37,531 bases of DNA, from positions 1 through 37,531 of the forward strand of contig CACJPC010000007.1 of assembly GCA_902595195.1 (NCBI GenBank), in the 5' to 3' direction. Positions 1-37,531 of the stretch are shown in pieces; position 1 is the first letter of the stretch, and every line of letters begins with the position of its first letter. The notes under the pieces were generated by a model, which did not search any database, was not told the DNA's origin, and was given only the letters and a program-made list of their open reading frames with translations. The position numbers and the translations under genes are program-made. The stretch is from an uncultured Candidatus Actinomarina sp. GTDB lineage: Bacteria > Actinomycetota > Acidimicrobiia > Actinomarinales > Actinomarinaceae.

Positions 1-127
1 AACTAAATTCTTTATATTCAACTAAAGATAATGATAAAAATTCCACTTTTACATCAGAAAAAAGATTAAAAAAAGTATAAAAAGTGAGAAGAATTAAAAA
101 AGTAACAAAATATTTTTTATTAAACAT
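1..127 (-). CDS. N-terminal part of a secreted/membrane protein, truncated by the window edge (MFNKKYFVTFLILLTFYTFFNLFSDVKVEFLSLSLVEYKEFS...)
   Basis: Reverse complement from CAT at 125-127 (alternative in-frame start at 131-133) stays open to the window edge and encodes a signal-peptide-like hydrophobic N-terminus. Confidence 0.5.
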   Translation of the reverse strand, partial: MFNKKYFVTFLILLTFYTFFNLFSDVKVEFLSLSLVEYKEFS

Positions 128-148
128 AACCATAATACACTTTACTTA

Positions 149-718
149 ATGGATGAATTAAATTTTACTCACGATCAATTAAAACGGATGCGTTCGATGA
201 ATAAGTTTTATCATCATCAGTTTTTAATAGATGTAAGAATCTTTTTTACACTTGGTTTGATTGCACTTATTTCTGCTTTATTTAATACAAAAATAGTCTA
301 TATTTTGCCTTTTTTATCACTTTTTGGCAGTGTTGTACTTGCTTTTCATGCCTATTATTTGATTTTTTCAAGGCATTATTCTGAATATTTAGAAAAAAAT
401 ATAAATAAAATTACTAATAAACAAGTATTTATAACTCATGAGCTTGAAAATAGATACTTTTTTCCAATAAATGACAAAAAAATTGTTGTTGCAAAGATTG
501 GAAAAGACTTCAGTTGGTTTAGTTTTGTAACTCTATTTATTACATTGTACGGATTGATTTTATATATTTTCGGGATGATAAACATATATAACGTATTTAA
601 TGACACTGTGACTTTTTACAGCATTTTAATATTAACTGTTGTAACATTTGCAATAGGATATTGGTGGTTTGTTAATAATACAGGTGAGAAGAGATTGAGA
701 GAAGTATATGACAACTGA
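149..718 (+). CDS. Uncharacterised membrane protein, about four hydrophobic segments
   Basis: Intact 189-aa ORF; hydrophobic segments in the translation; no recognised family. Confidence 0.75.
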   Translation: MDELNFTHDQLKRMRSMNKFYHHQFLIDVRIFFTLGLIALISALFNTKIVYILPFLSLFGSVVLAFHAYYLIFSRHYSEYLEKNINKITNKQVFITHELENRYFFPINDKKIVVAKIGKDFSWFSFVTLFITLYGLILYIFGMINIYNVFNDTVTFYSILILTVVTFAIGYWWFVNNTGEKRLREVYDN

Positions 719-1091
719 CTTTATGAATTTTAATGGTGATTCTTTAGATAATTATCTTGGTCATGAAATGATTGAAATTAATGAAGAATCAGCAAAATCT
801 AGATTAGTAATAAATAAAAACCATCACCAACCAATGGGATTGGTTCATGGTGGAATTTATTCCACCATGGCTGAAACCTTGTGTTCTTACGGAGCTAACT
901 TTAATTCAGATGGAATGTTTGTTGGGGTAAACAATAATACTGATTTCTTATCAAGTGTTTCAGAAGGAGAATTGATATGTTCAGCTAAGTTGATAAAAAA
1001 AGGAAGATCTTATCAGCTTTGGGAAGCAGAAATTCGTCATGAAAATAAGCTATGTGCAATATCTAAAGTTAGATTAAGTCGTATTAAATGA
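708..1091 (+). CDS. Hotdog-fold (PaaI/4HBT-type) thioesterase
   Basis: 127 aa; MGLVHGGIYSTMAETLCSYGAN matches the HGG...E motif of 4HBT hotdog thioesterases; overlaps the upstream ORF. Confidence 0.8.
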   Translation: MTTDFMNFNGDSLDNYLGHEMIEINEESAKSRLVINKNHHQPMGLVHGGIYSTMAETLCSYGANFNSDGMFVGVNNNTDFLSSVSEGELICSAKLIKKGRSYQLWEAEIRHENKLCAISKVRLSRIK

Positions 1092-1252
1092 AATACTCTT
1101 TAGTTATTTTTTTGCTTTTTAGTTTTTGTTCAGCTACCAGTTACGAGTACAATCCTGATTGTTGGAAAACTGATCGTGAAACTTGTAATGAGCAAAAAAG
1201 AATTAAATCGGGAAATCTTGGTAATAATCCTTCTGGAGGCGCAGGAAATTAA
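1088..1252 (+). CDS. Small putative lipoprotein/secreted peptide (54 aa): MKYSLVIFLLFSFCSATSYEYNPDCWKTDRETCNEQKRIKSGNLGNNPSGGAGN
   Basis: ATGA overlap with the upstream stop and immediate TAA-ATG junction with the next gene; signal-peptide-like start; absent from the supplied ORF track, probably for length. Confidence 0.6.
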   Translation: MKYSLVIFLLFSFCSATSYEYNPDCWKTDRETCNEQKRIKSGNLGNNPSGGAGN

Positions 1253-1894
1253 ATGAACAAATATATTGTTATTTTACTATTATTGATTTCATGTACTTCT
1301 GGTGAAAATACTGAAGCTGATTCTAATGAAGTAATTACAGAAGAGACAACTACAACCAAAGGAGAAACTGTGAGTGAAAAGACATACAATCAACCTCATG
1401 AAATGAATATCGATACTAGTAAGTCATATTCAGCAACAATAAAAACAAATTTCGGTGAAATGAAAATAGAATTTTTCACTGAAGATGCACCTGTAACTGT
1501 AAACAATTTTGTTACTTTAGCTAGAGATGGTTATTACGACAATGTAATTTTTCACAGAGTGATTTCAGGCTTTATGATTCAAGGTGGTGACCCATCTGGC
1601 ACTGGCCACGGTGACTATGGAAAATATCCTGGCTATGAATTCGAAGATGAATTAAATAATCAAAAGCCATACGAAAAAGGAATTATGGCAATGGCGAATA
1701 GAGGTCCAAATACAAACGGTAGTCAATTTTTTATAATGCATGTTGATTATCCACTACCTTATAGTTATACAATTTTTGGTCAAGTTACTGAAGGGCTTGA
1801 AGTAATTGACAGTATTGCAGCCGTTCAGACTGATGCAGCTGATAAGCCACTAGAAGATGTGGTTATAGAATCTGTTGAAATTTCTGAGAATTAA
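1253..1894 (+). CDS. Lipoprotein cyclophilin-type peptidyl-prolyl cis-trans isomerase
   Basis: Lipobox-like LLLISC; FHRVISGFMIQGGDPSGTGHG...YEFEDE and GSQFFI cyclophilin motifs. Confidence 0.92.
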   Translation: MNKYIVILLLLISCTSGENTEADSNEVITEETTTTKGETVSEKTYNQPHEMNIDTSKSYSATIKTNFGEMKIEFFTEDAPVTVNNFVTLARDGYYDNVIFHRVISGFMIQGGDPSGTGHGDYGKYPGYEFEDELNNQKPYEKGIMAMANRGPNTNGSQFFIMHVDYPLPYSYTIFGQVTEGLEVIDSIAAVQTDAADKPLEDVVIESVEISEN

Positions 1895-2444
1895 TAATTT
1901 TAATTGTTTTAGTAGAAATTACCCCTCCGGGAACACCGTCTACATTTTTGATTAGATAAGACTCTTTAAACAATTCTTTTGTTAATGATTTTATGTAATT
2001 TTCACTGTAATTAAGTCTTTTAGATAAATAGAGAGAGTAATTATTTCCTGATTTAAATTGATAATTGATATACAAGTATGCATATGCAGCTAACAATATT
2101 GATCTATTTTTAATTTGCCTTTTCTTTATTTTATTTTCCAATTTTTTCTCCGGGATGGATAAATAGGACATATTATTTGTTTTCTTATTGAAGTATTTCC
2201 TGTCAATATTCACAAGATTGTTAATAAGAAGTATTCCTTTTTTTCTTAAGGAGTAGTAATTTAGATTTCTTAAATCACTTGAGCTAATTTCATGTTTAGA
2301 ATTTTTAAGAATTTTAAGTTCTTTTGCTATCAATTGATAAGGATTTACAAATTGATATGTAATTTCTACATCTATTTTTTTATATACGTTTTTGAGTAAG
2401 ACCTTAATTATTTTATTTTCAAATGTAATAAGGTTTTTATTCAT
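1863..2444 (-). CDS. Uncharacterised protein with a C-terminal HTH-like segment
   Basis: 193-aa ORF; LSKRLNYSENYIKSLTKELFKESYLIKNVDGVPGGVIS resembles helix-turn-helix segments of actinobacterial hypothetical regulators; only complete minus-strand gene called. Confidence 0.65.
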   Translation of the reverse strand: MNKNLITFENKIIKVLLKNVYKKIDVEITYQFVNPYQLIAKELKILKNSKHEISSSDLRNLNYYSLRKKGILLINNLVNIDRKYFNKKTNNMSYLSIPEKKLENKIKKRQIKNRSILLAAYAYLYINYQFKSGNNYSLYLSKRLNYSENYIKSLTKELFKESYLIKNVDGVPGGVISTKTIKIINSQKFQQIL

Positions 2445-2548
2445 AAATATATTTTAAAATCAATATTTTATATTTTTACGATTTAATTTATTAATCCGTT
2501 TATTTAACGTTATGAAATTTACCTCAATTTAGTTATTATTATGAAATT

Positions 2549-4486
2549 ATGAATTTAGATATTACATTACCTGATGGTTCAGTTAGATCTTTTGAAAATT
2601 CTATCACTGGTGATGAACTAGCTAAAAATATAGGCTCAAGATTACATAAGGATGCTGTTTGCATAGAAATAGATAATAAATTTTTTGATCTCTCATATTC
2701 TATAACTGAAAATTGTAACGTAAGAATTGTGACAATTAACGATTTAGATGCTTTACATATACTTAGACATTCATCTGCTCATATACTTGCTCAAGCTGTA
2801 TTAAATATATTTCCTAATACTGAATATGGAGTTGGTCCTAGCATTGAAAATGGTTTTTACTATGATTTCAAATTCACAAAACCAATAAGTGAATCAGATT
2901 TAGAGCAAATTGAATCCGAAATGAAAAAGATTGTAAAGTCAAAACAAGAATTTATTAGGGATGAATTATCCAAGAAGGATGCGCTAAAACTATTTAAGAA
3001 ACAATCTTTTAAAGTTGAATTAATAGAATCTGCAGAATCATCTGAAGGGGTTTCAAGTGATTATGTTTCTACATATCGAAATGAACAATTTGTTGATTTA
3101 TGTATGGGACCTCATATACCAAACACAAGTTTTTTAAAACATTTTAAATTAACTAAGGTTGCAGGTGCCTATTGGAGAGGTGACGAAAACAATCCTCAAT
3201 TACAAAGAATTTATGGAACTTCATGGTTTTCCAAAGAAGATTTAGATTTATACATGGCTCAACAAGAAGAGGCTGAAAAAAGAGACCATAGAAAATTAGG
3301 AAATGAATTAAACCTTTTTACTTCAACAGATGAGCTTGGTTCAGGTAATTTTATATGGAAACCTAATGGAGCGATACTAAGAGATGTAATTGAAACCTAT
3401 AGTAAAAATGCACACCTATCTAATGATTATCAATTAGTCAACACTCCTCATATCGGAAAATCTATATTATGGGAAACTTCTGGTCATTTAGCACACTACA
3501 AAGAAAATATGTATCCACCTGTAGTTCACGAAGAAAATAATGAAACTTATTATTTAAAACCTATGAATTGTCCATTCCATATATTAGTTTACAAATCAGA
3601 TTTGCATTCTTATAAAGAACTACCAATCAGATTCTTTGAATTTGGTTCAGTGTACAGGTACGAAAAAACTGGTGTGCTTCATGGTTTATTAAGATTAAGA
3701 GGTTTTACTCAAGACGATGCTCATATATTCTGTACAAAAGATCAAATCAATGAAGAAGTCAAAACATTATTAAATTTCTCAGTAAAACTTTTAAATGCAT
3801 TTGGTTTAAGTGAGATTGAAGCTGATCTCTCAACTAAACCAGATAAATCGATAGGTTCTGATGATGATTGGGATATGGCTACAGAAAGCCTTAAGAAATC
3901 TTTGACTGAACTAGATATTCCGTTTGCAACCGCTGAAGGAGAGGGCGCTTTCTATGGTCCAAAAATTGATTTACATGTAAAAGATGCAATTGGTAGAAGA
4001 TGGCAACTAAGTACTATTCAAGTGGATTTTGCACAACCTGATAATTTTGATATTGAATATGTCGATAATAATAATAAAAAAATTAGACCGGTCATGATTC
4101 ACAGAGCTCTGCTTGGTTCAATTGAACGATTTACTGGTGTTCTTTTAGAGCACTACGCAGGTCATATGCCTGGATGGTTATCGCCTGTTCAAATAGACAT
4201 ATTAACAATTGGCAATGTTTCTTCTTATGTGGATGAGATTAAGGAACATTTAAAAGATTTTAGAATCAATATTGATGATCGAAATGTAAGACTAGGAGAA
4301 AAGATTCACAATTCTCAAAAAATAAAAGTCCCTATCCAATTAATTGTTGGAGAAAAAGATGTTTCTAATAAAACATTTGCTATTAATTTTTATAATGCTG
4401 AAGATAAACAAGATATAGAGTTAGAAAAAGGAATTAAAGAGATTAATAACTACCTAAAGACTCCAGAATTTGATTTAAATGGTTGA
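2549..4486 (+). CDS. thrS: Threonine--tRNA ligase
   Basis: TGS domain, HSSAHILAQAV, MNCPFHILVYKS and GSIERFTGVLLEHYAG motifs. Confidence 0.98.
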   Translation: MNLDITLPDGSVRSFENSITGDELAKNIGSRLHKDAVCIEIDNKFFDLSYSITENCNVRIVTINDLDALHILRHSSAHILAQAVLNIFPNTEYGVGPSIENGFYYDFKFTKPISESDLEQIESEMKKIVKSKQEFIRDELSKKDALKLFKKQSFKVELIESAESSEGVSSDYVSTYRNEQFVDLCMGPHIPNTSFLKHFKLTKVAGAYWRGDENNPQLQRIYGTSWFSKEDLDLYMAQQEEAEKRDHRKLGNELNLFTSTDELGSGNFIWKPNGAILRDVIETYSKNAHLSNDYQLVNTPHIGKSILWETSGHLAHYKENMYPPVVHEENNETYYLKPMNCPFHILVYKSDLHSYKELPIRFFEFGSVYRYEKTGVLHGLLRLRGFTQDDAHIFCTKDQINEEVKTLLNFSVKLLNAFGLSEIEADLSTKPDKSIGSDDDWDMATESLKKSLTELDIPFATAEGEGAFYGPKIDLHVKDAIGRRWQLSTIQVDFAQPDNFDIEYVDNNNKKIRPVMIHRALLGSIERFTGVLLEHYAGHMPGWLSPVQIDILTIGNVSSYVDEIKEHLKDFRINIDDRNVRLGEKIHNSQKIKVPIQLIVGEKDVSNKTFAINFYNAEDKQDIELEKGIKEINNYLKTPEFDLNG

Positions 4487-4964
4487 CGGAATAGAAATAG
4501 ATAAAAAGGATGCTGAGGATTCTTTACTCCCAGAAGATTTAAATTCACTTGCAGTAGGAAGCTATGTAGTACCTAATCCAATTAGACGCAAATACTATCC
4601 TGTCTACATTCTTTTAGTATGTGGTTTATTTCTTTTTGCATCATTATTTCTTACATTTATTGATTTCATACCAACTTTGACAATTCTTGTTTTGTTAGCG
4701 GTACTTCTATTATTTCTAAATAATAAATTTAAAATTAACCAAGGTGAAGTAATTAGTAATGTGCTTCCATATATTGAGCATTCAATTGGTTATTATTCAG
4801 TTGCTTTAACATTTTTATTTAATTTAAAGAATATACTCACACCTGTCTGGACTGTAATTGTCTATTCCCATGAATCTCCTCCTAAATTCAAAACAATTGT
4901 TGAGATAAACGCTTTTTCAGGGGATATAGTTACCGAACCATATTCTGAAAATTTAAATGCTTGA
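4479..4964 (+). CDS. Uncharacterised membrane protein with a PepSY-like C-terminal tail
   Basis: 161 aa; two adjacent hydrophobic segments; FKTIVEINAFSGDIV tail; overlaps both neighbours. Confidence 0.7.
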   Translation: MVDGIEIDKKDAEDSLLPEDLNSLAVGSYVVPNPIRRKYYPVYILLVCGLFLFASLFLTFIDFIPTLTILVLLAVLLLFLNNKFKINQGEVISNVLPYIEHSIGYYSVALTFLFNLKNILTPVWTVIVYSHESPPKFKTIVEINAFSGDIVTEPYSENLNA

Positions 4965-5529
4965 AAAATACTTTAAAAACGCATCAGAGAAATTTGCAAT
5001 GCCTTTTGTCCTTGTTTTAGCAAAATTTCAGATTAAACCTAATACTGTATCTATACTCGGTCTAATCATTGTGTTGTTAGGTTCATATTTTTTTTATGTA
5101 GATAACAAATTTCTTGGCATAATTTTAATTTTTTTAGGTAGTGCAGTTGATGGTCTTGATGGACCTTATGCAAGATATCAAAATTTAGTGAGTGAAAGGG
5201 GAGCAGTACTTGATTCTTTCATTGATAGATTGGGTGAATTATTTATATGGAGTGTTGTAGCTATAGGTTTCACTTCGAATGATATTGAGTTATTTATTGT
5301 TCTATCAATTTTAGTTGCATCAAATTTGATTCCTTATATTAGAGCTAAATCTGAAAGTTACGGTATTACAAACAAAGCTGGTATAACCGCAAGACCTGAA
5401 AGAGTAATATTTGCAGTAATATTCATGTTTTTTGATTTAGATTATGTATTTATGTATATATTTTCCTTATTATGTTGGATTACTGTATTTCAAAGAATTA
5501 AAATTTTAATAACCAACCTAGATAAATGA
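4957..5529 (+). CDS. CDP-alcohol phosphatidyltransferase (PgsA/PI-phosphate synthase-like)
   Basis: DGLDGPYARYQNLVSERGAVLDSFID matches the CDP-alcohol phosphotransferase signature DGx2DGx2ARx8Gx3Dx3D. Confidence 0.93.
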   Translation: MLEKYFKNASEKFAMPFVLVLAKFQIKPNTVSILGLIIVLLGSYFFYVDNKFLGIILIFLGSAVDGLDGPYARYQNLVSERGAVLDSFIDRLGELFIWSVVAIGFTSNDIELFIVLSILVASNLIPYIRAKSESYGITNKAGITARPERVIFAVIFMFFDLDYVFMYIFSLLCWITVFQRIKILITNLDK

Positions 5530-6371
5530 AATTTCAAATAATACGAATTCTTCACAACATGTTTAAAAAATTACCGCCAAATTTCATATATGTTATTTCA
5601 TATTTTATTGGACTCGTATATTTTATTTTTACTCCTTTTTCAAACATAAAACTTAAAAAGAGAAAAGATAGGATAGATAATTATTCAATATTCAAAGTTA
5701 AATTAAATTATGTAAGATACTGGCTTGAAACTATTTGGTTAACTAAAGAAGGTTATAAAGATTATATAGAACCAAAAGTAGAAATAATTAATGAAGATAT
5801 TGTTCGGAAGTTAAATAAAAATTACTCTTCATACATTATTGCACTTCCTCATCTTGGTAATTGGGAATTTGCAATTCCAATGGGTGAATTTCTAGATTTA
5901 AATTTAGTTGCTGTTGCTGAACCTTTAGATGATGAAAAGATTTTACATTGGTTTACTGAATTAAGAGAAGATCTTGGATGTAAAATAATTTTAGGTGGTA
6001 AAGGTCAAAATACTTTTGAACGAGTAAAAGAATTTCTTAAAAACGGCCATCACGTGTGCTTGTTATCAGAACGTCACATTGGTAAAAGTGGTGTAGGAGT
6101 TGAATTCTTCAATCAGATGGCAGCATTTCCAAAAGGGCCGGTATCTCTTTCGCTGGATACACAATTGCCTATTGTTCCTGCAGCTTTTATAAAGAATGGT
6201 AATAAATATCAATTACATTTTGGGAAACCTTTTATAGTACCTTATTTTGATAATCAAGCTCAAAGCATTCAACACGGACTTAAAGTTTTAAGTAAATCAT
6301 TAGAAAATTTAATAAAGCTCGATCCTAATCAGTGGCATTCTATCCAACCAGTATGGACTAGTGAATATTAA
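5526..6371 (+). CDS. LpxL/HtrB-family acyltransferase, probably PIM acyltransferase (PatA-like)
   Basis: LPHLGNWEFA (Hx4E motif); located between the CDP-alcohol transferase and the PimA-like GT4 as in Actinobacteria. Confidence 0.85.
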   Translation: MKFQIIRILHNMFKKLPPNFIYVISYFIGLVYFIFTPFSNIKLKKRKDRIDNYSIFKVKLNYVRYWLETIWLTKEGYKDYIEPKVEIINEDIVRKLNKNYSSYIIALPHLGNWEFAIPMGEFLDLNLVAVAEPLDDEKILHWFTELREDLGCKIILGGKGQNTFERVKEFLKNGHHVCLLSERHIGKSGVGVEFFNQMAAFPKGPVSLSLDTQLPIVPAAFIKNGNKYQLHFGKPFIVPYFDNQAQSIQHGLKVLSKSLENLIKLDPNQWHSIQPVWTSEY

Positions 6372-7347
6372 CCTCTTATTTTTAACACCGTACAATCTAT
6401 TAAATTATGGGGGAGTTCAACATCAAATAAATTTAATGAACGATTACATAAGAAAAACTTCAAACATAGAAAGTAAAATTGCTGGACCAAACTCTAAAGA
6501 TTATGATTTAGGTAGAGTTTTAAATATTCCTTTTAATAACTCAGTTGCATCAATATCTTTATTTCCAGATAGAAAAATACTCTTAAAAGCTATTGAGTGG
6601 TCAGATGTAGTACATATACACGAACCATTTATACCATTAATTTTTTGGAAATTACCAAAGAACAAAAAATATATATTTACTCATCATGCAAATTTAAATA
6701 AACTTTATACATTTTTCATGAGCATTATATACAAAATTGTAAAAATTAAAGGGATAAGTGTTTATGTTAGCGAATCAGCATTATCAAATGCTAAAACATT
6801 AAATAAACAACCAATCTTGATTCCTAATATGATAGAAATTAATAAAAATATAAAATTTAACAACACAAAAAAATTTTTATTTGTTGGACGCAATGAAAAA
6901 AGAAAAAATTTTAACTACTTTAATTTATTATCAAAAGAAAAATCATTTCAAAATTATGAATTTGAAGCAGTTACGAATGAAAATATTGAAAATTTTAATG
7001 GCGTTATCTATCTAAAACCTAATGATGAGGAGAAAAATGTTATTTTCAAAAACTCTTCTATATATTTGGCACTAAACACAAAAAATGAAAGTTTTGGAAT
7101 TACTCTAATTGAAGCAATAAACTCAGGGAATATTGTCATATCAAGCGATCTAGTTGCATTTAAAGATGTCTTAGAAGAGTCAGGTATTTATTATGAACGA
7201 AATTCTTATAAATCATTGGTAAATTTATTAACAAATACATTAAAAAGTGATTTAGATTTTATATGGGAAAAACAATATGAATGTATACAAAAATATGATA
7301 TTGAAAAAAATATGGAGCATTACGTTTTATTGTATTCAAACAATTGA
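6361..7347 (+). CDS. GT4 glycosyltransferase, PimA-like
   Basis: GTG start; N-terminal GGVQHQI, VVHIHEPFIPL and C-terminal NESFGITLIEAINSGN motifs; gene context. Confidence 0.82.
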   Translation: MNINLLFLTPYNLLNYGGVQHQINLMNDYIRKTSNIESKIAGPNSKDYDLGRVLNIPFNNSVASISLFPDRKILLKAIEWSDVVHIHEPFIPLIFWKLPKNKKYIFTHHANLNKLYTFFMSIIYKIVKIKGISVYVSESALSNAKTLNKQPILIPNMIEINKNIKFNNTKKFLFVGRNEKRKNFNYFNLLSKEKSFQNYEFEAVTNENIENFNGVIYLKPNDEEKNVIFKNSSIYLALNTKNESFGITLIEAINSGNIVISSDLVAFKDVLEESGIYYERNSYKSLVNLLTNTLKSDLDFIWEKQYECIQKYDIEKNMEHYVLLYSNN

Positions 7348-7362
7348 TGTACTATATAACTT

Positions 7363-8247
7363 ATGAAGATTGAGTCAACATTTAAAGTTAAAAAGGGTTT
7401 AGCTGAAATGCTAAAGGGTGGCGTGATTATGGATGTAGTCAACGCCGAACAAGCAGTTGTCGCAGAAAAATCTGGAGCTGTTGCTGTAATGGCTTTAGAA
7501 AGAATACCAGCAGACATAAGAGCTGACGGTGGAGTAGCAAGAATGTCTTCTGTCGGTGTTATTCAAGAAGTAATGGATGCTGTATCGATACCTGTAATGG
7601 CAAAAGCAAGAATTGGTCATTTTGTCGAAGCTCAAATTTTAGAATCTATCGGAATAGACTTTATCGACGAATCAGAAGTTTTAACCCCTGCTGATGATGT
7701 AAATCATATAAATAAAAATAATTTTAAATCTCCTTTTGTTTGTGGAGCTACTGGACTTGGTGAAGCATCAAGAAGAATAGCAGAAGGTGCTGCAATGATA
7801 CGTACCAAAGGTGAAGCAGGTACTGGAAATGTTATTGAAGCTGTTAAACATATGAGAACAATAACTAATGAGATTAATGAAGTACTAACATGCGATACAA
7901 ATCAGTTAGTTGCTTTGAGTAAAAAATTTAGGGCACCATTGAATGTATTAGAAATGATTAAAGAGTTAGGAAAACTCCCTGTAGTTAATTTTGCAGCTGG
8001 TGGAATTGCTACACCAGCAGATGCCGCTTTAATGATGCAATTAGGATGTGATGGAGTATTTGTAGGTTCAGGTATATTTAAAAGTGGTGACCCCGCTGAA
8101 AGAGCTGAAGCTATAGTTGTTGCGACTACAAATTATAATGATCCAAAAGTTCTCGCAGATGTCTCAAAAGGTTTAGGCGAACCTATGGTTGGAATAAACA
8201 TTGATACTCTGACAGAAGAAGAGAAATTAGCTAAAAGAGGTTGGTAA
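7363..8247 (+). CDS. pdxS: Pyridoxal 5'-phosphate synthase subunit PdxS
   Basis: [32 protein letters not shown] and [14 protein letters not shown] motifs. Confidence 0.98.
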
Positions 8248-8829
8248 TTGAAAGTAGGGATACTTTCTTTACAAGGTAGTTTCTTTGATCATCAAAAAAG
8301 TTTAGATCTTGTTTCTTTAGAGTCATTATTAATAAAAACACCTGAAGATTTAGATAAAGTAGATGGAATTATACTTCCAGGTGGGGAATCTACAGCTATG
8401 TCGAAAATATCATCATATAATAATTTGTATAAAAAGTTAGATACAAAAATAAAACAAGGATTGCCAACCCTTAGTACTTGCGCAGGAACGATAATTCTTG
8501 CAAAATCAGTTATTGACGGAGATACTCATATCCCGAATATTGATATAGAAATTCAAAGAAATGCATATGGAAGACAAAATGAATCATTTGAAGCAGATGT
8601 AAAATTTTTAAATAATAATGACATATATTGTTTTATACGTGCTCCAAAAATTATAAGAACGTTAAATAATGATGTTAAAGTTATTGCTACACAGATTGAA
8701 GATATTGTTGGTGTTTCACAAAACAATATAGTCTCACTTACATACCATCCAGAATTGACAAATGATAACTATTATCTCGAATGGTTGCTTGCTTTTATGA
8801 AAGAAGGAAAATATGTCGGGTCATTCTAA
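8248..8829 (+). CDS. pdxT: Pyridoxal 5'-phosphate synthase glutaminase PdxT
   Basis: TTG start directly after the pdxS stop; LPGGESTAMSK, STCAGTIILA and YHPEL catalytic motifs. Confidence 0.96.
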   Translation: MKVGILSLQGSFFDHQKSLDLVSLESLLIKTPEDLDKVDGIILPGGESTAMSKISSYNNLYKKLDTKIKQGLPTLSTCAGTIILAKSVIDGDTHIPNIDIEIQRNAYGRQNESFEADVKFLNNNDIYCFIRAPKIIRTLNNDVKVIATQIEDIVGVSQNNIVSLTYHPELTNDNYYLEWLLAFMKEGKYVGSF

Positions 8830-9556
8830 ATGGTCTACCATAAAGCGAAAAAAAGGAGCTAACGATGCTAAAAGAGGACAATTATTCGCAAAATTAGTTA
8901 AAGCTATAGAAATTGCTGCACGTAATGGAGGCACTGACCCAGCAAATAACGCATCACTGTATCAAGCTATACAAAAAGCAAAATCTAATTCAGTACCTAA
9001 TGAAAATATAGAACGAGCTTTAAAACGTGTTGATGGAAATTTAGAAACTGGAGAAATATTCGAATTATCATACGAAGGATACGCACCACATGGTGTTGCT
9101 CTATTAATTAGTTGTCTTACTGATAATAAAAATCGAACTTCATCTGATGTAAAAGCTACTCTTACTAAACATGGTGGCTCGATGGGTACGCCGGGTAGTG
9201 TTAATTACTTATTTGAAAGAAAAGCTGTATTTCAATTTGATAAATATAACGATGAATTAATCGATTTAGCTTTAAACTCTGATTGTTTAGATATTCTAGA
9301 AAGTAATCAATCAGTAACGTTTGAATTCCCACCATCTGATTTTAAGAATATGAATGAAAAATTTAATAACAATTCGTTTGTTCCATCAAATGCTGAAATT
9401 GCTCAGATTCCGAATGTCGGTGTAGTCATTGATATGGAAAAATTCAAGTCAGTATCAAAATTGATTAGTGCATTAGAAGACCTTGATGACGTCCAAGATG
9501 TGTATGCAAATTTTGATATTGAAGAAAAAGAGTTAGAAGCGTTACTTTCTGAATAA
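8813..9556 (+). CDS. yebC: YebC/PmpR-family regulatory protein
   Basis: MSGHSKWSTIKRKKGANDAKRGQLFAKL and YEGYAPHGVALL motifs. Confidence 0.97.
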   Translation: MSGHSKWSTIKRKKGANDAKRGQLFAKLVKAIEIAARNGGTDPANNASLYQAIQKAKSNSVPNENIERALKRVDGNLETGEIFELSYEGYAPHGVALLISCLTDNKNRTSSDVKATLTKHGGSMGTPGSVNYLFERKAVFQFDKYNDELIDLALNSDCLDILESNQSVTFEFPPSDFKNMNEKFNNNSFVPSNAEIAQIPNVGVVIDMEKFKSVSKLISALEDLDDVQDVYANFDIEEKELEALLSE

Positions 9557-9574
9557 AAAAATTAAAATAAATAC

Positions 9575-9931
9575 ATGGTAAATAAGGCAAAAAAACAGGG
9601 AACTACGTACGAAACTAATATAGTAAATAGATTGAATAAAGAAGTAGATTTTAAAGCACAAAGATTTGCTGAAGGCGGATCAAAAGATCTAGGTGATATA
9701 CAACTATTTGTTAAAAACGAAGAGTACTTTCTTGAAGCTAAATCAAGACAAAATTTAAATATTCACCAGTCTTTAGAGAAAGCGATTGAAAAATCAGGTG
9801 ATAAAAATACTGTACTGTTTTGGAAAAAATTAAAAAGAAAACAAGGAAATTCTAGACGTACAAATGACGGCATGCCTGAAGTTGTGTCCATGTCTTACGA
9901 TTTGTTTATTAAATTATTGAATAATAAGTAA
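9575..9931 (+). CDS. Hjc/actinophage-type Holliday junction resolvase-like PD-(D/E)XK nuclease
   Basis: 118 aa; helix KKQGTTYETNIVNRLN, then GGSKDLGD(41)IQLF...YFLE(54)AK(56)S: E-x(n)-D-x(n)-ExK pattern; resembles remembered Hjc and actinophage resolvase-like proteins. Confidence 0.72.
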   Translation: MVNKAKKQGTTYETNIVNRLNKEVDFKAQRFAEGGSKDLGDIQLFVKNEEYFLEAKSRQNLNIHQSLEKAIEKSGDKNTVLFWKKLKRKQGNSRRTNDGMPEVVSMSYDLFIKLLNNK

Positions 9932-10920
9932 TGATTAAAAGTAGTTTATTTAACTACGATTTACCTAAATCATCTATAAATCAAATACCTTATCAAAATC
10001 CTTTAGATTCGAAATTACTTATTGCTGAGAGTAAAAAAATTATTTACTTTAAGGATTTGGCACAACATGTTGAAAAAGAATCTTTGTTTATATTTAATAA
10101 ATCAACTGTACAAAAAGTGAGAATCCTAACAGAAAAAAAATCAGGCGGTTCTATTGAAATATTTATTATTAAAAAAATTAATGATCGTAAAGCACAATGT
10201 TTATTAAAGTCCTCTGATAAAAAACTTATGAATAAGCAATATCAAACAGACATAGTAAATTTTAAAATAACTGATATTGACGATGGCTCTTTTGTATGTT
10301 TATTTGATAAAAATATTGACGATTTAATAAATAATTTCGGTGTATTACCTTTACCACCTTATATTGAAGACAGCCCTGACAAGAGAGAGTTCTATAATAA
10401 TGAATTTTCTGATCAAGGATTTTCTGTAGCAGCACCTACTGCAGGATTGCATTTTACTAATAAACTTATTAAAGAATTTAAAATAGAGAATATAGAAACA
10501 GCATTTATTAATTTAGATGTGAATATTGACACGTTTAAACCAATAAAAAATGTAAATTTAAATGATCATAAAATTCACAATGAATATTACAACATAGAAG
10601 ATAACGAATTTAATAAAATATTAAGTTATAAAAACTCCAATCGAAGTATTTACTGTATAGGGACAACTACCCTTAGGGCTATTGAAACAGCGTATATAAC
10701 AAAGGAGCTTAGAGGCAAAACAGATTTATTTATTCTTCCTGACACAAAAATTAATGTCCCAAATTATTTAATTACTAATTTTCATGCGCCTATGAGCTCA
10801 CTACTTTCAATTGTTCAAAATGTGTATGGAGATAATTGGAAAGAGCTGTACAAATACGCTATTGATCAAGGTTTAAAATTTTTAAGTTTTGGGGATGCAG
10901 TATTATTTGAATATAAATGA
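9931..10920 (+). CDS. queA: S-adenosylmethionine:tRNA ribosyltransferase-isomerase
   Basis: AAPTAGLHFT, TTTLRAIET and TNFHAPMSSLLSIV motifs; next to tgt. Confidence 0.96.
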   Translation: MIKSSLFNYDLPKSSINQIPYQNPLDSKLLIAESKKIIYFKDLAQHVEKESLFIFNKSTVQKVRILTEKKSGGSIEIFIIKKINDRKAQCLLKSSDKKLMNKQYQTDIVNFKITDIDDGSFVCLFDKNIDDLINNFGVLPLPPYIEDSPDKREFYNNEFSDQGFSVAAPTAGLHFTNKLIKEFKIENIETAFINLDVNIDTFKPIKNVNLNDHKIHNEYYNIEDNEFNKILSYKNSNRSIYCIGTTTLRAIETAYITKELRGKTDLFILPDTKINVPNYLITNFHAPMSSLLSIVQNVYGDNWKELYKYAIDQGLKFLSFGDAVLFEYK

Positions 10921-12002
10921 ATAATATTAAATTAGATTTGCTCGGAACTGATGGTAAAGCAAGAGTTAATAGAGTTAACTTAAACAATCATGAATTTTTA
11001 ACACCTATTTTTATGCCAGTGGCAACAAGAGGTTCGATTAAATCTCTTAATTTAGAAAACTTATCAGAAACCAATATTATTTTAGGCAATACATACCACC
11101 TCTACTTAAGACCAGGATTAGAAGTTATAAAAAAATTCAATGGATTACATGATTTTATGAATTGGAAAAAATTAATTCTTACAGATTCTGGTGGATTTCA
11201 GGGTTGGTCCATACCTAACACACAAACAGATGAAGGAATTTTATTTAAAAATGTATATGATGGTTCTAAATTTCTTATGACTCCTGAGTTGTCAATGGAA
11301 ATTCAAGAATCATTAAATAGTGATATTGCAATGATATTGGACCACTTAATAGACATAGATTCATCTAAAGAGCTACAAAAAAATGCTATAGATAAAACTA
11401 ATACTTGGGCAAGAAATGCTAGAAATGTTCATCAAAATAGTACTCAATCTTTGTTTGGCATTGTTCAAGGAGGTAAGTACAAAGAATTAAGGGAAATGTC
11501 TGCAAAGAATATGTTGGATTTAGATTTTAATGGATACGCAATTGGAGGTTTAGCTATAGGTGAAACCTCATCAGAAAGAAAAGAGATCGTTTCTTTCACT
11601 ACTGATATACTACCTTCAGATAAATTAAGATATGTTATGGGGGTTGGAGATATAAAAAGTCTTTTAGATCTAATTGAGCTAGGAATCGATATGTTTGATT
11701 GTGTATGGCCATCAAGAATTGCACGTCATGGAAAAATTATTAACAGAGCCGGATTTTTTAATCTAAAGAATAACAAATATAAAGATTTGAAAGAACCATT
11801 AGTTATTGGATGTAAATGTTACACGTGTTTAAATTATTCAACCTCTTACATGAGACATTTGCTAATTAATGAACCTACATCTTCATGGCAATTTTTAACT
11901 TTACACAATATATTTCAGACAGAAAATATTGTTAACGAAGTCAGAGAAAGTATATTAAACTCAGATTTTGATAATTATAAAGAAAGACTTTTAAATGAAT
12001 GA
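10917..12002 (+). CDS. tgt: tRNA-guanine transglycosylase
   Basis: FMPVATRGSIKSL, LTDSGGFQ, YAIGGLAIGE and zinc-site CKCYTC motifs. Confidence 0.96.
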   Translation: MNNIKLDLLGTDGKARVNRVNLNNHEFLTPIFMPVATRGSIKSLNLENLSETNIILGNTYHLYLRPGLEVIKKFNGLHDFMNWKKLILTDSGGFQGWSIPNTQTDEGILFKNVYDGSKFLMTPELSMEIQESLNSDIAMILDHLIDIDSSKELQKNAIDKTNTWARNARNVHQNSTQSLFGIVQGGKYKELREMSAKNMLDLDFNGYAIGGLAIGETSSERKEIVSFTTDILPSDKLRYVMGVGDIKSLLDLIELGIDMFDCVWPSRIARHGKIINRAGFFNLKNNKYKDLKEPLVIGCKCYTCLNYSTSYMRHLLINEPTSSWQFLTLHNIFQTENIVNEVRESILNSDFDNYKERLLNE

Positions 12003-12243
12003 GATAGTTACTTTACTACCATTAATAACTGTTTTTGTAATTTTTTACCTCATACTATATTTACCCCAGAGACGAAGACAAAAAAAGCATAAACAGTACG
12101 TTGAAGCTTTAAAAATCGGCGATGATGTAATTACAGATTCAGGTATATACGGTCGTGTAGTAAATATAAAAGAAGAAACTGTTACATTAGTTATTAAAAA
12201 AGGGGAAATAGAAATACTTAAGACCAAGATTCTTTTTAAATAA
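11995..12243 (+). CDS. yajC: Preprotein translocase subunit YajC
   Basis: 82 aa; one TM segment, LPQRRRQKKH and GDDVITDSGIYGRV motifs; upstream of secD. Confidence 0.93.
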   Translation: MNEIVTLLPLITVFVIFYLILYLPQRRRQKKHKQYVEALKIGDDVITDSGIYGRVVNIKEETVTLVIKKGEIEILKTKILFK

Positions 12244-12245
12244 TT

Positions 12246-13691
12246 ATGAAATCATTTGTAAAACTATTATTACTACCAATTATTTCTATAGCTTTATTCT
12301 TTTTTGTTTACGTTAATGATATTCAACCAAAACTTGGTTTAGATTTACAGGGTGGAGTTTCAGTAATATTGACTGCTGAAGAAGGTACAGATCCAGAATT
12401 AATTGAACAAGCAGTTGAAATCATGAGAACTAGAATTTCTGCCTTTGGAGAAGTTCAAGAACCTGAAATATCAATTAGTGGTGAAAACTCTGTTTTAGTT
12501 CAACTACCTGGTCTAACCGACCAAGAAAAAGCTATAGAAGCTGTTGGAACAACTGGTCTTCTAACATTTAGACCAGTATTAAACTCGTCTCTTAATTTAG
12601 GATATTCTCCAGCCCTAACAATAACTCCAAATGAGGATGATCCAGATAACCCGACAGTAACAGCACCACCTGGAGTTGATGAATTAACAGGACTTTCGAT
12701 TGACGACAATCCAGATACTGAATCTTATTTACTTTCCTTATCTGGAGGATTTCCAGTTATATATCATTTAGGTCCTGCCGAACTTACAGGAAATGATATT
12801 GAGGATGCTTTAGCTGTCTACCCCCAAAATGAATGGATTGTTCAATTAGTTTTAAAAGATACTTCTGAACAAAAGTTTACTGATTTAACAAAGAAATTAG
12901 CTAAATTAATGGGTGAGCAAAGACGTTTAGCTATTGTATTGGATGGTCAAGTAATATCCGCTCCAGGTATTGCAATGGATGTAAATCCTGAAATTGGTAT
13001 AACAGGCGGAACAGCTGCAATTTCAATGGGAAATACTGACCAAGGAGAATCTGCAAATAATCTGGCAGTTATTTTAAGATATGGTGCACTACCTGTTGCT
13101 TTTGAAAGATCATCTATACAAAAGGTTTCTGCTACATTAGGTGAAAACACTCTTTCGCTTGGTTTACAGGCTGGATTTGTTGGACTTATTATTGTTAGTC
13201 TGTTCTTACTCTTTTATTACCGATTATCTGGAATAATCGCAATTTTAGGTCTAGCTTCATTTGGTGCATTGTTTTATTCTGTTATCGCATTATTGGGTGA
13301 ATATCAAGGTTATACACTAACTTTAGCTGGTATAGCTGGAGTAATAGTTTCAATAGGTTTGACTGCTGACTCGTATATAGTTATTTTCGAAAAATTAAAG
13401 GATGAATTAAAAGTTGGTAGATCATTCAACTTTGCTGCTGAAAAAGCAGTTACTGAAGCATGGAATACAATATTAGTAGCTGATTTTGTTTCAATAATTG
13501 CATCAATCATTTTATATGTATTGGCAATCGGACCTATTAGAGGTTTTGCACTAACTCTTGGACTTGCAACTGTTTTCGATTTGTTTTATACAAGATTATT
13601 CATTAGAAATGCAGTACCAATATTTGGAAATATTACTGATAACCCTCGAGGTTATTTCCCACTAAAAAGAAAAGATATTGAAAATGTTTAA
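12246..13691 (+). CDS. secD: Protein translocase subunit SecD
   Basis: GLDLQGGVSVIL, GEVQEPEI, LGLQAGFVGLIIV motifs. Confidence 0.97.
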   Translation: MKSFVKLLLLPIISIALFFFVYVNDIQPKLGLDLQGGVSVILTAEEGTDPELIEQAVEIMRTRISAFGEVQEPEISISGENSVLVQLPGLTDQEKAIEAVGTTGLLTFRPVLNSSLNLGYSPALTITPNEDDPDNPTVTAPPGVDELTGLSIDDNPDTESYLLSLSGGFPVIYHLGPAELTGNDIEDALAVYPQNEWIVQLVLKDTSEQKFTDLTKKLAKLMGEQRRLAIVLDGQVISAPGIAMDVNPEIGITGGTAAISMGNTDQGESANNLAVILRYGALPVAFERSSIQKVSATLGENTLSLGLQAGFVGLIIVSLFLLFYYRLSGIIAILGLASFGALFYSVIALLGEYQGYTLTLAGIAGVIVSIGLTADSYIVIFEKLKDELKVGRSFNFAAEKAVTEAWNTILVADFVSIIASIILYVLAIGPIRGFALTLGLATVFDLFYTRLFIRNAVPIFGNITDNPRGYFPLKRKDIENV

Positions 13692-14589
13692 AAGATTATT
13701 TTTAGGTAATACAAATATTGATTTTCAAAAGATAGGGAGTCGCTTCTATAAAATATTCATTGTTGAACTAATAATATTCTTAGCAATACTTGGGGCATCT
13801 CTTACCGGAATATTTAATTTAAATCTTTCAGTTGATTTTACAGGTGGAACAACATATCAGCTTGACGCGTTATATACAGATAATGATATAGATGATGTTT
13901 TAAACAATACAATACTTCCAGTATCAAGGTATCAAACTTTCGATAATTCCAATACAATTATTTTTAGAGCTATTGAATCTACACAAGAACGAGAAACAGA
14001 GCTACTAAATTATCTCTCAAATAAGTTTGATGTAGAAAAAAATGAAATAGAATTTCAAAGAGTGGGTCCAACATTCGGAGAAGAAATAACGAATAAAGGC
14101 ATTAGGGCTCTTGTTATATTTCTAACAATTATTGCATTATTAATCTCATTTAGATATGAATATAGATTCTCATTAATTGCTTTGACAGCATTAATGCATG
14201 ATTTACTACTTACATTTTCTGTTTATGTTGTTTTAGGGCTAGAAATTACACCATCTACAATTATTGCTTTACTAACAATTTTAGGTTATTCCTTATATGA
14301 CACAGTTATACTTTTCGATAAATTAAAAGACTCACAGAAATCTTTTAAGAGAGATGCACTCACTGGTGAAATTTTGAACAAAACATTTAATGAAGTTTTG
14401 ATGAGAAGCATAAATACTTCTTTTACCTCTGCAATACCTATTATTTCCATAATTTTTATTGGAAACTATTTAGGTATAGAGGGCAATCTATCAGATTTTG
14501 CAATTCCTTTATTAATTGGGATATTATCTGGTACATATAGTTCGATATTTGTTACAGTACCATTTTTATCAAAAATAATTAAAACTTAA
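13678..14589 (+). CDS. secF: Protein translocase subunit SecF
   Basis: LSVDFTGGTTYQL and GYSLYDTVILFDKL motifs; overlaps secD. Confidence 0.97.
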   Translation: MKMFKRLFLGNTNIDFQKIGSRFYKIFIVELIIFLAILGASLTGIFNLNLSVDFTGGTTYQLDALYTDNDIDDVLNNTILPVSRYQTFDNSNTIIFRAIESTQERETELLNYLSNKFDVEKNEIEFQRVGPTFGEEITNKGIRALVIFLTIIALLISFRYEYRFSLIALTALMHDLLLTFSVYVVLGLEITPSTIIALLTILGYSLYDTVILFDKLKDSQKSFKRDALTGEILNKTFNEVLMRSINTSFTSAIPIISIIFIGNYLGIEGNLSDFAIPLLIGILSGTYSSIFVTVPFLSKIIKT

Positions 14590-14610
14590 GAAATTTAGTA
14601 CCATTAATAT

Positions 14611-16776
14611 ATGTCGACTAAAAGTCCTGTGAAAACAGCTGATGAACTATTTAATAGTATTTTAGAAAACTACCCAAAATCTTCTCATAAGCTTTTAAAT
14701 GATGCATATATTTTTGCAGCTAATGGACATAAAAACCAAAAAAGAAAATCAGGTGAAGACTACATTACTCATCCTCTGCAAGTTGCTTTATATCTAGCTG
14801 AATTGAATCTTGATAAAGAAACAATCATAGCTGCATTTTTGCATGATTTGATAGAAGATACTGATGTAACTTATTCAGATATTAAAAAAGATTTTGGTAA
14901 AGAAGTTGCTGATATTGTTGATGGTGTAACAAAACTAGATAAGATAAATTACAACTCAAAGGAAGAAGCTAAAGCAGATGCAATAAGAAAAATGGTTATT
15001 GCTATGTCAAAAGATATTAGAGTGTTAATTCTCAAATTAGCGGACAGACTACATAATATAGAAACAATACAATATCATACTGATTGGAAACAAGAGAAAA
15101 TCGCTAATGAAACACTTTACGTGTATGCACCATTGGCACATAGATTAGGTTTGCAATCAATTAAACATAAATTAGAAGATACTTCCTTCAAGATCCTTTT
15201 TGATAAACAAAATAATGAAATTCAAGAACAGATAACTCAAACAAGGCCAGATAGAGAAAATCAACTTGAAGAATCTTTAAATATAATTAAGTCATTGTTA
15301 TCAGATAACTCAATTTCTGCAGAAGCATACGGCAGACCAAAACATAATTATTCAATATACAAAAAAATAGTTAATAATGGATTAACGTTTAATGAAATTA
15401 ATGATTTAGTTGGAATAAGAATAATTACTGATGATGTTAAAAATTGTTATACGATACTTGGATTAATTCATGCAAATTTTCAACCTGTTCTAGGACGATT
15501 TAAAGATTTTATTTCAATGCCTAAATTTAATTTGTATCAAAGCCTTCATACAACAGTTATTACCTCTGATGGTAATAAAATGGAAATTCAAATTAGAACT
15601 CATGATATGCATTACAGAGCAGAATTTGGAGTGGCTGCACATTGGAAATACAAGGAAAAGCCTTCTAACGATCTTACTAGATGGACTAATGAGCTTACAG
15701 AGATGTCATCAGAATATCCTGATCCTAATGAATTTTTACAGCATATGAAGTTAGATTTGTATGAAAATGAAGTATTTTGTCTTACACCTGAAGGCGATGT
15801 CTTATCTTTACCACAAGGCTCCACACCAGTTGATTTTGCCTTTGCCATCCATACACAGGTAGGTGAGAAACTGATTGGTGCGAAAGTAAATGGAAAATTA
15901 GTAAATTTAAGTAATGAACTAAAATCTGGGGATACAGTAGAAATACTTACAAGCAAGGATAAGAACAAAGGACCTAGTAGAGATTGGTTAAATATAGTAA
16001 AAACTACAAGAGCAAGATCCAAAATAAAACAATGGTATCAAAAGCAACTTAAAAATGAAGACATCCAAAAAGGAAAAACAGTATTAAATACCTGGTTAGA
16101 CGAGAATAATGATGTTTTGGAAGTAAATTCAAAAGACCAAATATTAAATGAATTGTTATTAGAAATGAAACTTCCTAATATCGAAACTTTGTATCAAAGT
16201 CTTGGAAATGGAAATACAGGTATAAATATTGTTGGTAACAAGATACGGAAAATAGTATTTCCAAATGAAATATCTGTTGATGACGATTTATATTCACCTG
16301 AAATTAAGAGTGATAGTAAATCGGATTTAATTATTGTTGAAGGATATGATGACATACAAGTCAGAATGGCAAAATGCTGCGTACCCGTACCTGGTGACGA
16401 TATTTTAGGATTTATAACTATATCAAATGGTATTGCAATTCATCGTTCTGATTGTTTAAATATAAAAATTGATCCAAATAAAGGGGAAAGAATTTTAGAT
16501 GTAAGTTGGGGATTTGAACCTAATACTGGAACTATTGTTTGGCTTGAAATAGAAGCTATTGACAGACCTTACTTACTTAGAGATGCGACTATTGCAATTT
16601 CTGATAATGGAGGAAATATATTGGTAGCAAAATCTGTTACAAGTAGTAAAAGAATTGTAAGTTTAATATTTCAGATTGAAGTTAGTGATGTTACTCAATT
16701 AGATGCAATATTAAATGATGCTAAAGATATTGAGAATGTTTTTGAAGCAACAAGAATCTATCCAGGAAGAAAATGA
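14611..16776 (+). CDS. rel: Bifunctional (p)ppGpp synthetase/hydrolase (RelA/SpoT family)
   Basis: HD domain (HPLQVA...FLHDLIEDT), synthetase RPKHNYSIYKK, TGS (TPVDFAFAIHTQVG) and ACT domains. Confidence 0.97.
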   Translation: MSTKSPVKTADELFNSILENYPKSSHKLLNDAYIFAANGHKNQKRKSGEDYITHPLQVALYLAELNLDKETIIAAFLHDLIEDTDVTYSDIKKDFGKEVADIVDGVTKLDKINYNSKEEAKADAIRKMVIAMSKDIRVLILKLADRLHNIETIQYHTDWKQEKIANETLYVYAPLAHRLGLQSIKHKLEDTSFKILFDKQNNEIQEQITQTRPDRENQLEESLNIIKSLLSDNSISAEAYGRPKHNYSIYKKIVNNGLTFNEINDLVGIRIITDDVKNCYTILGLIHANFQPVLGRFKDFISMPKFNLYQSLHTTVITSDGNKMEIQIRTHDMHYRAEFGVAAHWKYKEKPSNDLTRWTNELTEMSSEYPDPNEFLQHMKLDLYENEVFCLTPEGDVLSLPQGSTPVDFAFAIHTQVGEKLIGAKVNGKLVNLSNELKSGDTVEILTSKDKNKGPSRDWLNIVKTTRARSKIKQWYQKQLKNEDIQKGKTVLNTWLDENNDVLEVNSKDQILNELLLEMKLPNIETLYQSLGNGNTGINIVGNKIRKIVFPNEISVDDDLYSPEIKSDSKSDLIIVEGYDDIQVRMAKCCVPVPGDDILGFITISNGIAIHRSDCLNIKIDPNKGERILDVSWGFEPNTGTIVWLEIEAIDRPYLLRDATIAISDNGGNILVAKSVTSSKRIVSLIFQIEVSDVTQLDAILNDAKDIENVFEATRIYPGRK

Positions 16777-17393
16777 ATAATATAAAAAAATTTACAAGTT
16801 TTGCAACATCAAACTGTTATCTAATAAGCCCTTTTGATAATGAAATTGTATTTTTAATAGATTTACCACCAAATATTGATGAAGTAATTGATTACATAAA
16901 TACAAATAATTTAACTATTGGAGGTGCATTTATAACACATGGTCACTGGGATCATGCAATAGGACTATCTTCTTTTGATTCAAAGGCTTATATCAATCTT
17001 GATGACGAACATTTAGCAAGAAATCCAAGGGAGCAAATAGGAGATTTTCTTGGTGATAAGGTATCTGTAAACAAATATGAAGGCAATTTACATAACGTTT
17101 TAGACCATGAATATGATTTTTTAAATGTCTATATAAACCCTGGACATACTAAAGGTAGTGTATCATTTGAATTTAAGGATTTAGGGGTAGTTTTTACTGG
17201 AGACTTTATATTTAAAGATAGTATTGGAAGAACAGATTTGTATTCAGGGGATAATAATGAAATGATTGATTCTATAAACAATGTTTTCACTCTTTTTCAA
17301 GATGATTTTCAATTATTTCCTGGTCATGGTGATGATGATACTGTAATAAATATTAAGAATAACAATCCATTTATTAGAGAGTATTTGAAATGA
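16773..17393 (+). CDS. MBL-fold hydrolase (glyoxalase II-like)
   Basis: THGHWDH (HxHxDH), NPGHTKGS, FTGDFIF and FPGHGDDD motifs. Confidence 0.92.
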   Translation: MNNIKKFTSFATSNCYLISPFDNEIVFLIDLPPNIDEVIDYINTNNLTIGGAFITHGHWDHAIGLSSFDSKAYINLDDEHLARNPREQIGDFLGDKVSVNKYEGNLHNVLDHEYDFLNVYINPGHTKGSVSFEFKDLGVVFTGDFIFKDSIGRTDLYSGDNNEMIDSINNVFTLFQDDFQLFPGHGDDDTVINIKNNNPFIREYLK

Positions 17394-18562
17394 TTGATCA
17401 AGTTAAGGGAACAAGAAATTTATACGGTAAAGATATAGACAATTATTTACACATAAAAGATAAATTTTTAAAATGTTATGCAAGTTATGGTTATAAATTT
17501 GTTGAATTGCCAAACATTGAACACAAAGATTTATTTACAAAATCTATAGGTGAAAATTCCGAGATAGTTACTAAGCAAATGTATGAATTTGAAGATAAAG
17601 CTGGACGAAGTCTTGTATTGAGACCAGAAGGAACAGCTAGCGTCGTAAGGTATCATAACGAATTTCATAAAGATCAATCAAATAAATACAGTTATTTTGG
17701 AAAAATGTATAGATATGAAAATCCACAAAAAAATAGATACAGAGAATTTCATCAAGCGGGGGCTGAACTAATTGGAACATTAGATAATTATTCTGACGTT
17801 CAATTAATTAAATCTTCATTTAGATTTCTTAATTCACTTGAATTAAATTTTAAATTAAAAATTAACACAATAGGTAGTGTCGATGAAAGAAAGGAGTATG
17901 TAAGTGTTTTAAAAAAATATTTTGATAAAAACAAAAAAGATTTGTCTAAAGAGAGCGTTGAAAAGATTGATTCAAATACATTAAGAATATTAGATTCAAA
18001 TGCACAAGAGGACTTACAGATTATTGATCTGGCTCCACTAATTACAAATTATCTAGAAGATGAAACATTACAGAAATACGAAGATATAAAGAATATGCTA
18101 AATAATATTAATATTCCTTACTCCGAAGATCATAAGTTAGTTAGAGGTTTAGATTATTACAATGATTTAACTTTTGAATTTGTAGCCGATGGTGTAGTTA
18201 TTGGTGGTGGTGGTAGATATGATAAATTGTCACAAATACTTAACATAGGTCAATCTCAAGGAGTGGGTGTCGCTTTCGGAGTAGACCGTATAATAAACCA
18301 ACTTCAACTTGATACTCATAAAGAAAAAATATTCTTAATATCTCAATATGAAGAAGAAATGTATGACATTTCTGATGAATTAGATAAAAATCATATACCT
18401 TATGAAGTACCTATAAGATTCAGTAAGGAAAATACTCAGTACAAAGAAGCTATAAAGAATAATGCGACATTAGTAATTAATTGTTCTGAAAAAACTATTA
18501 AGATTATCAGCAGCAATAAAGTTGTACCATTCGAAATTAATAAATTAAAGGAATTAATTTGA
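17390..18562 (+). CDS. hisS: Histidine--tRNA ligase
   Basis: GTRNLYG, LRPEGTASVVR, RYENPQKNRYREFHQAGAE and GGGGRYDKL motifs. Confidence 0.97.
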   Translation: MIDQVKGTRNLYGKDIDNYLHIKDKFLKCYASYGYKFVELPNIEHKDLFTKSIGENSEIVTKQMYEFEDKAGRSLVLRPEGTASVVRYHNEFHKDQSNKYSYFGKMYRYENPQKNRYREFHQAGAELIGTLDNYSDVQLIKSSFRFLNSLELNFKLKINTIGSVDERKEYVSVLKKYFDKNKKDLSKESVEKIDSNTLRILDSNAQEDLQIIDLAPLITNYLEDETLQKYEDIKNMLNNINIPYSEDHKLVRGLDYYNDLTFEFVADGVVIGGGGRYDKLSQILNIGQSQGVGVAFGVDRIINQLQLDTHKEKIFLISQYEEEMYDISDELDKNHIPYEVPIRFSKENTQYKEAIKNNATLVINCSEKTIKIISSNKVVPFEINKLKELI

Positions 18563-20262
18563 ACATTAACGAATTAGTAAATGCAAAAAACAATGCCCAA
18601 GTTCAAAATGTTAATGGTTGGGTTTCATCTATTAGAGATCATGGTGGACTTACTTTTATTGATCTTCGTGATTTTTATTCTTCTATACAAATTGTTTACG
18701 AGCAAAGCAAAAATATGCCTTCTGATATAAAGAATGAATATTACATTTCTGTATCAGGTGTTTTTAAAGAGCGAGATGAAGAACTAGTTAATAAAAATAC
18801 TCAATTAGGCAAGTATGAGATTCACGCTTCTGAAATAAATATTATAAATAAAAGTAAGACATTGCCATTTCAAATAGATAACAATATTGATACTGACGAA
18901 AGTATTAGATTGAAATATAGATATCTAGATTTGAGAAGACAATCTATGAAATCAAACATAGTCGGCAGATCTAATACTTTTAAATCTATAAGAAAGATTA
19001 TGGACAAAATGGATGTACTAGAAATAGATACACCTACTCTTATTAAATCAACTCCTGAAGGTGCTAAAGATTTTTTAGTACCTTCGCGTAAAAACAACAG
19101 TACTTTTTATGCCTTACCACAATCACCTCAGATGTATAAGCAACTATTCATGATGGCTGGATTTCCAAATTATTACCAAATTGCAAAGTGTTACAGAGAT
19201 GAAGACTCAAGAAAAGATAGGCAACCAGAATTTACACAATTGGATGTAGAATTTTCGAATGCTAATCCTGAAATAGTTAAAAAAAATATTGAAACTATCG
19301 TTAAATTTGTCTTTAAAGATGCATACGATATAAAAATAGACTCTGCATTTAAAAATATGACTTTTTCCGAAGCTATATCTTTGTATGGAACAGACAAACC
19401 TGATTTAAGAATTAAAGAAACGATAAGTGATTGTACTGAAGTTTTTAAAACAACTGAAATTAATTTTTTGAGTGATATTTTAAATAAAGAGGGTGTAATC
19501 AGATTTTTAAAAACTGATGAATCGCTTACTCGAAAAATTATTGACCAGTTAGATCAAGAACTGAAAGAATTAGGTTCAAATGGTCTAGGTTGGTTTAAGA
19601 TTGAAAACAATGAAATATCAGGTCCCTTATCTAAATTAATTTCAGAATCAGAGAAAGAATTTCTGATAAGTCAAGGAAATGGAGTATTTCTTTTTCAGGC
19701 TGGACAAGAGATGGAAATAGCACCATTTCTTGATCATATAAGAAGATATATTTTCAAACCTACAACCGAACAACAATTTACTTTTTGCTGGATTGATAAT
19801 TTCCCATATTTTGAGGTCGAAAATGGTAATTTACAACCTTCTCATCATCCATTTACAGCTCCAACAAACGAAGAAGATTTTATTGATAATCCAGAGCTTT
19901 CGACAGCCTTACATTACGATTTAGTTCTTAACGGGGTTGAGCTTGGATCAGGTTCCCAAAGAATTAGTAATCCAGATTTACAACGTATTGTTTTAGAAAA
20001 ATGGGGTTTAAGTAATGAAGAAATTCAAGATAGGTTTGGTTGGTTTATAGAGGCACTTTCATATGGAACACCACAACATGCAGGATTTGCTATAGGTATA
20101 GATAGATTGATTGCTGAAGTATATAATCAAAATTCTATAAGAGATGTAATACCATTTCCTAAAACACAATCCGGGCTAGATCCACTTACTGATGCGCCTT
20201 CATATATAAATGAAAATATATTAGAAGAATATAATTTAAAGTACATTAATAAAGATGAATAG
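18559..20262 (+). CDS. aspS: Aspartate--tRNA ligase
   Basis: GWVSSIRDHGGLTFIDLRD, QSPQMYKQLFMMAGF, CYRDEDSRKDRQPEFTQLDVE and GFAIGIDRL motifs. Confidence 0.97.
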   Translation: MNINELVNAKNNAQVQNVNGWVSSIRDHGGLTFIDLRDFYSSIQIVYEQSKNMPSDIKNEYYISVSGVFKERDEELVNKNTQLGKYEIHASEINIINKSKTLPFQIDNNIDTDESIRLKYRYLDLRRQSMKSNIVGRSNTFKSIRKIMDKMDVLEIDTPTLIKSTPEGAKDFLVPSRKNNSTFYALPQSPQMYKQLFMMAGFPNYYQIAKCYRDEDSRKDRQPEFTQLDVEFSNANPEIVKKNIETIVKFVFKDAYDIKIDSAFKNMTFSEAISLYGTDKPDLRIKETISDCTEVFKTTEINFLSDILNKEGVIRFLKTDESLTRKIIDQLDQELKELGSNGLGWFKIENNEISGPLSKLISESEKEFLISQGNGVFLFQAGQEMEIAPFLDHIRRYIFKPTTEQQFTFCWIDNFPYFEVENGNLQPSHHPFTAPTNEEDFIDNPELSTALHYDLVLNGVELGSGSQRISNPDLQRIVLEKWGLSNEEIQDRFGWFIEALSYGTPQHAGFAIGIDRLIAEVYNQNSIRDVIPFPKTQSGLDPLTDAPSYINENILEEYNLKYINKDE

Positions 20263-22774
20263 TAACCAAATAAGAACAGAGTTTTTAAATTATTTTGAAT
20301 CTAAAAATCATGACGTTATCAAGTCTGCTTCTTTAATTCCTCACGACAATACTTTGTTATTCACTGCTGCAGGAATGGTACCCCTAAAAGACTATTTCTC
20401 TGGAAATAAAGTCCCTGATAATCCAAATATGGCTTCATCTCAAAAATGTATAAGAACAATTGATATTGATATTATTGGAGATACTGACAGACATCTTTCA
20501 TTTTTTGAAATGTTAGGAAATTTTAGTGTTGGGAAGTATTTTAAAAAAGAAGCAATACGTTATTCGTATGAATTTATAACAGAAGTTTTATCAATTGATC
20601 CAAAAAGATTATGGTTCACAGTTTATAAAGATGACAAAGAATCTTTCGATATTTGGCGCGATGAAATAGGCGTTCCGAAAGAAAGAATACAATATGGCGA
20701 TAAAGATAACTTTTGGCATATGAATATCCCTGGACCGTGTGGTCCTTGTTCGGAAATATTTATTGACAGAGGTTCAAAATATGGTCCAGATGGAGGACCA
20801 ATCGGAGGAGGAGAGGATCGATTTGTTGAGATATGGAATCTTGTATTTATGGAATCTATACAAGATAAACCTTTTGAAGTAGTAGGTACGTTACCAAGTA
20901 AAAACATAGATACTGGTATGGGTTTAGAGAGAATAGCAATGATTATGCAAGAAAAAAATTCCTTGTTTGAAACAGATTTATTTAGTTCAATACATAAAGA
21001 GCTATCAAAAAAAATAAAAAACTCGAATGAAAAATATGAAAAAATTATTTTAGATCATATAAAAGCATCAACTTTTATGCTTAGTGATGGTGTTGTCCCT
21101 ACTAACGAAGGTAGAGGTTATATTTTAAGAAGACTTATTAGAAGAGCTTTAAGAGCATACAATAAATTAACTGATGAACCATCCTCACTTGATTTTCTTA
21201 TCAAAGAAGTTACAAAATTGTATAGTGAACCTTATCCTGAACTTGATAAAAATATCGACAAAATAACAAAATTATTTAAAACTGAAGAGGATTTATTCAG
21301 CAAAACATTAAATAAAGGAATCCAAGAAATTAATACAATTCTTGAAACAGGTGAACTATCTGCAAAACAAGCTTTCTATTTATTTGAAACTTACGGTTTT
21401 CCTTTTGAATTAACACAAGAAATTGCTCTTGAGAACAACATAACTCTAAACGAAGAAGAATTTCAACAATATTTTGAAAATCATAAGATTAAATCTAAAG
21501 GTACCTCTACTAAAATAGATCAAAATATGAGATTAGATATAGATACCAATGATTTTTGTGGATATGAAACAATAAATACCGTATCTGAGATATATCATGT
21601 AGAACCACTAGAAAATAAATCTATTATATTTACCAAAATAAATCCATTCTATTTTGAAGCAGGTGGACAAATTTCTGATGAAGGAAAAATAAGAATTGAT
21701 GAAAAAGAATATTTTGTTGAGAAAGTTGTTCAGAGTGAAAATGGAGCAACAGGATTAGTTGTTGATGTAAATAATGTAAATATTGGTGATGAAGTTCAAT
21801 TAACAGTAGATGATTCTTTTAGAAATGCAGTATCTAAAAGTCATAGTGCAGCACATATTGTACATTCTGCTTTAAGAAATATCTTAGGGGATCATGTTGC
21901 ACAAGCCGGTTCTAACGTTGCGCCTGGTAGATTTAGATTTGATTTTAGCCATACTCAGAAAGTCTCTGATGAGGAGTTGTCAGACATTTTCGAAACAGCA
22001 AACAAAGTAATTTTTGATGATCTTGAAGTTAATACAAATATTATGAATATTGATAAAGCTAAAGATGAAGGTGCTTTAGCATTTTTTGGCGATAAGTATG
22101 ATGACGATGTGAGGGTAGTTAATATTGGAACATTTTCAAAAGAATTATGTGGCGGCACTCATGTTAAAAATTCTCATGACGTTGGGTTAGTTGTATTAAC
22201 TCAAGAATCTTCAATAGGTTCTAACTTAAGACGTGTAGAAATGTTATCTGGTTCAGATGCTTATGATTTTTTAAATACAGCTTATAAATCCTATCAAGAA
22301 GTTGCTGATATTCTTAAAGTACAAACTAGTGATGTATCAACTAAATTAAAACAAAATCTTGAAACGCTTGAAGAATACAAATTGAAAATATCAAATTTTA
22401 GAAAAGATGAGTTAACAAAGTTAACACAGGAATACTCTTCTAAATCTTCAAAGATAGGTAAATACAATGTAATCATTGAAAATATTTCTTTAGAAAATTC
22501 CAATGAGTCAAGAGAAGTAGCTTTAAATATGGTTAAGAATTTTGATGTTGATATTTGCATATTATTTTCAAATATATCTGGTAAAACTACAATCGTTGGT
22601 TCAACTAAATCAAATATTGATCTTGATATATCAATAATTACTAATGACTTATCATCACTGTATAGCGGAGGAGCATCGAAAGATCCAAATCTATCTATAG
22701 GTGGAGGACCTGGCAAATATGATACAGCTAAAGCAATTAAAGCCGCAAAACAATTCTTAACAAAATTCCTTTAA
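20255..22774 (+). CDS. alaS: Alanine--tRNA ligase
   Basis: FFEMLGNFSVGKYFK, GPCGPCSEI, editing-domain HSAAHIVHSALR and CGGTHV motifs. Confidence 0.98.
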   Translation: MNSNQIRTEFLNYFESKNHDVIKSASLIPHDNTLLFTAAGMVPLKDYFSGNKVPDNPNMASSQKCIRTIDIDIIGDTDRHLSFFEMLGNFSVGKYFKKEAIRYSYEFITEVLSIDPKRLWFTVYKDDKESFDIWRDEIGVPKERIQYGDKDNFWHMNIPGPCGPCSEIFIDRGSKYGPDGGPIGGGEDRFVEIWNLVFMESIQDKPFEVVGTLPSKNIDTGMGLERIAMIMQEKNSLFETDLFSSIHKELSKKIKNSNEKYEKIILDHIKASTFMLSDGVVPTNEGRGYILRRLIRRALRAYNKLTDEPSSLDFLIKEVTKLYSEPYPELDKNIDKITKLFKTEEDLFSKTLNKGIQEINTILETGELSAKQAFYLFETYGFPFELTQEIALENNITLNEEEFQQYFENHKIKSKGTSTKIDQNMRLDIDTNDFCGYETINTVSEIYHVEPLENKSIIFTKINPFYFEAGGQISDEGKIRIDEKEYFVEKVVQSENGATGLVVDVNNVNIGDEVQLTVDDSFRNAVSKSHSAAHIVHSALRNILGDHVAQAGSNVAPGRFRFDFSHTQKVSDEELSDIFETANKVIFDDLEVNTNIMNIDKAKDEGALAFFGDKYDDDVRVVNIGTFSKELCGGTHVKNSHDVGLVVLTQESSIGSNLRRVEMLSGSDAYDFLNTAYKSYQEVADILKVQTSDVSTKLKQNLETLEEYKLKISNFRKDELTKLTQEYSSKSSKIGKYNVIIENISLENSNESREVALNMVKNFDVDICILFSNISGKTTIVGSTKSNIDLDISIITNDLSSLYSGGASKDPNLSIGGGPGKYDTAKAIKAAKQFLTKFL

Positions 22775-22775
22775 A

Positions 22776-23156
22776 GTGAATAATTTATTATCAATAGATT
22801 TTGGCGAACGTTATATGGGATTTGCTATAAGAACTGTTAAAACACAGATACCTATACCAATAGAAGTCGTAGACATTAAAAAAGATAACATTGCAAACAA
22901 AATATCTACATTCGTCGATTCCTATGATATAAATGAATTTATTATTGGATACCCATTAGGTATGAATCTTTCTGAAAATAGAATGACTAATAATGTTGAT
23001 AATTTTATTGAAGAAGAATTAAAAAAATATAATTTACCAATTTCAAAAATAGATGAAAGATTTACTTCTGAATTAATCAAAAAAAGTAAAAAAGACAGAG
23101 TTGATGATTTGTCAGCACTAGAGATATTGGAAACTTATATTAAAAAAAATGATTAA
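22776..23156 (+). CDS. ruvX: YqgF/RuvX-family RNase H-like nuclease
   Basis: GTG start; LLSIDFGERYMGFAI, FIIGYPLGMN and IDERFTS...VDDLSALEILETYI; located between alaS and mltG. Confidence 0.9.
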   Translation: MNNLLSIDFGERYMGFAIRTVKTQIPIPIEVVDIKKDNIANKISTFVDSYDINEFIIGYPLGMNLSENRMTNNVDNFIEEELKKYNLPISKIDERFTSELIKKSKKDRVDDLSALEILETYIKKND

Positions 23157-24219
23157 ATTTATATTTAAAAACAGAACAGCTTTACAAATCTTTCTTGTAA
23201 CTTCTTTTTTATTAGTTGGGTACAATGTTGCAAATTCAATTGCAGATAATGTAGAAATTAACACAATTGATGGATCTCAAAATATTGATGATTTAAAAAT
23301 TATAAACGTAAATATTCCCCAAGGGAGCTCTGCATCTGAAATATCTTCTATCTTAGATTCAACTGGTGTAATAACATCTAAACTTGCCTTTGAGCTATAT
23401 TTACGTAATGAAAATCTTACTGATAAATTAAGATCAGGCACTTATGAAATACCAAATAATTTAAATTTTGAAGAACTTACTTCAGTTCTATTAAAAGGGC
23501 CACCTCTTAAAACATATACAATTACAATTCCAGAGGGATTATGGCTGAGTGAAACATTAGAAACTGTTTCGGCTCAAACAGGTTATGATGTTATTCAACT
23601 TGAAAATTCACTAATATCAGGAAGCGTTAAGAGTTCATATTTACCTGATAATGATTTTTCTAAATTACAAAATTGGGAAGGCTTACTTTTCCCAAACACT
23701 TACCAAATAGATATTGAAGCTAACGGTGAAGATATTTTGCAAATTCTTGCAAATGAATTAGAAAATAGATACGAAAATTTACTTTCGGCTAACTCTATAC
23801 CTTCTTGGATATCTTCACCAAATGAGTTCTTTACTGTAGCAAGTTTGATTGAAGCTGAAGCTAAATTAGATGAAGATAGACCATTGGTGTCTTCTGTTAT
23901 TAGAAACAGACTTGATCAAAATATGCTTTTACAAATAGATGCAACTGTACTTTATTCATTACAAAAAAGAAAAACTCAAGTACTGTTAATTGATTTACAA
24001 GTAGACAGTCCTTACAATACCTATAAATATACATCACTTCCTCCAACGCCAATATCTGGATTTGGTGAAAAATCTATGGAAGCTATTTTTAATACACCGG
24101 AGAATCCATTTATTTACTATCTGTTAACAGATATAAATGGGAAGATGACTTTTACAGATAATTATGAAGAATTTATTAATCTTAAAAATAAAGCTAAAGA
24201 TGAAGGAGTGATACCTTAA
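23149..24219 (+). CDS. mltG: Endolytic murein transglycosylase MltG
   Basis: VASLIEAEAKLDEDRPLVSSVIRNRL, LLQIDATVLYSL and YNTYKYTSLPPTPIS motifs. Confidence 0.94.
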   Translation: MIKFIFKNRTALQIFLVTSFLLVGYNVANSIADNVEINTIDGSQNIDDLKIINVNIPQGSSASEISSILDSTGVITSKLAFELYLRNENLTDKLRSGTYEIPNNLNFEELTSVLLKGPPLKTYTITIPEGLWLSETLETVSAQTGYDVIQLENSLISGSVKSSYLPDNDFSKLQNWEGLLFPNTYQIDIEANGEDILQILANELENRYENLLSANSIPSWISSPNEFFTVASLIEAEAKLDEDRPLVSSVIRNRLDQNMLLQIDATVLYSLQKRKTQVLLIDLQVDSPYNTYKYTSLPPTPISGFGEKSMEAIFNTPENPFIYYLLTDINGKMTFTDNYEEFINLKNKAKDEGVIP

Positions 24220-24776
24220 TGGTTTCTACAAACGATATACGGCCCGGACAATCAATATTAGTTGACGGAATTCTCTATCAGATAATTGAATACCAACATG
24301 TAAAACCTGGTAAAGGAAAGGCATTTGTAAAAACAAAACTAAAGAATCTAACTAATGGAGGAGTATTAGATAAGACCTTTAGAGCAGATGAAGATGTTGA
24401 GCAAGCATATATTGATAAACAATCATTTCAATATTTATATAATGACGCTGACAAATATTTTTTTATGAACGCTGATAGCTATGAACAAATTGAATTATCT
24501 AAAGATCAACTTAATGATAAAGAATTATTATTAAAGCCAAATCAAGAAGTAACTCTATCAATGTATATGGGTAAACCAATAGATATACAACTCCCTGCAA
24601 CAATCAACTTGTTAGTAACGCATTCAGAGCCGGCTGTTAAAGGTGATTCGGTAAATTCCAACAACAAGGAAGTTACCTGTGAAACTGGGTTAACAATCCA
24701 GGTTCCTATGTTTATAGAAGAAAATGATGTTATAAAAATTGATACTAAAGCAATAAGTTATATTACAAGAGTATGA
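24219..24776 (+). CDS. efp: Elongation factor P
   Basis: HVKPGKGKAFVKTKLKNL and C-terminal GLTIQVPMFIEENDVIKID; SD-like AAGGAG upstream. Confidence 0.97.
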   Translation: MVSTNDIRPGQSILVDGILYQIIEYQHVKPGKGKAFVKTKLKNLTNGGVLDKTFRADEDVEQAYIDKQSFQYLYNDADKYFFMNADSYEQIELSKDQLNDKELLLKPNQEVTLSMYMGKPIDIQLPATINLLVTHSEPAVKGDSVNSNNKEVTCETGLTIQVPMFIEENDVIKIDTKAISYITRV

Positions 24777-25138
24777 AACACGATTTTAGACATTATTCAT
24801 TCACTTCGCTTTTTTCGTCAGATAGCTATACAGACAACATACTTCTTGTTGAAAATGATTTATCAGAAAATCAGCTACTAAGAGCACAGCAATTAATTAC
24901 TTACTTTAATGAGAATGCTCAGCAAATTATGTTAAAGATAGATGAATTATCACAAAATTGGTCATTTGAAAGAATTGCAAAACCTGAAAGAACAGCATTA
25001 ATGCTTGGAATAGCTGAGTTGAAAATGAAATTAACTCCTAGAAAAGTAGTAATATCCGAATGGGTCAAATTAGTCGATAAGAACTCCTCATCGGATGGTG
25101 CAAAATTTGTCAATGCAATTTTGGATAACTATGAATGA
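24773..25138 (+). CDS. nusB: Transcription antitermination factor NusB
   Basis: PERTALMLGIAELKM...PRKVVISEWVKLVDKNSSSDGAKFVNAILD motif; follows efp. Confidence 0.9.
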   Translation: MKHDFRHYSFTSLFSSDSYTDNILLVENDLSENQLLRAQQLITYFNENAQQIMLKIDELSQNWSFERIAKPERTALMLGIAELKMKLTPRKVVISEWVKLVDKNSSSDGAKFVNAILDNYE

Positions 25139-25421
25139 TAATCATCTTTCTAATATTTTAGATATTAAAAATTATAGAAAATCATTTATAGAGTCCTTTG
25201 ATACAAATGATATAGAAATTAAAAATAAACTTATAAATGCAACTAATGATATTAATTTACAATCTATAAGAATCCATAAATTAATAACTCACAATGGCAA
25301 CATTGGAAAAGTTTTATTTGCTAGATTTCTTTCGACAATAAATTTAGATGAACAAACACGTATCATGGAATTGAATATTTCAAATATTGAAGATATAGTA
25401 AATTTTATAGAGAATATATGA
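25131..25421 (+). CDS. mihF: Highly diverged mIHF-like nucleoid protein (start reset from 25095 to ATG 25131)
   Basis: 96 aa from 25131; directly upstream of gmk-rpoZ-coaBC as in Actinobacteria; IRIHKLITHNGNIGKVLFARFLSTINLDEQTRIMELN aligns by eye with the mIHF LL..LPGIGKVRA..IM..LGI core. Confidence 0.6.
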   Translation: MNDNHLSNILDIKNYRKSFIESFDTNDIEIKNKLINATNDINLQSIRIHKLITHNGNIGKVLFARFLSTINLDEQTRIMELNISNIEDIVNFIENI

Positions 25422-25948
25422 TATTTATTATTACTGGTCCATCTGGAGTAGGAAAAAATACGATTATTAACGAGCTCTCAAATCATATTGACTTTCATTT
25501 TTCAACTTCTTATACAACAAGACCTAGAAGAGACAATGAAATAGAAGGTCAAGATTACTATTTCATTACCCATCAACGATTTAATGATCTGATTGATAAA
25601 AATCATATGCTCGAATATGAAGAATATGGAGGTTATTTTTACGGTACACCAAAATCTGAAATTGATAGAGATGGAATTGTTATATTAGACCTAGAAGTTA
25701 ATGGTGCTACAAAATTATTAAAATCTAATAGTGATTATATAGGCATATTTATTGATATAAATGATGATGAATTAATAAACAGATTAGTAATTAGAGGTCA
25801 TGATAAAGATTTTATAGATAAAAGAATGATTCTTGCAAACTCTCAAAGAGAACACAGTGGCGAATATGATTACTACATAGAGAACCAAGATTTAAATACT
25901 GCAGTTAATAAAATAATTGATATAATATGTAAGCTGGAGGAACAATGA
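25418..25948 (+). CDS. gmk: Guanylate kinase
   Basis: GPSGVGKNTII P-loop, TSYTTRPRRDNEIEGQDYYFIT, LDLEVNGA. Confidence 0.96.
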   Translation: MIFIITGPSGVGKNTIINELSNHIDFHFSTSYTTRPRRDNEIEGQDYYFITHQRFNDLIDKNHMLEYEEYGGYFYGTPKSEIDRDGIVILDLEVNGATKLLKSNSDYIGIFIDINDDELINRLVIRGHDKDFIDKRMILANSQREHSGEYDYYIENQDLNTAVNKIIDIICKLEEQ

Positions 25949-26217
25949 TAAAACCACCTATTGAAGAATTATTAAAAGAAACACCAGGAAGATTTGCACT
26001 TGTGATTACTGCATCCAGGAGAGCAAGAGATATAAATTCATATTTTAATCAACTAGGAGAAGGCATTGGCGCTTATACACCTCCACAAGTACAAAGTTTA
26101 AGCAGGAAACCTCTGACAGTAGCATTTGAAGAAATTGCAGCAGGGAAAGTAGAAGTTTCAGCGGGTGTCGAAGATAAGAAAAAGACAACAGTCGGAGATC
26201 TTGGTCTAAACGAATAA
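25945..26217 (+). CDS. rpoZ: DNA-directed RNA polymerase omega subunit
   Basis: RFALVITASRRARDINSYFNQLGEGI...KPLTVAFEEIAAGKV typical of actinobacterial omega; GGAGG SD upstream. Confidence 0.94.
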   Translation: MIKPPIEELLKETPGRFALVITASRRARDINSYFNQLGEGIGAYTPPQVQSLSRKPLTVAFEEIAAGKVEVSAGVEDKKKTTVGDLGLNE

Positions 26218-26222
26218 TCATA

Positions 26223-27332
26223 ATGAAAAAGAATATACTACTTGCTGTCACAGGTAGTATTGCTTGTTCTAAAGCTGAATTATTTATAAAGCAGTACGGA
26301 GGACAATATAATTTCAAAGTAATATCTACATACAATGCCTTACAATTTTTGAGCGATGAATTTAAAAATAATAATCAAATCTTAAGTGATTGGGATGATT
26401 TAAAAGGATCTCCGCATATAGAATTAGCGAGATGGGCTGATATTTTCTTAATTTACCCAGCTACTGCTAACGTTATCGCCAAAATGGCAAATGGTATTGC
26501 AGATGATTTGTTAACGTCTACATCACTTATGTTTGGTTCTGGAATTTATATATGTCCTGCGATGCATGAAGAAATGTATTTAAACAATACAACACAAGAC
26601 AATTTAAAAAAACTGTCTCAAGATAATTTTATAGTAGGTTCAAGATATGGAGATTTAGATATTGGTGATAGAGGTTACGGTAGATTAATTGAGCCACTTG
26701 ATTTAAACAACAATATTGAAAAAACTTTAGGAAAGGTAATAGTGACATCAGGACCAACTATAGAAGCTATTGATGATGTTAAAGTAATAACAAATAAATC
26801 ATCAGGTAAGCAGGGGAGGGCAATAGCAATTGAACTTTCAGCTCGTGGTTATGAAACTATATATATTCATTCAAGTCAGATATTACCAATACCAGGCATT
26901 CAGAATGTAGCCTTTACATCATCTTCAGAATTGCTTACAAAAATAAATGAAAACATAGATAATTGTGAATATTTGTTTATGACAGCAGCAGTTTCAGATT
27001 TTACAACGAAGAAAGAGACTGGAAAGATAAGTAGAGATTCAGGAAACATTCAACTTAATCTAACACCAAATATTGATTTAGTGAAGACAATTAAAGATAA
27101 AAATGAAGATATCATCACTGTTGCATTTTCAGCTCAGGTTAATGATGATCTTAATTTTGACAAAATTAAAAGTAAAAATTGTGATTACTTAGTAATAAAC
27201 AACATATTAAAAAATAACTTTGGAAGCGATCTTAATAAAATAAAAATTATTAATAAAAAAGAACTTATTTACGAATCGAATGAAAAGTCAAAATCAGATA
27301 TAGCGTATGATTTATTAGATGTATTACTTTAG
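26223..27332 (+). CDS. coaBC: Bifunctional CoaBC (Dfp)
   Basis: VTGSIACSKA, PHIELARWADIFLIYPATANVIAKMANGIADDLL, CPAMHEEM, VTSGPTIEAIDDVKVITNKSSGKQG. Confidence 0.95.
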   Translation: MKKNILLAVTGSIACSKAELFIKQYGGQYNFKVISTYNALQFLSDEFKNNNQILSDWDDLKGSPHIELARWADIFLIYPATANVIAKMANGIADDLLTSTSLMFGSGIYICPAMHEEMYLNNTTQDNLKKLSQDNFIVGSRYGDLDIGDRGYGRLIEPLDLNNNIEKTLGKVIVTSGPTIEAIDDVKVITNKSSGKQGRAIAIELSARGYETIYIHSSQILPIPGIQNVAFTSSSELLTKINENIDNCEYLFMTAAVSDFTTKKETGKISRDSGNIQLNLTPNIDLVKTIKDKNEDIITVAFSAQVNDDLNFDKIKSKNCDYLVINNILKNNFGSDLNKIKIINKKELIYESNEKSKSDIAYDLLDVLL

Positions 27333-27334
27333 CA

Positions 27335-28678
27335 ATGTTTGCTGATGTAGAAGTAATTTCAAATAATACATACGGTTACAACCAATTTACTTATTCTATT
27401 CCTCAAAAGTTTCAGAAAAAATTAAGTATTGGAACTATCGTGAAAGTTGAATTTAGAAATAAGATTGTCGACGCATTAGTTGTTAATTTGAAATCAAAAA
27501 CTGATATTAAAAATTCAAAAAATATTTTAAAAGTTTCAAATCGTACACTTAAAAATGAACAGGACCTTTATTGCAAATATATAGCACTTTCTAACAGACT
27601 TAATTGTGGAATATTATTACATAACATAATTGATTTAGAAATTTTAAGACAACAAAATATATTAAAAACAAAATCTGTTTCAAATATAAATTTTCAAGAG
27701 TTTAATAATTTAAAGTTTGAAAATGATAATGTTTTTTTTGTATCTTCTATTAAACAGGCGAATGAACTATCAAAAGAACTAAAAAATAAGCTAAAGATTG
27801 ACTTCTATCAAAAATTTGGAGGGAAAGATGAACTTATCAATGTATTAAACAACAAAAAATACAGAAATATAATAATTCTTTCTAATAATTTTGAAAAAGT
27901 AATATTAAACGATCATACTAATTATTTTTTTTATGACAGTAATTCTCCCGCTTATAAATTACCGAAATTAAATAATCTGAACATTGTCGAATCATCTTAT
28001 CTGAAAAATCATATATTTGGAGGTACGTTTATTTATATAAATGAATTTCCTAATTTGGAATTCAACGATTTTTATAAATTTAATATTCAAGAAATAGATT
28101 ATGGAATTGAATACTATTTTTCTAATAATTTAAAAGATAATTTAGAGTTACTTAATCATAAATATCCAAATAAAGTTTTCAATGTATATTCAAAAGAAAC
28201 ATTTGAAAAAAATAAAAATATTTCACAACATGATGATATAAATAGTAAGGAGGTGAATACAGTTATTATAAATAATCCAACTATATCTTCGAAAGGTCTA
28301 CTTAATTCATATAAATTAATATCCCTTCTAAGAACATTAAACTTTTGCATTAAAAACAATTTAAAAATCATAATATTTAATAATAAAAAATTAAATATAG
28401 AAAGTTCATTAAATAGCTTATCTTTAACTAAATGGGCAAACAAGGAGTTAGAAACAAGATTAAAGTATGGTCCAAACAAGTTGTTAAAAGTGTTTCAATT
28501 TGAGTTACAATACAAACTTGAAGATAGTGATGAATTGCTTCTTGGTCCTATAAAAACTGAAAACGGTTTCAAGTATGAAGTTCAGATAAGATTGTCTAAA
28601 GATGTAAATTACATAAATTTTATAAATCTATTTAAAAGTCTTAATAAAATTGAATTAACAAGAGTAAGGTATATTTAA
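27335..28678 (+). CDS. priA: Degenerate PriA-like protein (primosomal protein N' family, helicase motifs not seen)
   Basis: N-terminal 3'-binding-domain-like segment (FTYSIPQKFQKKLSIGTIVKVEFRNKIVDALVV), C-terminal LLGPI...VQIRLSK, coaBC/def context; no Walker A and no CxxC pairs. Confidence 0.7.
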   Translation: MFADVEVISNNTYGYNQFTYSIPQKFQKKLSIGTIVKVEFRNKIVDALVVNLKSKTDIKNSKNILKVSNRTLKNEQDLYCKYIALSNRLNCGILLHNIIDLEILRQQNILKTKSVSNINFQEFNNLKFENDNVFFVSSIKQANELSKELKNKLKIDFYQKFGGKDELINVLNNKKYRNIIILSNNFEKVILNDHTNYFFYDSNSPAYKLPKLNNLNIVESSYLKNHIFGGTFIYINEFPNLEFNDFYKFNIQEIDYGIEYYFSNNLKDNLELLNHKYPNKVFNVYSKETFEKNKNISQHDDINSKEVNTVIINNPTISSKGLLNSYKLISLLRTLNFCIKNNLKIIIFNNKKLNIESSLNSLSLTKWANKELETRLKYGPNKLLKVFQFELQYKLEDSDELLLGPIKTENGFKYEVQIRLSKDVNYINFINLFKSLNKIELTRVRYI

Positions 28679-29172
28679 TGAACGATATAGTTGTGTTCGG
28701 CCATCCATCTTTAACAAGTAAATCAGAAAATATTAACACAATAGATGATTATGTTATTAATTTATCAAAAAAAATGATCGATATTATGTATGCTGCTCCT
28801 GGCGTTGGTTTAGCTGCCCCTCAAATAGGTATAAATAAAAATATATTTGTATTTGATGCTGGAGATGGTCCTAAAGTTGCAATAAATCCAAAACTTATTA
28901 AAACCGAAGGTTCTATAGTCTTCATGGAAGGATGTCTATCGTTACCAGGTTATTATTGGGATATTGAAAGACATGAATACGCCAAAATTAATTGTCTCAA
29001 TGAAAAAGGTGATGAAACAATATACGAAGGTGACGAATTGATGGGTCGAGTTTTGCAACATGAACTTGATCATTTGAAAGGAAAATTACTTCTCAAATCT
29101 ATGACACGAAAACAACGAAAAGAAGCTTTGAAGGAAATTTCAATTAAAGGTTTTCCTGGTGATAAAATATAA
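28678..29172 (+). CDS. def: Peptide deformylase
   Basis: GVGLAAPQIG, EGCLSLPG and QHELDHLKG motifs. Confidence 0.97.
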   Translation: MNDIVVFGHPSLTSKSENINTIDDYVINLSKKMIDIMYAAPGVGLAAPQIGINKNIFVFDAGDGPKVAINPKLIKTEGSIVFMEGCLSLPGYYWDIERHEYAKINCLNEKGDETIYEGDELMGRVLQHELDHLKGKLLLKSMTRKQRKEALKEISIKGFPGDKI

Positions 29173-29971
29173 ATATTTTTTTGGTTCAGATGAACGAAGC
29201 TTAAATTTTCTAAATACTATTTATACACAGTACAACAAAATTAAAGTTGTAACTCTTGAACCAAAGAAAACTGGTCGAGGTAGAAAAATCACATCAAATC
29301 CAGTTCAAATTTACTGTGAACAAAATGATATTGAATATACGTACTATCGAGAGGAAAACATTTATGAAGATATGGAATATGGCATAGTTGCTAGTTTTGC
29401 AAAAATTTTTACAAATAATTTTATATCTAACAATTCACCACTCTTTAATATACATTTGAGTTTGCTCCCAAAATACAAAGGACCTACTCCAGTTGAGAGT
29501 GCTCTATTAAATTTAGAAAAAATATCGGGTTATACAATTTTTAAAATAAATAAAAATGTTGATACTGGAGATATTATTTATCAAAAAACAATAAATATAG
29601 AAGGCAAATATGCATCAGAGGTTTATCAAAAAATTTACGAATCTTTTCATATTGATTTTTTGAATATAGATTTTTACAAAGCAGGACAAGTTCAGGAAAA
29701 TATTATTTCTAATACTAGAAAATTTTTTAAAGATGATTTTAATATTCAAGAATTAACTATTCAAAATGCTAAAACAAAAATAAGGGCTTTCGACTACCTA
29801 GGCCCTGCTTTTTTAAAATATAACAATATAAATTTAAAAATTCTTAACTACAGTGAAATGGAACAAGGAAGTAGTATTGAATTAAGTGATGGAATATTGT
29901 TCCCACTAAATGTAATTCCGGAAGGTAAAAGTAAAATGCTATTTGAAGACTATTTAAGAGGACTTAAATGA
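29159..29971 (+). CDS. fmt: Methionyl-tRNA formyltransferase (shortened)
   Basis: GTG start; NIHLSLLPKYKGPTPVESALLN and VDTGDIIYQ motifs; follows def; 270 aa. Confidence 0.93.
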   Translation: MIKYKYFFGSDERSLNFLNTIYTQYNKIKVVTLEPKKTGRGRKITSNPVQIYCEQNDIEYTYYREENIYEDMEYGIVASFAKIFTNNFISNNSPLFNIHLSLLPKYKGPTPVESALLNLEKISGYTIFKINKNVDTGDIIYQKTINIEGKYASEVYQKIYESFHIDFLNIDFYKAGQVQENIISNTRKFFKDDFNIQELTIQNAKTKIRAFDYLGPAFLKYNNINLKILNYSEMEQGSSIELSDGILFPLNVIPEGKSKMLFEDYLRGLK

Positions 29972-30555
29972 TCATTTCGGCAAGTATTCAAGCAGCTGAT
30001 CAATTAAACATCTTACATAGTATTCAACAATACTCATCTGAATTTGATCAAATACATGTAGATATTACTGACGGACATTTCACAAATAATATTTCTATGT
30101 CATTTAGTCACATCAAAGAAGTGAAAAATCAAACTGATTACAAAGTAGACGTGCAATTAATGGTTGAAGATAATGTAAAACTCGCTCCACTAGCTTTTGA
30201 ACATGGTGCAGATTTAGTATCAATTCATCTTGAATCAACACCTATTAAAGACTTTATTAATTTAAGTAATGAATTTACAAACCTTGGTGTTGCTACATTG
30301 CCAAATACCGATAATTCAAAATTAGATGAATATTTAAAATATTCTTCAGCTGTTTTATTTTTAGGCGTAAATCCAGGATTTTCAAATCAAGGTCAGTCTA
30401 TAGATTTAATTGATAAAATTAAGAATTTTAAACTTTTATATCCTACATATGATGGATTAATAATTGCAGATGGTGGCATTCAAAAGAACCACTTAAATTC
30501 ACTAGAGGATATTGGAGTAGATATAGCTGTTCAAGGTGGAGCAATTTTTGGCTGA
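29968..30555 (+). CDS. rpe: Ribulose-phosphate 3-epimerase (short C-terminus)
   Basis: HVDITDGHFTNNIS, LFLGVNPGFSNQ, IADGGI, VQGGAIFG motifs. Confidence 0.93.
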   Translation: MIISASIQAADQLNILHSIQQYSSEFDQIHVDITDGHFTNNISMSFSHIKEVKNQTDYKVDVQLMVEDNVKLAPLAFEHGADLVSIHLESTPIKDFINLSNEFTNLGVATLPNTDNSKLDEYLKYSSAVLFLGVNPGFSNQGQSIDLIDKIKNFKLLYPTYDGLIIADGGIQKNHLNSLEDIGVDIAVQGGAIFG

Positions 30556-31591
30556 TCCTTCACACTTTTTAGAGTTTCCAAACAGTATGTATTTAGCTGT
30601 TATTGAGGCATTAAAAGCTGAAACATATCCTAATCCTAAAGTAGGTGCCGTACTTTTAAACAAGCATAATAAAGTAAAAGCAATAGGGCATCATAAGGGT
30701 AAAGGTACTAATCATGCAGAGATTGAGATTATTAATAATACCTCGATAGAATCTACTGATACTTTATATGTAACTCTAGAACCTTGTTTCCATACAGACT
30801 CATCGCCTTCCTGCGCTGATGAACTTTTAAAGACAGAAATTCAAAACGTGGTAATAGGTGACATTGATTCTGATAAAAGAACCTCTGGAAAAAGTATTGA
30901 AAAACTTAAAAACAATGGTTTGAATGTTACGTTAATTGAAGGTGTGAACAATTTTGTCAATCCAAACTACAACAAAAAAAATTATGGTGAAGATTCTATT
31001 ACTTATATAGGGAAAATAGCCACGAGTAATGACAATAAAATTTTTGATTACTCTGATTCATCTAAATATATTACGAATTCTGAATCACTTGATTTTACTC
31101 ATCTAATTCGCTCTACAGTTGATGCAATCCTGATAGGTAAAAATACACTGATAGCTGATAATCCACAACTCAACGTTAGATTAAGCCCTCTAACTCATGT
31201 AGATATCAAAAAATATGTTCTTTGGGGTAGCGACAATACTTTTATTGATGAAATAGCGATAGGGCATGGTGACAAGATATTTTTAACGACTTTTAATAAT
31301 CGCGTTCTCAAGCACAAAAACGTAGTAAATCTAAATAACTTATCATTTAGTACCGTAAATTCTTACTTAATAGAGCAAAATATTAAATCTTTGCTTGTTG
31401 AAGGAGGTAATTATGTTCATAAATTTTTTATTTCTGAAAAAATCTATGATAATTTCTATAAGTTCGTATCAGAAGATTCAATCACAAACGGATTATCACT
31501 AGATGATCTTATTTCTGATTATTTGATGAATGATATGAACCAGATTAAGAAAATTCAACTTAAAGATAATTCATTACACATTTATAATTAG
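30536..31591 (+). CDS. ribD: Bifunctional RibD deaminase/reductase
   Basis: NPKVGAV, TNHAEIE, LEPCFHTDSSPSCADELL zinc deaminase motif; C-terminal reductase domain; exact GTG start uncertain. Confidence 0.93.
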   Translation: MEQFLADPSHFLEFPNSMYLAVIEALKAETYPNPKVGAVLLNKHNKVKAIGHHKGKGTNHAEIEIINNTSIESTDTLYVTLEPCFHTDSSPSCADELLKTEIQNVVIGDIDSDKRTSGKSIEKLKNNGLNVTLIEGVNNFVNPNYNKKNYGEDSITYIGKIATSNDNKIFDYSDSSKYITNSESLDFTHLIRSTVDAILIGKNTLIADNPQLNVRLSPLTHVDIKKYVLWGSDNTFIDEIAIGHGDKIFLTTFNNRVLKHKNVVNLNNLSFSTVNSYLIEQNIKSLLVEGGNYVHKFFISEKIYDNFYKFVSEDSITNGLSLDDLISDYLMNDMNQIKKIQLKDNSLHIYN

Positions 31592-31596
31592 TTTAC

Positions 31597-32172
31597 ATGT
31601 TCACTGGAATTGTAAAATCTGTAGGAAGTGTAAAAACACTTGAGGAAGATCATTTATTGATCTCAACTGATGACGATAATTTTTATAATCTAGAAACGGG
31701 CACAAGTATTGCAATAGATGGATGTTGCTTAACGCTAAGAGAATATATTGACAAGGACTTACTATTTCAAATATCTGATGAAACAATCTCAAGAACATCT
31801 CTTAATAAAGAACACTGCGGATTTGTAAATATGGAGTTGCCTTTAACTGTAAACTCTCTTCTTAGCGGACATATTGTACAAGGGCACGTTGATGGAGTTA
31901 TAGAGTTAGATGAAGTTACTAAGTTAGATAGTGAGTTATGGAATTTTCATTTTAAATATGCCGATGAAAAATATATTGTAGATAAAGGATCTATTACAAT
32001 TAATGGAATATCTTTAACAGTAGTTGAACCAACAAAAGATAAATTTAGTGTTGCTGTTATTGAAGAAACTTATAAAAGAACTAACTTGAAACATTTAAAA
32101 ATAAATAACTCAGTTAATGTTGAATACGATATTGTAATAAAGTATTTAGAGAAATTAAATTATGATAAGTGA
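31597..32172 (+). CDS. ribE: Riboflavin synthase alpha chain
   Basis: MFTGIV start; [13 protein letters not shown] and [12 protein letters not shown] repeats; [10 protein letters not shown]. Confidence 0.97.
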
Positions 32173-33364
32173 CATAAAAGAAATAATTGACCTTTTTTCA
32201 AAAGGGGAAATGATAATTCTCATCGATGATGAAGAACGCGAGAATGAAGGAGACTTAGTTATATCATCTAAGTACTTGACTTCAGACCATATAAATTTCA
32301 TGATTTCTTACGGTAAAGGGTTAGTATGTGCTCCAATTTCTTCTTCTATTGCAAAAAAATTGAAATTACCACTAATGGAAGGTGTGAATAACGAAATGCA
32401 AACACCGTATACACATTCAGTTGATTTAAAGGGTGATGGTGTTACAACTGGAATCTCTGCTGAAGATAGATTTAAAACTATTAAAGGTTTAGCTAGTGAC
32501 GATTCAACCCGTGAATCATTTAATGTACCAGGTCATATCTTTCCGTTACAAGCAATGGATGGAGGTGTTCTTAGGAGAGCAGGCCACACAGAAGCAGCTG
32601 TTGATTTATGTACTATTTCAAATCACAAACAAGTTGCAGTTATATGTGAAATTATAAATGAAGATGGAACAATGGCTAGATTAGAAGATTTGATTAAATT
32701 TTCCCAAATTCACAAAATTCCAATAGGTACTATTAAAGATCTTATACAATACCGACTTGATTCATCTAACCCAGTAGAATTTGTTTCAAAATCTAAGATA
32801 CCAACAGACTACGGTGAATTTATGGGTCATGTTTTTAAAGATAATGTAGACAATACAGAACATATCGCTTTAACTTTTGGCGATTATTTATCAGGAGAAG
32901 ACACAATGGTTCGAGTACACTCAGAATGTTTAACAGGTGATACTCTTTTTTCAAAAAAATGTGATTGTGGATCACAACTTTCAAGCGCACTTGAAGCTAT
33001 ATCTAATAATAAAAGCGGTGTCTTGCTTTATATGAGAGGTCACGAAGGAAGAGGGATTGGTCTTGGAAATAAAATAAAAGCTTATTCACTTCAAGATGAT
33101 GGTGAAGACACTGTTGATGCAAATTTAAAACTTGGTTTTAAAAATGATCAGCGTGATTATGGTACTGGTGCTTTGATTTTAAGAAATTTAGGAATAACCA
33201 ATATGAATCTATTAACAAACAATCCTTCCAAAAGAGCTGGTTTAGAGGGATATGGATTAAATATCACGAAAAGAACTCCACTTTTAGGCAAACAAACGCC
33301 TGAAAATTCTAAATATCTCGAAACTAAAAAAGATAAAATGGGTCATGATTTCGATGAAGAGTAA
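32162..33364 (+). CDS. ribBA: Bifunctional 3,4-DHBP synthase/GTP cyclohydrolase II
   Basis: [53 protein letters not shown] motifs. Confidence 0.97.
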
Positions 33365-33752
33365 TATTGCTATTGTTGTTTCTGATTATTACGAAGATAT
33401 ATCTAGTGGATTGGTTAATGGTTTTACTAATTCTTTAGATCCAAAATTTACAATTGACACTCATAATGTGACTGGAGCATGGGAAATTATTCATAAAATT
33501 AACTCCCTTACAGATAAATATGATAAATTCGTTGCAATAGGTGCAATTATTAAAGGTGGTACTGATCACTACGAATATATCTCAAAAGGTGTAATAGATG
33601 GTTTAATAAAATTGACGATTGAAAAAAATATATATATTGCAAATTGTGTTTTAAATGTTCATGATGTAAATGATGCTTATGATAGATCTAAAAAAGATGC
33701 TCACAATAAAGGAACTCAAGCTGCGTTTGCTATAAATAATCTTTTTACTTAA
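33354..33752 (+). CDS. ribH: 6,7-dimethyl-8-ribityllumazine synthase
   Basis: [48 protein letters not shown] motifs; start chosen at ATG 33354 rather than 33345. Confidence 0.94.
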
Positions 33753-33770
33753 TTTATTTACTATTTACGT

Positions 33771-33776
33771 TATAAT
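33771..33776 (+). promoter_or_regulatory. Candidate -10 element (TATAAT) upstream of the infC operon
   Basis: Exact TATAAT in the only large intergenic gap; no convincing -35. Confidence 0.55.
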
Positions 33777-33782
33777 TCAATC

Positions 33783-33867
33783 AAGCGAACAATGTTCCAC
33801 CTACTGTGAATAATAGTAAGGTTAAACAAGCGGCTTCGTGCCGTTTTTTTTATGAAAGGGGATTAAC
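33783..33867 (+). promoter_or_regulatory. Putative infC 5' leader/attenuator
   Basis: Hairpin ACCT-ACT/AGT-A-AGGT (33799-33822), then an intrinsic-terminator-like hairpin, between the candidate promoter and infC. Confidence 0.55.
33828..33851 (+). terminator. Intrinsic terminator-like hairpin
   Basis: AAGCGGC-TTCGT-GCCGTTT stem (one G.U) followed by a T8 tract. Confidence 0.75.
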
Positions 33868-34383
33868 ATACCAGAACTTAAGATTAATGAAGCAATAAAA
33901 TCTAAAGAGCTTAGAGTAATAGCACCAGATGGTGTACAAGTTGGGGTTCTAGAATTAAAAAAAGCTTTAATTATAGCAAATGAATTAGAACTTGATTTAG
34001 TAGAAGTATCTCCAGAAAGTAAACCGCCTGTTGCAAGATTGATGGATTATGGAAAATATAAATATGAACTTGCTCAAAAAGCTAAAGAATCTAGAAAAAA
34101 TCAGGTAAAAATATCTGTAAAGGAAATACAGTTAAAGCCCAAAATAGATACCAATGATTTCAAAATTAAGTTGCAAAAATCAAGGAAGTTTTTAGAAACT
34201 GGTGACAAGGTCAAATTTACAATGAGATTTAGAGGTAGAGAAGCAGAGCATCCAGAATTTGGACAAAAAGTATTAGATGACTACAAAGAAGAGTTGTCTG
34301 ATATTGCAGAATTAGAATCTACTTCAAATCCGGACGGTAGATCAATAACTATGGTTTTAGCACCAATTGGAGGTAAAAAATGA
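33868..34383 (+). CDS. infC: Translation initiation factor IF-3, with a probable non-canonical ATA start
   Basis: Frame upstream of the supplied ATG at 34039 encodes PELKINEAIKSKELRVIAPDGVQVGVLELKKALIIANELELDLVEVSPESKPPVARLMDYGKYKYE, the IF3 N-domain; no ATG/GTG/TTG after the in-frame TGA at 33853-33855; SD GAAAGGGG 6 nt before ATA 33868. Confidence 0.9.
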   Translation: MPELKINEAIKSKELRVIAPDGVQVGVLELKKALIIANELELDLVEVSPESKPPVARLMDYGKYKYELAQKAKESRKNQVKISVKEIQLKPKIDTNDFKIKLQKSRKFLETGDKVKFTMRFRGREAEHPEFGQKVLDDYKEELSDIAELESTSNPDGRSITMVLAPIGGKK

Positions 34384-34568
34384 AACATAAAACTCATAAA
34401 GGAATGTCGAAAAGAGTTCGAGTTAGTGGGACAGGCAAATATATGCGAAGACGCTCTCACAGATCTCATTATAAATTGGCAAAGGGATCAGGAACTTGGT
34501 CTCGTTTAAAAAGAGATGTCGAATCTTCAAAAGGAGATAGTAGAAAAATTAGAAAGTTGTTAGGTTAA
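34380..34568 (+). CDS. rpmI: 50S ribosomal protein L35
   Basis: [30 protein letters not shown]; between infC and rplT. Confidence 0.95.
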
Positions 34569-34570
34569 TC

Positions 34571-34930
34571 ATGGTTAGAATTAAAAGATCCGTACATAGT
34601 AAAAAATCTAAAAAGAAAGTTCTTAAAAATGCCAAGGGTTATACGGGTGCAAGAAGTAAAAGATTAAGAGCTGCAAAAGAACAGGTAATGCATGCAGGAG
34701 CTGATGCATTTACCCATCGTAAAGATAAAAAAGCTGATTTTAGAAAATTATGGATATCAAGAATTAATGCAGCAGCAAGACAAAACGGTTTGACTTATTC
34801 AAAGTTCATTAATGGACTAACCAAGGAAGGAATTAAAGTCGACAGAAAAATTCTTGCAGATTTAGCTGTTAATGATCCTAAAGGTTTTTCTAAACTTGTT
34901 GATGTTGCAAAAAAGAATCTAAATGCCTGA
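34571..34930 (+). CDS. rplT: 50S ribosomal protein L20
   Basis: [30 protein letters not shown] and [24 protein letters not shown]. Confidence 0.98.
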
Positions 34931-35915
34931 GTTAAATCTTGATAAGATTTTAGCTTCTTTAGATTTAAGAATTTCAGAAGTCACGTTACCAGATGAATAT
35001 GATCAAATTTCTAAAGATTATTTAGGTAAAGATTCACTCCTAGCTGAAGAACGAAAAAAACTTCCTACCTTATCAAATGAAGATAAGAAAACATATGGAA
35101 AAAAACTTACAGAGTTATCTAAAAAAATAGAATCAAAAATCGCATCTTCTAAAAAACAATTTATATTAGATACCTTTCAAAAAAAAGAGAAAGATGAATT
35201 TACTGATATAACCATTGATTGGAATCGTAATGAAGGATCATACAAACATATACTCTCATCAGTTATGGATGAAGTTGTTAATATATTCTCATCTATTGGA
35301 TATGAAGTAGCTTATGGTCCTGAAGCAGAGACTTCATGGCATAATTTTGATGCTCTAAACACTCCTGACTGGCATCCTGCTAGATACGAATCGGATACAA
35401 TTTATCTTAATTCTGATTTAGAAACACTCTTAAGAACTCAAACAAGCACTGTACAAATAAGACATATGGAGCAAAATGATCCACCTGTTTATATAGTTGC
35501 TCCAGGTAGAGTATTCAGATCTGACCAATTAGATGCAACACATTCTCCAGTTTTTCATCAATTAGAAGGATTGGCTATTGATAAAAATCTTAGTTTTACA
35601 GACTTAAAAGGCACTCTTGAGTATTTTACTAAAGAGTTTTTTGGTGAAAATATTGAAACAAAATTTATTCCTCATTTTTTTCCTTTTACTGAACCATCTG
35701 CTGAAGTATTAGTTAAATGGAATGATGGCTCGTGGCTTGAAATACTTGGTTGCGGCATGGTTGATCCTAATGTTCTTGAGAATGTAGGTTATTCAAAAGA
35801 ATACAAAGGCTTCGCTTGGGGTGTAGGTATTGAACGTTTGGCAATGTTAAGATACAAAATTGATCATATTAAAAATTTCTACGAAAACGATATTAGATTT
35901 CTGGAACAATTCTGA
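34923..35915 (+). CDS. pheS: Phenylalanine--tRNA ligase alpha subunit
   Basis: [55 protein letters not shown] motifs. Confidence 0.97.
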
Positions 35916-37531
35916 TGAAATTATTAAGATCATGGTTACAAGACTGGATAGATTTAACAGATATTGATGATACTGACTTATCAACGGCCTTAGAATCATT
36001 AGGTTTCGAAATTGAAGATTACAAATTAATTAATCCGGATTACAAAAATATTATTGTTGGAAAAGTTTTAGAAATATATCCACATCCTAATGCAGATAAA
36101 GTAAGAGTTACAAAAGTTGATGTAGGAAATAAGATCTATGAGATTGTATGTGGAGCATGGAATTTTGAAGAAGGTGCAATTGTTCCTGTAGCCTTGCCTA
36201 ATTCTTATATAAAAGATTCTTTTAAGATCGACAAGCGAGACATTAGAGGAGTAGAGTCGAATGGAATGATCTGTTCCGCTTCAGAATTAAATTTATGGGA
36301 TGAACATGATGGTATTTTAATTTTGGACAAATCATTCAAAATAGGTTCTGATTTATCAAAAACTTATAATTCTACAGACTCATACTGGGAGGTAGGAGTC
36401 ACCCCAAACAGAGGAGATTGCATGTCGTATCTAGGAATTGCTCGTGAATTGTCTACATACTTTAATAAAAAACTAAAAAAGATTGAAAAGCCATTAAATC
36501 CAAAATTGAAACCCGTATTAAAAGTTAATAGTGGAAAGTCAAAACTCTGTTCATCCTATCAATCTATAGAAATTGAAAATATCTCAATTAAAGATTCATC
36601 CTTTCTTATTAAATACAGATTGTCGAATATAGGTGTAAGAATAATAAATAATGTAGTTGATTATACAAATTATGTATTACATGACATTGGTCAGCCCTTG
36701 CACGCTTTTGATAGAGATAAACTGTACGGAACCATATCAGTTAGAAAAGCTAAAGAAGGTGAAAAACTTAAGACTCTTGATGAGCAAATAAGAACTTTAG
36801 ATAATGACGATTTAATTATAACGGATAATAATGAACCGATAGCATTAGCAGGAGTAATGGGTGGTTATGATACAGAAGTAACTAATGAAACACGAAATCT
36901 TCTTATAGAAAGTGCTTACTTTGACAAAGTTTCAATAATGAAAACTTCAAGGAAATTAAATTTAATTTCAGACGCCTCGGTTCGGTTTGAACGCGGTATA
37001 GACAGAAATATACAAGCTTATGGTTTAAAAAGATTTACTAATCTGTATGAATTAGATGAAAATATACAATACAGCGAAATTTCAGATAGCTCTAAACAAA
37101 CTGAAAGTGAAAATTATATTACTTTCGAAACAAGTTTAATAGAATCTATACTTGGTCAAGTTATTGACAATAAATTCATTACATTAACACTTAAATCATT
37201 ATCCATAGAGAGTGAAATCAAAAAAGATACTATAAAGTTTAAACAACCAAGTTGGAGATATGATTTAGAACGACCAATTGACTTAATTGAGGAGTTAGCT
37301 AAACATTATGGATTTAATAATTTTAAATCAACGCTACCAATTGGAAATAATTTAAACCAAGTTGGAAATTATTGGAATGTACGTAAATATTTTATAGATA
37401 AATTAAGTTTAGAAAAATTTAATGAAACCCAATCTTTATCTTTTACTCAAAAAGAATACAATGAATTTTTTGATCCTGATAAAGAAGGAGTCAAAGTTTT
37501 AAACCCTATAGATCAAACCCAAGAGTATTTA
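35915..37531 (+). CDS. pheT: Phenylalanine--tRNA ligase beta subunit, truncated at the window end
   Basis: ATG overlapping the pheS stop; [36 protein letters not shown], tRNA-binding domain IIVGKVLEIYPHPNADKVRV, LAGVMGG; open frame to the edge. Confidence 0.95.
   Translation, partial: MKLLRSWLQDWIDLTDIDDTDLSTALESLGFEIEDYKLINPDYKNIIVGKVLEIYPHPNADKVRVTKVDVGNKIYEIVCGAWNFEEGAIVPVALPNSYIKDSFKIDKRDIRGVESNGMICSASELNLWDEHDGILILDKSFKIGSDLSKTYNSTDSYWEVGVTPNRGDCMSYLGIARELSTYFNKKLKKIEKPLNPKLKPVLKVNSGKSKLCSSYQSIEIENISIKDSSFLIKYRLSNIGVRIINNVVDYTNYVLHDIGQPLHAFDRDKLYGTISVRKAKEGEKLKTLDEQIRTLDNDDLIITDNNEPIALAGVMGGYDTEVTNETRNLLIESAYFDKVSIMKTSRKLNLISDASVRFERGIDRNIQAYGLKRFTNLYELDENIQYSEISDSSKQTESENYITFETSLIESILGQVIDNKFITLTLKSLSIESEIKKDTIKFKQPSWRYDLERPIDLIEELAKHYGFNNFKSTLPIGNNLNQVGNYWNVRKYFIDKLSLEKFNETQSLSFTQKEYNEFFDPDKEGVKVLNPIDQTQEYL

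Follow-up and report, generated by a model that had tools for sequence, protein, structure and literature searches.

RuvAB and the resolvases RuvC or RecU are nearly ubiquitous in bacteria and belong to the bacterial recombination genes with the widest distribution and the least transfer (PMC1193525). The non-orthologous replacement of RuvC is already known. An example of such a substitution by a PD-(D/E)XK enzyme is RecU, which takes the place of RuvC in Firmicutes and Mollicutes, and Rocha et al. proposed that prophage resolvases might substitute as well (PMC1193525). RusA, encoded by an Escherichia coli prophage, is phage-derived and can bypass RuvABC together with RecG (PMC3403352). Hjc-type enzymes are described in Archaea (Sulfolobus 1hh1, Archaeoglobus 2wcw, Pyrococcus 1gef) and in phages, where Hjc_15-6 of Thermus phage Tth15-6 (7bgs) has the catalytic set E10-D40-E53-K55 and demonstrated junction cleavage (PMC8805305). 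PHROG 244 is a Holliday-junction resolvase family of about 110–130 aa, with members in Microbacterium, Arthrobacter, Curtobacterium and Streptomyces phages.

The locus considered here encodes a 118-aa protein which resembles each of these systems in part. With the PHROG 244 phage proteins, including those of three viral contigs (L098, L100, L101), it shares the size, the N-terminal K-x-x-G-T-x-x-E, the (G)D and (E/Q)xK motifs and the C-terminal strand-helix; the phage genes, however, adjoin primase/helicase or replication-initiation genes, whereas the Actinomarina gene belongs to the chromosomal core and lies in the ruv position. The archaeal Hjc proteins are similar in the E-D-ExK set, size and modelled core topology, but the identity is only about 20%, the Actinomarina host is bacterial and the single sequences fall under the Pfam Hjc detection level. 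Hjc_15-6 is likewise a phage Hjc-like enzyme with equivalent catalytic residues, but it carries an SD-EVK motif, has 163 aa and is an enzyme of a thermophilic phage rather than a host gene. The lineages with RecU keep RuvAB and rarely have RecU in the ruv locus, in contrast to Actinomarina, where RuvAB is missing and the gene sits in the locus itself. RusA offers the parallel of phage origin but belongs to a different family. The exchange of ruvCAB for an Hjc-like phage gene in Actinomarina is well supported; what is unusual in it is the removal of RuvAB along with RuvC and the occupation of the same locus. The literature search, which had subscription papers outside its reach and leaves priority uncertain, returned no publication linking Actinomarina with ruvC or Actinomarinales with the Holliday junction; the Actinomarinales genome paper (PMC7771536) mentions neither ruv, resolvase nor Holliday, and the paper on the sister order mentions neither ruv nor resolvase.

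The locus of the predicted resolvase and its conservation

The window is the whole stretch of 37,531 nucleotides that was analysed, and its source is Candidatus Actinomarina (OCS155, Acidimicrobiia), with a genome of 0.93 Mb that is 79% complete. The genes follow in the order pgsA, acyltransferase, glycosyltransferase, pdxS, pdxT, yebC, the 118-aa open reading frame, queA, tgt, yajC, secD, secF and rel, of which the acyltransferase, glycosyltransferase, PdxS, PdxT, YebC, QueA, Tgt and YajC were named by Pfam (Table 1). The protein has a mass of 13.7 kDa and a pI of 9.7, and the TAA stop of its gene shares one base with the ATG of queA. Further along the window, 27335–28678 encodes a PriA-like protein (447 aa) whose 3′-DNA-binding domain alone is recognised, a helicase domain finding no match; it is read as a degenerate actinobacterial-type PriA.

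Table 1. Positions of the features discussed (window coordinates, unless given as positions of the outgroup locus L067)
Feature	Position	Strand	Remarks
yebC	8813..9556	+	left neighbour; directly 5′ of ruvC in other Acidimicrobiia
spacer yebC/resolvase	9557..9574	+	18 bp; too short for ruv remnants
resolvase gene	9575..9931	+	118 aa, ATG...TAA; Hjc-like (PHROG 244) PD-(D/E)XK predicted Holliday-junction resolvase
queA	9931..10920	+	right neighbour; directly 3′ of ruvB in outgroup locus L067
tgt	10917..12002	+	synteny kept downstream
recombination tract	9560..14520	.	about 5 kb, holds resolvase through secF
yqgF/ruvX	22776..23156	+	Pfam RuvX 6e-24; sole other candidate resolvase-fold gene found in window
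L067 ruvC	about 5059-5514		locus positions
L067 ruvA	about 5544-6089		locus positions
L067 ruvB	about 6179-7087		locus positions

The original prediction placed the reading frame between yebC and queA, and the same order is found in all Actinomarina loci examined. A 118-aa protein with 78–97% identity is encoded at the same place in 29 more loci, and every Actinomarina locus with the gene and enough flanking sequence reads pdxS-pdxT-yebC-[gene]-queA-tgt-yajC-secD-secF-rel, with one copy each. Against the window copy, the protein averages 83% identity; of 11 genes compared, pdxS alone is better conserved, and yebC, queA, tgt, yajC, secD, secF and rel all have lower values. The dN/dS ratio of the window copy against two related loci (L005 and L006) is 0.017–0.020, and the residues E13, R30, D38, G40, D41, E54 and K56 are invariant among 18 Actinomarina sequences. 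By these measures the gene is real, belongs to the conserved core and is subject to strong purifying selection. The Actinomarina genomes are all incomplete single-amplified or metagenome-assembled genomes, 94% complete at best; the gene is present in 36 of 42, where 33.5 would be expected from the summed completeness, and the six genomes without it are 70–83% complete, so that it appears near-universal in the genus. The tree distances of the resolvase and of its neighbours are only moderately correlated (r 0.60–0.74), and for this reason no claim is made of strictly vertical inheritance free of allelic exchange.

Loss of ruvA, ruvB and ruvC

The absence of ruvCAB from the locus, which was already noted in the window, extends through the genus. 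The NCBIfam models were compared with 119 Acidimicrobiia genomes, comprising 27 Actinomarina and 92 others. RuvA and RuvB each scored over the cut-off in 90 of the 92 other Acidimicrobiia and RuvC, a resolvase of RNase-H fold (TIGR00228), was matched in 91, whereas none of the three was found in the 27 Actinomarina genomes; the Pfam model of RuvC (PF02075) was also without a match in all 42 available Actinomarina genomes. Incompleteness of the bins was rejected as the reason for the missing ruv genes, since about 30 loci are assembled without them and the probability that one core gene is absent by chance from all 42 genomes would be about 1e-31, given independence of the genomes. Some open frames of Actinomarina (e.g., of 518 and 622 aa) give weak RuvB matches of about 40 bits or less; these were rejected as other AAA+ ATPases, since they fall far short of the cut-off of 299 bits and neither RuvA nor RuvC is present.

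The comparison of gene order with related Acidimicrobiia shows ruvCAB where Actinomarina carries the 118-aa gene, in the order yebC-ruvC-ruvA-ruvB-queA. In the outgroup genome G022 (locus L067), the block from pgsA through yebC-queA-tgt-yajC-secD is collinear with the window, and ruvC-ruvA-ruvB fill exactly the gap between the end of yebC (4984) and the start of queA (7185). This gap holds about 2.2 kb of ruvCAB in the outgroup against a gene of 0.36 kb in Actinomarina. An intermediate genome with both ruvCAB and the resolvase gene, or with neither, was not found among the genomes searched.

Homologous recombination and the remaining resolvase candidates

A published population analysis places Candidatus Actinomarinales at the upper end of bacteria in the degree to which homologous recombination homogenises populations (PMC7771536), and the window itself bears a trace of this process. 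Within the tract listed in Table 1, the identity to the loci L005, L006 and L007 is about 68–87% per 250-bp bin and about 80% overall, whereas outside it is mostly 91–99% and usually 95% or more. The edges are sharp (9517–9606 and about 14,502–14,538), and the left one lies immediately ahead of the resolvase gene. None of the genomes sampled is the donor. Such a pattern identifies the segment as a tract of allelic replacement, and homologous recombination, as judged from the genomes, is active in Actinomarina. A junction resolvase is therefore to be expected in the genus, and the 118-aa protein is the only dedicated, although predicted, resolvase found in it.

The other genes of the pathway were surveyed in 29 Actinomarina genomes. 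RecG is matched in every one of them, mostly over the full length, and RecA is present in 27, while RecU (PF03838) was found in none and RusA (PF05866) in one, a bin with 5% contamination (G163). YqgF/RuvX, located in the window between alaS and an mltG-like gene, is kept in 23 of the 29 genomes and is the main alternative candidate, which the original prediction did not mention. It may be that YqgF took over resolution after the loss of ruvCAB, and that the 118-aa protein is an accessory nuclease cutting junctions or flaps. For genomes that lack RuvC and RecU, YqgF has been suggested to act as a fallback resolvase; against this, it occurs alongside RuvC or RecU in most bacteria and hence is no simple substitute (PMC1193525). 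Its scores in Actinomarina are modest, from just over the NCBIfam cut-off to below it (several lie below), and the protein is probably diverging fast. The 118-aa gene alone occupies the ruv position and is a newcomer to the lineage. The takeover by YqgF is held to be unlikely, if slightly less so than the other alternatives.

Identity of the 118-aa protein

The window protein matches PHROG 244 over residues 1–117 (E=1.2e-11), and the family matches 18 of 18 Actinomarina members (best E 4e-12). A profile built from host and phage sequences together reaches archaeal Hjc (1hh1, E=5e-6; 4tkk, 7e-6; also 2eo0 and 2wcz) and Hjc_15-6 of the Thermus phage (7bgs, E=0.005). The best Pfam match is PDDEXK_15 (E 3e-5), described as a "putative endonuclease" of the phage PDDEXK type, which stays under the cut-off. 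No match to the 118-aa protein was found in NCBIfam, nor was there any in Pfam to Hjc (PF01870), RusA (PF05866), RecU (PF03838) or VRR_NUC, although a VRR-NUC structure is a weak fold neighbour. One of the phage relatives comes close to PF01870, with 18.5 bits against a cut-off of 21.1. As the protein fails the Pfam Hjc model, it is termed Hjc-like and not an archaeal Hjc proper.

The AlphaFold model made from the mixed alignment (pLDDT 83.7, pTM 0.76) has E13 within helix 1, E54 and K56 within strand 3, and D41 where strand 2 begins (abutting the strand at 42–46). The first model, from Actinomarina sequences alone, was of low confidence (pLDDT 56), and Hjc ranked first in its search, which is taken as no more than a faint hint. 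For the mixed-alignment model, the Foldseek comparison with the PDB recovers the core topology of the restriction-endonuclease-like fold at TM 0.45–0.50, with no E < 1e-3; the restriction enzyme R.SwaI is at the top and Hjc follows from rank 3 onward (TM 0.45–0.47, best E 5e-3). In the search of viral structures, the best-named matches include phage Holliday-junction resolvases. The positions E13-D41-E54-K56 align with E10-D40-E53-K55 of Hjc_15-6, and among the phage family members D41 and K56 are invariant, while E54 is sometimes Q.

Sequence profiles and the structural model together identify the protein as an Hjc-like PD-(D/E)XK member of PHROG 244. The predicted likeness to the Holliday-junction resolvases of actinophages is borne out by these profile matches, and the core D41, E54, K56 proposed from the window was placed correctly, with E13 now added as the fourth residue. 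PHROG 244 itself is labelled "RusA-like", and many phage records inherit this label. On the same profile and model evidence it is a misnomer, the family being Hjc-like and RusA a separate one.

The fold alone could accommodate another function, as PD-(D/E)XK folds are functionally diverse, R.SwaI is the first structure in the PDB list and the only Pfam near-match is to a putative phage PDDEXK endonuclease. A nuclease of restriction, anti-phage defence or flap repair might thus have landed at a hotspot vacated by ruvCAB. The profile similarity is, however, specific to Hjc and the PHROG 244 resolvases; the core-gene spread, the dN/dS near 0.02 and the lack of sequence turnover are unlike those of defence genes, and neither a methyltransferase nor a partner gene adjoins the resolvase. 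The genus, moreover, recombines without RuvC or RecU, and with RusA in a single contaminated bin. This explanation is considered improbable and is placed after that of YqgF.

Phage relatives and probable origin of the gene

The family is broadly distributed among phages. Relatives of the PHROG 244 member from Microbacterium phage Caron occur in over 200 actinobacteriophage records, and in the records opened the gene lies beside or near a DNA primase/helicase. The closest proteins outside the genus come from the three IMG/VR viral contigs named above; they are 49–50% identical over the full length and have the C-terminal WKKxK(K/R)...R..DG segment of Actinomarina. These contigs were reached by a stepwise search through PHROG 244 members, first L098 and then L100 and L101, as the single window protein or the Actinomarina-only alignment found nothing among viral contigs. 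In the two contigs whose surroundings were examined, a replication-initiation gene (phrog_9474, E 2e-32 and 5e-41) is located two genes away. In the resolvase tree, the Actinomarina proteins form one group (support 91/92), which is joined with the three viral proteins (95/92); the remaining branches are long and poorly resolved. The predicted phage derivation agrees with this placement, in which the closest non-Actinomarina relatives are genes of viral contigs.

Among cellular genomes the gene is rare. It was found in the window genome alone among 296 Actinomycetota genomes, the 295 others being without it, and PHROG 244 was matched in 3 of 205 non-Actinomarina Acidimicrobiia genomes, once strongly and twice weakly. 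As the family is widespread in phages and restricted to one genus among the sampled hosts, it is simpler to suppose that the gene passed from phage to host, and it would have entered Actinomarina in this way. The candidate donor lineage among the phages is no closer to Actinomarina than 50% identity. A plasmid origin is unsupported, as the search of plasmid records returned no match to the resolvase.

Two further observations concern these relatives. In L098 (4383–4763) and L100 (1362–1808), a further small protein with an (F)EVKSGK motif comes after the resolvase; it matches no PHROG and nothing in Pfam over the cut-off, and is possibly another PD-(D/E)XK nuclease. Small phage-like contigs in two Actinomarina bins (L057 in G017:C9 and L045 in G163:C45) carry distant second relatives of the resolvase, and L057 also has a D5-type primase-like gene.

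The proposed replacement and its mechanism

The preferred reading, to which a probability of roughly 0.8 is assigned, is that the ancestor of the genus exchanged ruvCAB in situ for a phage Hjc-type resolvase, which is predicted to resolve junctions, probably assisted by RecG. The donor would have been a tailed phage, and its gene would have arrived between yebC and queA, within the ruv locus or adjoining it; ruvC, ruvA and ruvB would have been lost, so that a phage gene of 0.36 kb came to stand in place of about 2.2 kb. The enzyme would act as an Mg2+-dependent homodimer, in which two subunits bind the four-way junction and each cuts one strand at the metal site formed by E13, D41, E54 and K56, giving symmetric paired nicks. 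The branch migration formerly carried out by RuvAB would be driven by RecG, occur spontaneously, or both, as in the RecG-RusA pathway of E. coli. We infer the cleavage activity, the dimerisation, the RecG partnership and the direction and timing of the transfer, and the mechanism is drawn by analogy from the family. It is likely that the genus as a whole has at its ruv locus a minimal two-component system, a domesticated phage Hjc-type resolvase with RecG, and no RuvA, RuvB or RuvC.

The original prediction offered two courses, the takeover of resolution by a phage-derived enzyme with the loss of ruvCAB or the capture of the gene into the vacated site; the phage-type gene in the ruv site and the genus-wide loss both stand, and either order of replacement and loss would fit the genomes. 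That ruvCAB was lost first, with no dedicated resolvase needed, and that the nuclease was captured later for some other benefit and not as a functional replacement, would fit the result that no intermediate was found among the genomes searched, but it is the least probable of the explanations, as the strong homologous recombination in the genus means that junctions must be resolved and the gene is near-universal.

Implications of the proposed replacement

The replacement of ruvCAB by the phage resolvase would mean that the machinery for processing junctions can be exchanged as a unit, with three ruv genes giving way to one phage gene, in place and throughout a genus. It also suggests that phage resolvases can serve as functional donors to the housekeeping of their hosts. 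Actinomarina are tiny, very abundant, free-living ocean bacteria, and their 13.7-kDa enzyme would be easily made and assayed. The populations of the lineage rank at the top of the bacterial range for cohesion driven by recombination (PMC7771536), and the exchange would offer a natural experiment on the need for RuvAB. If the reading is true, the near-universal RuvABC would be exchangeable whole for one small phage protein.
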